Shown: piece after piece, positions 1 through 64,000 of the stretch
Position numbering within the stretch: the stretch's first letter is position 1
How the letters are laid out: each line of letters starts with the position of its first letter
Assembly (NCBI GenBank): GCA_001464955.1
Contig: LNEM01000034.1
Span: 18,558-82,557, forward strand
Source: Rhizobiales bacterium Ga0077537
Lineage (GTDB): Bacteria; Pseudomonadota; Alphaproteobacteria; Rhizobiales; Hyphomicrobiaceae
Length of the DNA stretch: 64,000 bases
Reading direction: 5' to 3'
Translations under genes and position numbers: made by a program
Notes under the pieces: model-generated
Database searches by the model: none
Seen by the model: the letters and a program-made list of their open reading frames with translations, nothing else
What the model was told of the DNA's origin: nothing

Positions 1-656
1 CCCTTCTTGAAATAATCCGCGTTCTTCACGAAGCGCATGCTTTCGTTGCGCTTCCATTCCGCGAACTTGAAGGGGCCGGTGCCGACCGGCTCCGTGCGCA
101 TCTGCTGGGCGTTCACATGGCAGGGGTACATGGGCGTGTATCCGGCGGCGAGAAGCTGCAGCAGGCCAGGTTGCGGGGCCTTGAGTTCGACCGTGACCTC
201 ATTCGGGCCGTTGCTCGTGACGCCGCTCACATTCTCGAACCACACCTTGCGCGGGTTCTTGCGCAGCTTGTCCCTGGCCGTGCCGAGCAGCAGTTCGAAC
301 GTGCATTTGACGTCCGCCGACGAGAATGGCTTGCCGTCGTGCCACTTCACGCCTTCGCGCAGCTTGAAGGTGAGTTTCGTGTTCGTCGCATCCCACGACC
401 AACTCGTCGCGAGATCCGGAACGATGGTCTCATTGCTGTTGACGGGCTTCGTCTGGTCGAACACGACGAGATTGTTATAGACGCCCATGAAGGGCTCGAT
501 CACCGAATTGGTGGCTTCCTCGAGAATGGATCCGGACGGGGCATTGTCCCGATGATAGACGCGCAGAACGCCGCCGCTCTTCTGTGCAAAAGCGGGCGCA
601 ACATCACTGGCCGTCACGGCGAGAGCCGCAACGGCGCCGATCACGAAAGTTTTCAC
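1..656 (-). CDS. ABC transporter substrate-binding protein, family 5 (peptide/dipeptide type), C-terminus cut off by the window edge
   Basis: Minus-strand translation from GTG at 656: VKTFVIGAVAALAVTASDVAPAFAQKSGGVLRVYHRDN...KLTFKLREGVKWHDGKPFSSADVKCTF...GTGPFKFAEWKRNE; signal peptide and SBP_bac_5 motifs; open to the left edge. Confidence 0.9.
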   Translation of the reverse strand, partial: MKTFVIGAVAALAVTASDVAPAFAQKSGGVLRVYHRDNAPSGSILEEATNSVIEPFMGVYNNLVVFDQTKPVNSNETIVPDLATSWSWDATNTKLTFKLREGVKWHDGKPFSSADVKCTFELLLGTARDKLRKNPRKVWFENVSGVTSNGPNEVTVELKAPQPGLLQLLAAGYTPMYPCHVNAQQMRTEPVGTGPFKFAEWKRNESMRFVKNADYFKK

Positions 657-763
657 GATCGCGTTCCTCCCTGAAATTCTATTTTCCGGCTCTTGATGGC
701 CGTAGACGGATTTTCGACGCGGATTTTTCCGCTTTTCGATCCGATTACCTAAGCACAAAAAAA

Positions 764-792
764 CCGGGCGAATCAAATGCTGATTCACCCGG
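764..792 (-). terminator. Intrinsic terminator downstream of the SDR gene
   Basis: Minus strand CCGGGTGAATCA-GCATT-TGATTCGCCCGG followed by TTTTTTTGTGC. Confidence 0.8.
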
Positions 793-839
793 TCGAAATT
801 GCTGCAATTGCGAGTTTGCGCTGCGAAGCCGCCCGGCGG

Positions 840-1646
840 TCAATCGCCGCCGCGCAACGATGCGCCGCCGTCGACCGGAAGCGCCACGCCGGTAATGAAA
901 TTCGCTTCATCGGAGGCGAGAAACAGACAGGCATTCGCCACATCCCAGGCGGTGCCCATCTTGCGGCGCAGCGGAACGCGGGCGTCGCGGGCGGCGGCCA
1001 CCTCCTCGCGCGTCTTCCCCCACTCGCGGGCGCGGGTGTCGACGGCCATGGGCGTGTCCATCAGGCCCGGCAGAATGATGTTGCAGCGGATGCCGGCCTC
1101 GGCGTTCTGGCGCGCGATCTGCTCGGTGAAGGCGATCATGCCCATCTTCGTCGTCTTGTAGGCGACCGTCGGGTAGGTGCTCGACAATGCGGCCACGGAC
1201 GAGATGGAGAGGATCACGCCCGACTTCTGCTTCTGCATCACGGGAAGCGTGTGCTTCACGGCCATGATGAAGCCGCGCAGATTGATGGCGCTGACGTTGT
1301 CGAAGGCGGCCTCGGTGATCTCGAGCACGTTCTTGTCGCCGCCGGCAAGGCTCACACCGACGTTGTAGTGCAGCACGTCGACCCGGCCCCAGCGGCGAAC
1401 GCATTCGGCAACGGCGGCGGCTAGCGTCGCTTCCTTCGTCACGTCGGCCTGGAAGGCCGCCGCGTCGCCGCCGTCCTTGCGGATCAGCGCCGCCGTTTCC
1501 TCGGCGGAGGCCAGATCACGGTCGACGGAGAACACCCTGGCGCCCTCACGGGCGAAGAGGATGGCCGTGGCGCGGCCGTTGCCCATGCCTTCGCCCGGGC
1601 CCTGGCCGGCGCCGATGACGATGGCGACCTTGTCTTTCATGCGCAT
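840..1646 (-). CDS. SDR family NAD(P)-dependent oxidoreductase
   Basis: Rossmann GAGQGPGEGMGNG, YKTTK active site, C-terminal GVALPVDGGASL. Confidence 0.9.
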   Translation of the reverse strand: MRMKDKVAIVIGAGQGPGEGMGNGRATAILFAREGARVFSVDRDLASAEETAALIRKDGGDAAAFQADVTKEATLAAAVAECVRRWGRVDVLHYNVGVSLAGGDKNVLEITEAAFDNVSAINLRGFIMAVKHTLPVMQKQKSGVILSISSVAALSSTYPTVAYKTTKMGMIAFTEQIARQNAEAGIRCNIILPGLMDTPMAVDTRAREWGKTREEVAAARDARVPLRRKMGTAWDVANACLFLASDEANFITGVALPVDGGASLRGGD

Positions 1647-1656
1647 TGGTGGCTCC

Positions 1657-2214
1657 TCAGTACATCGGTTTCTCGAGCGGGAACTTGTCGAGATAGGGCT
1701 GATAGTCGGGCTCCACGTCGATGCGCATCGAGCCGAGGTAGCGGACGACGGCGTTGTAGAACGCCATGGTGATCACGAGGTCGGTCAGGCACTCGTTGTC
1801 GAAGTGCTTCTGGAGCGCGGCGAAGGTGTCGTCGGTCACGGCGAGGCCGTTGGTGATCTCGCCGGCTGCCTTCACGATCAGGAGGGCGACCGGCTCGAGG
1901 CTCGACGCCTCGCCCTTGCAGGCCGCGATCACGCCGCGGATGTCGTCCTCGCTGACGCCGAAGTCCTGGCCGATCTTGACGTGGTGCGACCACTCGTAGG
2001 GCGCCTGGGTGATCCAGCCGACCGCGAGGATGGCGATTTCGCGCAGTCGCGGATCGAGGCGGCTCTTGTGGCGGATGTAGCCGCCGAGGCCCTGGAAGGC
2101 GCGCGTGGCGCCGGGGCTGTGGGTCATGCACTTGAAGAGCGTGATCTCGCGGGCGAGCAGCGACTGCTGGTCCTCCGGCAGGTCGGCTTTCTCGCGGTAG
2201 GGCAGGCGGGCCAT
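1657..2214 (-). CDS. Carboxymuconolactone decarboxylase (CMD/AhpD-like) family protein
   Basis: 185 aa; LREIAILAVGWITQAPYEWSHHVKIGQDFGVSEDDI is CMD-like. Confidence 0.85.
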   Translation of the reverse strand: MARLPYREKADLPEDQQSLLAREITLFKCMTHSPGATRAFQGLGGYIRHKSRLDPRLREIAILAVGWITQAPYEWSHHVKIGQDFGVSEDDIRGVIAACKGEASSLEPVALLIVKAAGEITNGLAVTDDTFAALQKHFDNECLTDLVITMAFYNAVVRYLGSMRIDVEPDYQPYLDKFPLEKPMY

Positions 2215-2240
2215 GGCGTTCTCCTCCGGCTGTTGCCGTT

Positions 2241-3062
2241 CTATTCGTTGCGGCTCTCGCGCTCGGGCGCCTGCAGGGTGACGCCGCCGTCGACGACCAG
2301 CACCTGGCCGGTGATGTAGCGGGCGTGGTCCGACATCAGGAAGCGGACGGCGTGGCCTATGTCCCAGCCGGTGCCCTCGACGCCGAGGGTGGAGGCCTTG
2401 CGGCGGGCGTCGCGGGCCTCGACGCTCATGCCGTTGCCGCGGGCGTAGACCATCGGCGTGTAGACGGGGCCCGGGGCGACGCAGTTGACGCGGATGCCGT
2501 CACGGCCGTGATCCACGGCCATCGCCTGGGTGAGGCCGATCACGGCGGCCTTGGTGGTCGTGTAGATCGTGAGGCCGCGCGGGCGGAGCGCCGAGATCGA
2601 GGAGATGTTGACGATCGCGCCGCGGCCGGCCGTCTGCTTCATGGCCGGGATGGCGTGCTTCGCGGTCAGGAACATCACCTCGACGTTGACCTGCATCATG
2701 CGCTGCCAGGTCTCCTGCGGCTCGTCGACGACGGTGCCTTTCGAGGAGATGCCGATGTTGTTGTCGAGGAAGTCGAGGCGACCCCAGCGGTCGACGGCGG
2801 CCTCGACCATGCGCTTGCATTCGGCGGGCTTCGTCAGGTCGCCGCTGTGGGCCTCGGCGGTGCCGCCAGCCTCGCGGATCATGGCGACGGTGCGCTCGGC
2901 GAGGGCGAGGTCGGCGTCGACGACGAGCACGCGGGTGCCGGCGTTGGCGAGCAGGATCGAGGCCGCGCGGCCGTTGCCGATGCCATCACCGACCGCGCCG
3001 CCGCCGGCAACGATGGCCACCTTGTCGCGAAGGCCGGGGTCGTCGGGGATCTGGAATGTCAT
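2241..3062 (-). CDS. SDR family oxidoreductase
   Basis: GGGAVGDGIGNGRA, NNIGISS, YTTTKAAVIGL, YITGQVLVVDGG. Confidence 0.9.
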   Translation of the reverse strand: MTFQIPDDPGLRDKVAIVAGGGAVGDGIGNGRAASILLANAGTRVLVVDADLALAERTVAMIREAGGTAEAHSGDLTKPAECKRMVEAAVDRWGRLDFLDNNIGISSKGTVVDEPQETWQRMMQVNVEVMFLTAKHAIPAMKQTAGRGAIVNISSISALRPRGLTIYTTTKAAVIGLTQAMAVDHGRDGIRVNCVAPGPVYTPMVYARGNGMSVEARDARRKASTLGVEGTGWDIGHAVRFLMSDHARYITGQVLVVDGGVTLQAPERESRNE

Positions 3063-3142
3063 GAACGCGTCCTCTCGGTCGTACCGCTACAGCGCCAGGC
3101 CCGCGGCCCCGCTCACCCGATCGCGAGCGAGACCGCTACGGC

Positions 3143-3934
3143 TCAGCGGCCCTGGAAGTTGGCGACGCGGCGCTCGGCCACCGAGCGGACGCCTTCCTTG
3201 AAGTCCTCGGACTTGCGGAGTTCGCTCTGAATCGCGAGTTCGTGGTCAGTCTGGGCCTTGATGGCGTCGGCGAGGCCAGCGCGTAGCGTGGCGCGTGTTG
3301 CGACCACTGCGAGCGGCGCGCTTTCCGAGATCTCCTTGGCCAGCGCAATCGCGGCCGAACGCACCTCGGCGAGCGGCACCAGCATGTCGGCGAGGCCGAT
3401 CTTCACGGCCTCTTCGCCGTTGAGACGGCGGCCGGTGTACATCATGAGCGCCGACTGCTGCGGTCCGATGAGGCGGGGCAGCGTGTGCGTCAGGCCGAAG
3501 CCCGGATGGAAGCCTAGGCGGGTGAAGTTCGCGGAGAAGCGACCTTCGGAGCAGGTGACGCGGAAATCCGGCACCAGCGCGAGGCCGAGACCGCCGCCGA
3601 TGGCCGGGCCCTGTATGGCGCCGACGATGGGCTTCTTCGTGCGGAACAGGCGGACGGCTTCCTGATAGAGGTGGCCGCCCATCTGGTTCTCGTTCGGGCG
3701 GTTGCCGTCCTTGTCGAGCTTGGAGCCGTCACCGAAGTTGGCGCCGGCGCAGAAGGCCTTGCCCTCGGCGCAGAGCACGCCCGCGCGGACGTTGATGTCC
3801 TTGTCGAAGCCCTCGAACGCGTCGGCGATCTGCTTGATCAGCGACATGTCGAAGAAGTTGTGCGGCGGGCGGCGGATCTCGACGATGCCGACGTGGCCCT
3901 CGGTCGTGACGGCGATATCGGTGAACTGGGTCAT
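3143..3934 (-). CDS. Enoyl-CoA hydratase/isomerase family protein
   Basis: MTQFTDIAVTTEGHVGIVEIRRPPHNFFD...GKAFCAGANF...IGGGLGLALVPDFR; start chosen at internal ATG 3934 rather than the ORF start 4033. Confidence 0.9.
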   Translation of the reverse strand: MTQFTDIAVTTEGHVGIVEIRRPPHNFFDMSLIKQIADAFEGFDKDINVRAGVLCAEGKAFCAGANFGDGSKLDKDGNRPNENQMGGHLYQEAVRLFRTKKPIVGAIQGPAIGGGLGLALVPDFRVTCSEGRFSANFTRLGFHPGFGLTHTLPRLIGPQQSALMMYTGRRLNGEEAVKIGLADMLVPLAEVRSAAIALAKEISESAPLAVVATRATLRAGLADAIKAQTDHELAIQSELRKSEDFKEGVRSVAERRVANFQGR

Positions 3935-3978
3935 GTGTCTCTCCTTTTTCGCCCCGCCCCTGAGCGCTCGGCGCGTGC

Positions 3979-4118
3979 GGGGAAAGGGTCGGGGTGAGGG
4001 GCTGCAAAACGATGCGGGCTTCAGGATTGCCACGCGGGTGGATCAATTGGGGTGGGAAGCAAGCTGCTGCCCCTCACCCTAACCCTCTCCCCATTGCAGT
4101 GCAGGAATGGGGAGAGGG
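3979..4118. repeat. Composite triple-arm inverted repeat (copy 1)
   Basis: GGGGAAAGGGTCGGGGTGAGGGGCTGC (3979-4005) is nearly complementary to 4066-4092; the latter overlaps a perfect local hairpin CCCTCTCCCCATT/AATGGGGAGAGGG (4083-4095/4106-4118). Confidence 0.85.
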
Positions 4119-4130
4119 GACGAGCATGCC

Positions 4131-6296
4131 TCAGGTCGTCACCTTCACGATGAGGGCGTCGGCGATGGTCGCGCCCTGGCCCTCGGCGTGAACGATGACC
4201 GGGTTGAGGTCGATCTCGGCGATGGTATCGGCGTGGTCGGCGGCGAGTTGCGACAGCTTCACGATCATGTCGACGAGGGCCGCGCGGTCGGCTGCGGGCT
4301 GACCGCGGACAGGACCGAGCAATGCCGCGCCCTTGAGGCGCGCGATCATGGCCTCGGCGTCGGGCGGCGAGATCGGCACCGGCGAGAACACCACGTCCTT
4401 CAAGACCTCGACGTGGATACCGCCGAGGCCCAGCATGAGCATGGGACCGAAGTGGGGATCGCGATTGATGCCCAGAATGACCTCGCGGCCCCTGGCGGCC
4501 ATGGGCTGGACGAGAACACCTTCCACATGAGCGTCGGGCGCGTAGGCCCTGGCGGCCGCGAAAATGCGGTCGTAGGCGGCGGCGACAGTGTCCGGTGTCG
4601 CGAGGCCCAGCGCTACGGCGCCAGCCTCGGTCTTGTGGAGGATGTCGGGCGACTGGACCTTCAGGGCTACCGGGCCGGCGATGGCGCGGGCGGCGTCGAG
4701 GGCTGCGTCGCGCGTCGTAACGAGGCGCTCCTGCGAGCCGCCACCGAGGCCGAGGCCGTAAGCCGCGAGCACGGGTTTCGCCGCCGCTTCCGTCAGCACC
4801 GGCCCCGCCTTCGCGAGCAGCGACGAGGCCTGCTCCTGAGCGTTCGCGGAGGCGGTGTGCACGACCGGCGTCTTCAGGAAGCGCTCGCGATGGGCCGACC
4901 AGTCGGCCATGTGGCGCAAGGTCGAGACGCAGCTCTGCATGTTGGTGAAAAACGGGAAGCCGGCGCCGGTCACGATCTCGACCGACCGCTGAGCCGGGAG
5001 CGTGTAGCTCCACATCATGATCGGCTTCGTCGACGCCGCCTTCAGCTCGGCGAGCTTGTCGACCTCCTGCTCGAGAGTGTGGGCGCTGCGCGCGCTCATC
5101 ACGCAGACGACCGCGTCGATCACCGGCGAGGACGCCACGTGGCTCGCCATGCCCGCATAGCCGAGCTGGCGGATCGCTTGCGCCGTGCCGTCGACCGGGT
5201 TCTGCGAGGTGCCGTAGGGCGGGAGCAGCGGATCGATGCGGGCGCGGGTCGCGGCGTCGAGGGTCGGCACTTCGAGGCCGGCGCCCATGCACGCGTCCGC
5301 CATCCAGCCGCCGCCGCCGCCCGAGCCCGTGCAGATGCCGATGCGGCGGCCGGCCGGCATACGGCCCTTCCAGGCGAGGAAGCCCTGGGCGATGTCGACC
5401 ATCTCCTCGGTGTGGGTGCCCTCGATGAGGCCGTAGCGCTGGCTCAGCGCCTGGAACGAGGCGTAGGAGCCGGCGAGAGCCGCCGTGTGGGAGGCTGCGG
5501 CGCGGGCACCGGCGTCGGTCTTGCCGATCTTGTTGACGATCAGCGGGATGCCGGCGCGCAACGCCTTCTCGGCGGCGCGCTTGAAGGTCGCCGGGGACTT
5601 GATGTCCTCGATCAGCAGGCAGAACGCGTCGGTCTTGCCGGCGTCGATCAGGTGCTCGACGATCTCGAAGGTCTCGAGGCAGGCTTCGTTGCCGGTCGTC
5701 ACGACGTAGTCGAACGCCATCTCCTTCGGACGGCCGCGGTCGTAGAACGCGAAGCCCATGCCGCCCGACTGGGCGATCACCGCGACGCGGCCACGGCCGC
5801 CGCCGGCGGGAACGAGTGGTCCGGCTCCGGGCGCGACGGTCGGGGAGAACGTCGGGCAGAAATTCTCGGCCGTGGAGGCATGGCCCTCGCAGTTGGGGCC
5901 CGTCACGGCCATGCCGTAGCGGCGGGCGACAGCCGCAATCTCGGCTTGCATGGCGCGGCCGGTCTCGCCGGATTCCTCGGCGAAACCCGACGACAGGATG
6001 ATGGCCGCCTTGACTCCGGCCTCTCCGCAGCGGGCCAGTTCCTCGGCGACGAACTTGCCCGGAATGATCAACACGGCGCAGTCGACGCGCTCCGGGCATT
6101 CGGCGATCGATGCGTAGGCCTTGAGGCCCTGCACCTCGGCGTGGCTGCGGCTGATCGGATAGATGCGGCCCTTGTAGGGGTGGGCGAGCATCGTCTCCAG
6201 GATGCGGCCGCGCAGGCCCTGGCCGGCCGGCGCGGCGCCGATCACGGCAACGCTGCGGGGGCTCAACAAAGCCCCGATGTGAGTCGTCGTCTGCAT
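4131..6296 (-). CDS. NDP-forming acyl-CoA synthetase/ligase (CoA-binding + succinyl-CoA ligase-like + ATP-grasp)
   Basis: 721 aa; LLSPRSVAVIGAAPAGQGLRGRILETML, IAQSGGMGFAFYD, ATP-grasp GPVALKVQSPDILHKTEAGAVALGL. Confidence 0.9.
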   Translation of the reverse strand: MQTTTHIGALLSPRSVAVIGAAPAGQGLRGRILETMLAHPYKGRIYPISRSHAEVQGLKAYASIAECPERVDCAVLIIPGKFVAEELARCGEAGVKAAIILSSGFAEESGETGRAMQAEIAAVARRYGMAVTGPNCEGHASTAENFCPTFSPTVAPGAGPLVPAGGGRGRVAVIAQSGGMGFAFYDRGRPKEMAFDYVVTTGNEACLETFEIVEHLIDAGKTDAFCLLIEDIKSPATFKRAAEKALRAGIPLIVNKIGKTDAGARAAASHTAALAGSYASFQALSQRYGLIEGTHTEEMVDIAQGFLAWKGRMPAGRRIGICTGSGGGGGWMADACMGAGLEVPTLDAATRARIDPLLPPYGTSQNPVDGTAQAIRQLGYAGMASHVASSPVIDAVVCVMSARSAHTLEQEVDKLAELKAASTKPIMMWSYTLPAQRSVEIVTGAGFPFFTNMQSCVSTLRHMADWSAHRERFLKTPVVHTASANAQEQASSLLAKAGPVLTEAAAKPVLAAYGLGLGGGSQERLVTTRDAALDAARAIAGPVALKVQSPDILHKTEAGAVALGLATPDTVAAAYDRIFAAARAYAPDAHVEGVLVQPMAARGREVILGINRDPHFGPMLMLGLGGIHVEVLKDVVFSPVPISPPDAEAMIARLKGAALLGPVRGQPAADRAALVDMIVKLSQLAADHADTIAEIDLNPVIVHAEGQGATIADALIVKVTT

Positions 6297-6301
6297 CGGG
6301 A

Positions 6302-7474
6302 TCAGCGCCCCCTCAGGCCGAGACCGGCCGCGATGATGCCACGCAGCACCTCGGTGGTGCCGCCCTGGATGGTGAGCTTCGGCGCGATCGTGGTGGCGAA
6401 GGCGAGCTGCTCCTCGAAGGCGACGCGGTTGGCGAGGTCCTCGGGCTCGGCGAAGGCCGCGATCTCGCGCACCTTGTGCGGCAGCTTCTGCTCCCAGAGC
6501 GTGCCGAGGTCCTTGACGACCGAGCCCTCGACCACCGGCTCCTTGCCCGCTTGCAGCATGCCGTTCACGGAGACCGACATGCGGCGCAGCGTATGCAGCT
6601 GGGCGACCAGACGGCCCAGGCCCTCGGCGGCGCGCAGGTCCGGCTTCTCGCCGAGAACGCGGACGAGTTCGATCATCACCTGGAAGGTCTCGAGGAAGCG
6701 CTCGGGACCGCTCCTCTCGTAGGCGAGTTCGCTGGTCGCCTGCTTCCAGGCGCCGTCGATCTCCCCGAGCAGGTGGCTGTCGGGCATGAAGGCGTCCTCG
6801 AAGACGACCTCGTTGAACTCATGCAAGCCCGAGAGCTGGATGATCGGGTTGCAGGAGATACCCTTGGTGTTCTTCATGTCGACAAGGAAGGACGTCAGGC
6901 CGTGACGGCGGTTTTCCTTCGTAGGGGCGGACGTGCGGAAAATGGCGATCAGGTAGTCGGCGCGGTGGGCGTTGGACGTCCAGATCTTCGAGCCGTTGAT
7001 CAAGTAGCCGCCGTCGACCTTGGTCGCCTTCGTCTTGGCTGCGAACAGGTCGGAGCCCGAGCCGGGCTCGCTCATGCCGATGCCGAAGCAGCACTCGCCG
7101 CGACAGATGCGCGGCAGGATGTCCATCTTGATGTCTTCGTTGGCGTACTTGAGGAGCGTCGGGCCGGACTGGCGGTCGGCCGTGAAGAACACCCGCGTCG
7201 GGGCGTTGGCGACGCGGAACTCCTCGGTCACGACGTAGCGTTCGAGGAAGGTGCGCTCGTGGCCGCCGTACTTCTTCGGCCACGTCAGGCCGATCCAGCC
7301 CTTCTCGCCGACCTTCCTCGCGAACTCGTAGTTGAAGGCCTCGTCGCGACCGACGGCGTTCGGATCCCAGGTGCCGGCGGCGATCTCCTGCTTGACGAAG
7401 GAGCGCACTTCCTTGCGCAGGTCCTCGCAGACCTTGGGGAGGCGGATCGGATCGAAGTTCAGGGCGGTTGTCAT
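6302..7474 (-). CDS. Acyl-CoA dehydrogenase
   Basis: GWIGLTWPKKYGGHERT, CFGIGMSEPGSGSDLFA, C-terminal IQGGTTEVLRGIIA. Confidence 0.93.
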   Translation of the reverse strand: MTTALNFDPIRLPKVCEDLRKEVRSFVKQEIAAGTWDPNAVGRDEAFNYEFARKVGEKGWIGLTWPKKYGGHERTFLERYVVTEEFRVANAPTRVFFTADRQSGPTLLKYANEDIKMDILPRICRGECCFGIGMSEPGSGSDLFAAKTKATKVDGGYLINGSKIWTSNAHRADYLIAIFRTSAPTKENRRHGLTSFLVDMKNTKGISCNPIIQLSGLHEFNEVVFEDAFMPDSHLLGEIDGAWKQATSELAYERSGPERFLETFQVMIELVRVLGEKPDLRAAEGLGRLVAQLHTLRRMSVSVNGMLQAGKEPVVEGSVVKDLGTLWEQKLPHKVREIAAFAEPEDLANRVAFEEQLAFATTIAPKLTIQGGTTEVLRGIIAAGLGLRGR

Positions 7475-7518
7475 GGGCGGTCTCGGCTTCTCCCTCTCGC
7501 CGCGCTCTGCACTTGCAC

Positions 7519-7655
7519 GGGGAGAGGGTCGGGGTGAGGGGCGGCGGTCCCGCGGGACTTGCGGGGGTGAGCCTTTGGATCATCTCAGGTTCGGAGCCGG
7601 TGGCCGCCCCTCACCCTGACCCTCTCCCCATCGAAGCGCAGCCGATGGGGAGAGG
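7519..7655. repeat. Composite triple-arm inverted repeat (copy 2)
   Basis: GGGGAGAGGGTCGGGGTGAGGGGCGGC (7519-7545) complementary at 26/27 positions to 7603-7629; overlapping local hairpin CCTCTCCCCATCG/CGATGGGGAGAGG (7621-7633/7643-7655). Confidence 0.9.
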
Positions 7656-7668
7656 GGACGAACTCGGT

Positions 7669-8778
7669 TCAGCGCGAGGCGACGAGGGGCCAGAGTTCGT
7701 CGGCGCCGGCGGCCGCCACGCGGTTGCCGAGGTCGACGGCCCATTGGCTTTCGTTGCCGAAATCATCACGCCACGTGAGCAGCGCGCGGGTGTAGCGGTG
7801 AAGGATGTGCTCCTTCGTGTAACCGATGGCGCCGTGCACCTGATGCGCGATCGCGGCCCCTTCGGTCGCCGCTTCGGCGGAGCGGATGCGGGCGGCGGCG
7901 GCTTCGAGGTAGATGCCGGGGGCGGCGAGGCTCTGGGCGTTGGCAATGGCGTCGGCGGCAGAGGTGGCGGCCGTCGTCGCCGCCGCGCTCTCGCCCGCAA
8001 GGCGCGCGAGGTTGTGCTGCACCGCCTGGAACTTGCTGATGGTCTTCTCGAAGGCGACGCGCTCGCCCGAATACTTCACCGACAGCGCGAGGATCGCCTC
8101 CAGCGCGCCGGCCGTCGCGAGGCTGCGGACGGTCGCGCCCATCACCATCAGCGCTTCCTTGCCGATGCCGGTCGCCGCTGCCGAGCCGACGGGGCGGGCG
8201 TTTTCAAGAGCGACCTCGTAGATCGTATCGCCGGCAATGCCGCGCATCTCCGAGAGGCGGGCTGACGCGGCCGCGACCAGAGCGACGACCGCGCCGTTCT
8301 TCCCCTCGGCGAGGACCGCGAAATGGGCGGCGTCACGGGCAAAGGGGACGCCGCGCGCGCGGCCGGAGATCGAGCCGTCGGCCTTCATCGTGAAGGTGTC
8401 GCGGGGGCGCATGGGCAAGGGCACCATCATGCCGGCCGGCGAGGCGAGCTTCGCCGTCGAGAGGAGCCAGCCGGCAAGCAGCGTCTCGGCGATCGGCACC
8501 GGCGCGGCGTAACGGCCGGCCGCCAGGATGACTTCGAAGCCGTCGGCGATTGCTGCACCCGCGCCGCCCAGATCGTCCGGCACCCACGCGAGGGTCAGGC
8601 CGTTCTCCTCGAGCGCCTGCCAGAGCGGAGCCTTCCAGGCCGCGTCCTTGGCCGCGTTGACGGTTTGCGGATCGGCCAGATCGGCAAAGATGCGTGCGGC
8701 CGTCTCGGCAACGATATTGTCGCTCTCGCTCAAGGACTGCTCCCGTGAAAACAGGCTGCTTCGGTGCGCCGAACGCAT
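7669..8778 (-). CDS. Acyl-CoA dehydrogenase family protein (second subunit or paralog)
   Basis: WVPDDLGGAGAAIADGFEVILAAGRYAAPVPIAET; HQVHGAIGYTKEHILHRYTRAL; the true start may be about 50 nt inside the ORF. Confidence 0.85.
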   Translation of the reverse strand: MRSAHRSSLFSREQSLSESDNIVAETAARIFADLADPQTVNAAKDAAWKAPLWQALEENGLTLAWVPDDLGGAGAAIADGFEVILAAGRYAAPVPIAETLLAGWLLSTAKLASPAGMMVPLPMRPRDTFTMKADGSISGRARGVPFARDAAHFAVLAEGKNGAVVALVAAASARLSEMRGIAGDTIYEVALENARPVGSAAATGIGKEALMVMGATVRSLATAGALEAILALSVKYSGERVAFEKTISKFQAVQHNLARLAGESAAATTAATSAADAIANAQSLAAPGIYLEAAAARIRSAEAATEGAAIAHQVHGAIGYTKEHILHRYTRALLTWRDDFGNESQWAVDLGNRVAAAGADELWPLVASR

Positions 8779-8870
8779 ACCGGCAGCTCGACTTGTCCGG
8801 ACTTGTCTCGGCGACGAGTCCTAGACCCTCGGATGGCGGACGACAAGGGTGCGTCCACCGGGGGGTGGGG

Positions 8871-9647
8871 TCAAGCCGGGGGCTGCGGCGCGAGATCGGA
8901 CGCGAACCCCGCGATGGCGTCGATGACCGTCGCCTCGTGATCGCGATGGGGGGAATGGCCGCAGCGGCGCAGCACCAGCCGCCGGGGGTGCACCGGGGCC
9001 GCGGCCTCGATGGCGTCGAGTTGGGCGAGGGTGCCGTACTCGTCGTCCTCGCCTTGTATGAGGAGCGTCGGCACGGCGAGCCGGCTGCACTCGGGCCCGA
9101 GTGACCAGGTGCGAAAGCGCGGCTCCAGCCAGATCCGCGACCAGCCGAGGAACGCGTCGTCCACATGGTCGTGGTGGCGGGCGAGGCGTTCGCGGAGGTC
9201 GGTCGCCTCGTAGGCCTCCGTGATGCGGGCGATGCTCGCCTGCGACACCGTCTCGACGAAGACGTGCGGCGCCATCAGCACGGCGCCGGCCGTGCGGTCC
9301 GGATGCTCCGCCGCGAACACGAGGGCGATCGAGGCACCGTCCGAATGGCCGATCAGGATGGGGCGCTCGATGGCGAAGCGATCGAGAAGGGCTGGCAGGA
9401 CGTCGAGCGCTTCACGGTGCATGAAGTCCGGCTGGCGGGGGCCGGCGAGTGGAGCGGACCGGCCGTAGCCGCGGCGGGAATAGACGAACGCCGGGCAGCC
9501 GAGACGGCGGGCGACCTTGTCAGGGAAATCACGCCAGAGAGCGACGCAGCCGAGCCCCTCGTGCAGGAACACCAGCCACGGACGACCGGCCGCACCGGGA
9601 ATGATCCGGGTTTCGATCGACACGCCGTGGATGTCGGTCAGCGGCAT
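8871..9647 (-). CDS. Alpha/beta hydrolase
   Basis: WLVFLHEGLGCVALWRDFPDKVARRLG, LIGHSDGASIAL, GHSPHRDHE. Confidence 0.9.
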   Translation of the reverse strand: MPLTDIHGVSIETRIIPGAAGRPWLVFLHEGLGCVALWRDFPDKVARRLGCPAFVYSRRGYGRSAPLAGPRQPDFMHREALDVLPALLDRFAIERPILIGHSDGASIALVFAAEHPDRTAGAVLMAPHVFVETVSQASIARITEAYEATDLRERLARHHDHVDDAFLGWSRIWLEPRFRTWSLGPECSRLAVPTLLIQGEDDEYGTLAQLDAIEAAAPVHPRRLVLRRCGHSPHRDHEATVIDAIAGFASDLAPQPPA

Positions 9648-9656
9648 GGCAGCGTC

Positions 9657-10370
9657 CTAGACCCCGAGATGGCGGTGCATGAGATCCGGATCTGCCGTGA
9701 GGGCTTCGGGCGGGCCTTCGAAGGCCATCTCGCCCTTCACGAGGACGACGACGCGATCGGCGACCGCGGTCACCTCGTGGACGGTCTTGTCGACGACGAG
9801 CGTTGCGATGCCGGCCTCGCGAACGAGCCGGATGGTGCGCCAGATCTCGTCACGGATCAGCGGCGCCAATCCCTCGGTCGCCTCGTCGAGGATCAGGAGG
9901 CGCGGATTGGTCAGGAGGGCGCGCGCGATGGCCAGCATCTGCTGTTCGCCGCCGGAGAGCTGGTTACCCCGGTTGTCACGGCGCTGGCCGAGACGGGGGA
10001 ACAACTCGAGCACGCGGGGCAGATCCCAGGCCCGCGCGCCATCGAGGCCGGGGCGGGCCGCGATCTCGAGGTTCTCCAACACGGTGAGCGAGGCGAGGAC
10101 GCCGCGCCCCTCCGGCACGTAGGCGATGCCGCGCCGCGCGATCTCGAACGTGGGGCGGCCGGTCATCGGGCGGCCATCGACATTGATCTCACCCGCGCGC
10201 GGACGGACGAGGCCCATGATGGTGCGAATGAGCGTCGACTTCCCCATGCCGTTGCGGCCCATGAGGCCCACGGTCTCGCCCGGTGCGACGTGGAGCGAGA
10301 GGCCGCGCAGGACGTGGCTCGCGCCGTAATAGACGTGGAGGTCGCGGACGTCGATCAGCGGCGGGCTCAT
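9657..10370 (-). CDS. livF: Branched-chain amino acid-type ABC transporter ATP-binding protein (LivF-like)
   Basis: GLMGRNGMGKSTLIRT; QLSGGEQQMLAIARALLTNPRLLILDEATEGLAP. Confidence 0.88.
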   Translation of the reverse strand: MSPPLIDVRDLHVYYGASHVLRGLSLHVAPGETVGLMGRNGMGKSTLIRTIMGLVRPRAGEINVDGRPMTGRPTFEIARRGIAYVPEGRGVLASLTVLENLEIAARPGLDGARAWDLPRVLELFPRLGQRRDNRGNQLSGGEQQMLAIARALLTNPRLLILDEATEGLAPLIRDEIWRTIRLVREAGIATLVVDKTVHEVTAVADRVVVLVKGEMAFEGPPEALTADPDLMHRHLGV

Positions 10371-11131
10371 GCGTGCCCCCCGAGGTAGGCCGACTGGACC
10401 GCCGGGCTCGCGCGTACCTCGGCCGGATGGCCGGTGGCGATGACGGCGCCCTCGACCAGCACGGTGATCCGGTCGGCGACGGCGAACACGACGTCCATGT
10501 CGTGCTCGATCAGGAGGACCGCGTGCTCGGCCGCGAGCGACTTCAGCAGAGCTGCAATGCGTTCGCTCTCCTCGGGGCCCATGCCGGCGAGCGGCTCGTC
10601 GAGCAGCAGCACCTTCGGGTCGGCTGCAAGCGCCATGGCGATCTCGAGCTGGCGCTGCTGGCCGTGGGCCAAGGTTCCGGCGATGCGGCCCTGGCCATAG
10701 GGCAGACCGGCGCGCTCCAGCGCCGCTTTGGCGCGCTCGATCAGCCCGGTCTCGGCGTCGGGCGAGGCGAGGAGACGGCGCGCCGGCAGCGCCACGGCCT
10801 GCGCCGCGAGGCGGACGTTTTCGAGCACGGTCAGGGCCGGGAAAATGTTGGTGCGCTGGAAGGAGCGGGCGAGCCCCAGATGGATGCGCCGGTGCTGGGG
10901 CTCGCGGGTCACGTCTCGCCCATCGAGCAGGATGCGGCCCGAGGTCGGCGCCACGGCGCCCGCGAGGAGGTTGACCAGGGTCGACTTGCCGGCGCCGTTC
11001 GGGCCGATCACGGCGTGGAGTTCGGCGCGTGCGAGCGAGAGCGAGACGTCGCGGACAGCGGTGAGACCGCCGAAGGATTTCGAGAGCGCGACGGTTTCGA
11101 GAAGGGGGCGGGCGGACCGCGTGTCAGTCAT
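10367..11131 (-). CDS. livG: Branched-chain amino acid-type ABC transporter ATP-binding protein (LivG-like)
   Basis: IGPNGAGKSTLVNLLAGAVAPTSGRILLDGRDVTREPQHRRIHLGLARSFQRTNIF; start at MTDTRSARP overlaps the livM stop. Confidence 0.88.
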   Translation of the reverse strand: MTDTRSARPLLETVALSKSFGGLTAVRDVSLSLARAELHAVIGPNGAGKSTLVNLLAGAVAPTSGRILLDGRDVTREPQHRRIHLGLARSFQRTNIFPALTVLENVRLAAQAVALPARRLLASPDAETGLIERAKAALERAGLPYGQGRIAGTLAHGQQRQLEIAMALAADPKVLLLDEPLAGMGPEESERIAALLKSLAAEHAVLLIEHDMDVVFAVADRITVLVEGAVIATGHPAEVRASPAVQSAYLGGHA

Positions 11132-12176
11132 TCTCGGGCTCTCTGCTCTGCTGCACCACGCCATCGCGGGGGTCGTGGCTCGCATGGGGATCCCTATCAG
11201 GGAGGTTGGGAAGCCACCTCAGCCCCGTGATGCCGTTTCGCAGCAGCAGGACGGCGAGCAGAATGACCATCCCCTCGACGAGCAGTTTCCGCTCCGTCAC
11301 CTGTTGCGCGAGGTCGTCGAGGAAGACGAACGCGAAGGCGCCGACGATGGGACCGGCCAGAGTTCCGATGCCGCCTAGCAAAATGTGCAGCAGCGCCTCG
11401 GCCGAGCGATGCCAGCCGACAAGCTCCGGGTTCACGAAGCCCGATTGCATGGCCCACATGTGGCCCGCCGCCCCGGCGAGCGCGCCGGCGATGGTGAAGG
11501 CCGCGAGCTTGTAGCGATAGGTGTCGAAGCCCAGCGCCTGCATGCGCGCCTCGTTGACGCGAATGCCCTCCAGGACGCGGCCGAGCATGGAGCGCAGCAG
11601 AAGCACGAGGATCGCGAACATGGCGACGAGCTGCACGAGCGCCACGTAATAGGCGGGCCAGGCGCGGCGGCTCCGGGGCAACGACGTCACATCCGTGGTC
11701 AGGCCGAAGGCCGAGATCAGTGGCTTCACGAGATAGGCGCCGTCGGTGCCGCCACCGAGCTTGGTGTCGTGGAAGATCACGTAGACGAGCTGCCCGAACG
11801 CGAGCGTCACCATCAGGAAGAAGAAGCCCCTGGTGCGCAGCGAGATCGCGCCGATCAGGAACGCCGCCATGCCGGCTGCGAGCATGGCGAGCGGCAACGT
11901 CAGCCAGATGGGCTTGGCGTCACCCTCGGGGGACAGCAGGTAGACGGTATAAGCGGCGAGCCCGTAGAACGCGCCGTGGCCGAGGCTGACGAGGCCCGTC
12001 GCGCCGACCAGAAGCTGCAGGCTCAGCGCCAGCATGGCGGCGATCATCGCCGTCGTGCAGAGACCGACGTAGAACGGCGTGGCGAAGAACGGCACCACGG
12101 CGAGGGCCGCGAAGCCGAGCCAGATCAGCGCCCAGCCCGTCCACGTCTTCGGCAGCATGCGTACCGGGCCGATCAT
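11124..12176 (-). CDS. livM: Branched-chain amino acid-type ABC transporter permease (LivM-like)
   Basis: LVGATGLVSLGHGAFYGLAAYT; multi-TM; HMWAMQSGFVNPELVGWHRSAEALLHILLGGIGTLAGPIVGA. Confidence 0.88.
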   Translation of the reverse strand: MIGPVRMLPKTWTGWALIWLGFAALAVVPFFATPFYVGLCTTAMIAAMLALSLQLLVGATGLVSLGHGAFYGLAAYTVYLLSPEGDAKPIWLTLPLAMLAAGMAAFLIGAISLRTRGFFFLMVTLAFGQLVYVIFHDTKLGGGTDGAYLVKPLISAFGLTTDVTSLPRSRRAWPAYYVALVQLVAMFAILVLLLRSMLGRVLEGIRVNEARMQALGFDTYRYKLAAFTIAGALAGAAGHMWAMQSGFVNPELVGWHRSAEALLHILLGGIGTLAGPIVGAFAFVFLDDLAQQVTERKLLVEGMVILLAVLLLRNGITGLRWLPNLPDRDPHASHDPRDGVVQQSREPEND

Positions 12177-13063
12177 GGGCGCTGTCCGAAGAGGCCGGTC
12201 GGCCGCCAGAGCAGCACGGCGATCATCAGCAAGTAAACGCTCGAGCCGGAGAGCGCCGCCAGCAGGGTGCCGAGCGCGCCCGTTCCCTGGAAGCTCGGGC
12301 CATAGGCCTTGCCGAAGGTATCGACGAGGCCGATCAGCAGCGCCGCCCAGAAGGCGCCTGAGATGGAGCCGAGGCCGCCGATGACCACGACGACGAACGA
12401 GATGATGAGCAGGCTGTCGCCCATGCCCGGATAGACCGACGTCAGCGGGGCGGCGAGAACGCCCGCCACCACGGCGAGCGCGGTGCCGGCGGCGAACACG
12501 ACGAGGTGGACGCGGCGGGCGTCGAGCCCCAGCACATCGACCATCTCGGGGTTCTCGGCGGAGGCGCGGACGACGGCGCCGAAGCGCGTGCGCTCAATCC
12601 ACCAGAACAGCGCCAGGGCCAGCACGAGGCAGATGGCGATGACCGCGAAGCGATAGGCGGAATAAGAGAACCCGGACGTCACCGGCACCGAGAAATCGAG
12701 GATCGCCGGGATCGGGACGGAATGAAAGTCGCTGCCGGCGACAACCCAGCGCAATTCCTCCGCGAGCAGGATCAGGGCGAAGGTCAGCATCACCTGGTCG
12801 AGGTGCTCGCGCTTTGCGAAGTGACGAAAAAGCGTCCACTCGAGCAGCGCGCCGAGCGCCGCGCCGCCGAGCACGCCGACGGGGAGTGCGAGCCAGAGGG
12901 TGCCGGTCGCCTTGGAGACGAGGAACGCCACGTAGGCGCCGATCATGAACAGCGAGCCGTGGGCCAGATTGATGATGCCCATGACGCCGAAGATCAGCGT
13001 GAGGCCGCTCGAGACGAGAAAGAGCAGAAGGCCGTACTGCAGGCCGTTCAGCAGTTGCGCCAT
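12173..13063 (-). CDS. livH: Branched-chain amino acid-type ABC transporter permease (LivH-like)
   Basis: MAQLLNGLQYGLLLFLVSSGLTLIFGVMGIINLAHGSLFMIGAYVAF. Confidence 0.88.
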   Translation of the reverse strand: MAQLLNGLQYGLLLFLVSSGLTLIFGVMGIINLAHGSLFMIGAYVAFLVSKATGTLWLALPVGVLGGAALGALLEWTLFRHFAKREHLDQVMLTFALILLAEELRWVVAGSDFHSVPIPAILDFSVPVTSGFSYSAYRFAVIAICLVLALALFWWIERTRFGAVVRASAENPEMVDVLGLDARRVHLVVFAAGTALAVVAGVLAAPLTSVYPGMGDSLLIISFVVVVIGGLGSISGAFWAALLIGLVDTFGKAYGPSFQGTGALGTLLAALSGSSVYLLMIAVLLWRPTGLFGQRP

Positions 13064-13202
13064 CATGCGCGGCAACCGGGGACGGCGCGCGGGCCTTCGG
13101 CTTTCGGAGACGAGACGCCTCGCCCTTTCGTCGACACCGCGTCCCGCTCCGTCATTCCCCCACTTTCCTCCAGCCGCTGGCCGTCGCGCGGCCGGCATCA
13201 CA

Positions 13203-14387
13203 TCAAAGCTTGCAGCCGGTGCCTGGATCGGCGAGCGCCTCGGCGGCGATGCCGACGACCTTGTTCTCACCGTTCGTCACCCGGCGCAGGTAGATGTTGT
13301 GCACGACCTCCTGCGACGACGAGATGGTCATGGGGCCGCGCGGGCTTTCGATCCGGGCCCCACGCATCGCCTTGTAGAGGTTCGCCTCGTCCTCGACGTT
13401 GCCCTTGACCGCCTCGAGGCCGATCGCGAGCAGCTGGGCGGCGTCATAGCCCTGGACGGCGTAGACGTCGGCGTCGCGGCCGGCTTTCTCCTTGAAGGCC
13501 TTGCGGAACGCGAGGTTGCGCGCATTGTCGAGGCCGTCGGCGTAGTGGAGCGCGGTCTCGATACCGTCGGCCGCATCGCCCTGGGCGGCCAGCGTGCCCT
13601 CGGTCAGGAAGCCCGAGCCGCAGAGCGGCACCTTGAGGCCGGCTGCCTTGTATTCCTTCACGAACTGCACCGCGCCGCCGCCAGCGAAGAACGAACCGAC
13701 CACCTCGACATCGAGGCCCGGGATCTGGGCCAGAAGCGGCTGGAAGTTGGTTTCGGGGAACTTCAGCGTCAGGCTCTGGACTACCTTGCCGCCGTGCTTC
13801 TCGAGGCCCTCGCGGAAGCCGTCGCCAGCCTCTTTGCCGGCCGCGTAGTCCCAGGTGATCCAGGCGGCCTTCCTGACGCCGCGCTTGCCGAGCGCGAGGC
13901 CCATGCCGTGCGCCGGCTGCCAGTTCGAGAACGACGTGCGGAAGACGTTCTTCGCGCAGAGTTCGCGCGTGACGGAGTTGGCGCCCGCGTTCGGAATGAT
14001 GGTGAGGGTGCCTGTTTCGCGCACCACCTTGTGGATACCCATCTGCACGCCCGAATGGACCGTCCCGATCAGCACGTCGACGGCGTCGCGCTTGACCAGA
14101 CGCTCGGCGTTCTGGGGACCCTTCTCGGGCTTCGATTCATCGTCGAGCTTCACGATCTCGACGACACGGCCGCCGAGCTTGCCCCCCTTCTCCGCGATCA
14201 GCATCTCGACGGCGGATGTGATGTTCTCGCCGAGTTTCGCGAAGGTGCCCGAATAGGGCAGCATCAGTCCGACCTTCAAGGGCTTCGGCTGGGCGATCGC
14301 GAAGCGCGTCGGGACGACCGACACCGCTCCCACCGCAAGGCCGCCGGCGAGCGCGCCACGGCGCGTGAGGCTCTTCGAAACCGACAT
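13203..14387 (-). CDS. ABC transporter substrate-binding protein (LivJ/LivK-type, Tat-like signal)
   Basis: MSVSKSLTRRGALAGGLAVGAVSVV...LKVGLMLPYSGTFAKLGENI. Confidence 0.9.
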   Translation of the reverse strand: MSVSKSLTRRGALAGGLAVGAVSVVPTRFAIAQPKPLKVGLMLPYSGTFAKLGENITSAVEMLIAEKGGKLGGRVVEIVKLDDESKPEKGPQNAERLVKRDAVDVLIGTVHSGVQMGIHKVVRETGTLTIIPNAGANSVTRELCAKNVFRTSFSNWQPAHGMGLALGKRGVRKAAWITWDYAAGKEAGDGFREGLEKHGGKVVQSLTLKFPETNFQPLLAQIPGLDVEVVGSFFAGGGAVQFVKEYKAAGLKVPLCGSGFLTEGTLAAQGDAADGIETALHYADGLDNARNLAFRKAFKEKAGRDADVYAVQGYDAAQLLAIGLEAVKGNVEDEANLYKAMRGARIESPRGPMTISSSQEVVHNIYLRRVTNGENKVVGIAAEALADPGTGCKL

Positions 14388-14631
14388 GCTGGTCCTCCCA
14401 TGACACGGACGATGCCGCCCGTATTGGTCCCGGGCTGGCGGATCGCCGCGAGCCTACAGCGTCGGCGCAGCCCTGTGGAGATGGCAATTGCCCGATCCCC
14501 GCTCATTGTGCGTCGAAACGATGACAGATGGTTGCCGTGATCCCGGGATGAGGCCTATGGTCTGGGTCCGCGCGACAAGGTCCGGTCAAGAGGCGCGCAT
14601 CATCGTCACCTGACGTGCAGGTCCCCCAGAC

Positions 14632-16158
14632 GTGAGCCCCGAACAAGACCAGCCGGTCCTGCAGCTGCCTGTGGCCAAGCGCATGCTGGTGCTCGTCACG
14701 GTGGTGGTCGCGTCGGCGTCGTTCAACGCCGCGACGTTTTCGGTGGCAGCCGTCCTGCCGCAGGTGCAGGGGGCTCTCTCGGCGACGCAGGACGAGGTCA
14801 GCTGGGCCGTCACGTTCTACATTCTCGCTACGGCCGTCTGCATGCCCATGACGGGCTGGCTCGTCGGCCGCTACGGCCGCGGCAACGTGCAGTTCGTCGC
14901 GTTGGCCGGGTTCACGGCGGCGACGGCCATGTGCGGGCTCTCGCAATCGCTGGAAAGCCTCGTCCTCTGGCGGCTCGTCCAGGGAGCGTTCGGCGCGCCG
15001 CTGCTCCCGCTCGGGCAATCGGTGCTGCTCGACGTCTTTCCGCGCCGCCAGCACGGCGTGGTGATCTCGATCTTCGGGACGACAAACACCATCGGGCCGA
15101 TCATCGGGCCGGTGTTCGCTGGCTATCTCGCGGAAACCGTCGGCTGGCGGTGGGGGTTCTTCATGATCGTGCCGGTGGCGCTCGGTGCCACCATCGCGGC
15201 CCGTTTCGCATTGCCGGAAGAAGCGCGAAACCGCTCGCTGTCACTCGACTGGGTCGGCTTCCTGTCGCTCTCGATCGCGATTGCGGCCGGGCAGTTCGCG
15301 CTGTCACGGGGGCAGCGGCTCGACTGGTTCGAATCGACCGAGATCATCATCTGGGTGGCGATGGCCGCGCTGGCGCTCTACGTCTTCATCGTCCATAGCG
15401 CGACGGCGAACCGGCCCTATCTCAGCCCGCGGCTGCTGTTCGACCGCAACTACGTGATCGGCATCTTCCTGATCAGCATCTTCGGCATGCTCAACTTCAC
15501 GCCGATGGTGCTGCTGCCGCCGCTGATGCAGAACCAGCTCGGGTTTCCGGACGGCCTGATCGGCACCGTGGTCAGCTGGCGCGGGGCCGGGGTGATGATG
15601 GGATCGTTCATGTCGATCTTCGCGCAGCGGCTCGACCCGCGCGTCGGCATGGTCACGGGGTTCGGGTTGCAGATCATCTCGGGGTTCTGGCTGATGCACC
15701 TCAGCCTCGACGCGCCGCTAATGCCGCTCTGCGCCAACGCATGGCTGCAGGGGATGGCGGTCGGGCTGATCTGGACGCCGATCGTCACCACGGCCTTCAG
15801 CACGCTCGACCACACGCTCCGGGCCGAAGGCATCGCCGTCATGCATCTCATGCGCTCGATCGGATCAAGTTTCTTCATCTCGATCTCGGTGACGCAGGTG
15901 CTCCGGACGACGTCTGCCAACTACAGCCGCATGGTCGAGGGCGTCACGCCCTACAACAAGACGATGTCTCTGCCGGACAGCATGGGCGGATGGACGATGG
16001 AGACGACCGGCGGCATCGCGCGGCTGGCCAAGGAGATCAACCGGCAGGCGGCGATGATCGGCTACATGAACGCCTTCGTGATGTACACGGTGGCGTCCAT
16101 GATCGCGATCCCGCTGGTGCTGATGCTCGGCGGCTCGAGGAAGCGCGGCACCGGCTGA
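14632..16158 (+). CDS. MFS transporter, DHA2/EmrB-like family
   Basis: GTG start; VAAVLPQVQGALSATQDEVSWAVTFYILATAVCMPMTGWLVGRYGRGNVQ; about 14 TM. Confidence 0.88.
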   Translation: MSPEQDQPVLQLPVAKRMLVLVTVVVASASFNAATFSVAAVLPQVQGALSATQDEVSWAVTFYILATAVCMPMTGWLVGRYGRGNVQFVALAGFTAATAMCGLSQSLESLVLWRLVQGAFGAPLLPLGQSVLLDVFPRRQHGVVISIFGTTNTIGPIIGPVFAGYLAETVGWRWGFFMIVPVALGATIAARFALPEEARNRSLSLDWVGFLSLSIAIAAGQFALSRGQRLDWFESTEIIIWVAMAALALYVFIVHSATANRPYLSPRLLFDRNYVIGIFLISIFGMLNFTPMVLLPPLMQNQLGFPDGLIGTVVSWRGAGVMMGSFMSIFAQRLDPRVGMVTGFGLQIISGFWLMHLSLDAPLMPLCANAWLQGMAVGLIWTPIVTTAFSTLDHTLRAEGIAVMHLMRSIGSSFFISISVTQVLRTTSANYSRMVEGVTPYNKTMSLPDSMGGWTMETTGGIARLAKEINRQAAMIGYMNAFVMYTVASMIAIPLVLMLGGSRKRGTG

Positions 16159-16213
16159 GGTCTCGACCGACAGCGATCGCCGTCGCCACTTCCTGCCGCG
16201 CTCACAAAAAAAC

Positions 16214-16246
16214 AAGAGGCGAGGACGGTGGCTGTCCTCGCCTCTT
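16214..16246. terminator. Strong, potentially bidirectional intrinsic terminator between convergent MFS and amtB genes
   Basis: AAGAGGCGAGGAC-GGTGGCT-GTCCTCGCCTCTT, perfect 13-bp stem; A tract to the left, TTCTTT to the right. Confidence 0.9.
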
Positions 16247-16306
16247 TCTTTGCAGCCCCGCGGGAGACGATCGCGGGGCTGCGAGATGTGTCGACGGGAG
16301 CCGCGC

Positions 16307-17776
16307 TCAGGTGTTGTAGGCGCGCTCGCCGTGCTGGGTGATGTCGAGGCCTTCGCGCTCGGCCTGCTCCTCGGGGCGGAGGCCGACGATGATGTCGACC
16401 AGCTTGAAGAGCACGAGCGAGCCGATGCCGGAGAACAGGATGGTGAAGCCGACGGCCTTCGACTGGGTGATCAACTGCGCCACCATGTCGTAGGCCCCTG
16501 CAACCGCCTCACCCGGCTTCGCCGCGTAGTCGAGGATGCCGGCGCCACCGAAGTCCGGAGAGGCGACGATCGCCGTTCCGAGAGCGCCGACGATGCCGCC
16601 GACGCCGTGGATGCCGAACACGTCGAGGCTGTCATCGTAGCCGAGGGCGTTCTTGATGCCCGTGCAGAAGATGAAGCAGACGATACCCGCCACGAGGCCG
16701 AGCACGATCGACCCCATCGGACCCGCGAAGCCGGCTGCCGGCGTCACGGCAACGAGACCTGCAATGGCGCCGGAGACGAGACCAAGCAGCGACGGCTTGC
16801 CCTTCTCCATCCACTCAGCGAGCATCCAGGCTAGGGCTGCTGCTGCCGTCGCGACGAAGGTGTTGATCATCGCGAGTGCCGCGGTGCCGTTGGCCTCGAG
16901 GTTGGAGCCGGCGTTGAAGCCGAACCAGCCGACCCAGAGCAACGACGCGCCGATCAGCGTCATGGTGAGGGAGTGCGGCGCCATCTGTTCGCGGCGGTAG
17001 CCGACGCGACGACCGATGACGAGCGCGCCGACGAGGCCGGCGATACCCGCGTTGATGTGGACCACCGTGCCGCCCGCAAAGTCGAGAGCGCCCCACGAGA
17101 AGAGCATGCCTGCATCAGCCTGTACGGCTGCCAGAGCCGCGTCGGCCGCAGCCTTGGCCGGACCAGTCGCCGCTGCCGCCGCCTTGGCCGCATCGCCGAT
17201 GGCGTCGGGGCCCGCCCAGTACCAGACCATGTGGGCCATCGGGAAGTAGATGAAGGTCACCCATAGCAGGCTGAACAGCATCAGGGCGCCGAACTTCACG
17301 CGCTCGGCGAAAGCGCCGACGATGAGGGCCGGGGTGATGGCCGCGAACGTCATCTGGAAGCAGATGTAGACATACTCGGGGATAACGACGCCGTTGGAGA
17401 AGGTCGCCGCCGTGCTCTCGGCCGTGACGCCCTTGAGGAACATCTTGTCGAGGCCGCCGACCCAGGCGTTGAGCGCGCCGCCGTTGGTGAACGCCAGGCT
17501 GTAGCCATAGACGCACCAGACGATCATCACCATGCACGAGATGGCGAAGACCTGCATGAGAACGGACAGCATGTTCTTCGAGCGAACGAGGCCGCCGTAG
17601 AACAGGGCGAGGCCCGGCAGCGTCATCAGCAGGACCAGGATCGTGGCCATCATCACGAACGTGGTGTCACCCTTGTTGGGGACCGGGCCGGCAGCAAGAG
17701 CCGGTAGCGCCGTCGCCGCGATCGCGATCGCAGCAGCCGCAAGCGGCATACCGAGGCGCGTGAGAACTCTCTTCAT
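16307..17776 (-). CDS. amtB: Ammonium transporter
   Basis: 489 aa; KGDTTFVMMATILVLLMTLPGLALFYGGLVRSKNML; DDSLDVFGIHGVGGIVGALGTAI. Confidence 0.95.
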   Translation of the reverse strand: MKRVLTRLGMPLAAAAIAIAATALPALAAGPVPNKGDTTFVMMATILVLLMTLPGLALFYGGLVRSKNMLSVLMQVFAISCMVMIVWCVYGYSLAFTNGGALNAWVGGLDKMFLKGVTAESTAATFSNGVVIPEYVYICFQMTFAAITPALIVGAFAERVKFGALMLFSLLWVTFIYFPMAHMVWYWAGPDAIGDAAKAAAAATGPAKAAADAALAAVQADAGMLFSWGALDFAGGTVVHINAGIAGLVGALVIGRRVGYRREQMAPHSLTMTLIGASLLWVGWFGFNAGSNLEANGTAALAMINTFVATAAAALAWMLAEWMEKGKPSLLGLVSGAIAGLVAVTPAAGFAGPMGSIVLGLVAGIVCFIFCTGIKNALGYDDSLDVFGIHGVGGIVGALGTAIVASPDFGGAGILDYAAKPGEAVAGAYDMVAQLITQSKAVGFTILFSGIGSLVLFKLVDIIVGLRPEEQAEREGLDITQHGERAYNT

Positions 17777-17827
17777 CTTTCGATCTTCCCCGTGTTGTGC
17801 GGATTTGCGAAGTCAGAGACGCGCCCG

Positions 17828-18175
<348 letters not shown>

Positions 18176-18249
18176 TCATTCGCCGCAAATAACCCCCTCG
18201 AAGACGCCACTGCGCCTCCTGCCCGCCGCATGGCAGGCGAGGGAAGAGA

Positions 18250-18266
18250 GTCAAATCCTGTGCCAA
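18250..18266 (-). promoter_or_regulatory. Sigma-54-like element upstream of glnK-amtB (imperfect -12)
   Basis: Minus strand TTGGCACAGGATTTGAC resembles TGGCAC-N5-TTGC with GG/G spacing conserved but GA instead of GC at -12. Confidence 0.35.
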
Positions 18267-18489
18267 CTGGAAAGAAGATGTTAATCTATTGTCCTGGAAC
18301 GCTTTTTTCAAATACACCTGCAAGGCAACCTAGCATGCTGCCTACTTTTCATGCGTCCCACGCGAAGTTGCCACAATTACTGCCTGAAAAGTGCGCAGAG
18401 CTCTCGCGGCGCTGCGAGGCCTCCACGAATGATCATGCATCAGGGCTACGCAACTGGCGACCGGAGGCGCTTGCCGGCGCGTAGGCGGG

Positions 18490-19383
18490 TCAGCTTACGC
18501 TGAACGACGTCGCCCGCTGGCGCATGAGCCCTTCCTGAGCGACGGAGGCCACGAGCACACCCGTCCGCGTGTAGACGCTACCCCGGCACAACCCACGCGC
18601 GCCGTGAGCGCTGGGGCTGTCCTGCACGTAGAGCAGCCACTCGTCGGCGCGGAAGGGCCGGTGGAACCACATGGCGTGGTCGAGGCTCGCAAGCTGCATA
18701 TCGGTGTCGAAGGCCATCCGGCCATGGGCGATCAGGGCGGTGTCGAGGAGGGTGAAGTCGGAGGCGTAGGCGAGCGCACACTGGTGCAGGGCCGGGCTGT
18801 CCGGCAGGCGGCCGTTGGCGCGCATCCAGACGCTTTGGACGGGCTCGCGGGGTTTCCGCTCGAAGTAGCGCGAGGGGTCGACGAAGCGCACCTCGATGGG
18901 ACGCTCGCGCTCCCAGTATGAGCGCATGTTCTCGGGCAAGTGCGGCATAAGGCGGGTCAGCAGTTCGCGCTCGGTCGGCAAGTCCTCGGGCGCCGGCACG
19001 TCAGGCATGGGAGTGCCGTGATCCAGGCTCGCCTCGGGTTTATGAAACGAGACGCTCATGGCGAAGATCGCACGGCCGTGCTGGATGGCCTTCACGCGGC
19101 GCGTCGTGAAGCTGCCGCCGTCGCGGATGCGCTCGACGTCATAGACGATCGGCGCCTTCGGGTCGCCGGCGAGCAGGAAGTAGGCGTGCGCCGAGTGGGC
19201 GAGGCGATTGTCGGGCACGGTGCGGACGGCTGCGACGAGCGCCTGGCCCAGCACCTGGCCACCATAGACGCGCTGCCAGCCCTCGCTCGGGCCACGCCCG
19301 CGATAGAGGTTCTCCTCGAGGCGCTCGAGATCGAGAAGCGCCAGAAGATCGCCGAGCGCCTGACCACTGTCGGTTCCCGTCAT
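18490..19383 (-). CDS. tesB: Acyl-CoA thioesterase II
   Basis: LEENLYRGRGPSEGWQRVYGGQVLGQALVAAVRTVP; LASLDHAMWFHRPFRADEWLLYVQDSPSAHGARGL. Confidence 0.92.
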   Translation of the reverse strand: MTGTDSGQALGDLLALLDLERLEENLYRGRGPSEGWQRVYGGQVLGQALVAAVRTVPDNRLAHSAHAYFLLAGDPKAPIVYDVERIRDGGSFTTRRVKAIQHGRAIFAMSVSFHKPEASLDHGTPMPDVPAPEDLPTERELLTRLMPHLPENMRSYWERERPIEVRFVDPSRYFERKPREPVQSVWMRANGRLPDSPALHQCALAYASDFTLLDTALIAHGRMAFDTDMQLASLDHAMWFHRPFRADEWLLYVQDSPSAHGARGLCRGSVYTRTGVLVASVAQEGLMRQRATSFSVS

Positions 19384-19610
19384 CGCACGCAGACCTTTCC
19401 ATCGTCGTCCATTGCCATCGGAGGCCCGGGGCATCCGGAATCGAGGCGGACGGCGGGCTCAGCCTGCGCCGGTTTGGCGTTTCACATCGCCTCGCGCGCA
19501 CGGCATAATCGCCCTATTAGATGCGCCGCACAAAATGCCCCGCGTCCCCTCCTGTCAAGGCGGAGGTCGATGCGGGGACCGCGTACCGGCAGGCAAGGAC
19601 GGTTTCCGAC

Positions 19611-20852
19611 ATGACGGCTCCGGCAAACGGCGTGTTCGACATCGCCATCGGCGGCGGCAGCTTCGCGGGCCTCGCGCTGGCGCTCGCCATCGTCAGGGCG
19701 TCCCACACGGGGCTCACGGTTGCCGTGGTCGACCGGAGCCTTCCAGGTCCCGATCCGATGAAGCCCGACCCCCGCGCCTTCGCGCTTGCGGCGGGCTCGC
19801 GACGGCTGCTCGAGGCGATCGGCGTCTGGCCGGCCGTGGCCAGCGAGGCCGAGCCGGTGAGTGGCATCGACATCACGGATTCCGACCTCGGCGACTTCAT
19901 GAGGCCGCTGGCGCTCTCCTACGACACCACGCTCGACGGCGAGCCGCAAATGCTGATCCTGCCGGCCGATACGCTGCGGGCGGCGCTGGTGGACGCCGTG
20001 CTCGCGGAGCCCGACGTGACGCTCGTGACCGGCAGCGACATTGCCGGCCTCGACATGGCGCCGGGCTACGGACGGATCCGGCTCCGAAACGGAGACAGCA
20101 TTGCGGGGCGTCTCGTGGTGGCGGCCGACGGCGCGCGCTCGACGCTCCGGGACGCGGCCGGCATCTCCATCGTCGGGGGACATTACGGGCAGCGCGGCAT
20201 CATCACCGTGGTCAGTCATGGGGAGGAGCACGGCGGCCGGGCGGTGCAGCACTTCCTGCCGGGCGGGCCGTTCGCGATGCTGCCGCTGCCGGCCAAGCGG
20301 ACGTGCATCACGTGGTCCGAATGCGAGGCCGAGGCGACACGCATCCTGGCGCTCGACGACGTGGCGTTCCTCGCCGAGGTGCAGCTGCGCGCCGGCTGGC
20401 AACGGGGGGAACTGGCGCTCGAGGGCCCGAGGGCCTCATGGCCGCTCGCGACACATCTGGCGCGCGGGCTCGTCGCGTCGCGATTGGCGCTCATCGGGGA
20501 TGCGGCGCGGGCCGTGCATCCGATCGCCGGGCAGGGCGTCAATCTGGGGTTCCGGGACGTCGCAGCCCTCGTCGAAGCGCTCGCGGACGGCGTGGGGCTC
20601 GGGCTCGAAGCGGGGGATGTGACGATACTCGAGCGCTACGAGCGATGGCGGCGGGCGGACGGCACGCAGGCGGCGATGGCGTTCAGCGCGCTCAATGCGC
20701 TCTTCTCGAACACGTCACGGCCGCTGCGGGCGGTCCGTACGGCTGGGCTCGGGCTGGTCGACCGCTTGCCGGGCGTGAAGGAAATGCTGGTCAGGGAGGC
20801 GGCCGGCACCACCGGCTTGCCCCCCAAGCTGCTGACGGGCGGGACGCTCTGA
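19611..20852 (+). CDS. UbiH/UbiF/COQ6-family FAD-dependent hydroxylase
   Basis: DIAIGGGSFAGLALALAI; VVAADGARSTLRDAAGI; LALIGDAARAVHPIAGQGVNLGFRDVAAL. Confidence 0.9.
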   Translation: MTAPANGVFDIAIGGGSFAGLALALAIVRASHTGLTVAVVDRSLPGPDPMKPDPRAFALAAGSRRLLEAIGVWPAVASEAEPVSGIDITDSDLGDFMRPLALSYDTTLDGEPQMLILPADTLRAALVDAVLAEPDVTLVTGSDIAGLDMAPGYGRIRLRNGDSIAGRLVVAADGARSTLRDAAGISIVGGHYGQRGIITVVSHGEEHGGRAVQHFLPGGPFAMLPLPAKRTCITWSECEAEATRILALDDVAFLAEVQLRAGWQRGELALEGPRASWPLATHLARGLVASRLALIGDAARAVHPIAGQGVNLGFRDVAALVEALADGVGLGLEAGDVTILERYERWRRADGTQAAMAFSALNALFSNTSRPLRAVRTAGLGLVDRLPGVKEMLVREAAGTTGLPPKLLTGGTL

Positions 20853-20886
20853 GGCGCCCCACCCGGCCGTTGTCCCACACGCGCAC

Positions 20887-21648
20887 CTACCAGCTGCGTC
20901 GCGCACCGGTATCGATGTGGAAGAGACCGCCGCCATAGTGCTTGAAGCCGCCGACGAGGCTGCGGATGAAGCTCGACGCGGCGCGCCAGTTGCCGTGCAC
21001 CCGGAAGTCGGCGGCATCACCAGTCAGGTGCATGGAGCGCCGCGCGCCACCGACGCGGGCATTGCGGGAACGGCTGCGGCATGTCGAATTGACGGTCACG
21101 GAGCCGAACTGGGAAGCGACCTGTGCGATGACACTCCGCAGCGACCCGTTCAGGCAGCCCGCGCTGGCCACCCACCGCACACCACCGCCGCCGGCGATGC
21201 TGCGCTGCGGCCGCGCCTGCGGCACGTAGGTTGGACCGAGGCTTGCTACCTGTACGCCACGCCTGGCGGCGGTCCTGCGGGACTTCCGGGGCGCGGGGGA
21301 CCGATCGTAAACGAGGGACCGCGGCGCCTTTGCCTTCTTGCGCGTGGCGCGACGGGGGGCTGCCTCGTCATCGATGTCGGACAGCGCGGCGACAACGATC
21401 GGGCGGGAGGTCCGGAACGTTTCCTTGTTCCAGTATTCGGGCGTATCTGCCCGCGCCTCCAGCGTCGGCATCCAGAACACGGCCATCACGGCTGCGACGA
21501 GCACGGCCATCAATCGCGCACCACCGGCACGCGTCAGTTGCGCGCCATCGGCACGCGTCAGTTGCGCGCCATCGGCACGCGTCAGTTGCGCGCCATCGGC
21601 ACGCGTCAGTTGCGCGCCATCGGCGCGACCCCAACCTCGACAGAGCAT
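20887..21648 (-). CDS. D-Ala-D-Ala carboxypeptidase/YcbK-like (M15-type) secreted protein; start uncertain (21648 or 21510)
   Basis: C-terminal RSMHLTGDAADFRVHGNWRAASSFIRSLVGGFKHYGGGLFHIDTGARRSW; MAVLVAAVMAVFWMPTLEARAD is a possible signal peptide starting at 21510. Confidence 0.75.
   Translation of the reverse strand: MLCRGWGRADGAQLTRADGAQLTRADGAQLTRADGAQLTRAGGARLMAVLVAAVMAVFWMPTLEARADTPEYWNKETFRTSRPIVVAALSDIDDEAAPRRATRKKAKAPRSLVYDRSPAPRKSRRTAARRGVQVASLGPTYVPQARPQRSIAGGGGVRWVASAGCLNGSLRSVIAQVASQFGSVTVNSTCRSRSRNARVGGARRSMHLTGDAADFRVHGNWRAASSFIRSLVGGFKHYGGGLFHIDTGARRSW
21526..21621. repeat. 24-bp tandem repeat, 4 identical copies plus a partial copy
   Basis: Unit GGCACGCGTCAGTTGCGCGCCATC starts at 21526, 21550, 21574 and 21598; reads as QLTRADGA octapeptides in the minus-strand ORF. 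Confidence 0.95.
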
Positions 21649-21886
21649 GAATTCACTCCCCTGCTCCTCGCCGTGCGGTCGTCGGACGAAGCTCACGCAT
21701 GAGGGGGGGCGCCCGCACGGCCATTCCCCGACAGGGGCCGGCAAGTAGCGGCGACGGTCTCGAAATGGGACGAGCAAGTGTGCATATGGTTTACAGGCAT
21801 GGTTAACGGAATCAACCTTCGGACGCTCGCTTGAAGCGACGGTCTCGAGCCAGATCAGAGGGTTACATTGTAGCTTTCACGATAAA

Positions 21887-21910
21887 CGCCCGGGAGCTGG
21901 CTCCCGGGCG
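21887..21910 (-). terminator. Hairpin/terminator downstream of the DUF1150 gene
   Basis: CGCCCGGGAG-CTGG-CTCCCGGGCG perfect 10-bp stem followed by TTTATC on the minus strand. Confidence 0.6.
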
Positions 21911-21942
21911 GCGCTCTCAGGCACATGCTTCGGCCGGCGTAC

Positions 21943-22269
21943 TCAGTGGACGCTGGCGATTTCGAGTTCGCCGTCGAGGGCGTGCCCCACGGCAGCCTGA
22001 CGGCTGTCCGTCAGGGCGATGGGTGTCCCGTCGGCGGCATGCAAGGCGTACAGATCGATGCCTCGCGGCAGGCCCTTGATGCTCGGGAACATGCGACGGG
22101 CTTCGGCGCTGGTCATCGACTTGATGTAGGCGACCTGACCGTCCCCCAGACGCGCGAGCTCGATTTCGGTGATGAGAGACTGCCGGGCTTCCATGGACCG
22201 GACCCGTGACCGGGCCGGACGGCGAGCCGGGGCACGCGTTGCACCGGGGCGCTTCTTGGTCTTCTGCAT
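21943..22269 (-). CDS. DUF1150 family protein
   Basis: ARLGDGQVAYIKSMTSAEARRMFPSIKGLPRGIDLYALHAADGTPIALTDSRQAAVGHA; adjacent to an Hsp20 gene. Confidence 0.8.
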   Translation of the reverse strand: MQKTKKRPGATRAPARRPARSRVRSMEARQSLITEIELARLGDGQVAYIKSMTSAEARRMFPSIKGLPRGIDLYALHAADGTPIALTDSRQAAVGHALDGELEIASVH

Positions 22270-22401
22270 AACGCCACTCCTTCCTGCCTGGCTTACCGAG
22301 GCACGAATGCAAGCACTTTAGCGGAACCCTTGACAGGCGCCGCTTCGCCGCTTGCCAGTATGATCATTCGATTCTTAAGAGCGCGCTGTGACAGAAACGG
22401 C

Positions 22402-22839
22402 TCACGATCCAGCTTTCTGCCGGCCGATCTCGATGCGCCGCACCATGCGATCGGGCTCGTGACGGACCAAATCCACCGTCAACAGGCCGTTCTCGAGATC
22501 TGCGGAGCGCACCTCGATGCCGTCGGCAAGGACGAACGTGCGCTGGAATTGGCGCGCTGCTATGCCGCGGTGCAGATACTCCCGCGAGCGGTCGTCCTCC
22601 TGCTTGCCACGTACGACGAGCTGATTGTCCTCGACCAGCACCTCGAGCTGCTCCCGTCGGAAGCCGGCGACGGCGAGCACGATCCGCAGCGTCTCGGGCC
22701 CGCTCTCCGAACGGGCTACGCGCTCGATGTTGTAGGGCGGATAGCCGTCGGCGCCACCCTTTCCGACACGATCGATCAGGCGTTCGATCTCTTCGAACCC
22801 CAGAAGCAGGGGGCTGGACATGAGTGTCATGCGAGTCAT
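22402..22839 (-). CDS. Hsp20 family small heat shock protein
   Basis: GYPPYNIERVARSESGPETLRIVLAVAGFRREQLEVLVEDNQLVVRGKQ...REYLHRGIAARQFQRTFVLADGIEV. Confidence 0.92.
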   Translation of the reverse strand: MTRMTLMSSPLLLGFEEIERLIDRVGKGGADGYPPYNIERVARSESGPETLRIVLAVAGFRREQLEVLVEDNQLVVRGKQEDDRSREYLHRGIAARQFQRTFVLADGIEVRSADLENGLLTVDLVRHEPDRMVRRIEIGRQKAGS

Positions 22840-23013
22840 GCGGTGCAAAGCCCTTTGAGCAAGCGACCTTGTAGCAACGCTGCCGCCGACGGAGCCGACG
22901 GCGCGGCCCTCCTCGAGGCGCCGCTGCGTTAGGCTACATATGGGACTCGGGCGCGGCCCGATCAATCGGTCTCCGAAAATACTTCGGACACCAGAACGGC
23001 CGCCGGCCTCACC

Positions 23014-23388
23014 TCAAGGCTTGGGTTGCATGCGCTGCGCGGCGTCGCTCATGAGGCGCGCAAGCTCCTGAGACTGCTCGGCATAGATGCGCATCTGCTT
23101 CTGGGCGTAGCGGGACTGGATCTCCATGGCCTCGCGCGCATCGCGGGCGCGAGCCAGCTCGGTGGCGAAGGAGAAGCTCGATTCGAGGTTCTCCTGGGCG
23201 TAGCGCATGGCCTTGCCCTGCACCTCACGCGCGCCGTCGGCCATGGCGCCCGACGACCTCGTCATCATGTCCTGGGCCTTGCGCGCCATGTCCAGGAACT
23301 GCGCATAGGCCTGGCGAGCCTGCTCGACGTTGCGCTCTGCCATCTCGCGCATCTGAGGCGGGATCTCGAAGGGAGGCGTTTCGGACAT
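23014..23388 (-). CDS. Phasin family protein
   Basis: MSETPPFEIPPQMREMAERNVEQARQAYAQFLDMARKAQDMM...YAQENLESSFSFATELARARDAREAMEIQSRYAQKQM. Confidence 0.88.
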   Translation of the reverse strand: MSETPPFEIPPQMREMAERNVEQARQAYAQFLDMARKAQDMMTRSSGAMADGAREVQGKAMRYAQENLESSFSFATELARARDAREAMEIQSRYAQKQMRIYAEQSQELARLMSDAAQRMQPKP

Positions 23389-23583
23389 CAGATCGGTCTC
23401 CTCGACAGGACAGCAAGGGGCGCACCGGCACCAGTCCGACGCCCGGATGCCGAGACTAGCACAGGCTTGCTGCATGGCGAGTGGAAGCGGGGTGGCCGGC
23501 GCCGTCCGCGTTCGGGGGCCAACGGCTCGACGGTGGACCGTGACGTCCCGGCATTCTAGAGAGAGGCATCGAAGCCCGGGGGC

Positions 23584-24303
23584 ATGTCCATGCACGACAA
23601 CGAGCGGCTCGCGCCTGAGCCCCTGGACCTCGGCCGGCTCGCCCACGAGTTGCGGACACCACTGGCTGCGATCCAGTCCATGGCCGATGCCTTGGCCGGG
23701 GGGCATCTCGGGACGGTGGGCGATCCGCGCCACCAGAGCTATCTGGTCAACATCCGCGAGACGGCGCAGCATGCGCTCGCCGTGATCGACGGAATGATGG
23801 CAGACGGCGGCCGATCGGCAGCGCTGGCCCACGAAGCGCCCGGCCCGGTCGATCTCGGCGCAATCGCACACGAGGTTGCGGCGAGCCTCGCTCTCCTCGC
23901 GGAGCATGCGGGCGTCCGGCTGCAGGTCGTAGCGGAGAACCAAGGGGCGTCGCGGGCGCTGGCACGACCGACCGAGGTGCGCCAGATGTTAATCAACCTC
24001 GTCTCGAACGGGATCACGCACGCCGGCCGAGGGGCATCCGTCCAGATCCGCACCGACGCACCCAGGGACGACGGGCTGGTCGCGATCGAGATCGTGGACG
24101 ATGGGCCGGGCATCGCCGAGGGCGTGCTCGCTGTACTCGCCAGCGGTCGAGAGCTGGCCGATACCACGGCCGCTGCGCCGCGCCGCCGGTTGCGCCTCGG
24201 CCTCGCCGTGACGCGGGCGCTCGCCATCGCCAACGGCGGGCGTCTCGATCTCGAAACGGGGCGTGCCGGGACGCGGGCGCTGCTGCTGCTGCCGGCCGCC
24301 TGA
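23584..24303 (+). CDS. Sensor histidine kinase (HisKA + HATPase), no evident membrane segment
   Basis: LGRLAHELRTPLAAIQSMADAL; LINLVSNGITHAG; DDGPGIAEGVL; RLGLAVTRALAIANGGRLDLETG. Confidence 0.88.
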   Translation: MSMHDNERLAPEPLDLGRLAHELRTPLAAIQSMADALAGGHLGTVGDPRHQSYLVNIRETAQHALAVIDGMMADGGRSAALAHEAPGPVDLGAIAHEVAASLALLAEHAGVRLQVVAENQGASRALARPTEVRQMLINLVSNGITHAGRGASVQIRTDAPRDDGLVAIEIVDDGPGIAEGVLAVLASGRELADTTAAAPRRRLRLGLAVTRALAIANGGRLDLETGRAGTRALLLLPAA

Positions 24304-24332
24304 GCGTAGCGCCGCCAATCGGCGCGGTCGCT

Positions 24333-25862
24333 CTACCAGGCGGGCGGCGTCCACTCGGTCGTCTCGTCGATCGGGTAGGATGGTCGCGGCAGATGGCTGA
24401 ACTGGAGCCGCTCGAGCACGGGTGACGTCAGGCCCTGGGTATCCACCTCGAAGACAAGCTCGGGCGGGAACCAGGGCAGGAAGCCCGAGCGGAAATGCCC
24501 GCGCGACTTCACGGCCACCGTGTGCGCCTTGCCGATGTCGAGGCCGAAGATCTCGAAGAACATCGGATCGGACGTCTGCGAACGGTCGGAAATGACGACC
24601 GCCGTAACGCCGCCGATGCGCAGCGCCGCGGACGGGCCGAGGCGCAAGGTGCGGCCCTGAGCGTGGCCGAGGCGGCCGACGAAGGTGCCGTGGTGCAAGC
24701 CCACCACCTCGGCGTCGGCCTCGAAGGGGGCGTCGCACGGGAGGCCGGAGTGGCTGTTGAACGTCGCCCGGATGCGGCCGCCGACGCCCGCCGCGTGGGC
24801 CATCTTGGCGAGTGGCGGATCGAAGAACGAACCGATCAGAACATCCTCGGCGCCCGACCAGACCAGCGCCGACAGAAGTTCCGTCGTGCGGCCCGTGCCG
24901 CCGCCGCCGGGATTGTCGCCGCTGTCCGAGAAGATGACCGGCGCGCGGTTGCGGTCCTGCGCCATTGCGACAGCCGCGGAGAGCGGTGTCAGGGTCTTGC
25001 GGAAGCGGGCGCGGTTCGACCAGCCGAGGCCGGCGATCTCTTTCGCGAGCGACCGGGCGTGGGCGACGTCGCGGCGCGCCGTGACTATGATCGCGACGCC
25101 GTTCTTCGTGCTGTCGGAGAACACGAAGCCGCCGAAGATCGACACGTTGAGGATATCGCCCGCGAACTCGGCGCGGCGACGCGTGCCGAGGTCGATCATC
25201 TCGCCGTAGGGGCCGCTCGCCGTCAGCAGGTTCACTGACGCCGGCGTCAGCGGCAGCCGGATGAAGGCCGTCTTCGGGTCGGCGAGACCGGCGAGCATCA
25301 GGCGCAGGGCCAGCGCCGCCTCCTCACCGCGCTCGATGTAGTCGACGTGCGGGTTGGTGCGGTAGCCGACGATCAGGTCGGATTGCTCGACCATGCGCTC
25401 CGAGATGTTGCCGTGAAGATCGAGGGTCACCACGACGCGCGCCTTCGGCCCGGCGATCTCGCGGGCCAGCGCGATCACCTCGCCATCCGGATCGTCGCGG
25501 TCGGTGGCGATCATGGCGCCGTGGTTCGAGACGTAGACCGCATCGAGCGGACCGGCTGCCTTCAGGCCCTCGCGGATGCGCGCGAGGTAGTCGTCCATCA
25601 GGCGGCCGTCGATCGCGCCGAGGGGGTGGCAGGCGGCGAGCAGGATCGGCACCGGCTGCCAGGGACCGGTCGCGTCCATCGTGCGGATGAACGCCGACGC
25701 CTCGCCGAGCATGAACGGGTTCTCCATGCGCGCCGCCGAGAGGATCTCTTCGCCCTCGAGCACGTAGAAGTCCTCGAAGTCCGACGCCTTGGCGACCGGC
25801 GCGAAGCGATTGCTCTCGAGCCAGACGCCTATGATGGCGACGCGGGGGGCGGTGGACGACAT
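24333..25862 (-). CDS. M81 family metallopeptidase (MlrC-like)
   Basis: VAIIGVWLESNRFAPVAKASDFEDF; VTLDLHGNISERMVEQSDLIVGYRTNPHVDYIERGEEAA; FSDSGDNPGGGGTGRTTELL. Confidence 0.88.
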   Translation of the reverse strand: MSSTAPRVAIIGVWLESNRFAPVAKASDFEDFYVLEGEEILSAARMENPFMLGEASAFIRTMDATGPWQPVPILLAACHPLGAIDGRLMDDYLARIREGLKAAGPLDAVYVSNHGAMIATDRDDPDGEVIALAREIAGPKARVVVTLDLHGNISERMVEQSDLIVGYRTNPHVDYIERGEEAALALRLMLAGLADPKTAFIRLPLTPASVNLLTASGPYGEMIDLGTRRRAEFAGDILNVSIFGGFVFSDSTKNGVAIIVTARRDVAHARSLAKEIAGLGWSNRARFRKTLTPLSAAVAMAQDRNRAPVIFSDSGDNPGGGGTGRTTELLSALVWSGAEDVLIGSFFDPPLAKMAHAAGVGGRIRATFNSHSGLPCDAPFEADAEVVGLHHGTFVGRLGHAQGRTLRLGPSAALRIGGVTAVVISDRSQTSDPMFFEIFGLDIGKAHTVAVKSRGHFRSGFLPWFPPELVFEVDTQGLTSPVLERLQFSHLPRPSYPIDETTEWTPPAW

Positions 25863-25983
25863 GGAAACTCCCGTTGCGAGCGGCGGCGGCACGCCGACGA
25901 TGACGATCCGTTGAAGGTCCAGCTTAGCCGGGGAGTGGCGGGCTGCGAAGACTGGAGGCACGCGGGCGGCTGCGGCGGCACTT

Positions 25984-26032
25984 CTTCCCCCTCTCCCCGT
26001 CCCTCACAGGGAGAGGGTCGGGGTGAGGGGCA
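25984..26032. repeat. GGGAGAGGG-type inverted repeat
   Basis: CCCTCTCCC ... GGGAGAGGGTCGGGGTGAGGGG; same core as the 3979 and 7519 repeats. Confidence 0.75.
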
Positions 26033-26053
26033 GTCACAAAGTTGAGTGTCGCT

Positions 26054-26145
26054 GTCGCTCGGCTCGGCCTGGGCGAGGCCAACACCGCAGCGATCCCGGG
26101 TCTCCGCACGAGCCGTGGGCTCGCGCGTCGCCCGGGAGCGCAAGG
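26054..26145. repeat. 92-bp dispersed palindromic repeat, copy A (copy B at 26509-26600)
   Basis: GTCGCTCGGCTCGGCCTGGGCGAGGCCA...GATCCCGGGTCTCCGC...GCCCGGGAGCGCAAGG; few substitutions between copies. Confidence 0.9.
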
Positions 26146-26508
26146 GGAGAGGCGGACGCGCGGACAGGCGCGGAGCGCGCTGGTGGGACGCTCACCCCAC
26201 CTGCGTCCCCGGCCGAAGCGCTTTAGCGCGGAGAGCCGGGGTCTTCACAGGTGACGACGATCGCGCCACGCCCACCACTGCGCCCCCCGGCCGAGGGGCA
26301 CCGCCCCGAGAGCCGGGGTCGCTTGGGTCGCTTGGAACGAAATGCGCACGGCGTTAACCGCCCTATCGGCCCGACTCATCCTCAACTCCACGTCATGCCC
26401 GCGAAGTCGGGCACCCACGGCATGTCGCGACGGCTGTGCGGCCCGTCGTGGGTCCGCGCCTTCGCGGGGATGACGCTGTGGAGGCGGATGGCAGAGTGCG
26501 AACTGGGG

Positions 26509-26600
26509 GTCGCTCGGCTCGGTCTGGGCGAGGCCATCACTGCAGCGATCCCGGGTCTCCGCCCGAGCCATGGGCTCGCGCGTAGCCCGGGAACGCAAGG
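26509..26600. repeat. 92-bp dispersed palindromic repeat, copy B
   Basis: Nearly identical to 26054-26145. Confidence 0.9.
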
Positions 26601-26951
26601 AGCGGCGAGCACATTCGACTGGTCGAGTGCTGCCCCTCACCCTGACCCTCTCTCCGTACGGGACGGGGAGAGGGTCGGGGTGTTGCGGGACGTTTCCAAT
26701 GGCCGCGAGCCGCACTCGGCCGCTCCGCCAGCGCCGGATGCAACAGCTGCCACCGTGCCAACCCGCTCGATCAAATCGGTCAATGGGCCAACCATTGGTG
26801 GTCTCATCGTAATTTCCGATGAGACCACCAGCGAAAAGCAACTGGTCATGAATAATCGCAGCCACCACGTAACGAACGTGAGGGCAACTTTGTGCGACGT
26901 GTGGCCTGAACGGGTTCAAATCCAACGATCAAGAAACTCGGGAGCAGCCGT

Positions 26952-27782
26952 GTGTCACAGTGCAAATCGATTCTGGTCCATCTGAAGTCCTATCAAGACT
27001 GGACGCCATCCATCGACGCGGCCATAGCCTTGGCCAAGCGCTTCGACGCCAAGTTGACCGGCCTCTACACGATCCGAGAATTGGCGATGATCAAGCTGGT
27101 GCTCGGCCCTGATCATCGCGCCGTTAGCGACGCCGAGGCTCGCGATGCGCCTCTCACAGAGGCGATGCGGACAAAATTCATGGATGCGTGCGCGCGCGCC
27201 GGGATCGATGCTCGCTTTGATATTGGCGAGGGCAACGCCAATGAGTTGCTCTCTTTCGCCGGTCGCTGCCACGACCTCGTGGTGATCGAGCAATCATCCG
27301 TTGGTCTTGATGGTCTCGGCGCGGATACAGCCGAGGAGTGTGCGGTTGCTTGCGGCATCCCAACGCTGATGGTGCCCAAGTCTGGAGACTACGCCGGAAT
27401 TGGCAGATGCATCGCCATAGGTTGGAATCACAGCCGTCAATCGGCCGCCGCGTTGCACGGTGCCCTCGCCCTGATCGGCAAAGCAGATCGCGTGGTGGTT
27501 CTCCAGGGCGCCGAGCGCGATCCAATGCCGAGCGTGACGAAGCGTCCTCAGGCAGATATCGCAGCCTACCTCAAACTCCATGCAGGCAACGTCACAGTGG
27601 CCAGGATCGCCGAGAGTGGAAAAGGTTCAGGGGTAGATCTGCAGTCTGCCGCGCTCGAAGCCGGGGCAGACCTGCTCGTCATGGGCGCATACGGACGCTC
27701 GGCCTGGCGGGAGTTCGTCTTCGGCGGGACAACGCGTGAGGTCATGCAGGAGTTGCGGCTGCCGGTACTGATGGCGCACTGA
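26952..27782 (+). CDS. Universal stress protein (UspA family)
   Basis: GTG start; KSILVHLKSYQDWTPSIDAAIALAKRFDAKLTGLYTI; GADLLVMGAYGRSAWREFVFGGTTREVM. Confidence 0.9.
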   Translation: MSQCKSILVHLKSYQDWTPSIDAAIALAKRFDAKLTGLYTIRELAMIKLVLGPDHRAVSDAEARDAPLTEAMRTKFMDACARAGIDARFDIGEGNANELLSFAGRCHDLVVIEQSSVGLDGLGADTAEECAVACGIPTLMVPKSGDYAGIGRCIAIGWNHSRQSAAALHGALALIGKADRVVVLQGAERDPMPSVTKRPQADIAAYLKLHAGNVTVARIAESGKGSGVDLQSAALEAGADLLVMGAYGRSAWREFVFGGTTREVMQELRLPVLMAH

Positions 27783-28145
27783 GCCGAGGTGATCTTGGCT
27801 GGCGGTGCCGACATTGGTTCGCGATGTTCGACCAAGGCCAGAATGCAGGCATCACGGGTGGACCGACGCGCTGTCTCGGCGGCTTCCGGACGTGCCCAGC
27901 TCTATGAACCGAGCCTGCGGCTGAATTGGTCCACGGCGAGGACCTATCGCGCAGCACGCTCCGCAGCGTCGGTTTTGACCCGGCTCGGATATTGCGAAGG
28001 CACGCACTTCCCCCTCTGCCCGTAAGGACGGGGAGAGGGGATGAGCGTTGAGAGACGTTCCCCAAGGCCCATTGGCCCCGGGCCACACCGGGCGCGAAAC
28101 CGATAGGCTCACTCGGTGATATGCCCCACTTCCTGCTGGCGCGCG

Positions 28146-30278
28146 TTACCCCGCCGCGCCGGCTGGCATGGCGAGGAGGGCGACGGGGGTGTCGGCCGGG
28201 CGGCCGTCGAGTTCGCTTGCGGCCAGCGCCATGGTCTGGGCCAGGTCCTCGACGCCGGTCAGGTCCACCAGATGGCGGTCGAAGAGCAGGACGAGCCCCG
28301 GATGCTGGGCCGCCGGTTCGTCGCCGCCTCCGGCCCGACGCCAGAGGTCGGGGAGCGCTGCGGCGAGGTCCGCCGCGGTAGTGGCGCGCACGAGGGCGCG
28401 GCTCCGTTGCGCGCGGATGGCGCCCGACCAGTCGACCGTGCGCATGGGGCGGGTTCCCTCGCCGCCGGTCTGGTAGACGCGAAACCCCGGCGTCGACGCC
28501 GCCAGTTCCACCGCATCGGCCCCGACGCCCAGCGAGCGTGCCGCCACGGAGCGCGCCTCGCGCTCGGAGATGGCGCCGGCCGCGTCCTTCACGTGCATCT
28601 CGGCGGCGCCCATGGCGGTGGCGCGGACGCGGTGGGTCTGGGTGTCGACCTCGACAGTAACGTCGACGCCCGCCGGGTCGGCGCCGAGCCGGACGACAGC
28701 CTCCAGCGCCTCCTTGCGGATCGCCAGCAGGTCCTCGGGCTGGGGGTGGGGCACGATGCGCTCGACCACGTCGCGGACGAGGGCCAGCGCCACGCCGATG
28801 GACGAGATCACCTCGGCATCGCGGGATATCTCGTGGCGGAGGCCCGTGCGGGCGGCCACGTGGGGAATGAGCGCCGCCGCGCCGCCGCCCTCGCCGATCA
28901 GGAGGCGCTGGTCGGGGTCGAGTTCGTATTCCTCGGCGAGGCTCTCGACGACGGGGATCACCTTGTCGGTGGCGCAATCGAGGACGGCGCGGGCCGCCTG
29001 ATCCACGTCCATGCCGAGGAACCGCGCCAGCGCCGCGAAGGCCCGGCGCGCGGCGTCGCGATTGCCACTGGCGTGGACGCCGGGCGGCGCAAGGCCCAGC
29101 ACGTTCGCGGCGCACGTCGTCGTCAGGGCGAAACGGCGGCCGTCGGCGACGCGGATCGCGACGTGATCGGCGCCGTCGCCGGGCTTCGGCTCGACCAGTT
29201 CGACCTCGGGATCGACGAAGGCCTCGGGATCGGCGAATGCCGCGTAGGCGAGGCCGGCGATGTGGGCGCTGCGCGGCCCGACGTCGATCAGCCGGCCCGG
29301 CGCGGCCCGGATCAGGCTGCCGCCCGCGATGCCGATGACCCGCACGTCGAGCGAGGACACATAGGTCTCGTGGCCGCCGACGCGGGCGTAGGCCACGGTC
29401 GGGCGGCCGTTCCTGATGACGCCGATGTTGGTCGAGGTGCCGCCGACCTCGAAGTAGATGCCGTCCGATACCTTGAGATGCATCAGCGCGCCGGCGACGC
29501 TCGCGGCGGGGCCGGAGAGCATGGTCATCGCCGGGCGACGGCGCATCTCGCGGATATCCATGACGCCGCCATCGCCGCGCATGACCATCAGCGGCGCCTC
29601 GATACCAGCCTCTCGCACGCTCGCCTCGGTCATGTCGGCGGTGGAGATCATGCGGGGCAGGATCGACGCATTGACCACGGCGGTGCGGGTGCGCGTCGTC
29701 AGGCCATAGAGGCGCGTGATCTCGTGGCCGCAGGTTGTCGGGAGGCCGGCCTCGCCGCCGATCCGGCGCACCAGTTCCTCGGTGGCGGTGTTGTCGACGC
29801 CGAAGGCCGCCGTCGCCACGAGAACGCGCGCGCCCTCGGCCTGAAGCGCGCCGATCGCTTCGCGGACGGCTGCCTCGCCGAGGTCGTCGGAGACGAGGAA
29901 CCGGTTGGACGTCGCGAGCCAGCGTCCGGGGGCGAGTTCAATCGGGGCGATGCGGGCCTGCGGCTCGGCCAGCGCCGCCGCCGCCTGTCCCGCCATGGCG
30001 ACAACGCCGACGGAGGCCACGTCGCCCTCGAGCAGCGCGTTGGTCGCCTGCGTGGTCGAGTGGGCGAGAAACACCACCTGATCGGGGGCGACGGCCGAGG
30101 CCTCGAGCACGCGGCGGAACACCTCGACCACGCCGGCCGCCACACCCCGGGGGTGATCGTGGGTCGTTAGCACCGATGCCCGGCCCGTCACGTCACGCGT
30201 CCGCGTATCGATGAGCACGGCCTTGGTGAACGTCCCGCCGACGTCGATGCCGATGCGATAGGCGGGGCGCTGGCTCAT
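28146..30278 (-). CDS. Hydantoinase/oxoprolinase family protein (HyuA-like)
   Basis: MSQRPAYRIGIDVGGTFTKAVLIDTRTRDV...HSTTQATNALLEGD; GGTSTNIGVIRNGRP. Confidence 0.9.
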   Translation of the reverse strand: MSQRPAYRIGIDVGGTFTKAVLIDTRTRDVTGRASVLTTHDHPRGVAAGVVEVFRRVLEASAVAPDQVVFLAHSTTQATNALLEGDVASVGVVAMAGQAAAALAEPQARIAPIELAPGRWLATSNRFLVSDDLGEAAVREAIGALQAEGARVLVATAAFGVDNTATEELVRRIGGEAGLPTTCGHEITRLYGLTTRTRTAVVNASILPRMISTADMTEASVREAGIEAPLMVMRGDGGVMDIREMRRRPAMTMLSGPAASVAGALMHLKVSDGIYFEVGGTSTNIGVIRNGRPTVAYARVGGHETYVSSLDVRVIGIAGGSLIRAAPGRLIDVGPRSAHIAGLAYAAFADPEAFVDPEVELVEPKPGDGADHVAIRVADGRRFALTTTCAANVLGLAPPGVHASGNRDAARRAFAALARFLGMDVDQAARAVLDCATDKVIPVVESLAEEYELDPDQRLLIGEGGGAAALIPHVAARTGLRHEISRDAEVISSIGVALALVRDVVERIVPHPQPEDLLAIRKEALEAVVRLGADPAGVDVTVEVDTQTHRVRATAMGAAEMHVKDAAGAISEREARSVAARSLGVGADAVELAASTPGFRVYQTGGEGTRPMRTVDWSGAIRAQRSRALVRATTAADLAAALPDLWRRAGGGDEPAAQHPGLVLLFDRHLVDLTGVEDLAQTMALAASELDGRPADTPVALLAMPAGAAG

Positions 30279-30402
30279 GGGGGTCGCAATCCGGTTCTCC
30301 GGCGGCGGGGCCGGGCTCGTTGGCAGGCTGGGGCGGGGGTCGCGGGGCGCGACGGTCGGGGACAAGTGTGAACGGCCGGCGGCCCCGCTGTGGGGCGGCG
30401 AG

Positions 30403-30430
30403 TTGCCGCGTCGGCGGAACACGGTATAGA
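30403..30430 (+). promoter_or_regulatory. Candidate sigma-70-type promoter for leuD
   Basis: TTGCCG-N16-TATAGA, 54 nt upstream of the leuD ATG. Confidence 0.4.
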
Positions 30431-30483
30431 AGCAGGCAGCCAGAGCCGCAATGCCAGGGGCATCCGCCCGAGAAAGGTTCGAC

Positions 30484-31089
30484 ATGCAGAAGTTCACGAC
30501 GCTGAAGGGCGTGGCCGCGCCGCTCAACATGATCAACGTCGACACCGACATGATCATCCCGAAGAACTACCTGAAGACGATCAAGCGGACCGGCCTCGGC
30601 AAGCACCTGTTCGCGGAGATGCGCTTCGACGAGCAGGGCCGCGAGAAGCCCGACTTCGTGCTCAACAAGGGTCCTTACCGGGGCGCCACGATCCTCGTTG
30701 CCGGGCAAAACTTCGGCTGCGGATCGAGCCGCGAGCATGCCCCTTGGGCGCTTCTCGACTTCGGCATCCGCTGCGTCATCGCGCCGTCGTTCGCGGACAT
30801 CTTCTTCAACAACACGTTCAAGAACGGCATCCTGCCGATCGCGCTGCCGGAAGCGCGCGTGAACGAGCTGTTGCGCTTCCTCCTCGAACTGCCGGGCGCG
30901 GAGATCACCATCGACCTGCCGGCGCAGACGGTGACGGGACCCGACGGCAAGGTCGATACGTTCGAGATCGACGCCTTCCGCAAGCACTGCATGATCAACG
31001 GCCTCGACGAGATCGGCCTGACGCTCGAGAAGGCAGCGGCCATCGCCACTTACGAGAGCCGGATCGCCAAGGAACGCTCCTGGGTGTAG
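30484..31089 (+). CDS. leuD: 3-isopropylmalate dehydratase small subunit
   Basis: [80 protein letters not shown]. Confidence 0.96.
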
Positions 31090-31138
31090 CCTCGCAGGCC
31101 TCACCTTCCCGGTGGCCGACACGCGAGGAGCCTACGTC

Positions 31139-31924
31139 ATGGCGGACCCCCAGCCGATTCGGTTCAAGGATGGCGCGGCCTACGAACTGACGATGGGCAA
31201 ATGGAGCCATCTCGTCGGCGGACGGTTTGTCGACTGGCTGGCACCGCCGGCTGGTCTCGCGTGGGTCGATGTCGGCTGCGGCAACGGCGCTTTCACAGAA
31301 CTTCTGGTCGAGAGATGCGCGCCGTCGTCCGTCGACGGTATCGACCCGTCCGAGGGGCAACTCGCGTTCGCCCGGACGCGGGCAGGTGCCGCCGGGGCAC
31401 GGTTTCAGGTGGGCGACGCCACAGCGCTGCCCTATGCGGACAAAATGTTCGATGCGGCCGTGATGGCGCTCGTCATCTTCTTCGTGCCTGATCCCGTCAA
31501 GGGCGTGGCCGAGATGCGACGCGTCGTCAAGTCAGGTGGGATCGTCGCGGCGTACGCTTGGGACGTTACGCGCGGCGGCGCGCCGTTCGAACCGATCTGG
31601 GACGAGATGCGGCGTCTCGGCGTCGAGCCGGCGCAACCGCCCAGCAAGGACGTTTCGCGGATAGAGGGGCTGGCTCGGCTGTGGCGCGACGCGGGATTGC
31701 TGAGTGTCGAAACGCGGGAAATCGTGGTCGAGCGCGGTTTCGCCAGTTTCGAGCATTTCTGGACCGCCACGACCGCGCACAATGTCAACGTCGCGATCGA
31801 GGCCATGACGGCCGAGCAACAGGCGCAACTCAAGGCGAGGGTGCAGGCCCGCATGCCGACCGATGCCGCCGGCCGGGTTGCGTTCACATCGAAGGCCAAC
31901 GCCGTCAAGGGGCGGGTGGCCTAG
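31139..31924 (+). CDS. Class I SAM-dependent methyltransferase
   Basis: GLAWVDVGCGNGAFTELLVERCAPSSVDGIDPSEGQLAFAR; VGDATALPYADKMFDAAVMALVIFFVPDP. Confidence 0.9.
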   Translation: MADPQPIRFKDGAAYELTMGKWSHLVGGRFVDWLAPPAGLAWVDVGCGNGAFTELLVERCAPSSVDGIDPSEGQLAFARTRAGAAGARFQVGDATALPYADKMFDAAVMALVIFFVPDPVKGVAEMRRVVKSGGIVAAYAWDVTRGGAPFEPIWDEMRRLGVEPAQPPSKDVSRIEGLARLWRDAGLLSVETREIVVERGFASFEHFWTATTAHNVNVAIEAMTAEQQAQLKARVQARMPTDAAGRVAFTSKANAVKGRVA

Positions 31925-32328
31925 CGGTTGGCAACCGAGCCGGCCACGTAGGCAAGGATCGAGCGCCCCGAGATCGCATTCACAAGTCGTCATCGGGGGC
32001 AGCTGCATGGCTCGATTGCGGCCATTCCGGATCTGTCATTGGCGACGGTTTTCTTCAGCGGTGACGTTGCGAGCCCGACGAGGGGCGCAACCCATCTGGC
32101 CGCCTCGCGGGCGAACGCAATTCTTGCGCGCTCGCATTGCCGAAGGTCCGAGCCGACCGCGAAGCCCGTAATCCTACGGAACGGCCCATAAAGCGCTAAC
32201 TCCCAGAAAATCATCGTTCTTTGTGCAGTAATCTGACATTCCGTAGTTTGATTGTTCCTGCAAATCAGTTTAGCTCGCGGGGTATGTGTTTCGTGACTGT
32301 GTGAGCGTCGAAACCTCGAGGCGAGGCG

Positions 32329-35136
32329 ATGCCGACAGCCCAGTGCACTCCGCCCCGCCCGGCGGCACGACTTCCCCGGATGGTCCATCATCTCCGAAGC
32401 GCGCTGGTCGGCTTCCTCGTCGTGTTCGCGATGTCGATCGGCGGCGTTACCGCGGCCTTCGCGCTCTGTCAGACGCAATCCGTCGCGAACCCCCTCACCG
32501 TCAACTTCAACGCCTCCACGCAGATCGTGACCGTTTCAGCACGCGTCACGCGGACCGGTGTCATTCCACCTCCGCCGCCGACGCCCAACTCGTGCCCGGC
32601 CGGCCAGAACGTCAATGTCGGCAACGTCACGTTCACATCGCCGGCGTTCACGGGGCCGGTGTCCGGCAATCTGCCGACGGGCGGCGTCACCGGCGTTCAC
32701 TCGGCCGTCGCCACGATCGCCGCCGGCATGGCCGCGGGGACCTATCCACTCGTCGCGCACTATAATGGCTCCACCAACAACGAGCCGAGCGGCGGCGCAC
32801 TCGAGATCGCCTCGACGATCACCATCCAGCCGGCTGCCTCCACCACGGTGCTCTCGTCGGCGACATCAAACCCCAGCGCCTTCGGCAGCGCTGTCGCGCT
32901 CACCGCCACGCTGGCGTCGCCTGCGGGGACGCCCGCCGGCTCGGTGTCGTTCTTCAATGGCGCAACGCTGCTCGGCACGGCGATCGCCTCAGGCGGCGTC
33001 GCGTCACTCTCGGTCTCGTCGCTGCCCGTCGGGACGCATGCCGCCATCACGGCCGTCTACGCCGGTGACGGAAATTTCACGGGCTCCACCTCGCCCTTGA
33101 TCAGCCGCACGGTGACCGTCGCGCCGCAGGCGATCATCTTCGCCAATCCCGGCCCGCAGACGTTCGCGCCGGCAGGGACGCTGGCGCTCACGGCCTCAGC
33201 CACGTCGGGACTCACGGTCACGTTCGCCAGTACGACGCCCGCCGTCTGCACGGTCTCCGGCGCGACCATCACCACCGTATCGGCCGGCTCCTGCTCGATC
33301 ATCGCGAGCCAACCGGGAGACACCAACTACGCCCCGGCGCCCGACGTCGCGCAGACCTTCTCCATCCTTCCACTCGGAACGACGATCACGCTCGTGTCGT
33401 CGCCCAATCCGAGCCAGGCGGGGCAGGCCGTGACGCTGACGGCCACGATCGCGCCGACGACGGCGACCGGTCTCGTGACGTTCCGCGCCGACGGGGCTTC
33501 GATCGGTACTGCGACGCCCGCTGCCGGCACAGCGCAGATCGTCACGACGGCACTCGCCGCAGGAACGCGCTCGTTGACGGCCGAGATCGCGGCGTCGCCG
33601 GGACACACGGCTGCGACGTCGACGGCGATCACGCACACCGTCCTGCAACCCGGATCGGTGCGCCTTCGCATCGTCACCGGCAGCGGCAACGGCACCTTCC
33701 AGTTCACATCCGCGACGCTGGGGCTTGCGGCCACGGTCACGACGAGCGCCGGCGCGGGTGAGGTCGGTCCGGTGGCGCTCGCGGCTGGCACACATGCCGT
33801 CAGCCTGACCGTCCCAGGCGGCTTCTCGCTTTCGCGTGTGTCGTGTTCGGATGCCGACAGCACCGCGCAGGTCGCGCCGCCCGGCGCGACGATCCAGCTC
33901 GCGGCCGGTGAAGACGTGACGTGCACGTTCGAGGCGCGCGGCTCGCTGGAACGCACGGTCGAGGCGATCTCGCGCTTCTTGGCGCGGCGCAACGACCTGA
34001 TCCTGTCGCACGCGCCAGACGCCGACCGGCAGATCGACCGGCTGGCCGAGTTCAATGCCCGGAACGACACGGCAGGGCCGCCGGACGCCACGGCCGGCCT
34101 CGTCGCGGGAGGCCGGCTCGCGTCCGGTTTCGGTGGGTCGCCCGCTGCCGGGGCGCGCGGCTCCGCCATCGGTCTCGCCGACCTCGCACCCGACGACGAG
34201 CGCCCCGGTGCCCGAACGCCAGATGTGCTGCAATCCGACAGCGCGCGACAGTTCGCCGTTTCGGGCAGCCTTGCCTCCGTGCGACGCGCGACGGCCGGCA
34301 GCGGTGGTACGGACGGCCTTTCACTCACGACCGGAGCCCGGCCGGCCATCGTTCATGTGCCGAGCCGCTTCGACGTCTGGGTCGAGGCACGCTACGGGTC
34401 GTTCGAGGACGGCGGCCGACGGAACGGGAGCACGGGCCATTTCGGCATCGTGCATCTCGGGGCCGACTACGTCGTCAGCCCGTCGCTGCTGGTCGGCACC
34501 TATGTGCAGATCGATTCCATGTCCGAGCGCCTGCATGCGGCCGGGAGCCTGACCGAGGGGACGGGTTTCATGGCCGGCCCCTACGCCACGCTCCGGCTGA
34601 CCGACGAGATCTATCTGCAGGGCCGCGCCGCCTGGGGCCGCTCGAACAACACGGTGAGCCCGTTCCTCACCTACACCGACGACTTCGACACCGAGCGCTG
34701 GCTCGTCTCCGCGACGCTCAAGGGGCGGTGGACGTACGGAGCGTTCGCAGTAAAGCCGGCCGCGACGGTCGCCTACATCGAGGACGTCAGCGACGCCTAT
34801 ACCGACACGCTCGGCGCTGCGATCCCAAGCCTCTCGACCAGTCTCGGCCAGGTTCGCTTCGGGCCCGAGTTCTCGTACCGTCATATCGCGGAGGACGGCA
34901 CCCTCGTGGAGCCACGCCTCGGGCTCGAGCTCATTCACAATTTCAGCGGTGGCGGGCTCGTGGTCGACGGCGTCGAGACCGGGCCGGAGGGAACGCGCGG
35001 CCGTGTCGAGGCCGGTCTCCGCGCCGTCAATGCCGGCGGGCTGACGTTCGACATCTCGGCCGGGCTCGACGGCATCGGTGCGGCGGACTACAGCGCGATC
35101 AGCGGCCGGGCCGGCGTTCGCGTGCCGATGCAGTGA
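32329..35136 (+). CDS. Autotransporter-like outer-membrane protein with repeated bacterial Ig-like domains
   Basis: Repeats such as TVLSSATSNPSAFGSAVALTATLASPAGTPAGSVSFFNGATLLGTAIASGGVASLSVSSLPVGTHAAITAVYAGDGNFTGSTS; C-terminal beta-barrel with VEARYGSFEDGGRRNGSTGHFGIVHLGADYVVSPSLLVGTYVQID. Confidence 0.85.
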   Translation: MPTAQCTPPRPAARLPRMVHHLRSALVGFLVVFAMSIGGVTAAFALCQTQSVANPLTVNFNASTQIVTVSARVTRTGVIPPPPPTPNSCPAGQNVNVGNVTFTSPAFTGPVSGNLPTGGVTGVHSAVATIAAGMAAGTYPLVAHYNGSTNNEPSGGALEIASTITIQPAASTTVLSSATSNPSAFGSAVALTATLASPAGTPAGSVSFFNGATLLGTAIASGGVASLSVSSLPVGTHAAITAVYAGDGNFTGSTSPLISRTVTVAPQAIIFANPGPQTFAPAGTLALTASATSGLTVTFASTTPAVCTVSGATITTVSAGSCSIIASQPGDTNYAPAPDVAQTFSILPLGTTITLVSSPNPSQAGQAVTLTATIAPTTATGLVTFRADGASIGTATPAAGTAQIVTTALAAGTRSLTAEIAASPGHTAATSTAITHTVLQPGSVRLRIVTGSGNGTFQFTSATLGLAATVTTSAGAGEVGPVALAAGTHAVSLTVPGGFSLSRVSCSDADSTAQVAPPGATIQLAAGEDVTCTFEARGSLERTVEAISRFLARRNDLILSHAPDADRQIDRLAEFNARNDTAGPPDATAGLVAGGRLASGFGGSPAAGARGSAIGLADLAPDDERPGARTPDVLQSDSARQFAVSGSLASVRRATAGSGGTDGLSLTTGARPAIVHVPSRFDVWVEARYGSFEDGGRRNGSTGHFGIVHLGADYVVSPSLLVGTYVQIDSMSERLHAAGSLTEGTGFMAGPYATLRLTDEIYLQGRAAWGRSNNTVSPFLTYTDDFDTERWLVSATLKGRWTYGAFAVKPAATVAYIEDVSDAYTDTLGAAIPSLSTSLGQVRFGPEFSYRHIAEDGTLVEPRLGLELIHNFSGGGLVVDGVETGPEGTRGRVEAGLRAVNAGGLTFDISAGLDGIGAADYSAISGRAGVRVPMQ

Positions 35137-35243
35137 GCGTCGCTGCCGCTCGCCACTGCCGGGAATGATGTCTAAGCTTCCTGTTGCCGGGGTGCCAGAC
35201 GGTCCGCCAGAGGCCGCGGCTCCGGCGTGAACCGGAGGAAGCA

Positions 35244-36839
35244 ATGACCCGAAAGAGACGATCCATCGCGGCCATGGCCGTGGTGGCGCTGGCCGCGAGC
35301 GGCCTTCCCGCGTTGGCGCAGAAGCAAGGCGGCACGCTCCGCCAGTACATCAGCGCCAACCCCTCCAGCCTTTCGATCCTGGAGGAAGTCAGTTTCACGA
35401 CGGTGATGGCGGCCGGGACCGTGTTCAACGGTCTCGTCGTGTTCGATCCCGCCAAGCCCGTGGGCAGCGCCGACACGGTGATCCCGGAACTCGCCGAGAG
35501 CTGGAGCTGGGATGCCAGCGGCACGAAGCTGACGTTCAAGCTGAGGGCCGGCGTCACGTGGCACGACGGCAAGCCGTTCACGGCCAAGGACGTGCAGTGC
35601 ACCTTCCACTGGCTCAACGGCAAGGAGCCGGGATACTTCCGCAAGAACCCGCGTCGCATCTGGTGGCAGAACCTCACCGAGGTGACCACCAACGGCGATC
35701 TCGAGGCGACGTTCCACCTCGGGCGGCCGCAGCCGTCCATCCTGGCCATGTTGGGCTCGGGCTTCGGCGTCGTCTATCCTTGCCATGTCGCGGCGAAGGA
35801 CCAGCGGACCCATCCGGTCGGAACCGGCCCGTTCAAGTTCGTCGAGTTCAAGAGCAACGAGCGCGTCCGGGTCGTGAAGAACCCCGACTACTGGAAGAAG
35901 GGCCAGCCGTATCTCGACGGCGTCGATTCGATCATCGTCGGCAATCGCTCGACGCGCGTCCTCGGCCTCATCGCCGGAGAGTTCGACCTGACGACGACCG
36001 GCGACATCACGGTGCCCTTGAAAAACGACATCGCCGCACGCGCGCCGCACATCGTGTGCACGCTCGGCCCGACGAACGTCTCGACGAACCTGCTCGTCAA
36101 CGCCAAGCGACCGCCCTTCGACAATGCGCAGTTGCGCAAGGCCATGGCCCTCGCGATCGACCGGCAGGGGTTCATCGACATCCTCTCGCAAGGCGCCTCG
36201 AGCATGTCCGGCGCCATGATGCCGCTGCCCGAGGGGATCTGGGGCATGCCGCCGGAGGTGCTCTCGAAGCTCACGGGCTATGGTGGCACGCTCGAGGAGC
36301 GGCGCGCCGAGGCGCGAAAGATCATGGAGGGGCTCGGCTACAGTGCACAGAACAAGGTCGCCTTGAAGGTCTCGACGCGCGACCTCTCATCCTACAAGGA
36401 CGCAGCCGTCCTCATGGTCGACCAGCTCAATCAACTGCACTTCGCGGCCGAGCTCGAAATCGTCGAATCGAGCGTCTGGTTCGGCCGCGCCCAGCGCCAG
36501 GACTATACCGTCGCGCTCAACCTGACCGGCTCCGCGGTCGACGACCCCGACGCGACGCTGGTCGAGAGCTATGCCTGCAAATCCGAGAACAACTTCACGA
36601 AATACTGCAACCCGGAGATCGAGAAGCTGCTCGAGGCGCAGTCGCAGGAGCGGGACCAGGTCAAGCGGCGGCAGATCGTGTGGGACATCGAGCGGCAGCT
36701 CAACGAAGAGGTGGCGCGTCCGATCATCACGCACGGCCGCACGGCGCAATGCCGGCAGCCCTACGTGAAAGGGTATGTCCGGGCGGCAAACAGCATCTAC
36801 TCGAACTATCGCCACGATCAGGTGTGGCTCGACAAGTAG
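35244..36839 (+). CDS. ABC transporter substrate-binding protein, family 5 (peptide type)
   Basis: MTRKRRSIAAMAVVALAASGLPALAQKQGGTLRQYISANP; LTFKLRAGVTWHDGKPFTAKDVQCTFHW; paralogous to the gene at 1-656. Confidence 0.92.
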   Translation: MTRKRRSIAAMAVVALAASGLPALAQKQGGTLRQYISANPSSLSILEEVSFTTVMAAGTVFNGLVVFDPAKPVGSADTVIPELAESWSWDASGTKLTFKLRAGVTWHDGKPFTAKDVQCTFHWLNGKEPGYFRKNPRRIWWQNLTEVTTNGDLEATFHLGRPQPSILAMLGSGFGVVYPCHVAAKDQRTHPVGTGPFKFVEFKSNERVRVVKNPDYWKKGQPYLDGVDSIIVGNRSTRVLGLIAGEFDLTTTGDITVPLKNDIAARAPHIVCTLGPTNVSTNLLVNAKRPPFDNAQLRKAMALAIDRQGFIDILSQGASSMSGAMMPLPEGIWGMPPEVLSKLTGYGGTLEERRAEARKIMEGLGYSAQNKVALKVSTRDLSSYKDAAVLMVDQLNQLHFAAELEIVESSVWFGRAQRQDYTVALNLTGSAVDDPDATLVESYACKSENNFTKYCNPEIEKLLEAQSQERDQVKRRQIVWDIERQLNEEVARPIITHGRTAQCRQPYVKGYVRAANSIYSNYRHDQVWLDK

Positions 36840-36887
36840 CGACGGCGGAGCGGCCGGAGCATTGGCTCCGGCCGTCCTGCCCTGACG

Positions 36888-37202
36888 TCAACGCGCGTCG
36901 CGCAGGCGTCCGATGCTCGTGTCGAGGACGCGACGGAGCTTTTCCGCCGCGCCCTTTATGGCTTTCTCTACGGTCTCGGCCGAATGGGTCGCGGCTTCGG
37001 GTTTGCGGCCTTCGAGGCGGGCTTCCATCATGCAGCGCTTGTCGTCGGCGCCGCCCTTGCCACCGTTGACGTCGGTCAGGTGCACCTCGAGGCGTGTGAT
37101 CTTCGGCACGTGGGGCGTCAGTGCTGCCGTCGCGAGGCGCTCGACACTCGGCTCAAGTCCACTGCCGTTGATGTGGCTGTCGGTGCTGATCTCGATCTTC
37201 AT
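36888..37202 (-). CDS. Small HPF/RaiA-like ribosome-associated protein
   Basis: MKIEISTDSHINGSGLEPSVERLATAALTPHVPKITRLEVHLTDVNGGKGGADDKRCMMEARLEGRKPEAATHSAETVEKAIKGAAEKLRRVLDTSIGR. Confidence 0.65.
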   Translation of the reverse strand: MKIEISTDSHINGSGLEPSVERLATAALTPHVPKITRLEVHLTDVNGGKGGADDKRCMMEARLEGRKPEAATHSAETVEKAIKGAAEKLRRVLDTSIGRLRDAR

Positions 37203-37221
37203 TGCCGTCCTTTCCTGCGTT

Positions 37222-39159
37222 TCATCGATCCTTGCCGATCCGCATCGCCTTTTTCAGGAAGGCGAGTTCGGCCCTGGCCACGGTCACGATGGTCGACGCC
37301 TGCCGGAAGCCGTGTCCCTCTCCGGCAAACTCATGAAGTTCGGTTTTGATCCCCCGGTCGCTGAGTCGCTCGTGGATGAGGCGCGACTGATCCGGCGGCA
37401 CGACCCGGTCGTCGAGACCCTGGAACAGGATCAGCGGCGCCGTCATGGCGCCGATCCGGGTGATCGGCGAGCGCGCCTCCGCGATCCTGCGCCAGCGGCC
37501 CGGCGTGGTGCCGAGAAGGCGATGCAGATAGCCGGCTTCGAACTTGTGCGTCGATTGCATGAGCAGCGACAGATCCGAAATCCCATAGTGGCTCGAGCCC
37601 GCCGCGAACACCTCGGTGGTGGCCAGCGCCATCAGCACGGTGTAGCCGCCGGCGCTGCCGCCCGCGATCGCGATGCGCGCCGGGTCAGCGAGCCCTTCGT
37701 TGCCGAGGAAATGGGCACCCGCAGCGCAATCTGCAACATCGGCGATGCCCCATTCGCCATCGAGACGCTCGCGATAGGCCCGGCCGTAGCCGGTCGAGCC
37801 CGAATAATCGACATCGAGCACGGCAAAGCCGCGCGAGGTGAAATACTGGACGCGGAGCGCCAGACCCCGCCCGGCGGAGGCCGTCGGGCCGCCGTGGGCG
37901 AAGACGACGGCCGGCGGGCGGCTGCCGGCAGGCCCGCGATGGGTCGCGCTCGCAGGCGGATAATACTGGGCGAACGTCGTCTTGCGATCACCGCCCCGGA
38001 AGGACACGGTCCGGCCTTTCGACAGGCCGCGCGGGTCGAGTGCGATCTCGCTCGCCTGCCGCAGGACGATCCGGGTCTTGCGGGCATTGGGGCGCGCCAG
38101 CAGAGCCGCGGGAGCCGCCGGCCGCCCGGCGAACATCGCTAGGCCGCCGTCGTAGGTTGCCACGGCGCCGGTGCCAGCCAGCGCCGGCATCGGATCGACC
38201 GTCGTCGTCGGTCGCTGGCGTGACAGGTTCGACAGGCCAAGGACCGACGGCGTTCCGTCGATGGCGGCGACCACCGATACCTCGTCCGGGCCGGTGACCA
38301 GCATCGTGCGCACGCCGAGGTTCCACATCGGCAGGCCGAGTTCGGACTTCAGGCGGGTGAGCGGGCGCGTCCCCGCTCCGTCCCACAGCATCACGTTGCC
38401 GAAACCCGTCGCGTCGGACAGGAAGACGAGACGGCCGTCGTCGAGCCACTGGGGCTGCATGGCCGCGACGCCCTTGCCACCGGCGATGCGCTCGGCACGG
38501 CCGATCGAGCCGTCACCACGAACGGGCGCCACCATCAGAGCCGACTGGTCCCACGGCATGTCGGGCAGATCCCAGGCGAGGTAGGCGAGGCGCTTTCCAT
38601 CGGGCGAGAGGCGCGGGAACGCATAGAAATCGCGACCGGCCGCGGCATCGATCACCGTGCCACGCGCTCGGCCGTCGAGGGCGATCGAGACGAGGAGGTT
38701 TTCGGGGTGCTGATGATCGTTGCCGGCGAAGTGTCGCTCGGCGACCGCAAGGAGGCGTCCGCGCTCACGGTCGAGTTCGAGATCGGCGAAGCGAAGGGTC
38801 GGCTCGGTGGTGATCCGCTCGGGGGCGCATCCGGGCGTCACGCGCCAGACGTCCTGCTCGCGCATCTCGACGAAGTAGACGGTCTCGCCGTCGACGAGGA
38901 ATTCCGCGCCGCCATATTCGTGCACACGCGAGCGGGCCGAGAAGGGCTGCGGCAGAAGGTCCTCGGGTGGCTGGCCCGGCCGCGCCCGGACGATCACCTG
39001 ACGTCCTGCCTCGTCCGGGCGCCCCTCACTCCAGTAGACGAAGGGGCCGGCTCCCTGCACATGGCCGAAACGCCGGGCACCACGCGTCAGAGCGCGCGGT
39101 GAAATAGGCGATGGCCACAAGCCGAACGGTGCCTTGTCGCGTGTGGCTCGGATCACCAT
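37222..39159 (-). CDS. S9 family prolyl oligopeptidase-type peptidase
   Basis: VVFAHGGPTASAGRGLALRVQYFTSRGFAVLDVDYSGSTGYGRAYRERL; IAGGSAGGYTVLMAL; GEGHGFRQ. Confidence 0.92.
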   Translation of the reverse strand: MVIRATRDKAPFGLWPSPISPRALTRGARRFGHVQGAGPFVYWSEGRPDEAGRQVIVRARPGQPPEDLLPQPFSARSRVHEYGGAEFLVDGETVYFVEMREQDVWRVTPGCAPERITTEPTLRFADLELDRERGRLLAVAERHFAGNDHQHPENLLVSIALDGRARGTVIDAAAGRDFYAFPRLSPDGKRLAYLAWDLPDMPWDQSALMVAPVRGDGSIGRAERIAGGKGVAAMQPQWLDDGRLVFLSDATGFGNVMLWDGAGTRPLTRLKSELGLPMWNLGVRTMLVTGPDEVSVVAAIDGTPSVLGLSNLSRQRPTTTVDPMPALAGTGAVATYDGGLAMFAGRPAAPAALLARPNARKTRIVLRQASEIALDPRGLSKGRTVSFRGGDRKTTFAQYYPPASATHRGPAGSRPPAVVFAHGGPTASAGRGLALRVQYFTSRGFAVLDVDYSGSTGYGRAYRERLDGEWGIADVADCAAGAHFLGNEGLADPARIAIAGGSAGGYTVLMALATTEVFAAGSSHYGISDLSLLMQSTHKFEAGYLHRLLGTTPGRWRRIAEARSPITRIGAMTAPLILFQGLDDRVVPPDQSRLIHERLSDRGIKTELHEFAGEGHGFRQASTIVTVARAELAFLKKAMRIGKDR

Positions 39160-39620
39160 CGTGAGACTCCTGTCGCAGCGCTGTCAGCCGCGCCCTTGCC
39201 CTCCCCCGCCGCTTCTATAGCCTGCCTGCCGCGCCGACGCGATTGCCATGCGTTGCCGCAATTTTGGGTTTGCAGTCCGTGATAGGTCAGTTATGCTGTC
39301 CTTTACGTGGTTCAGCTGCCGAAGCCACGCCCCGACTTGTCGCGCCGCGATTGGCGGAACGCGAAGTTGTGCGGGTGGCGGAATCCACGCATCGAGGGAA
39401 GAGACGGGCACAGCTCGCAAGATCTCCTTCGCACCTGGCCGACGATGCTGTCCAAACCGAGAGACAGCAAGCTCGGTCATGAATTGCGGATGGAGAATTG
39501 CGACTGGTGCACGCCGCTGCGCGCGGTAAGACGTCGACCGGGGCTCCGTGGGGAGCCGGCGGCCGGCGACAAGCCGCGGGCCATCATCATGGGTCGATCT
39601 GATCCGCGAGGACATACGCT

Positions 39621-42600
39621 ATGGCTGAGAAGAGATCGGTTGCGCTTCGGACTGCAGGCATCGGTGCGTATTCGGCGCCCGAAAAAGCCGGCCTGTTCGA
39701 CCGAAAGCGCGAGCATGACGCGTGTGGCGTCGGCTTCATCGTCGATCTCAAGGCCCGCGCGACGCATTCCATCGTGGCGGACGCCCTCGCCATCCTCGAG
39801 AACCTCGAGCATCGCGGCGCGGTCGGTGCCGACCCGACCTCGGGCGACGGCGCCGGCATCCTGATCCAGATCCCGCACGCTTTCCTCGCGGACGAGTGCG
39901 CCCGGCTCGGCTTCGCGCTGCCGAAGCCCGGCCAGTATGCCGTCGGCCACATCTTCCTGCCGCAGGACGAGCGGCTGCTCGCGCATTGCGAGCGCGTCTG
40001 GGCACGCATCGTGCGCGAGGAAGGGCTCGAGCTGATCGGCTTCCGGCCCGTTCCCGTCGACAACGCGTCACTCTCCGAGATGGTGCGCACCACCGAGCCG
40101 CGCCACATGCAGATCTTCGTCGGCAAGCCGGCGCAGATCGCCAGCGAGGACGAGTTCGAGCGCAAGCTCTACATCGTGCGCAAGTCCGTCTCGAATGCGC
40201 TCTACGATGCCTACAAGGGGCGCGACATCGGACACTACTGCGTGTCGCTCTCGTCGCGGACGCTGGTCTACAAGGGGATGTTCCTCTCCTATCAGGTGAA
40301 GGCCTACTACAAGGACCTTTCGGACCCGCGCCTCGCCTCGGCGCTGGCCCTCGTCCACCAGCGCTTCTCGACCAACACGTTCCCGTCGTGGAAGCTGGCG
40401 CATCCCTACCGGATGGTGGCGCACAACGGCGAGATCAACACGCTGCGCGGCAACGTCAACTGGATGGCGGCGCGGCAGGCGTCCGTCGCCTCGCCGCTGT
40501 TCGGCAGCGACATCTCGAAGCTTTGGCCGATCTCCTACGAGGGGCAGTCGGACACCGCGTGCTTCGACAACGGCCTCGAGTTCCTCGTGCGCGGTGGCTA
40601 CAGCCTCGCGCATGCGGCCATGATGATGATCCCGGAGGCGTGGGCCGGCCATGCCACCATGGATCAGGCGCGGCGCGCCTTCTACGAGTACCACGCGTGC
40701 CTGATGGAGCCGTGGGACGGCCCGGCCGCCATGGCGTTCACCGACGGCAAGCAGATCGGCGCGACGCTGGACCGCAACGGTCTCCGGCCGGCCCGATATC
40801 TCGTGACTACCGACGACCGGGTGATCATGTCATCGGAATCCGGCGTGCTGCCGATCGCGGAGGAGCAGATCGCCAGGAAGTGGCGCCTGCAGCCGGGCAA
40901 GATGCTGCTGATCGATCTCTCCGAGGGCCGCATCATCTCGGATGACGAACTGAAGAAGGATCTGGCCGCCCGCCATCCCTACGAGACGTGGCTCAAGCGG
41001 ACCCAGATCCAGGTCGGCGACCTGCCGCTGCCGAAGCCGCCGGAGCGCAAGGCGACCAACGTGTCACTGATGGATCTGCAGCAGGCCTTCGGCTATACGC
41101 AGGAAAGCCTCAAGTTCCTGATGAGCCCGATGGTCCAGACGGGCCAGGAGGCCGTCGGCTCGATGGGCACCGACACGCCGATCTCGGCGCTGTCGGCGAA
41201 GCCCAAGCTGCTGCACACCTACTTCAAGCAGAACTTCGCGCAGGTGACGAACCCGCCGATCGATTCGATCCGCGAGGAGCTCGTCATGAGCCTCGTGTCG
41301 TTCATCGGACCCCGGCCCAACATCCTCGACCTCGAGGGCACGTCGAAGGTCAAGCGCCTCGAGGTGTACCAGCCGATCCTGACAAACGAGGATCTGGAGC
41401 GCATCCGCCAGATCGGGCAGGTCAAGGACAACCATTTCGCCTCGATCACCATCGACATCACCTACCCGGCCGACAGCGGCGTCAACGGGATGAGCTGGGC
41501 GCTCGACGTCGTGTGCGCGGAAGCCGAGGAGGCGGTGCGCTCGAAGGACTACAACATCGTCATCCTGTCGGACCGCAACACCGGGCCGGACCGGGTGCCG
41601 ATCCCGTCGCTGCTCGCCACCAGCGCCGTGCATCACCATCTGATCAAGCAGGGCCTGCGCACGTCGGTCGGCCTCGTCGTCGAGACGGGCGAGGCGCACG
41701 AGGTGCATCAGTTCGCGACGCTCGCGGGCTTCGGCGCGGAGGCGATCAACCCCTATCTCGCGTTCGAGACCATCGCCGAGCTGCTGCCGGAACTCGACGA
41801 GAAGATCGAACTCAAGGAAGCGCAGAAGCGCTTCATCAAGGCGATCGACAAGGGCCTCCTCAAGGTCATGTCGAAGATGGGCATCTCGACCTACCAGAGC
41901 TATTGCGGCGCGCAGATCTTCGATGCCGTCGGCCTCAAGTCGGCGTTCGTGAAGCGCTACTTCACCGGCACGCACACGCAGGTCGAAGGCGTGGGACTGC
42001 GCCAGATCGCGCGCGAGACGTTCGAGCGGCACCGGCAGGCGTTCTCTGACGTACCGCAGCTCGACGGCATGCTCGACGTCGGCGGCGAGTACGCGTTCCG
42101 GCTCCGGGGCGAGGCGCACGTGTGGCGTCCGACCGTGGTGGCCGACCTGCAGCACGCGGTGCGCACCACCAGCGTCGACGACGCCAAGGCCGGCAAGATC
42201 CCGCAGAAATGGCGGGACTACGCGCGACAGGTCAACGACCAGTCCGAGCAACTGATGACGCTGCGCGGGCTGTTCCGGATCAAGTCGGCGGAGGAGATGG
42301 AGCGCAAGCCCGTTCCGCTCGCCGAGGTGGAGCCCGCCAGCGAGATCGTCAAGCGGTTCGCCACCGGCGCCATGAGCTACGGCTCGATCAGCCGCGAGGC
42401 GCACACGACTCTCGCCATTGCCATGAACCGGATCGGCGGCAAGTCGAACACCGGTGAGGGCGGCGAGGAAGCCGACCGCTACAAGCCCATGCCCAACGGC
42501 GACAGCATGCGCTCGGCCATCAAGCAGGTGGCGTCCGGCCGGTTCGGCGTCACGACCGAGTATCTCGCCAACTCGGACATGATGCAGATCAAGATGGCGC

Positions 42601-44411
42601 AGGGCGCCAAGCCCGGCGAGGGCGGCCAGCTCCCCGGCCACAAGGTCGACCAGACGATCGCGAAGGTCCGGCACTCGACGCCGGGCGTCGGGCTCATCTC
42701 GCCGCCGCCGCACCACGACATTTATTCGATCGAGGATCTGGCTCAGCTCATCTTCGACCTGAAGAACGTCAACCCGGCGGCCGACGTCTCGGTGAAGCTC
42801 GTCTCCGAAGTCGGCGTCGGCACGGTCGCGGCCGGTGTCGCCAAGGCGCGCGCCGACCACGTGACGATCTCGGGCTTCGAAGGCGGCACCGGCGCCTCGC
42901 CGCTGACGTCCATCAAGCACGCCGGCAGCCCGTGGGAGATCGGTCTCGCGGAAACGCACCAGACGCTGGTCTACAACCGGCTGCGCGGACGGATCGCGGT
43001 GCAGGTCGACGGTGGCATCCGCACCGGACGCGACGTCGTGATCGGCGCGCTGCTCGGAGCCGACGAGTTCGGCTTCGCGACGGCGCCGCTGATCTCGGCC
43101 GGCTGCATCATGATGCGCAAATGCCACCTCAACACGTGCCCTGTCGGCGTCGCGACGCAGGACCCGGTGCTGCGCGCGAAGTTCAAGGGCCAGCCCGAGC
43201 ACGTCATCAACTTCTTCTTCTTCATCGCGGAGGAAGTGCGCGAGCTGATGGCCGAGATGGGGCTGCGCTCGTTCGACGAACTGGTCGGGCAGTCGCAATA
43301 TCTCGACAAGGCGCGGGCCATCGGCCACTGGAAGGCACGCGGGCTCGATTTCGAGAACCTGTTCCACAAGCCCGAGGTGCCCGAGACGGTCGCGATCCGG
43401 CACGTCGAGCGGCAGGACCACGGGCTCGAAAAGGTGCTCGACAACAAGCTGCTCGAGATCGCGAAGCCAGCCATCGACAGCAAGAAGCCGGTGAAGGCCG
43501 AACTCGCCATCTCCAATCGTGACCGGGCGACCGGCGCGATGCTGTCCGGCGCCATTGCGAAGGCGCATGGGCATGGCGGTCTCGCCGAGGACAGCGTCTG
43601 GCTGACCTTCAACGGCATCGCCGGGCAATCGTTCGGCGCATGGCTCGCCAAGGGCGTGACGCTGGATCTCGTCGGCGAGGCCAACGACTACGTCGGCAAG
43701 GGTCTCTCGGGCGGCAAGATCATCGTCCGGCCGAACCCCAAGTCGGGGATCGTGCCCGAGGAAAGCATGATCGTCGGCAACACGGTCCTTTACGGCGCGA
43801 TCACCGGCGAGTGCTATTTCCGAGGCATCGCGGGCGAGCGGTTCGCGGTGCGCAACTCGGGCGCGATCGCGGTCGTCGAAGGCACGGGCGATCACGGCTG
43901 CGAATACATGACCGGCGGCGTCGTCGTCGTTCTTGGCCAGACGGGGCGCAACTTCGCGGCCGGCATGTCGGGCGGCATCGCCTACGTGCTCGACGAGGAC
44001 GGCACGTTCGAGCGGAAGTGCAACCTCGCCATGATCGACCTCGAGCCGATCGAGGCCGAGGAGACGGTGCTGCGCCAGCTTCAGAACGCCAGCGATCTCG
44101 CCAGCCACGGGCTCGTCGATGTGATGAGCGACATGTCGAAACAGGATGCCGCGCGTCTCCACGCCCTGATCACGCGGCATGCCCACTACACCAACTCGGC
44201 CAAGGCCAAGACCATTCTTGCCGACTGGCCGACGTGGCAGACGAAATTCCGCAAGGTGATGCCGGTCGAGTACCGCCGGGCGCTCGCCGAGATGGCGAAG
44301 CACCAGGCCGAACTCGGCACGGGTCTCGAGACGATCGAGATCGGCGTGCCCGGTAGCTCCGACAAGACGGGCAAGGGCAAACGCAAGGGCAAGTCGCCGG
44401 CGGCGGAGTGA
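39621..44411 (+). CDS. gltB: Glutamate synthase large subunit
   Basis: 1596 aa; class II amidotransferase start [17 protein letters not shown]/Fe-S and GltB C-terminal domains. Confidence 0.97.
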
Positions 44412-44419
44412 TCTCAGTC

Positions 44420-44932
44420 ATGCAGACATTACCAACGTACGGCACCCTCGTGACGGAATGGCTGAAGGACAAGGGGCCGGACGACTGGCATCGTCTGCTT
44501 CTTCACTGGAATTGGGATCACGGAATGATGCCGTTGAAATGGATTGCCGAGCAACCGGACTGCGACAAGGCCACGGCGCTGCAGATCTTCTGGCACAGTG
44601 CGCCTGAAACACAACTCGCGTGTCGAACATGGGACGAAGCGCGCAAGCAGTACTGCCATGAGGAATGGGAAATCTTGAAGCTGATCACGGAAAGGTGGGC
44701 GGCCGGTAGCTTCGTTAGGGCTGAACTGGCCTTCAACTCTTCCGAGCAGGTGGATGAGGATGGTCTGCGCGAGCGGGTCCAGGATTTTGGTGTCGATGAT
44801 TTCGGCTTTCCCGTGCCAGCAGAGATGTTTCTGCCGCGCGAGGGACGTCAACTGGAGGGGTTCAAGGACCTCAACGACGGAGTGCCCGCCGAGGTCGCCG
44901 CGCAGATGGGCGCGCTGGAGCGCGGCGCCTAG
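44420..44932 (+). CDS. DUF4274-like domain protein lying between gltB and gltD
   Basis: MQTLPTYGTLVTEWLKDKGPDDWHRLLLHWNWDHGMMPLKWIAEQPDCDKATALQIFWHSAPE. Confidence 0.75.
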   Translation: MQTLPTYGTLVTEWLKDKGPDDWHRLLLHWNWDHGMMPLKWIAEQPDCDKATALQIFWHSAPETQLACRTWDEARKQYCHEEWEILKLITERWAAGSFVRAELAFNSSEQVDEDGLRERVQDFGVDDFGFPVPAEMFLPREGRQLEGFKDLNDGVPAEVAAQMGALERGA

Positions 44933-45007
44933 GCGCCGACCGCGTCAGTACTCGACAATCGGCAAAGCGAATACTTCCGGGCTTGCTTCCCGATAGGAAA
45001 AGAGACA

Positions 45008-46447
45008 ATGGGCAAAGTCACAGGTTTCATGGAGTTCGAGCGCGCCGACCGGGGCTATCGGCCGGTCGACGAGCGTCTCAAGCACTGGCAGGAATTCGTG
45101 GTGCCGCTGTCCGAGGGCGAGACGCGCACGCAGGCCTCGCGGTGCATGGATTGCGGCATTCCCTACTGTCACAACGGGTGTCCGGTGAACAACCAGATCC
45201 CCGACTGGAACGACCTCGTCTACAACAACCGCTGGCAGCAGGCGCTGGTCAACCTGCACTCGACCAACAACTTCCCGGAGTTCACCGGCCGCGTCTGCCC
45301 GGCGCCGTGCGAGGCCGCCTGCACGCTCAACCTCGACGACAATCCGGTCACCATCAAGACGATCGAGTGCGCGATCATCGACAAGGGCTTCGCGGAGGGC
45401 TGGGTGAAGCCCGAGCCGGCCGAGACCAAGACCGGCAAGTCGGTCGCCATCGTCGGGTCGGGGCCGGCCGGGCTCGCTGCCGCGCAGCAGCTCGCGCGCG
45501 TCGGCCATACCGTGCACGTCTACGAGAAGAACGCCGAACCGGGCGGGCTCCTCCGCTACGGCATTCCGGACTTCAAGCTCGAGAAGACCGTCGTGGCACG
45601 GCGGGTCGATCAGCTCAAGGCCGAGGGCGTGGTGTTCCACGTCAACACCAACGTCGGCAAGGACGTGACGGCGTTCGAGCTCGAGGACAAGTACGACGCG
45701 GTGCTCCTCACGGGCGGCTCCGAGCGGCCCTTCGACTTCTTCGAGAAGGCGCCGGGACGGGATCTCGACGGGTTGCATTTCGCGATGGATTTCCTGCCCC
45801 AGCAGAACCGTCGCGTCTCGTCGGAGCCAATCCCGGGCGCGACGCGCGAGATCAGCGCCAAGGGAAAGCACGTCATCGTCATCGGTGGCGGCGACACGGG
45901 CTCGGACTGCATCGGAACCAGCCTCCGGCAGGGTGCGCTCTCGGTGACGCAGCTCGAGATCATGCCGAAACCGCCCGAGAAGGAGGCGAAGCTCGTGACG
46001 TGGCCGCACTGGCCGCTGAAGCTGCGCATCTCGAGCTCGCAGGCGGAAGGCGCCAAGACCGAGTACTCGATCTCGACCACCGGTTTCGCTGGCGAGAACG
46101 GCCGGGTGACGAAGCTGCTCTACACCCGCGTCGGCCCCGACATGAAGCCGATCCCGGGCACCGAGGGCGAACTGCCGGCCGACCTCGTCCTCTTCGCCAT
46201 GGGCTTCTCGGGTCCGATCGAGAGCGACGTCGTCGCGCAGCTCGAGTTGCCGGTCGTGGCGCGCGGCCGCTTCAAGGGCATCGACGCCACGGAGCGCGAC
46301 TACAGGGTCAAGGGCCGGACGAAAGTCTATGCGGCGGGCGACATCCGGCGCGGCCAGAGCCTCGTCGTGTGGGCCATTCGTGAAGGCCGGCAGGCCGCCG
46401 CCTCGATCGACAAGGCGCTGATGGGCCGCACCGACCTCCCGCGCTGA
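45008..46447 (+). CDS. gltD: Glutamate synthase small subunit
   Basis: [64 protein letters not shown]. Confidence 0.96.
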
Positions 46448-46521
46448 GCGGGGGCACAAGAAACGGGTCGATGCGGTAGAGCCATTGAGCTAGCGGAGTG
46501 CTCCACACAGGAGCCTCGCTC

Positions 46522-47481
46522 ATGACCTCCCCCGCTTCGGCCCATCGCCGCATGACCGCCCTCGAATGGGGGATGGTCGTTACTCTCTCGTTTCTGTGGG
46601 GCGGATCTTTCTTCTTCAACGGCATGGCTGTCAGGGAGCTGCCGACGTTGACGGTGGTCGTCGTCCGCGTCGCTCTCGCCGCCGCCATCCTGTCGATCGC
46701 CCTGCGCCTGATGTCGGTGGCCATGCCGCGTGATCCGGCCGTCTGGAGGGCGTTCTTCGGCATGGCGCTGCTCAACAACGTGGTGCCGTTCACGCTCATC
46801 GTGTGGGGGCAGGCGCATATCGCCTCGGGGCTCGCGTCGATCCTCAATGCGACGACGCCGGTGTTCGGCGTGCTCGTCGCGCATCGGCTCACCACCGACG
46901 AGAAGATGACCGGCGGTCGTCTCGCCGGCGTCCTGATCTGTCTCGCCGGCGTGGCGATCCTGATCGGGGGCGATGCGCTTTCGTCCCTCGGCATCGATGT
47001 TCTGGCGCAAGCCGCCTGTCTGACGGCCGCCCTCTCCTACGCGCTGGCCGGCATATACGGGCGACGGTTCAAGGCGATGCAGGTCTCGCCGCTGGCCACG
47101 GCCACCGGTCAACTTCTGGCGTCGAGCGCCCTGCTCCTTCCCATGGTGCTGCTGATCGACAGACCCTGGGCCTTGCCCGTGCCGAGCGTGACGGCAATCC
47201 TGGCGCTGATCGGCGTCGCCCTCCTCTCAACCGCGCTCGCCTACATCATCTATTTCCGCATTCTGGCCACCGCGGGCGCCACCAACCTGCTGCTCACGAC
47301 GTTTCTCATCCCGATCAGCGCCATCCTGCTGGGCACGGCGTTTCTCGGCGAGACGCTGCAGTTGACGCACATCGGCGGCATGGTGATGATCGGTCTTGGC
47401 CTTGCCGCCATCGATGGTCGGCCGTGGCTTTACCTGAGGCGCGGTGGAATGGCGCGACAGGCGGCCGCCTCAAGCGACTAG
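46522..47481 (+). CDS. DMT family (EamA) transporter
   Basis: 10 TM pattern, two EamA repeats; WGGSFFFNGMAVRELPTLTVVVVRV. Confidence 0.9.
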   Translation: MTSPASAHRRMTALEWGMVVTLSFLWGGSFFFNGMAVRELPTLTVVVVRVALAAAILSIALRLMSVAMPRDPAVWRAFFGMALLNNVVPFTLIVWGQAHIASGLASILNATTPVFGVLVAHRLTTDEKMTGGRLAGVLICLAGVAILIGGDALSSLGIDVLAQAACLTAALSYALAGIYGRRFKAMQVSPLATATGQLLASSALLLPMVLLIDRPWALPVPSVTAILALIGVALLSTALAYIIYFRILATAGATNLLLTTFLIPISAILLGTAFLGETLQLTHIGGMVMIGLGLAAIDGRPWLYLRRGGMARQAAASSD

Positions 47482-47534
47482 GCCCCGATGGAATGCACCG
47501 AACTTCCGCGTTGATGGTACGAGAGAAAGCGATC

Positions 47535-47912
47535 ATGAGCCAGGCAAAGCCCTTGTTTCCGCCCACCCGCGTCGTGCCCCTCGGCGGAGGCGCCAAGCTG
47601 GTGTTCTGCTCCGGCGTCACGGCACGCGGCAGCGCCGCAGCCGGGAAGTCGGTGCAGGAACAGACACGCGAGTGTCTCGCCAAGCTCGAGCGTGCGCTCG
47701 CCGCTGAAGGCGCCACTTGGGACAATGTGCTGAAAACAACGACGTGGCTGTCCGACATGCGCCACTACGACGGGTTCAACGAGGCGCGGAGCGCCTTTTA
47801 TGCGACGTTGCCCGTGCCGCCGGCCAGCAGCACCATCGGCGGCGCACAGTTCACCTCGACGGACGTGTGCGTCGAGATCGAGGCGACCGCCGTCGTTCCG
47901 GCGTCGAGTTGA
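47535..47912 (+). CDS. RidA family protein
   Basis: MSQAKPLFPPTRVVPLGGGAKLVFCSGVTARG...QTRECLAKLERALAAEGATWDNVLKTTTWLSDM; last 125 aa of the 46803 ORF. Confidence 0.88.
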   Translation: MSQAKPLFPPTRVVPLGGGAKLVFCSGVTARGSAAAGKSVQEQTRECLAKLERALAAEGATWDNVLKTTTWLSDMRHYDGFNEARSAFYATLPVPPASSTIGGAQFTSTDVCVEIEATAVVPASS

Positions 47913-47927
47913 GCGCCGAATTCCGCG

Positions 47928-48215
47928 CTACGACGTCTGCGCCGCGAGGAACGCCCGCGCCGGGCCGACGTCGATCAGGGGATAGATGTCGAACGTGGCG
48001 GGAATGATCTCGGCCCACTCGTTCAGGATGCGGTGCAGGGTCTCGTTGTCGGGAACGTCGAGGAGTGCGATCGCGCCGCGCCCCGTCCGCGCCCACACGT
48101 TCTTGACGAGGCCCTGCTGCTGCAGCGGCGCCAGCCACTCCCAGTAGGCCTGTCGCTTCGGCACCATGGTCGACGGCGGCTCGGGGCGGGGTGTCGAGAT
48201 GACCATGAACAGCAT
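47928..48215 (-). CDS. Muconolactone isomerase/YciI-like small protein
   Basis: MLFMVISTPRPEPPSTMVPKRQAYWEWLAPLQQQGLVKNVWARTGRGAIALLDVPDNETLHRILNEWAEI. Confidence 0.65.
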   Translation of the reverse strand: MLFMVISTPRPEPPSTMVPKRQAYWEWLAPLQQQGLVKNVWARTGRGAIALLDVPDNETLHRILNEWAEIIPATFDIYPLIDVGPARAFLAAQTS

Positions 48216-48220
48216 GCGCG

Positions 48221-48670
48221 CTACTCCTTCGGCTGCAGGCGGGTTGCCGGCTTGTACTGGTCCTCGAGGCGGTTGCCGTGGCGGTGCAGCAGCCGCCATT
48301 CATCGTTCTCGAGGCGGAAGATGTGGGTGACACGGTTCGACCAGCCCGTCGGCGCCGACATGCCGTCCATTGACCGCATGGTGAAGGTTTCGATGTCGGT
48401 CGTATAGAAAAGCGTCGGCGTGACAACCGTGGTCACGTTGCGATAGGCGACGGTGCCGCCGCGGAACTGCTCGGCGGCCCAGTCCCAGCGCCGCGAAACG
48501 TCGTCCCAGCCCTTCTCCCAGCCTCCCCACCCGTAGAAACTGGTTGCATCGGCCGTGTGCGAGTAGAGCGCCTTGATGGCGCGGACGTCGCCATTGGCCA
48601 CATCGGTCATGGCCGTGTGCAGGCGTGCGACAGTCGCGGCCACGGCGGCAGGCACTGGCACATCGGACAT
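48221..48670 (-). CDS. Nuclear transport factor 2-like (SnoaL-type) protein
   Basis: LYSHTADATSFYGWGGWEKGWDDVSRRWDWAAEQFRGGTVAYRNVTTVV. Confidence 0.8.
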   Translation of the reverse strand: MSDVPVPAAVAATVARLHTAMTDVANGDVRAIKALYSHTADATSFYGWGGWEKGWDDVSRRWDWAAEQFRGGTVAYRNVTTVVTPTLFYTTDIETFTMRSMDGMSAPTGWSNRVTHIFRLENDEWRLLHRHGNRLEDQYKPATRLQPKE

Positions 48671-48699
48671 GGGTTACTCCCGATCGGTTGGCTTCCTTA

Positions 48700-48813
48700 G
48701 TGGCGCTTCGGTTGCCCACTTCGCATCCGCGCGCCTGTAGTCGCGCTTCTGTTGCCCACTGCGCAACCGCGCGCCTTTAGTCGCGCTTCTGTTGCCCACT
48801 GCGCAACCGCGCG
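48700..48813. repeat. 40-bp tandem repeat, about 2.9 copies
   Basis: TCGCGCTTCTGTTGCCCACTGCGCAACCGCGCGCCTTTAG, period 40 (CGCTTC at 48704, 48744, 48784). Confidence 0.95.
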
Positions 48814-48953
48814 GAATTGAACAGACATATGGCGGCGTTGTCACGCCTGGACAATTGCCTGGTCGAGTTGGTGTTCTCCTCATCATTCGGCACCCGTCCG
48901 CTCGACATCGGTCCCGTCGCCAAGCAAAGTCCCGGGCGTCGATATCCGATCGA

Positions 48954-50672
48954 ATGGCATTGCCGCCCGAGACGAGGTTGCCCTTGGCCCGATTGTCCCG
49001 CCCCCTGGACCAACTCTCCCGACGCTACGATGCCGTCATCGTCGGCTCGGGCTATGGCGGTGGGGTGGCGGCGGCACGCCTGGCACGGGCCGGCAAATCG
49101 GTCTGCTTGATCGAGCGCGGCCGCGAGGTGCTGACGGGTCAGTTCCCCACGCGCTTTCCCGACATGCGCAACGAGATGCGCGTGACCGGCCGCACCGGCA
49201 GCTTCGGATCGCCGACCGGGCTTTTCGACGTCAGGCTCGGCGACGACATGCACGTGCTCGTCGGCTCGGGCCTCGGTGGGGGCTCGCTCGTCAATGCCGG
49301 CGTCGCACTCAGGCCCGATCCGCGCGTGTTCCAGGACGGCGTCTGGCCCGGACAGATCACCCAGGATGGCCTTCTCGAAGAGGGCTATCTGCGCGCCACC
49401 CGTTGGCTCCGCCCGGCCCGACATCCGCGAGCGGCCGAGATGACGAAGTTCCAGGCACTGGCGGCAGCCGGCACCGCCATCGGCAAGCCGCCCGTAACGC
49501 CGCCGGTGGCCGTCAGCTTCGAGGCGACCGTCAATCCGGCCGGTATCGCGCAGCCCGCATGCACGCTCTGCGGCGATTGCTGCGGCGGCTGCAACGTCGG
49601 CGCCAAGAACACAGTGGCGCTGACCTATCTGCCCGTCGCCGCACAGCACGGTGCGCACCTGTTCACCGAGCTGCGCGTGTCGCACATCGCGCCAATTGCG
49701 GGCGGCGGCTGGCAGGTGCACGCCGGCCCGACGGCTGGCGGCAGCGGTGCGTCTCGTCTCCTCTGCATCGACGCCGACCTCGTCGTCCTCGCCGCCGGCA
49801 CGCTCGGCACCACCGAGATCCTGCTCCGATCGCAGGCACGCGGGCTCGCCCTCTCGGACCGGCTCGGCCATCGCTTCTCGGCGAACGGCGACATCATCGC
49901 GTTCGGCTACGGCGCCACGGCTCCGGTCAACGGGATCGGCGTCGGGCATCCGGCGAAGATCACGGGGGCTGAGATCGGCGCCTCGGTGACGGGCCAGATC
50001 GACATCGAGGACGCCGCCGACCTCGCCAACGAGATGCGCATCCAGGAGGGCGCGCTGCCGTCGGCGTTCGCGCCCGCGCTGCCGGTGATGTTCGTCCCGA
50101 ACGGGCGGCTCCTCGGCGCACTGCAGGCGCTCGTCAACGGCGTCTACAAGGGGCCGCTCGCCCATCTGCAGACGTTCTTCGCCGTTTCCCACGACAGCGC
50201 CGCGGGACGCTTCACGCTCGACGGCGACCGTCTCGTCCTCTCATGGCCCGGGGCGAAGGACGAGCCCGTCTACGAGCGGCTCGACCGGACGCTCGCCGCC
50301 CTCGTCAGCGCGGCCGGTGGCTCCTATGTCAAAAATCCGCTCGCCGGCAGCGTCATGGGGCACCAGCCCGCCACCGCGCACCCGCTCGGGGGCTGCGGCA
50401 TGGGCCGGGAACGGAGCGACGGCGTGGTCGACCACAAGGGGCAGGTGTTCACCGCGGCCTCGGGCGCCGGCAGCACGGACGTTCACCGGGGTCTTTACGT
50501 CATCGACGGCTCGATCATCCCGCGCTCGCTCGGCGTCAATCCGCTGCTCACCATTACCGCGCTGGCGGAGCGGGCGCTCTTGCACGCGGGGGCCGACCTC
50601 GGGCTCGCCATGGATGATGCGCCGGTCGCGATCGGGCCGGCGCGGCCGCCTCATGTGCCCGCTGCCGGCTGA
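48954..50672 (+). CDS. GMC family oxidoreductase (cholesterol oxidase-like) with Cys-rich motif
   Basis: YDAVIVGSGYGGGVAAARLARAGKSVCLIERG; CTLCGDCCGGCNVGAKN; ATAHPLGGCGMG. Confidence 0.88.
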   Translation: MALPPETRLPLARLSRPLDQLSRRYDAVIVGSGYGGGVAAARLARAGKSVCLIERGREVLTGQFPTRFPDMRNEMRVTGRTGSFGSPTGLFDVRLGDDMHVLVGSGLGGGSLVNAGVALRPDPRVFQDGVWPGQITQDGLLEEGYLRATRWLRPARHPRAAEMTKFQALAAAGTAIGKPPVTPPVAVSFEATVNPAGIAQPACTLCGDCCGGCNVGAKNTVALTYLPVAAQHGAHLFTELRVSHIAPIAGGGWQVHAGPTAGGSGASRLLCIDADLVVLAAGTLGTTEILLRSQARGLALSDRLGHRFSANGDIIAFGYGATAPVNGIGVGHPAKITGAEIGASVTGQIDIEDAADLANEMRIQEGALPSAFAPALPVMFVPNGRLLGALQALVNGVYKGPLAHLQTFFAVSHDSAAGRFTLDGDRLVLSWPGAKDEPVYERLDRTLAALVSAAGGSYVKNPLAGSVMGHQPATAHPLGGCGMGRERSDGVVDHKGQVFTAASGAGSTDVHRGLYVIDGSIIPRSLGVNPLLTITALAERALLHAGADLGLAMDDAPVAIGPARPPHVPAAG

Positions 50673-50701
50673 GAGCCGGGGCGCGTCGACCCGGTTCCCG
50701 A

Positions 50702-50731
50702 TTGACAGCGCCGCCTCCATGGCCTCATAAG
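50702..50731 (+). promoter_or_regulatory. Candidate sigma-70-type promoter of the argC leader
   Basis: TTGACA (50702-50707), 18-nt spacer, CATAAG (50726-50731); predicted +1 close to the ATG at 50739. Confidence 0.6.
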
Positions 50732-50738
50732 CTCGGCC

Positions 50739-50801
50739 ATGAGCCTTGCACCGCACACCATCGTCCGACGTCGTTGCCGCCTTCCGGCGCGGATGCGATG
50801 A
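50739..50801 (+). CDS. Putative arginine leader peptide (20 aa, 6 Arg)
   Basis: ATG AGC CTT GCA CCG CAC ACC ATC GTC CGA CGT CGT TGC CGC CTT CCG GCG CGG ATG CGA TGA = MSLAPHTIVRRRCRLPARMR. Confidence 0.55.
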   Translation: MSLAPHTIVRRRCRLPARMR

Positions 50802-50831
50802 CGGCTGCCTGAGTGCGACCGACTTCGTATG

Positions 50832-50857
50832 AGCCGCGCCTGGAGCGCGGCTTTTTC
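50832..50857 (+). terminator. Intrinsic terminator/attenuator upstream of argC
   Basis: AGCCGCGC-CTGGA-GCGCGGCT followed by TTTTCATTTTC; 5' arm CCGCGCC (50834-50840) is also the exact complement of GGCGCGG (50786-50792) in the leader ORF. Confidence 0.75.
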
Positions 50858-50908
50858 ATTTTCTGATCCCCCTTCCTCGACTTCCACCGCCAGATCGCGG
50901 AGATCGCC

Positions 50909-51892
50909 ATGACCCAGGCTTCCTCATCCTCCCCCTCGTCCGCCCCCGGCCACAACCGCAGCCGCCCCGCCGTGTTCATCGACGGCGAGGCCGGCACGAC
51001 GGGTCTCGAGATCCGCGACCGGCTGGCGAAGCTGTCCGGCATCGAAGTCAAGTCGATCGCACCGGAGAAGCGGAAGGACCCGGCGGCACGCAAGGACCTG
51101 ATGGCCGAGGTGGACCTCGTCGTGCTCTGCCTGCCCGACGACGCCGCCAAGGAGGCGACCGCACTCGCGGACGGACTTGCGGGTGGCGGGCCCCGGATCG
51201 TCGATGCCTCGACCGCGCACCGGGTGGCCGACGGCTGGGCCTACGGTTTCCCTGAGATGGACAAGGCCCAGACCGCCACTATCCGCGCGTCGCGGCGGGT
51301 CGCCAACCCGGGCTGCTATCCGACCGGAGGCATCGCGCTCATCCGGCCGCTCGTCTCCGCGGGGCTGATGCCGGCCGACTATCCGGTCACGGTCAACGCC
51401 GTGTCGGGCTATTCGGGCGGCGGCAAGGCCATGATCGAGACCTACGACAAGGGCACGGCGCCGCTGTTCGAACTCTACGGGCTCGGGCTCGAGCACAAGC
51501 ACGTGCCTGAGTTGCAGCTCTACTCCGGCCTTTCGCGGCGGCCGATCTTCGTGCCGTCCGTCGGCAACTACTTCAAGGGCATGCTGGTCTCGGTGCCGCT
51601 CCATCTCGACACGTTGCCGGGCAAGCCCTCGGCGCGCGACCTCGAGGCCTGTCTCGAGGCGCACTATGCGGGCTCGCGTCTCGTGAGCGTCGTGAAGGCC
51701 GGCGATCCCTCGGCCAAGGGCGGTCGCCTCGACGCGCTGGCGCTCAACGATACGGACAAGCTGGAGTTGCGCGTCTTCGCCAACGAGGCGCACCGGCAGG
51801 CCGTGCTGGTGGCGCGGCTCGACAACCTCGGCAAGGGGGCTGCCGGCGCGGCGGTGCAGAACATCGGCATCATGCTCGGCGTCGAGACCTGA
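50909..51892 (+). CDS. argC: N-acetyl-gamma-glutamyl-phosphate reductase (short form)
   Basis: [85 protein letters not shown]. Confidence 0.95.
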
Positions 51893-51913
51893 CGCAAACC
51901 CGAGAGGCACGCC

Positions 51914-52381
51914 ATGTCCGACTTTTCCCTCCGGCGGGCCACGTCCGCCGACGCCGGACTCGTGCGCGCGCTCACGCGTGCTGCCTACGCCATGTGGGTG
52001 CCGGTCGTCGGCCGCGAGCCCCGCCCCATGACGGCCGACTACGAGCGCGCCGTCGTGGAGCACCTGATCGACCTTTGGGAAACCGAGGGTTCGGTTGCGG
52101 CGCTCATCGAGATGGTCCCCGCTCCCGATCATCTCCTGATCGAGAACATCGCAGTTCACCCCGATCGCCATGGCCAGGGCCTCGGCAGCCGTGCCCTGCT
52201 CCACGCAGAGACCGTGGCTCGAGGTCTGGGACTAACGGAAATGCGCCTCTACACGAACGCTCTGATGGACGCGAACATCGCGCTCTACACGCGCCGCGGC
52301 TACCGGGAGGACCGGCGCGAAAACGCCGGCGCCCTCGGCAGCGCGGTCTACATGAGCAAGCGACTTGTCCCCGGACTGTGA
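51914..52381 (+). CDS. GNAT family N-acetyltransferase
   Basis: FSLRRATSADAGLVRALTRAAY; LLIENIAVHPDRHGQGLGSRALLHAETVARGLGLTEMRLYTNALMDANIALYTRRGY. Confidence 0.92.
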   Translation: MSDFSLRRATSADAGLVRALTRAAYAMWVPVVGREPRPMTADYERAVVEHLIDLWETEGSVAALIEMVPAPDHLLIENIAVHPDRHGQGLGSRALLHAETVARGLGLTEMRLYTNALMDANIALYTRRGYREDRRENAGALGSAVYMSKRLVPGL

Positions 52382-52422
52382 AGTGAGATCGCCGCCCCCG
52401 GGCGGCTCGAGATCGGCGCGCC

Positions 52423-52451
52423 TTGACAACGCACCGTGTCCAGCCTCCGAT
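52423..52451 (+). promoter_or_regulatory. Candidate promoter of tRNA-Sec
   Basis: TTGACA-N17-TCCGAT (weak -10), 34 nt upstream of the tRNA 5' end. Confidence 0.4.
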
Positions 52452-52484
52452 ACGGCCTCGCTGACGGGCGCTCCCCTGCGGCGT

Positions 52485-52579
52485 GGAGGAGAATTGGTCC
52501 CGGTGGGCCATCCGGACTTCAAATCCGGAGAGGGTCGCAAGACGGCTCTTGGTGGGTTCAACTCCTGCCTCCTCCGCCA
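52485..52579 (+). tRNA. selC: tRNA-Sec (anticodon TCA)
   Basis: GGAGGAG acceptor, CCGGA-CTTCAAA-TCCGG anticodon arm, long variable arm GAGGGTCGCAAGACGGCTCTT, GTTCAAC T-loop, CCTCCTCCGCCA 3' end. Confidence 0.95.
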
Positions 52580-52679
52580 ATCCTCCGAGTTGTCTAGGCC
52601 CGCGCTCTCAGGGGGCAGCTAGCCACTCCGCCTGCAGAAGTGCTATCTCGCGGCATGACGTCTTTCGAGAGGACAAGCC

Positions 52680-55190
52680 GTGCTGGCCATTCGCCTCGCC
52701 GCCCGTGAGTTGCGCGGCTCGGCCGGTGGCTTCATCTTTCTTCTGGTCGGCATCGCTTTCGGCACGGCGGCGATCGCAGCTATCGGGCTCCTCTCCGCGG
52801 CCATCCTCGACGGGATGCGCGATGGCGCCCGCGCCAGCATCGGCGGCGACATCTCGCTGCGGCTCTTCCATCGTCCTCCTACGCCGGAGCAAGTGGCCAC
52901 CTTCGAGACGGCGGGTACCACCAGCCTGACAGCCGAGCTGCGCACACTTGCGCGGCACAACGGCCGCTCGGCGCTGGTGGAGCTGAAGGCGATCGATGAC
53001 GCTTACCCGCTTTACGGCGGCTTTCGGCTGGACCCGCCACTGGCGCCTGCAGAAGCGCTCGATCAGCGGGACGGTGTGTGGGGCGCGGCTGTCGCGGCCT
53101 CGCTGCTGGTGGCGCTGGATGCCAAGCTCGGCGACACTGTGACTTTGGGCAACCACCGGTTCGAGTTGCGCGCGTTGATCGCGGAGGAGCCCGACCGCGC
53201 GCTGCGGGCCTTCACACTCGGCCCGCGGATGATCGTGGCCTTGCCCGCACTCACCGGCAGCGACCTCGTTGCGCCGGGTGCCCAGGTCTACTGGTACAGC
53301 CGTATCCGCCTCCGCGAGGGCGTCGACGCGAATGCCTGGATCGCAGGGTTCGAACGCGCGGATCCCTATTCCGGTTTCCGGATCGTCGATGCGGCCAAGG
53401 GCGTTCCGGGGGCGGAGCGGACCCTCGCATTTATCTCCTCTCTGCTGACCTTCGTCGCCATGGGCATCCTGCTGGTCGGCTGCGTCGGGGTGGCGAACGG
53501 CGTCACCGCATGGCTCGAGCGCAAGCGGACGACCATCGCCATCCTGAAGAACCTCGGCGCGCGGCCGGCGCTGATCCTGCGCATCTACCTCGCTCAGGTC
53601 GCAAGCGCAGCGGCCGCGGGCGTCGCTCTCGGCCTCATCGGAGGGATCGCGGCGTTCGCCGTCGCTGCGCCGATGATCGGCGAATGGCTGCCCGTCGCGC
53701 ACAGGCTTCGCGCCGGGCCGCTTCTGACGGCGGGCGGACTCGGTTTCCTCGCGGCGCTGCTGTTCTCGCTCTGGCCGCTGGCGCGCGCCGAGGTGCAGCG
53801 GCCCCAAGTGCTGTTTCGGCACGGCCTGACGCGGGAACTGGCGCGACCGCGCGTGAGCCGGCTGGTCGCAATAGCGGCGATCGCTGCGGCGATCGCGGCA
53901 CTTCTCGTCTGGTCTTCGCCGCTTCCCGTCGTCGCCGCCCTGTTCGCCGCGGCGGCAGCCCTCGTCGTAGCGGCATTTCTGGTGCTCGGCCGCCTCGTGG
54001 CGATCGCCGCCAGAATGACCGGACGTCTGTCGGCGTTGCAGGGGCTCCCCCTGCTGCGTATGGCGCTTGCGAACATGCACCGGCCGGGTGCGCCCACTGT
54101 GCCGTTGGTCGTGGCCGCCGGCCTTTGCCTCACGCTCGTGGTTGCGGTCGAAGCCGTGCGACAGAACGCAGACCGCCACCTCGACAGCACGTTATCCGCA
54201 TCGGCGCCGGGGCTCGTCGTGCTAAACATCGTCCCCGGGGAAGGCGGACGTCTCGATGCCTTCATGGCGGGTTCACCGCACGTCCAGCGGTGGGAGCGCG
54301 TCCCCTTCCTGCATGCCCGCATCACAGCCATCGGCGATCGTACCGTGGCGGACCTCCACCTACCGGCCGACGTGGCGTTCGTGGTTCGCGGCGATCGCGG
54401 GATTTCGTGGAAAGCTGCCCCGCCTGCGAAGGCGCTCGTCGCCGGGGAGTGGTGGCCGGAGGACTACGTCGGCCCGCCTCTGGTCTCGCTCGACGCGTGG
54501 GCGGCGCGCCGGCTCGGGGTCGGTATCGGCGATACGCTGACCTTCGATGTGCTGGGCAAGCCGCTGCAGGGCAGGATCGCCAATCTCCGTCGGGTCGACC
54601 GCGCCGGTCTCGATCTCGACTTCCCGGTCCTGCTCTCGCCGCTCGCCGAACCGCCGCCACACCGTGAGATCGCGGCGGTCTGGACCGCGCCCTCCGCCGG
54701 ACCGGAAGCCGCGCGCAGTCTGCGTTCCGAATTGTCCCGGGCCTTTCCCGAAGCGCCGGCCGTCCTGGTCGCGGACGTCACGGCGTTCCTCGAAACGGCC
54801 GTCGACGGCGTTGGGCGCGTTCTCGTGGGACTGTCAGCGGCGACCGGCGTTTCCGCCGTCCTCGTCCTCATCGGGGCCGTCGCCGCCAGTCTTCGCCGGA
54901 GGCTCCGCGAGGCGATCGTGCTCAAGGTTCTGGGCGCCACGCGCAGGCAGGTGCTGGCGGCCACGGCGATCGAACTCGCGCTCATTGGCCTCGTCTCGGC
55001 GCTGGCCGCCATCGTCCTCGGCAATCTGGTGGCGTGGGGCGCAACCGCGAGCCTCATCGACTTTCGCCCGGTGCTCGCGGCGGTGTTCCCTTGGCTGGCC
55101 GCGGCCGTCGCGCTTCCCGCGGCCACTGGCCTCGTCGCCGCGTCGTGGGCGCTTTCACAGCCGGCGCGGGAGGTGCTGCGGCAGGAGTGA
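52680..55190 (+). CDS. FtsX-like family ABC transporter permease
   Basis: 836 aa, GTG start; ERTLAFISSLLTFVAMGILLVGCVGVANGVTAWLERKRTTIAILKNLGARPALILRIYLAQV, repeated C-terminally SLRRRLREAIVLKVLGATRRQVLAATAIE. Confidence 0.88.
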   Translation: MLAIRLAARELRGSAGGFIFLLVGIAFGTAAIAAIGLLSAAILDGMRDGARASIGGDISLRLFHRPPTPEQVATFETAGTTSLTAELRTLARHNGRSALVELKAIDDAYPLYGGFRLDPPLAPAEALDQRDGVWGAAVAASLLVALDAKLGDTVTLGNHRFELRALIAEEPDRALRAFTLGPRMIVALPALTGSDLVAPGAQVYWYSRIRLREGVDANAWIAGFERADPYSGFRIVDAAKGVPGAERTLAFISSLLTFVAMGILLVGCVGVANGVTAWLERKRTTIAILKNLGARPALILRIYLAQVASAAAAGVALGLIGGIAAFAVAAPMIGEWLPVAHRLRAGPLLTAGGLGFLAALLFSLWPLARAEVQRPQVLFRHGLTRELARPRVSRLVAIAAIAAAIAALLVWSSPLPVVAALFAAAAALVVAAFLVLGRLVAIAARMTGRLSALQGLPLLRMALANMHRPGAPTVPLVVAAGLCLTLVVAVEAVRQNADRHLDSTLSASAPGLVVLNIVPGEGGRLDAFMAGSPHVQRWERVPFLHARITAIGDRTVADLHLPADVAFVVRGDRGISWKAAPPAKALVAGEWWPEDYVGPPLVSLDAWAARRLGVGIGDTLTFDVLGKPLQGRIANLRRVDRAGLDLDFPVLLSPLAEPPPHREIAAVWTAPSAGPEAARSLRSELSRAFPEAPAVLVADVTAFLETAVDGVGRVLVGLSAATGVSAVLVLIGAVAASLRRRLREAIVLKVLGATRRQVLAATAIELALIGLVSALAAIVLGNLVAWGATASLIDFRPVLAAVFPWLAAAVALPAATGLVAASWALSQPAREVLRQE

Positions 55191-55365
55191 GGGGCGGGAA
55201 GAAGCCGATGCCCGTTGCGATTTGTGCTTTCCGATTGAGTTGTTCCCGCGAGGGCGTCGGGTGAGCATCATGGTGACAGGGGTGGTACACGGTGTACCAT
55301 CTGAATCCCACACCGGCCCCGACCAGGGAGGATGTCAAGCCGCTGATTTTGAGGGTTTTTTGACG

Positions 55366-55441
55366 TGGTGCCGCAAGAGGGACTCGAACCCCCGACCCCC
55401 GCATTACGAATGCGATGCTCTACCGGCTGAGCTATTGCGGC
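55366..55441 (-). tRNA. tRNA-Thr (anticodon CGT)
   Basis: Minus strand GCCGCAATAGCTCAGCCGGTAGAGCATCGCATTCGTAATGCGGGGGTCGGGGGTTCGAGTCCCTCTTGCGGCACCA. Confidence 0.96.
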
Positions 55442-55605
55442 GTCGCCGGCGCCTGGACGGCACCGGACGAGAGCCCGGTTCTTAACCGCTCGGCGGTGGT
55501 GAGGCAAGCCTTTGCAACGACTTTCCCCGGAAGGTCGGATCGTGGCCGCGACCATCGTGGAGCGTCGGGGCAATCGCAGGGCCCGCTACCGACCACCATT
55601 GCCGG

Positions 55606-56094
55606 CTAGGCCTTCTTCTCCCAGCGCCCGGCCTCCGTCTGCTGCCAGTAAGTCGCCCGACAGCCCTCCGCGCGCGCCGCCTTCCACTGGGCGCGGGCTG
55701 CCTCGACCGCTGCCCGATCAGCGCCGTCGAAGATCACGACGACGCGCAGATATCCCACCATCGTCGAGAGGACCGCGCCGTCGACGAGAAAGCGGACGGC
55801 TGCGTCGTTCGGATTATGCTCGTCTGTCGTGAGAAGAACGGGCTGGCTCGCCGCTGCTGCATCGCGGGCAGTGCCGTGCGGCAAAAAGCTGTCGTCGCGG
55901 TAGGTCCACAGATGCGTATCGAGCGCCTCTAGCCGCTCGGCGCTTCCCGCCTGCACCACAGCGCGCCAACCGCGCTCAAGCGTCCGTTCGAGCAAACCCG
56001 GCAACACCCGCTCGAGCGGATGCCGGTCCAGGTGGTAGAATAGAACCTCGGTGGCGGTTGCGTCGCTGCTTTCCGTCGCCGCTTGCCTGGTCAT
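55606..56094 (-). CDS. holC: DNA polymerase III subunit chi
   Basis: EVLFYHLDRHPLERVLPGLLERTLERGWRAVVQAGSAERLEALDTHLWTYRDDSFLPHG. Confidence 0.93.
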   Translation of the reverse strand: MTRQAATESSDATATEVLFYHLDRHPLERVLPGLLERTLERGWRAVVQAGSAERLEALDTHLWTYRDDSFLPHGTARDAAAASQPVLLTTDEHNPNDAAVRFLVDGAVLSTMVGYLRVVVIFDGADRAAVEAARAQWKAARAEGCRATYWQQTEAGRWEKKA

Positions 56095-56454
56095 GGCGCC
56101 CCCGATGTCACGGCATTTCAGGCGACTTGCGGGATCAGCCCAAGCCCGCCCTGTGGGGGTCGCGCCCGCTCCCCATTGAATCCTGTCTGGGGCCCCCTAT
56201 ATCGCGTCATCCGGTGCGGCGCCAGATGGCAGGGCTGTCGCCCGTGCGGGCGGGTCGAGGACGAGAGCTTCCGTAGCTTCGCCCTCCCCGCCCGCTGACG
56301 CTCGCTGCCGCAATCCTTCAACCGGCCACTCGTTCCCGCCTGGTGGTCGCAGCCTCGCGATCGCCGAAGCGTTACGTGTGTTCGGGCCGCCGGCCGTCCG
56401 ACGCACGGGCAATGCTTGTGCTCCCACGTCAGTGACGCTACATAGCCGGGCTCA

Positions 56455-56529
56455 GGGCGGGTAGCTCAGTGGTAGAGCATCTGACTTTTAATCAGATGGT
56501 CGTGGGTTCGATCCCCACCCCGCTCACCA
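56455..56529 (+). tRNA. tRNA-Lys (anticodon TTT)
   Basis: GGGCGGGTAGCTCAGTGGTAGAGCATCTGACTTTTAATCAGATGGTCGTGGGTTCGATCCCCACCCCGCTCACCA. Confidence 0.96.
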
Positions 56530-56722
56530 ATGAAATCAAATACTTAACAAAAATCAACCGCTTCCCGAGAATGCTCCGGCTAACATCGGGATAACTTTTT
56601 CCTGCGCATCGTTGGCGGGTTCAGTGGGTCGGGAGCACACCGGCTAATTTGCATGATCAACGCTGACTTACTTGCTCTAGCAAGCAACCCTTGGCCGGGC
56701 GATCGTGACCGGCAGATGGCGC

Positions 56723-57625
56723 TCATGGAGCGCCCGATTGCCTGCCTTTCAGCCACGCCACCGCCTGGCTCGCTTTGGCGGCGGCGGTGAAGATCGCCTT
56801 CGGATCGCTCTTCAGGAGCTGCAGCCAGTTGGCGATGTACTGGGCGTGGTCGGCACGCGTGTCCTGCGTGACGCCGGTCTCGGCGCACAACATCGCGGCA
56901 CCGATCTCAGCGATCAGCTCTTCGGCGGCATAGGCCTCCTTGCCGAACCGAGCCGTGAGATCACGATCGCAGCGGCTCTTATGGCCGGTCCAGTGCGTCA
57001 GCTCGTGCAGCAGCACGGCATAGTAGCCTTCGTCGCGGGTCATGGTGTCGGTGCCGCAGAACAGCGCCTCGTCAGGCATCTGGATGTGGTCGCTCTTCGG
57101 CGCGTAGCAGGCGCGCTCGCCGCCGTGGCGGACGTCCGCGTCGCAGGCCGCGATGAAGCGGTCGGCTTTCTCGATGCGTGCGATCGGGCCGAGCCGCTCG
57201 GGCAAGCCAGGATCGTCGAAGCCTTCGACCTCGGCGATGTTGAACACGGGCGAGGCCTTGGCGACACGGCGCTTGCCGTCATCGTCGGCGCTCTCCGGAT
57301 CGGGATCGACGTCATACTCCTTGTAGAAGATGACGAGCTCGGACTTCGCGCCCTTGACGACCTGGGCGCCAAGCTCGGACCACTGGCGATACGTTGCCCA
57401 CAGCGGCGAAGTGAAGCCGCGCAGTTCAGCAGCGACCCAGAGGTTGACGGTGTTGATGCCGTTGTAGGCGGCCTTGGACGAGGCGTTCTCGGGTATCCAA
57501 AGCGGACGACCCGAGCGCCGCCACGGCATCTGCGGCTTGCCAGGATCGGCTTCGATGGCCTTGATGAGATTGGCGGTGATCTCGGCGTGGAGATCGCGCT
57601 TCTGTGCGGTGTTGCGGTTTGACAT
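56723..57625 (-). CDS. ArdC-like protein (N-terminal ssDNA-binding-type region + zincin metallopeptidase domain)
   Basis: MSNRNTAQKRDLHAEITANLIKAIEADPGKPQMPWRRSG...NGINTVNLW; LLHELTHWTGHKSRCDRDL; YAAEELIAEIGAAMLCAETGV. Confidence 0.92.
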   Translation of the reverse strand: MSNRNTAQKRDLHAEITANLIKAIEADPGKPQMPWRRSGRPLWIPENASSKAAYNGINTVNLWVAAELRGFTSPLWATYRQWSELGAQVVKGAKSELVIFYKEYDVDPDPESADDDGKRRVAKASPVFNIAEVEGFDDPGLPERLGPIARIEKADRFIAACDADVRHGGERACYAPKSDHIQMPDEALFCGTDTMTRDEGYYAVLLHELTHWTGHKSRCDRDLTARFGKEAYAAEELIAEIGAAMLCAETGVTQDTRADHAQYIANWLQLLKSDPKAIFTAAAKASQAVAWLKGRQSGAP

Positions 57626-58224
57626 GTTCGGGCTCCATTCATCTGCGCCCGCCATGAGCGGAGGGCGTGACGAACGGAGCGCCGCGGGGACCGAGGGGGC
57701 GCGGAACCCGAAGGGCGGCCTGGCCGCAGGCCAGAGTCCGAGGCCTTCAGGCCTTGAAGCGCCCCGCCCCGCGGCCAAAGTCGGCACAAATGCCCACCGC
57801 CAGGGCGGGCTGGTCAGGAGGAGACCGAGCAAACTGCGAGAGCGCGACAAGGCGATCGCTGAGTCGCGGCGAACAACGAGCTGCGCCAACCTTTGCCGTC
57901 AAACAGCTGGAGCGAGTTGGGGGGCGTTGTCGAACGGGAACGCGCTATGATCTACGCTCGATCCCAGAAGCGGAAGTCGAAGACTCCCAACAGATGAACC
58001 AAAGTACGGCATGGCTCATGTCCGCTAGTTTGAGGACTTCGTCAGGCGTGGATCAGCAATGCCCCACCAACTGCGTCGACTGTGGACAGCCTCCTCCAAC
58101 GGTTGCCTGCCTATCGGTTTTCGCCGAATGTTAGGCTAGGCATGGCGTAATTACTTGCGACTCGGCAGTGCGGACGGTCGCCCTAACGGCCTGTTGGCCG
58201 AGATGAGCGGTTCGGAGCCTAATC

Positions 58225-61200
58225 ATGCCTCTGGTGAAGAACCGACGTGTTCGCATTCGAGACGACGGCAGTGGCAACAAGCGTGAAGTCGACGGCACCT
58301 TTGCCGAGTTTGCCCATGCAGAGGCAATCGTTCTCCTTGGTGATCCTGGTATCGGCAAATCCACCCTCCTGACCGAGTTCGGTGGTAGCGACTGCGCAAC
58401 CGTCCGACAGTTCCTGTTCGAGCCCAAGCTACCCGCAGGATCTGCGCTTTTTCTCGATGGGCTAGACGAATACCGCCGTCTTCGCGGAGCAGTTGCAGCT
58501 CCGGACGATCTGGTCGCTAAATTGATTGAGCTGGGCCGCCCCAGATTCTGCCTCTCCTGCCGCGCCGGAGATTGGTTCGGAGAGATCGATCAAGAGGCAA
58601 TTCGACTGGCAAGCCCATCTAGACGTGTCGTCGTTCTAGAACTGATGCCGCTCTCCGAAGACGAAATCACTCAGTTGGCCTCAGAGCAACTTCCCGACGC
58701 TAAGACATTCCTCGATGAGGCCGTTTCGTTCGGTCTTGCTAAGCTCCTCGGCAATCCTCAGACGCTCGATCTATTTATTCGGGCGTGGCGCTCCGGACGA
58801 CGGCCTCGGAACAAGTTCGAAGCGTATCAGTACGGCATTGAGGACCTGATCCGGGAGACCAATCGCTTTCATTCAGGACGCGGGGCCAGCGCGATCCCTG
58901 CCGCCACCCTTTGGAGCGCTGCAGGAGCAATCAGTAGCATAGGCCTCCTTGGCCATGCGGTCGGCGTCACGCGAAGGCAAGACGAGTCCAGCGACGAGTA
59001 CTTCGCTGCATCGGTGGTCCCATTCGACATACCGAGCGCTGTCGACGAAACCTTGGGGCGTCGCGTCTTCACATCGCCCAGCACGGATTGTTTCCAGCCG
59101 TGTCACCGAACCATTGCGGAATTCCTAGCTGGCTCAGACTTGGCGAAGCGTGTTGCCGCCGGTCTTCCAACTAGCCGTGTACTGGCTCTGATGTGCGGAT
59201 TGGATGGTGCCCCAATCGCCGCACTTCGCGGTCTATTCGCATGGTTCATGTGCCATCTGTCGGCACGGGCCGAGCCCTATGTCGGTCTCGATCCATACGC
59301 CGTCGCGACTTATGGCGACGCGAGTGTGCTGCCGCCTGCCGTACAGCTCGCCATGTGGAATGCGCTCGGCCGGCTCCGCGATCCTTGGTTCCTCACCAAC
59401 GAAGACGATCGAGGTACCTTCAATGGCCTTGCCAATCGCGACACGGCACCTCGTCTCAAGCAATTGCTCGTCGATCCTCAGACTGCCGTCCACCTGAAGA
59501 TTGCAGCGCTGGAGGCGCTGGCGACCGCCAGCTCCGATCTCGGGTTGGCCGCCGAACTCGAGTCCATCGTGCTCGCGCCCCTGGACAACTCGTGGCTGCG
59601 ATCCACTGCTCTGAAAGCCCTCGCCAAAGCGAAGGGCGACGACGTCACGTATTTCGAGACACTCGATGGTCGATTGTCGTCCAGCAAGCCAGACCCTGCT
59701 GCCGCAGAGTTGCGCGCCACCTTGCTCACTGTACTCCCGCCGAGCCGAGACATTCCATCTCGCATTCTCTCTATTCTTGATCAAGCGAGCGACCCTGCGA
59801 TTGGGAAGCGGGCGATGGGATACCTCCTTCCACTTCTGCGCGTACCGACCGAAGCGCAGCTGGACGCACTCATTGACGGTGCGCAGACGCTCATCAGTCG
59901 AAAGGGGCCTCGCAAATACGAAATCCGACACCTTTTCTCGGATTGGTTCATCAGGCGGCTTATCGACCCACGGCCAGTTTACGCGTCGCAGCTGGCACGG
60001 TGGCTCACGAGCATCTCTGTTGAACGCAGCAGCAGCAACGACCGCTTGGTTGCGGCGATCAAGGCTAGATTCGAGCTTGAGCCCCGACTATTCGGGCTCG
60101 TATATGACGCACTCTATTCGGAGCAAATGTTCGCCAGCGAGCGTGATCAATGGCTCTTCATCGTTCACGATGTCTGGGAGGCGCTTCCGCCCGCCCTCTG
60201 GCCCGACGCTCAGGCAGAGTTCTTCCTCCAGAAAGCGAGACACGAACCAGACGCCGAGCACGCCGCCAACTTCTTCCGAATGTTTCTGAGCCACTTGCCT
60301 TCGTCGGGCGTTGATCTCGAATTGACGGACTCAGCGTTCTCACTAGTGGATTCGCGATCAGACCTGGCTGCTGCACTTGGCGACTGGACAGTCTGCAAAC
60401 TTGAAGACTGGCGTTTGAAACGCTGGCAGGAACAGGTCGAGCGCGCAGAAGCAATGGCTAAGAGTCGCGCGGAGAACATCGCGCAGCTGACACCCCACCT
60501 TCACGAGATTCGCGCTGGCAGCCACGGCAGCATCGGTTGGGGCGCACAGATTTATCTCGGCTACTGCGACGATGCCAGTGCCGCCGCGCCCAGAGATCGC
60601 CTCCTGAGCGTTCTCGATGAACCGCTCACAGACGCCTACATCGACGGGTTTGGCGCCTATCTCCGCAATGGGTCGGTACCAACTGCCGACGCAATTATCG
60701 AACGGTGGGCGAGGAATAGCATTCCTTATTCCCATCTCCTCGTCTCACTTGCGATCTACTGCACGATGCGATCGACAGGCGACGTGCCAGAAACGGCGCA
60801 CGCATCCTGCGTCGCCGCTGCGATCACCGAGCTGCACAGAGGTGATCTGGTTCCCGGATACGATGCGACGATTGAAGAATGGCTGGCGAGCCAAGCCCAA
60901 ACGAATCCCGAATGCGTCCAGCCGATCTTGGTCCAGGCCTGGAAAGCGGCCGTTGACCAGAAGCGCGGCTATCTACCTGGACTGCAAGATCTCGAAAAGG
61001 TACCGGGTGCCGCCTCCATGCTTGCCGAGGTCGCGATGCACGTGCTGTCGTCCGGCATAAGGGACCAGCACGGCACGGTCGAACAGCTCGTCACGCTCCT
61101 CTTGCGTCACAATCCCAATGCCATACCTGCACTGGCGGGTGAGGCACTTGCCGGCAATTCTGCATCTCCCGAGGTTGTCGGCATTTGGACCGCCGCGCTC

Positions 61201-62208
61201 TTACTGACCGCAGGCCCAAATGACACCTCGGTCTTGTCGACGCTGTCCACGGCAGCGGAGGAGACGTTGTGGGCAACAATCGAAGTCTTGAAGAGCGGTC
61301 GCTTCAATCATCCGGAAGCGCCTGCACTCTCAACTGCCAAACGTGCTGAAGTGGTCGCGCTGTTCGGTGCACGGTTTCCGAATGCTGGCCACCCGCTCGG
61401 CGAGACCACATATGGGCATCAGAACCCCTGGGATGCCGCAGAATTCATCGGAAACCAGATCAAAGCGATCGCAGGCGACAGCTCTGCTGAGGCCGATGCA
61501 CATCTGGCTAGGCTCGAAGGCGATACAGCCCTGACGAGCTATCGAGATGCGATCCGGCACCATCGCGCTCAACGCGAAAAGCAGGTGCGAGAGAACACGT
61601 TCGTGCCAGCGGACGCGGCAGGTGTGGCATTGGCTGTGGAGAACGCGGCACCCGCCAATTCAGCGGATCTCCTCGCTTATGTCGAAGAGCATCTGCGTCT
61701 TCTGGATGCCGAAATGAAGACGACCTCATACGAAAGGCACCAAGCCTACTGGAATAAGAAGGACCGAACCTTCGTGTCGGTAAAGCGTGAGGAGGATTGT
61801 TCAGGTCTTCTGGCGCACGACCTGCAGGCGCGAATCGGACCCCATGGCCTCATCGCGACTGTAGAGCACCACATGGTCAACGATAAGGAGTGCGATGTCG
61901 CTGTTCTCAACGGAACGTCTCATCTTCTGCCGATCGAGGTGAAGCACCATTACCATGCAGAACTTTGGACTGCATGGAGGACCCAACTCGACAGACTGTA
62001 CACCCGTGATCCGAAGACCGGAGGCTTTGGAGTGTACTGCGTTCTATGGTCAGGCAGAGCGCACGGGCGGGACACACCGAAACCGCCCGACGGGATCGCG
62101 CGGCCTACGTCCGCCGTCGAACTTCATAATGCGCTGGTGACTCTCCTTCCACCAAATGATCAGGCTAGGCTCAAGGTAGTTGTTTTGGACATTAGTCCGG
62201 CATTGTGA
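58225..62208 (+). CDS. Large NACHT-like STAND NTPase with HEAT-like middle region and putative C-terminal PD-(D/E)XK nuclease-like domain; candidate anti-phage protein
   Basis: 1327 aa; Walker A GDPGIGKST (58339-58365), NACHT-type Walker B ALFLDGLDEY (58444-58473), RFCLSCRAGDW, FQPCHRTIAEFLAGSDLAKRV; C-terminal KECDVAVLNGTSHLLPIEVKHHYHAELWTAWRTQLDRLY. Confidence 0.8.
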   Translation: MPLVKNRRVRIRDDGSGNKREVDGTFAEFAHAEAIVLLGDPGIGKSTLLTEFGGSDCATVRQFLFEPKLPAGSALFLDGLDEYRRLRGAVAAPDDLVAKLIELGRPRFCLSCRAGDWFGEIDQEAIRLASPSRRVVVLELMPLSEDEITQLASEQLPDAKTFLDEAVSFGLAKLLGNPQTLDLFIRAWRSGRRPRNKFEAYQYGIEDLIRETNRFHSGRGASAIPAATLWSAAGAISSIGLLGHAVGVTRRQDESSDEYFAASVVPFDIPSAVDETLGRRVFTSPSTDCFQPCHRTIAEFLAGSDLAKRVAAGLPTSRVLALMCGLDGAPIAALRGLFAWFMCHLSARAEPYVGLDPYAVATYGDASVLPPAVQLAMWNALGRLRDPWFLTNEDDRGTFNGLANRDTAPRLKQLLVDPQTAVHLKIAALEALATASSDLGLAAELESIVLAPLDNSWLRSTALKALAKAKGDDVTYFETLDGRLSSSKPDPAAAELRATLLTVLPPSRDIPSRILSILDQASDPAIGKRAMGYLLPLLRVPTEAQLDALIDGAQTLISRKGPRKYEIRHLFSDWFIRRLIDPRPVYASQLARWLTSISVERSSSNDRLVAAIKARFELEPRLFGLVYDALYSEQMFASERDQWLFIVHDVWEALPPALWPDAQAEFFLQKARHEPDAEHAANFFRMFLSHLPSSGVDLELTDSAFSLVDSRSDLAAALGDWTVCKLEDWRLKRWQEQVERAEAMAKSRAENIAQLTPHLHEIRAGSHGSIGWGAQIYLGYCDDASAAAPRDRLLSVLDEPLTDAYIDGFGAYLRNGSVPTADAIIERWARNSIPYSHLLVSLAIYCTMRSTGDVPETAHASCVAAAITELHRGDLVPGYDATIEEWLASQAQTNPECVQPILVQAWKAAVDQKRGYLPGLQDLEKVPGAASMLAEVAMHVLSSGIRDQHGTVEQLVTLLLRHNPNAIPALAGEALAGNSASPEVVGIWTAALLLTAGPNDTSVLSTLSTAAEETLWATIEVLKSGRFNHPEAPALSTAKRAEVVALFGARFPNAGHPLGETTYGHQNPWDAAEFIGNQIKAIAGDSSAEADAHLARLEGDTALTSYRDAIRHHRAQREKQVRENTFVPADAAGVALAVENAAPANSADLLAYVEEHLRLLDAEMKTTSYERHQAYWNKKDRTFVSVKREEDCSGLLAHDLQARIGPHGLIATVEHHMVNDKECDVAVLNGTSHLLPIEVKHHYHAELWTAWRTQLDRLYTRDPKTGGFGVYCVLWSGRAHGRDTPKPPDGIARPTSAVELHNALVTLLPPNDQARLKVVVLDISPAL

Positions 62209-62397
62209 CGAAGTGCAGGGCCTCAGGGCCGACACTTTGCAAGTCTGCTTTGGGGACTCGTGCCGCCATTGTCTCAGATCGGCGATAACAATGAGAGTCG
62301 AATGAATCTATGGCGGCTTTCTCTGCAAGGCTCTGGTTTCAAATGCGAAATGAGCGACGGAAAACTGTTCACATAGCGTTTCAACATAGTCGGTTGA

Positions 62398-63300
62398 TCA
62401 CGAACAAGATCCGGTGAACCGCTCGGCCAGATAGTCGATTGTCGCGCGCACCTTGGCGGGCGGGCGCCGATCCGATGGATACGCGGCGTAGATGCCGTCG
62501 AGCTCGCGGGTCGGATGGTCGAGCTTGAGCGGAACGAGGTTGCCGTCAGCAAGCTCGCGTGCCACCAGAAACGCCGGTTGATAGATGATGCCGTGACCAG
62601 CGACTGCGGCTGCAACGAGCGCATCGCCGTTGTTGGCCTTGAGGTTCCCCGTCACCGCCACGCTGACTTTGCCATCGCGCCCGAATTGCCAGCGGCCGAC
62701 GCCAGCGTCCCGCGACAGCGTATAGCCGAGACAATTGTGCTCTTTAAGGGCTGCGATCGTTTTTGGACGCCCATGTTGATCAAGGTACGCGCGAGAGGCG
62801 CACACCACGGTCGGACAAGGTGCCAGGCGCCGCGCGACAAGGCTCGAGGACGTCAGGCTGCCGATCCGGATCACGAGATCCCAGCCTTCCTCGACAAGAT
62901 CGACATAGCGGTCGTTGAGGCCGAGATCGATCGTCAATCCGCGGTGGCGGGCACAAAGGTCTGGCAACAGTGGCGCGATTTCCCTGATGCCGAAAGAGAC
63001 TGGCGCATTGAGCCGGAGCTGACCTCGCACCTCGGCGACCGAGATGGCGGCCCTGGAATCGGCCTCGTCGATTTCGCTGAGGATGCGCTCGGCGGCCTCA
63101 AGGTAGTTCCGTCCGGCTTCGGTCAGCGATAGGCGTCGCGTGGTCCGGTGCAGAAGCTTCGTGCCGAGACGGTCTTCCAGTGCTGCCATGTGCTTCGTTG
63201 CCATGGTCTGCGACATGCCGAGTGCTCGCGCTGCAGCCGAAAGGCTCCCCAGTGCTGCGACGCGGACGAACACCTGCATTCCAGTGACACGATCGAGCAT
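62398..63300 (-). CDS. LysR family transcriptional regulator
   Basis: MLDRVTGMQVFVRVAALGSLSAAARALGMSQTMATKHMAALEDRLGTKLLHRTTRRLSLTEAG. Confidence 0.95.
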   Translation of the reverse strand: MLDRVTGMQVFVRVAALGSLSAAARALGMSQTMATKHMAALEDRLGTKLLHRTTRRLSLTEAGRNYLEAAERILSEIDEADSRAAISVAEVRGQLRLNAPVSFGIREIAPLLPDLCARHRGLTIDLGLNDRYVDLVEEGWDLVIRIGSLTSSSLVARRLAPCPTVVCASRAYLDQHGRPKTIAALKEHNCLGYTLSRDAGVGRWQFGRDGKVSVAVTGNLKANNGDALVAAAVAGHGIIYQPAFLVARELADGNLVPLKLDHPTRELDGIYAAYPSDRRPPAKVRATIDYLAERFTGSCS

Positions 63301-63430
63301 TCCACACCTCACACCATGAGTGTGAGTTAATATCACAGAATCATATATTATCAAACCTAGGGTTCGGGCGCATCTTGCAGGTCAACCGAATACCGGCGGC
63401 ACCCTGCCGCCGAATGACGAGGAGCCTGAC

Positions 63431-63868
63431 ATGATCGATACCCGCACCGCACCGTACGGCGCTTTGCTGCTCCGCGTGAGCCTCGGCCTCCTGCTGCTTG
63501 CCCATGGACTGCTGCTGAAGGTGTTCACTTTCACCGTGCCTGGTACTGTCGGCTACTTCGAGAGCATCGGCTTTCCGGGCTTCTTCGCCTATCTCGTCAT
63601 CGGTGGCGAGATCCTCGGCGGCATCGCGATGATCCTTGGCGTGTGGACTCGCACCGTCGCGCTTCTGGCGTTGCCGATTTTGATCGGCGCCACGCTCCAA
63701 CATCTGCCAAACGGTTGGCTGTTCTCGGCGGCCAAGGGCGGTTGGGAATTCCCCGCTTTCTGGACCGTGACTCTGGTCGTGCAGGCACTGCTCGGTGACG
63801 GCGCCTATGCTTGGCGCCCGTCGTTCCTCTCCTACACGGCGAGGACCCGAGTCGCTGAAGTGCGCTGA
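63431..63868 (+). CDS. DoxX family membrane protein
   Basis: LLLRVSLGLLLLAHGLLLKVFTFTVPGTVGYFESIGFPGFFAYLVIGGEILGGIAMILGVWTR. Confidence 0.9.
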   Translation: MIDTRTAPYGALLLRVSLGLLLLAHGLLLKVFTFTVPGTVGYFESIGFPGFFAYLVIGGEILGGIAMILGVWTRTVALLALPILIGATLQHLPNGWLFSAAKGGWEFPAFWTVTLVVQALLGDGAYAWRPSFLSYTARTRVAEVR

Positions 63869-63901
63869 CCCCGGTCGCGAACCCAAACCAGGAGATCCAT
63901 C

Positions 63902-64000
63902 ATGTCATTCGATGCCACGGCTGCTCAGATGGTGCCGCAGTTGCCGAAGCGGTCGATTGATCCCGCTACCCGCATCGGCCATGTCCACCTCAAGGTCGCT
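63902..64000 (+). CDS. VOC family protein (glyoxalase/dioxygenase-like), truncated by the window edge
   Basis: MSFDATAAQMVPQLPKRSIDPATRIGHVHLKVA; RIGHVHLKVA matches the usual VOC domain start. Confidence 0.7.
   Translation, partial: MSFDATAAQMVPQLPKRSIDPATRIGHVHLKVA

Follow-up and report, generated by a model that had tools for sequence, protein, structure and literature searches.

A putative leaderless arginine attenuator upstream of argC in Hyphomicrobiaceae

The type 2 N-acetyl-gamma-glutamyl-phosphate reductase gene argC was located at 50909-51892 on the + strand of the window, the 64,000-nucleotide stretch of DNA that was analysed, and matched TIGR01851 with 408.7 bits (cut-off 230). 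A GNAT acetyltransferase gene (51914-52381, + strand; PF00583, 52.9 bits) began 21 nt after argC, lay near argC also in genomes G001 and G002, and is probably co-transcribed with it. On the same strand, a GMC oxidoreductase gene ended at 50672, approximately 160 nt upstream of the hairpin that precedes argC. Close to where this gene begins, a hairpin of the form GCGCGCCT(G/T)TAGTCGCGC was present in two almost identical copies 40 bases apart (48729-48746 and 48769-48786). Between the GMC gene and argC lies a leader, on the + strand throughout, which an earlier note on this DNA had read as an arginine transcription attenuator; argC is the gene that it is proposed to regulate.

The promoter, ATG, 20-codon Arg-rich ORF and stop codon were read directly from the sequence and agreed base for base with the positions given earlier. 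The -35 element TTGACA (50702-50707) and the -10 element CATAAG (50726-50731) were separated by an 18-nt spacer, and 7 nt separated CATAAG from an ATG at 50739, the putative transcription start. A strict sigma-70 scan returned no promoter match at the leader because CATAAG lacks the T required at the last position. The ATG opened an apparently leaderless ORF, MSLAPHTIVRRRCRLPARMR (50739-50801, stop TGA at 50799-50801), with six Arg codons (CGA CGT CGT. CGC. CGG. CGA), and the run CGA CGT CGT (codons 10-12, 50766-50774) supplies the candidate control codons. When both strands of the window were scanned for TTGAC, a -10 element and an ATG opening an ORF of 14-30 codons, the leader site was the sole match, compared with 0.025 such sites expected per simulated window. 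The pattern TTGAC-N19-21-CATA-N4-9-ATG occurred once in the whole 4.84-Mb genome, at the leader, and its reversed control pattern was absent.

The terminator and its alternative pairing were likewise present as the earlier note had described them. The intrinsic terminator (50831-50856; 9 bp, loop of 5, T run) was read from the sequence and folded; its hairpin, GAGCCGCGC-CTGGA-GCGCGGCTT, covered 50831-50853 and the T run 50852-50856. Within its 5' arm, CCGCGCC (50834-50840) was exactly complementary to GGCGCGG (50786-50792) in the ORF. Segment 2, formed by the 3' end of the ORF and the stop codon (50786-50803), can pair with segment 1 (50769-50781) or with segment 3 (50825-50840), which was delimited by a fold of 50781-50841 and takes in the greater part of the terminator 5' arm. 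The antiterminator segment of the window folded at -28.4 kcal/mol compared with -19.5 ± 2.7 in shuffles (z = -3.35), and the terminator segment at -20.2 compared with -12.6 ± 2.4 kcal/mol (z = -3.15). A 1:2 hairpin had also been claimed. Its CGCC/GGCG complementarity was present within 50778-50789, and the best pairing, CGTCGTTGC plus CGCC (50769-50781) with GGCG...GCGATGACG (50786-50803), was longer than the four pairs first noted, its 5' side being the Arg codons themselves; the folding of this 1:2 hairpin was no better than that of shuffles. In this leader the terminator was predicted to form with a probability of 0.98 when the ribosome was modelled at the stop codon, and of 0.03 when it was modelled as stalled at codon 10. 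Sequestration of the terminator 5' arm by the ORF end was not above shuffles in this leader taken alone.

The conserved unit consists of TTGAC, a CATA-type -10 element, an ATG at the expected transcription start, a short ORF rich in Arg and a terminator. It preceded argC in each of the three other genomes of the genus, with the peptides MNHLTTSLRRRRCRLRARIR, MRSLPTILRRRRCRLCARIR and MNFHVHSIRRRRSLKVARVR. Searching with a covariance model (strong matches, E at most 3e-12), we found the unit in 25 of 103 Hyphomicrobiaceae genomes, representing 7 genera; a recognisable unit was absent from three quarters of the genomes of the family. When 16 argC leaders from the 7 genera were aligned, TTGAC and the CAT of the -10 element were invariant, and conservation also covered the ATG, the greater part of CGACG, the end of the ORF and the terminator, with the remaining peptide sequence free to vary. 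An unconserved Arg-rich ORF beside a freely varying terminator, which the earlier note had named as evidence against attenuation, was not what the search returned: ORF, leaderless position and terminator were kept together across the genera.

Sixty-five leaders were then described as a set. Because the models used to gather them were themselves derived from such leaders, and because some of the 65 are related to one another, the figures that follow are descriptive and are not independent trials. The ORF was open in all 65, with a length of 16-29 codons. Arg made up 31% of codons in frame, compared with 12.1% and 8.6% in the other two frames and 13.3 ± 0.9% in shuffles. Synonymous Arg codon choice was biased to CGA and CGT; CGA accounted for 145 of the 397 Arg codons in the leaders, whereas four genes of the window used it for 10 of 147, and in 50 of the 65 leaders the first RR dicodon read CGACGY. 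In 64 of the 65, TTGAC began 35-39 nt before the ATG, placing the ATG at the expected transcription start. Shine-Dalgarno sites were mostly absent before the leader ORFs, with a mean anti-Shine-Dalgarno pairing of -2.8 compared with -5.7 before the downstream genes (p = 1.6e-10). A chance ORF was ruled out by the in-frame Arg enrichment, the window scan against simulation and the single genome-wide match.

The stems were compared across leaders as well. Covariation of the terminator (3:4) across 44 leaders exceeded that of all 500 shuffles. Partner swapping weakened both 2:3 (z = -6.6, and -5.3 in a less redundant set of 28) and 3:4 (z = -14.9), showing that both pairings are leader-specific. 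Column by column, the 2:3 core was mostly invariant and its covariation was weak, a level reached by 31 of 500 shuffles. The 1:2 helix did not covary across leaders, and neither it nor the control 1:3 was weakened by swapping; segment 1 was nearly invariant because the same bases code for Arg. Of the claimed 1:2 hairpin, the complementarity thus stood, and neither covariation nor swapping supported it. Before the terminator 3' arm is made, the ORF end mostly held the 5' arm in 62 of 65 leaders, and this sequestration beat shuffles in 57 of 64. In equilibrium folding, only 27 of 65 leaders dropped below a terminator probability of 0.5 when the ribosome was stalled.

We consider it highly probable that the leader is a ribosome-mediated attenuator of the trp/his type, leaderless and responding to charged Arg-tRNA, before argC. 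The earlier reading is supported by the joint conservation, the coding signature, the promoter-ATG spacing, the leader-specific 2:3 and 3:4 pairings and the absence of ArgR from genomes of the order. In the mechanism that we infer, including its start site, translation, stalling and direction of response, the A of the ATG (50739) would be the first transcribed base, and the bare 5' end of the leaderless RNA would be bound by a ribosome. When charged Arg-tRNA is scarce, the ribosome would stall at CGA-CGT-CGT and leave segment 2 free to pair with segment 3; the terminator would then be unable to form and argC would be transcribed. When arginine is plentiful, the ribosome would reach the stop codon and cover segment 2, the 9-bp terminator would form and transcription would stop at approximately 50856. 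Several points count against this model: the 1:2 hairpin is unsupported, column-wise covariation of the 2:3 core is weak, stalling abolishes the terminator at equilibrium in only 27 of the 65 leaders, arm sequestration in this leader taken alone does not exceed shuffles, and three quarters of the family genomes have no recognisable unit. In addition, ribosomes that stalled at Arg codons 18 and 20 would promote termination; Salmonella speF offers a parallel, since the Arg codon adjoining the stop does not act as the sensor there (PMC6386406).

The repressor ArgR (PF02863) was found in none of 121 genomes of the order, the source genome included, while E. coli, B. subtilis and other controls were positive. 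Control by ArgR was accordingly ruled out, as the repressor is not encoded in these 121 genomes; its absence agrees with a published survey (PMC5343134).

The hairpin could instead be, as the earlier note itself had cautioned, the ordinary terminator of the GMC oxidoreductase gene, with argC having its own promoter and the Arg-rich ORF being a GC-driven accident. The same-strand position of the GMC gene, approximately 160 nt upstream, and the frequency of CGN codons in this GC-rich DNA speak for such an arrangement. However, 22 related loci that retain both the leader and argC all lacked a GMC homologue, indicating that the hairpin is not simply a GMC terminator. The in-frame Arg share of the leaders stands against 9-13% expected at this GC, the promoter and ORF are conserved together with the terminator, and the swap test showed terminator and ORF end to be mutually fitted. 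Both cautions are thereby largely answered, and this explanation, largely refuted, is the least probable of those considered. The leader product might also be a conserved micropeptide with a function of its own, or an arrest peptide, responding within the ribosome to free arginine or some other ligand and independent of Arg-tRNA charging. Ligand-sensing arrest peptides exist, and a polybasic run lies at a similar position in many leaders. Apart from the Arg residues, however, peptide sequence and length vary freely, and the CGA/CGT synonymous bias fits the sensing of decoding rate better than an arrest peptide; we regard this as very improbable, if slightly less so than a GMC terminator.

The Arg leader might also act mainly on translation or RNA stability, through access to the argC start site or RNase cleavage, rather than on transcription termination. 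Arg-codon leaders of this kind are known: Salmonella speF orf34 works via RNase G, Rho and translation (PMC6386406), and S. aureus rbfL works via a blocked start site (PMC13009471). Against this, the ORF and argC are separated by a conserved, covarying intrinsic terminator that has a U run, argC has its own Shine-Dalgarno-like site approximately 50 nt past the terminator, and in a search that was not systematic, folding gave no pairing that hides this site. We judge such a route to be very unlikely, although a little less so than an arrest peptide.

Leaders of this type were not confined to argC. Many matches of the family model lay before argD, and others before type-1 argC, GNAT genes and a cupin-LysE operon. 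A second model was applied to 398 genomes of the order. With it, readable leaders preceded type-2 argC in other families; in one genus (G120, G302 and others) they stood upstream of type-1 argC, and in a Bradyrhizobium-like genus upstream of argD. A named strain with such a leader is Bradyrhizobium sp. ARR65, whose model score taken alone is weak (19 bits). Class-wide, 8 of 385 genomes, the source genome counted in, matched at E at most 1e-5; the other 7 matches lay before argC, argD or GNAT genes. The source organism is unnecessary for tests of these predictions, since cultured Hyphomicrobium and Bradyrhizobium carry versions of the leader.

Several individual loci were observed alongside these. 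In the source genus, argD (L277, G000:C30, upstream of argD at 415315; L278; L280) had no Arg leader: a TTGACA...TTATC promoter-like site was followed directly by a strong terminator, with no ORF between, and then by argD. This terminator was GCCGCCGGCCTTGGCGGCTTTTTT in G000 and G002 and similar in G003, and the element could be either an attenuator without leader peptide or a remnant. Before argD at L234 (G012:C56), the TTGACA promoter and the conserved terminator were kept with no readable Arg-rich ORF, possibly a decayed leader. Arg leaders preceded GNAT acetyltransferase genes at L224, L229, L285 and L287, and FMN_bind_2 (PaiB-like) proteins at L269, L272 and L274 in genomes of the order and at L232 (G102:C81), MINALTILTARRRRILAVWADVCV being an example. 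At L218 (G030:C5:885517-885670), the leader MSKPSTIIRRRRRTGRRARAR and a terminator were followed by genes for a cupin and a LysE-type exporter; an exporter of this type induced by Arg shortage would be paradoxical. Leaders for other amino acids were seen as well. An apparently leaderless Thr-rich leader, MNMLGSAASTTTATAYGGSPAGCAR, with a terminator lay upstream of thrS at L237 (G011:C45:2980-3150), and apparently leaderless Cys-codon leaders, MKRMLRQTPPACCAAPIFILS and MRTRLRQIRRSICGIITISS, lay upstream of apparent cysS genes at L240, L241 and L243 (G039:C7, G035:C5, G064:C4); the latter resemble the uORFC-8-2 motif of Rhodobacterales (PMC8632094). Loci L137, L107 and L112 came from metagenome bins labelled Klebsiella pneumoniae or Asaia bogorensis, with a type-2 argC 56-70% identical to that of the window; at least the Klebsiella label looks like a wrong species label.

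We lean slightly towards a broader reading: repeatedly in Hyphomicrobiales, and sporadically elsewhere in the Alphaproteobacteria, the leaderless Arg attenuator would have been copied or have evolved in front of several genes, giving a distributed arginine attenuation regulon in bacteria without ArgR. Its genes would be both kinds of argC, argD, the LysE-type exporter, the FMN-binding (PaiB-like) proteins and acetyltransferases. The short RNAs released at the terminator might in addition function in trans, as is reported for rnTrpL.

No Rfam family was above its gathering cut-off at the window region or at seven related loci; over the leader, SorX matched with 15 bits compared with a cut-off of 46.6. 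A search of mainly open-access literature turned up no report of an Arg attenuator at argC or argD, and priority for such an element is likely. No explanation of arginine control in ArgR-less Alphaproteobacteria was found in that literature, and a leaderless attenuator offers a concrete, testable answer. Arginine would join the amino acids whose synthesis uses attenuation control, and the finding points to leaderless leader peptides as a design used generally in this group.

The leader shares with the enterobacterial trp/his attenuators (Yanofsky type) a leader peptide rich in the pathway amino acid, mutually exclusive 2:3 and 3:4 pairings and an intrinsic terminator; the enterobacterial systems differ in their established 1:2 pause hairpin and in a leader with a Shine-Dalgarno site, whereas the argC leader has no Shine-Dalgarno site and its 1:2 hairpin is unsupported. 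In enterobacteria, arginine is controlled by ArgR. A survey of Actinobacteria gave no RNA element at arginine operons and named T-boxes for arginine in other bacteria (PMC1262725), and a carA leader peptide is mentioned for Pseudomonas aeruginosa, where attenuation is tied to pyrimidines (PMC4997734). Salmonella speF orf34 senses arginine through consecutive Arg codons of a short upstream ORF (PMC6386406), as is proposed for the argC leader, but that leader serves a polyamine gene rather than arginine synthesis, uses the Rho/RNase G/translation route and is not leaderless. S. aureus rbfL (PMC13009471) also senses arginine limitation through a short Arg-codon ORF; there, stalling represses translation of a biofilm regulator, with opposite sign and no terminator. 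Short ORFs with tandem control codons also characterise the uORFC-8-2 cysS motif of Rhodobacterales (PMC8632094), and the leaderless polycysteine ORF attenuators of mycobacteria (Canestrari 2020, cited in PMC13236596); both concern cysteine, different genes and different clades. The nearest working precedent is the leaderless trpL/rnTrpL of S. meliloti (PMC7298713, PMC10117765). Both leaders belong to the same taxonomic order and have tandem control codons and alternative antiterminator and terminator hairpins, and the trpL ORF starts at the first base of the transcript, as is predicted for the argC leader; trpL senses Trp before trpE and was demonstrated experimentally, whereas the argC leader is predicted, from sequence, to do the same for Arg.

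Follow-up and report, generated by a model that had tools for sequence, protein, structure and literature searches.

The locus raises the question of whether a single large protein, with an NTPase module at its N-terminus and a putative nuclease at its C-terminus, represents a new form of phage defense or belongs to a family that already has a name. The first-pass annotation took the former view and proposed a candidate new anti-phage system. In the window, by which we mean the whole 64,000-nucleotide stretch of DNA that was analyzed, ORF analysis confirms the gene as it had been reported: 1327 aa, 58225..62208 on the + strand, with an ATG start and no interruption. A GGAG lies about 10 nt 5' of the ATG, the region of the gene has a GC content of 0.59 vs ~0.68 for most of the window, and the genome contains one copy.

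Placement in the EruA family

The proposed novelty does not hold, as the whole architecture is already covered by an NCBIfam model that is annotated as antiphage. This profile, NF058535.1 ('NACHT domain-containing antiphage protein EruA'), matches the 1327-aa protein with 836.5 bits (E = 5.3e-251), and the match is co-linear and full-length, pairing protein residues 8–1324 with model positions 2–1318 of 1318. It also matches 18/18 members of our family alignment, which comprises the window protein and 17 relatives at 19–87% identity. The curated equivalog cut-off of the profile is 1000 bits, a value exceeded by several members, including L051 (1190), L058 (1229), L060 (1295), and L061 (1147). 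The window protein falls below this cut-off, as do its close kin L014 (831 bits) and L056 (791 bits). Pfam NACHT scores 15.8 bits against the window protein, under its own cut-off of 26.7, and a search of PDB sequences returns no match with the protein and P-loop matches only with the profile. The PADLOC 2.0 profile search, one of the checks suggested by the first-pass annotation, yields 0 families at E ≤ 1; EruA is absent from PADLOC 2.0, and PADLOC alone would have made the gene seem new.

A maximum-likelihood tree was calculated for 35 proteins without an outgroup. It groups the window protein with L014 and L056 on a supported branch, which is nested in a 100/100-supported set of 19. Two over-cut-off proteins, L051 and L111, lie inside this set, and the other ten over-cut-off rows of this unrooted comparison lie outside it. 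Because over-cut-off members are found on both sides of its lineage, the window protein falls within EruA unless the root lies on the window's own branch. Profile and tree together thus place the protein in the family, and we class it there as a divergent member; since 836 bits is less than the cut-off, we do not claim the strict label 'equivalog of EruA'. With this locus, a recently named antiphage family gains a divergent branch. Our preferred reading, which we hold with good confidence, is that the locus encodes a one-gene, NLR-like immune protein that would act by sensing, assembly, and cleavage.

The small sub-branch of the window protein, L014 (genome G026), and L056 (genome G048) is drawn from one taxonomic family. 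A different reading of this branch is that the three proteins make up a functionally separate NTPase-first/nuclease-last subfamily, whose trigger and activation geometry would be unlike those of the characterized EruA and of the N-terminal-effector bNACHT and Avs proteins. We regard this as possible, though doubtful. The antiphage role of EruA itself rests on its NCBIfam name, because a primary paper describing the family did not turn up in our literature search for EruA and HyoA. The single bacterial EruA that did turn up (PMC12839154) is an unrelated SlyA-type regulator, and the DefensePredictor paper (PMC13092281), considered as a possible source of the names EruA and HyoA, contains NACHT hits and neither name.

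A single-gene block and its mobile setting

When the window is compared with G026, a genome of another genus in the same family, the alignment is confined to 57962..62255 (a block with no strand of its own), where the identity is 86.7%; the flanks in G026 are unrelated. The block is ~4.3 kb long, sharply bounded, and low in GC, and it holds the eruA-like gene only. No partner gene therefore travels along, and a partner was rejected as a candidate, in keeping with the earlier remark that none was visible. G029, a genome of the same genus as the window, shares the left (ArdC-side) flank up to 57966, after which an IS110 transposase gene, named from its sequence, follows. A search for an empty site found no genome carrying both flanks without the insert. 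Judged from these alignments, the eruA-like gene moves, or was inserted, as a ~4.3 kb one-gene unit, fitting a mobile one-gene system and providing a case of a putative one-gene defense block common to two genera.

Among the near neighbors of the gene in the window, the only one related to defense encodes an ArdC-like antirestriction protein (56723–57889, − strand) with ArdcN and MPTase-PolyVal domains, which is divergent from the eruA-like gene and adjoins a tRNA-Lys. In G029, the two stretches that match window positions 56414–56824 and 56819–56996 are found on a single contig with ~4 kb between them, which suggests that an insertion has interrupted the ArdC-like gene there. The tRNA-Lys (56455–56529), beside which the eruA-like gene had been placed, is indeed present, but the two are 1.7 kb apart with the ArdC-like gene in between. 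It was rejected as an attachment site, as no repeat of its 3' end (at least 14 nt) occurs within the window, and on these grounds we consider the link to be weak; the contig stops at the end of the window, and a distal att site may lie beyond it. A tRNA-SeC with anticodon TCA is also predicted in the window by ARAGORN (52484–52578, + strand).

EruA matches at E ≤ 1e-40 occur in 30 of 399 Pseudomonadota genomes, nine of them above the cut-off, and EruA-like relatives are additionally found on 25 plasmids, on IMG/VR viral contigs, and in prophages. The neighborhoods of individual relatives contain a complete type I R-M set (L058), Cas1 together with the PADLOC candidate PDC-S01 (L061), restriction enzymes, a reverse transcriptase, and AbiEii (L046), Ppl and Abi (L053), TrlF (L049), and SIR2 (L051), with integrases also among the neighbors. 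The neighborhood analysis that had been proposed as a check thus finds the relatives in defense and mobile contexts. A protein with a Pycsar-cyclase-like C-terminal match is encoded near an EruA-like gene at L062:162-2036.

This setting bears on what the protein is aimed at. The same protein could have plasmids or competing mobile elements, and not phages, as its main natural target, so that it would serve inter-element exclusion. Conjugative plasmids or prophage-like contigs carry many of the relatives, relaxase or transfer genes adjoin some of these, and the ArdC-like gene next to the window gene is of a kind typical of mobile elements. However, the NCBIfam name is an antiphage one and phage-defense genes recur as neighbors, and the two roles are compatible with each other; we consider a function directed mainly at plasmids or competing mobile elements to be unlikely.

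Domain architecture and proposed mechanism

The motifs on which the first-pass annotation relied, GDPGIGKST, LFLDGLDEY, RFCLSCRAG, HRTIAEFLAGSDLA, DVAVLNGTSHLLPIEVK, and QLDRLY, are all present in the protein, and they are not a product of chance, as their key residues are invariant in the alignment of 18 members. The first domain (residues ~1–330; 58225..59214, + strand) comprises a NACHT NTPase and a winged-helix-like part, with Walker A at residues 41–46, Walker B at 76–82, the sensor R113, and the WHD histidine H294. A P-loop, an acidic Walker B of the NACHT type, and a WHD-type histidine are thus all found, and G42, G44, and K45 of Walker A, D78, D81, and E82 of Walker B, R113, and H294, R295, and E299 are identical in 18/18 members. 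An AlphaFold2 model of residues 1–560 (pLDDT 82.8, pTM 0.82) returns NLRC4, NOD2, and NLRP3 as its top Foldseek matches in the PDB, with a probability of 1.00 and E-values of 1.3e-7 to 1e-5. The predicted fold of the N-terminus is that of a NACHT module related to the animal NLR immune sensors, which bears out the NACHT/STAND core that had been read from the motifs.

At the other end of the protein, residues ~1180–1327 (61762..62205, + strand) form a putative nuclease domain of the PD-(D/E)XK type. All 17 members that keep the C-terminus share E1189, E1214, D1224, E1238, K1240, Q1254, and Y1259. A model of residues 1040–1327 (pLDDT 81.5, with most of the core at ~85–95) displays an alpha-beta-beta-beta-alpha-beta (helix-strand-strand-strand-helix-strand) core, with strands at 170–177, 183–190, and 194–202 in the model, flanking helices, the IEVK motif on the third strand, and the D and (D/E)xK residues in register. 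Its Foldseek neighbors are mostly PD-(D/E)XK enzymes, including Can1, McrC, NucS/EndoMS, and EcoRV, with low TM scores; the best has E = 0.0097, and none reaches E ≤ 0.001. As each match is weak, the fold assignment leans mainly on the topology and the invariant residues, which point to a restriction-endonuclease-like core with predicted nuclease activity and agree with the domain that had been proposed for this end.

Two viral contigs each encode a NACHT protein of more remote similarity, one of 1448 aa (L072:216-4562) and one of 1277 aa (L073:4725-8558), with the same C-terminal nuclease motifs, and these may mark a wider NTPase-first/nuclease-last superfamily. The EruA-like L057 (G050:C9:364567-368505, − strand) has one TGA ahead of its nuclease domain, and is a pseudogene, a sequencing error, or a truncated form. 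The EruA-like match in L050 (MT835554.1), an unverified bacteriophage scaffold from human feces, is divided over two ORFs and sits at the scaffold's end.

The region between the two domains (residues ~331–1100; 59215..61524, + strand) is a helical middle and a putative sensor. DSSP assigns an alpha-helical repeat to the part of it covered by the model, which extends to residue 560, and ARM/HEAT-type proteins appear as secondary Foldseek matches of the same model, in agreement with helical repeats after ~residue 400; the helical middle described earlier is thereby recovered. Identity to the window protein is lowest over residues 561–1100, at 11–29% across the relatives other than L014, which is 87% identical. 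With L014 set aside, it is 24–51% over residues 1–330 and 28–59% over the nuclease (1180–1327). Conserved ends around a fast-diverging middle are as expected if the middle is a sensor. The conserved core of EruA can be described as two terminal parts, a NACHT module and a REase-like nuclease, separated by a fast-evolving helical region. The domain assignment also upholds the NTPase-first/nuclease-last order.

The presence of McrC and other PD-(D/E)XK enzymes among the structural neighbors of the C-terminus brings to mind a restriction-like enzyme, in which this domain would directly cut particular foreign DNA and the NTPase would serve in DNA translocation or loading, as in McrBC. The NTPase, however, resembles the NACHT modules of NLRs and not the AAA+ McrB. 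STAND signaling also accords with the long helical repeat and with the WHD-type histidine, which is invariant, and we find an McrBC-like enzyme quite improbable. That the gene is a decayed or silent passenger has hardly any credence with us. In favor of this view, one could cite the two interrupted relatives (L057 in G050, and L050) and a simple scan, uninformative in this clade, that detects no sigma-70-like promoter. Against it, the 1327-aa frame is intact with every catalytic residue kept, and another genus has an intact copy that is 87% identical.

The EruA-family protein of the window probably works by sensing, assembling, and cleaving, as an analogy with the NACHT proteins of bacteria and animals suggests. 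In the resting state, the NACHT module would hold ADP in a closed form, with the WHD histidine H294 of the HRTIAEF motif contacting the nucleotide. The helical-repeat middle would recognize an infection cue, such as a protein of the phage or a disturbance of a host process, and this recognition would lead to nucleotide exchange and NTP-driven self-assembly of the NACHT module. We infer that assembly would bring the C-terminal PD-(D/E)XK domains together so that DNA is cut, with either the death of the cell or the destruction of the invader genome as the outcome.

Comparison with known systems

EruA is the closest named system. The match to it is co-linear and full-length, relatives above its cut-off carry all of the invariant NACHT and nuclease residues, and it too is a single gene. 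The window protein differs in its score of 836 bits, below the 1000 of the family, in its small sub-branch, and in its identity of 19–27% to the other aligned members. HyoA (NF058534.1), a second NACHT antiphage family, shows distant co-linear similarity over residues 131–1286; at 99 bits, far under the cut-off of 1200, the protein is not HyoA by profile.

Avs/AVAST STAND NTPases, some of which carry nucleases, have the general STAND logic in common with the window protein, and direct sensing by Avs is mentioned in PMC12169576. The window protein differs from them in its lack of a PADLOC match and in having its effector at the opposite end. The clade 6 proteins bNACHT25/32, which possess an N-terminal PD-(D/E)XK DNase, a central NACHT, and a C-terminal sensor, degrade DNA on phage sensing in a manner that requires the nuclease residue; bNACHT25 becomes hyperactive and constitutively active when a histidine of its NACHT is replaced by leucine in the H506L variant (PMC12169576). 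The window protein resembles them in its NACHT module, its PD-(D/E)XK-type effector, and its conserved NACHT histidine, and by this analogy H294 (HRTIAEF motif) is a candidate equivalent of the bNACHT25 histidine. The window protein nevertheless has its NTPase first, its helical middle next, and its nuclease last, and in placing the NTPase first and the nuclease last it reverses the layout of the well-described bNACHT proteins. In the bacterial NLR-like proteins described, the effector is typically N-terminal, and the EruA layout poses the question of how an N-terminal NACHT switches on a C-terminal nuclease; it is in this reversed domain order, together with the distinct sub-branch, that the interest of the locus lies.
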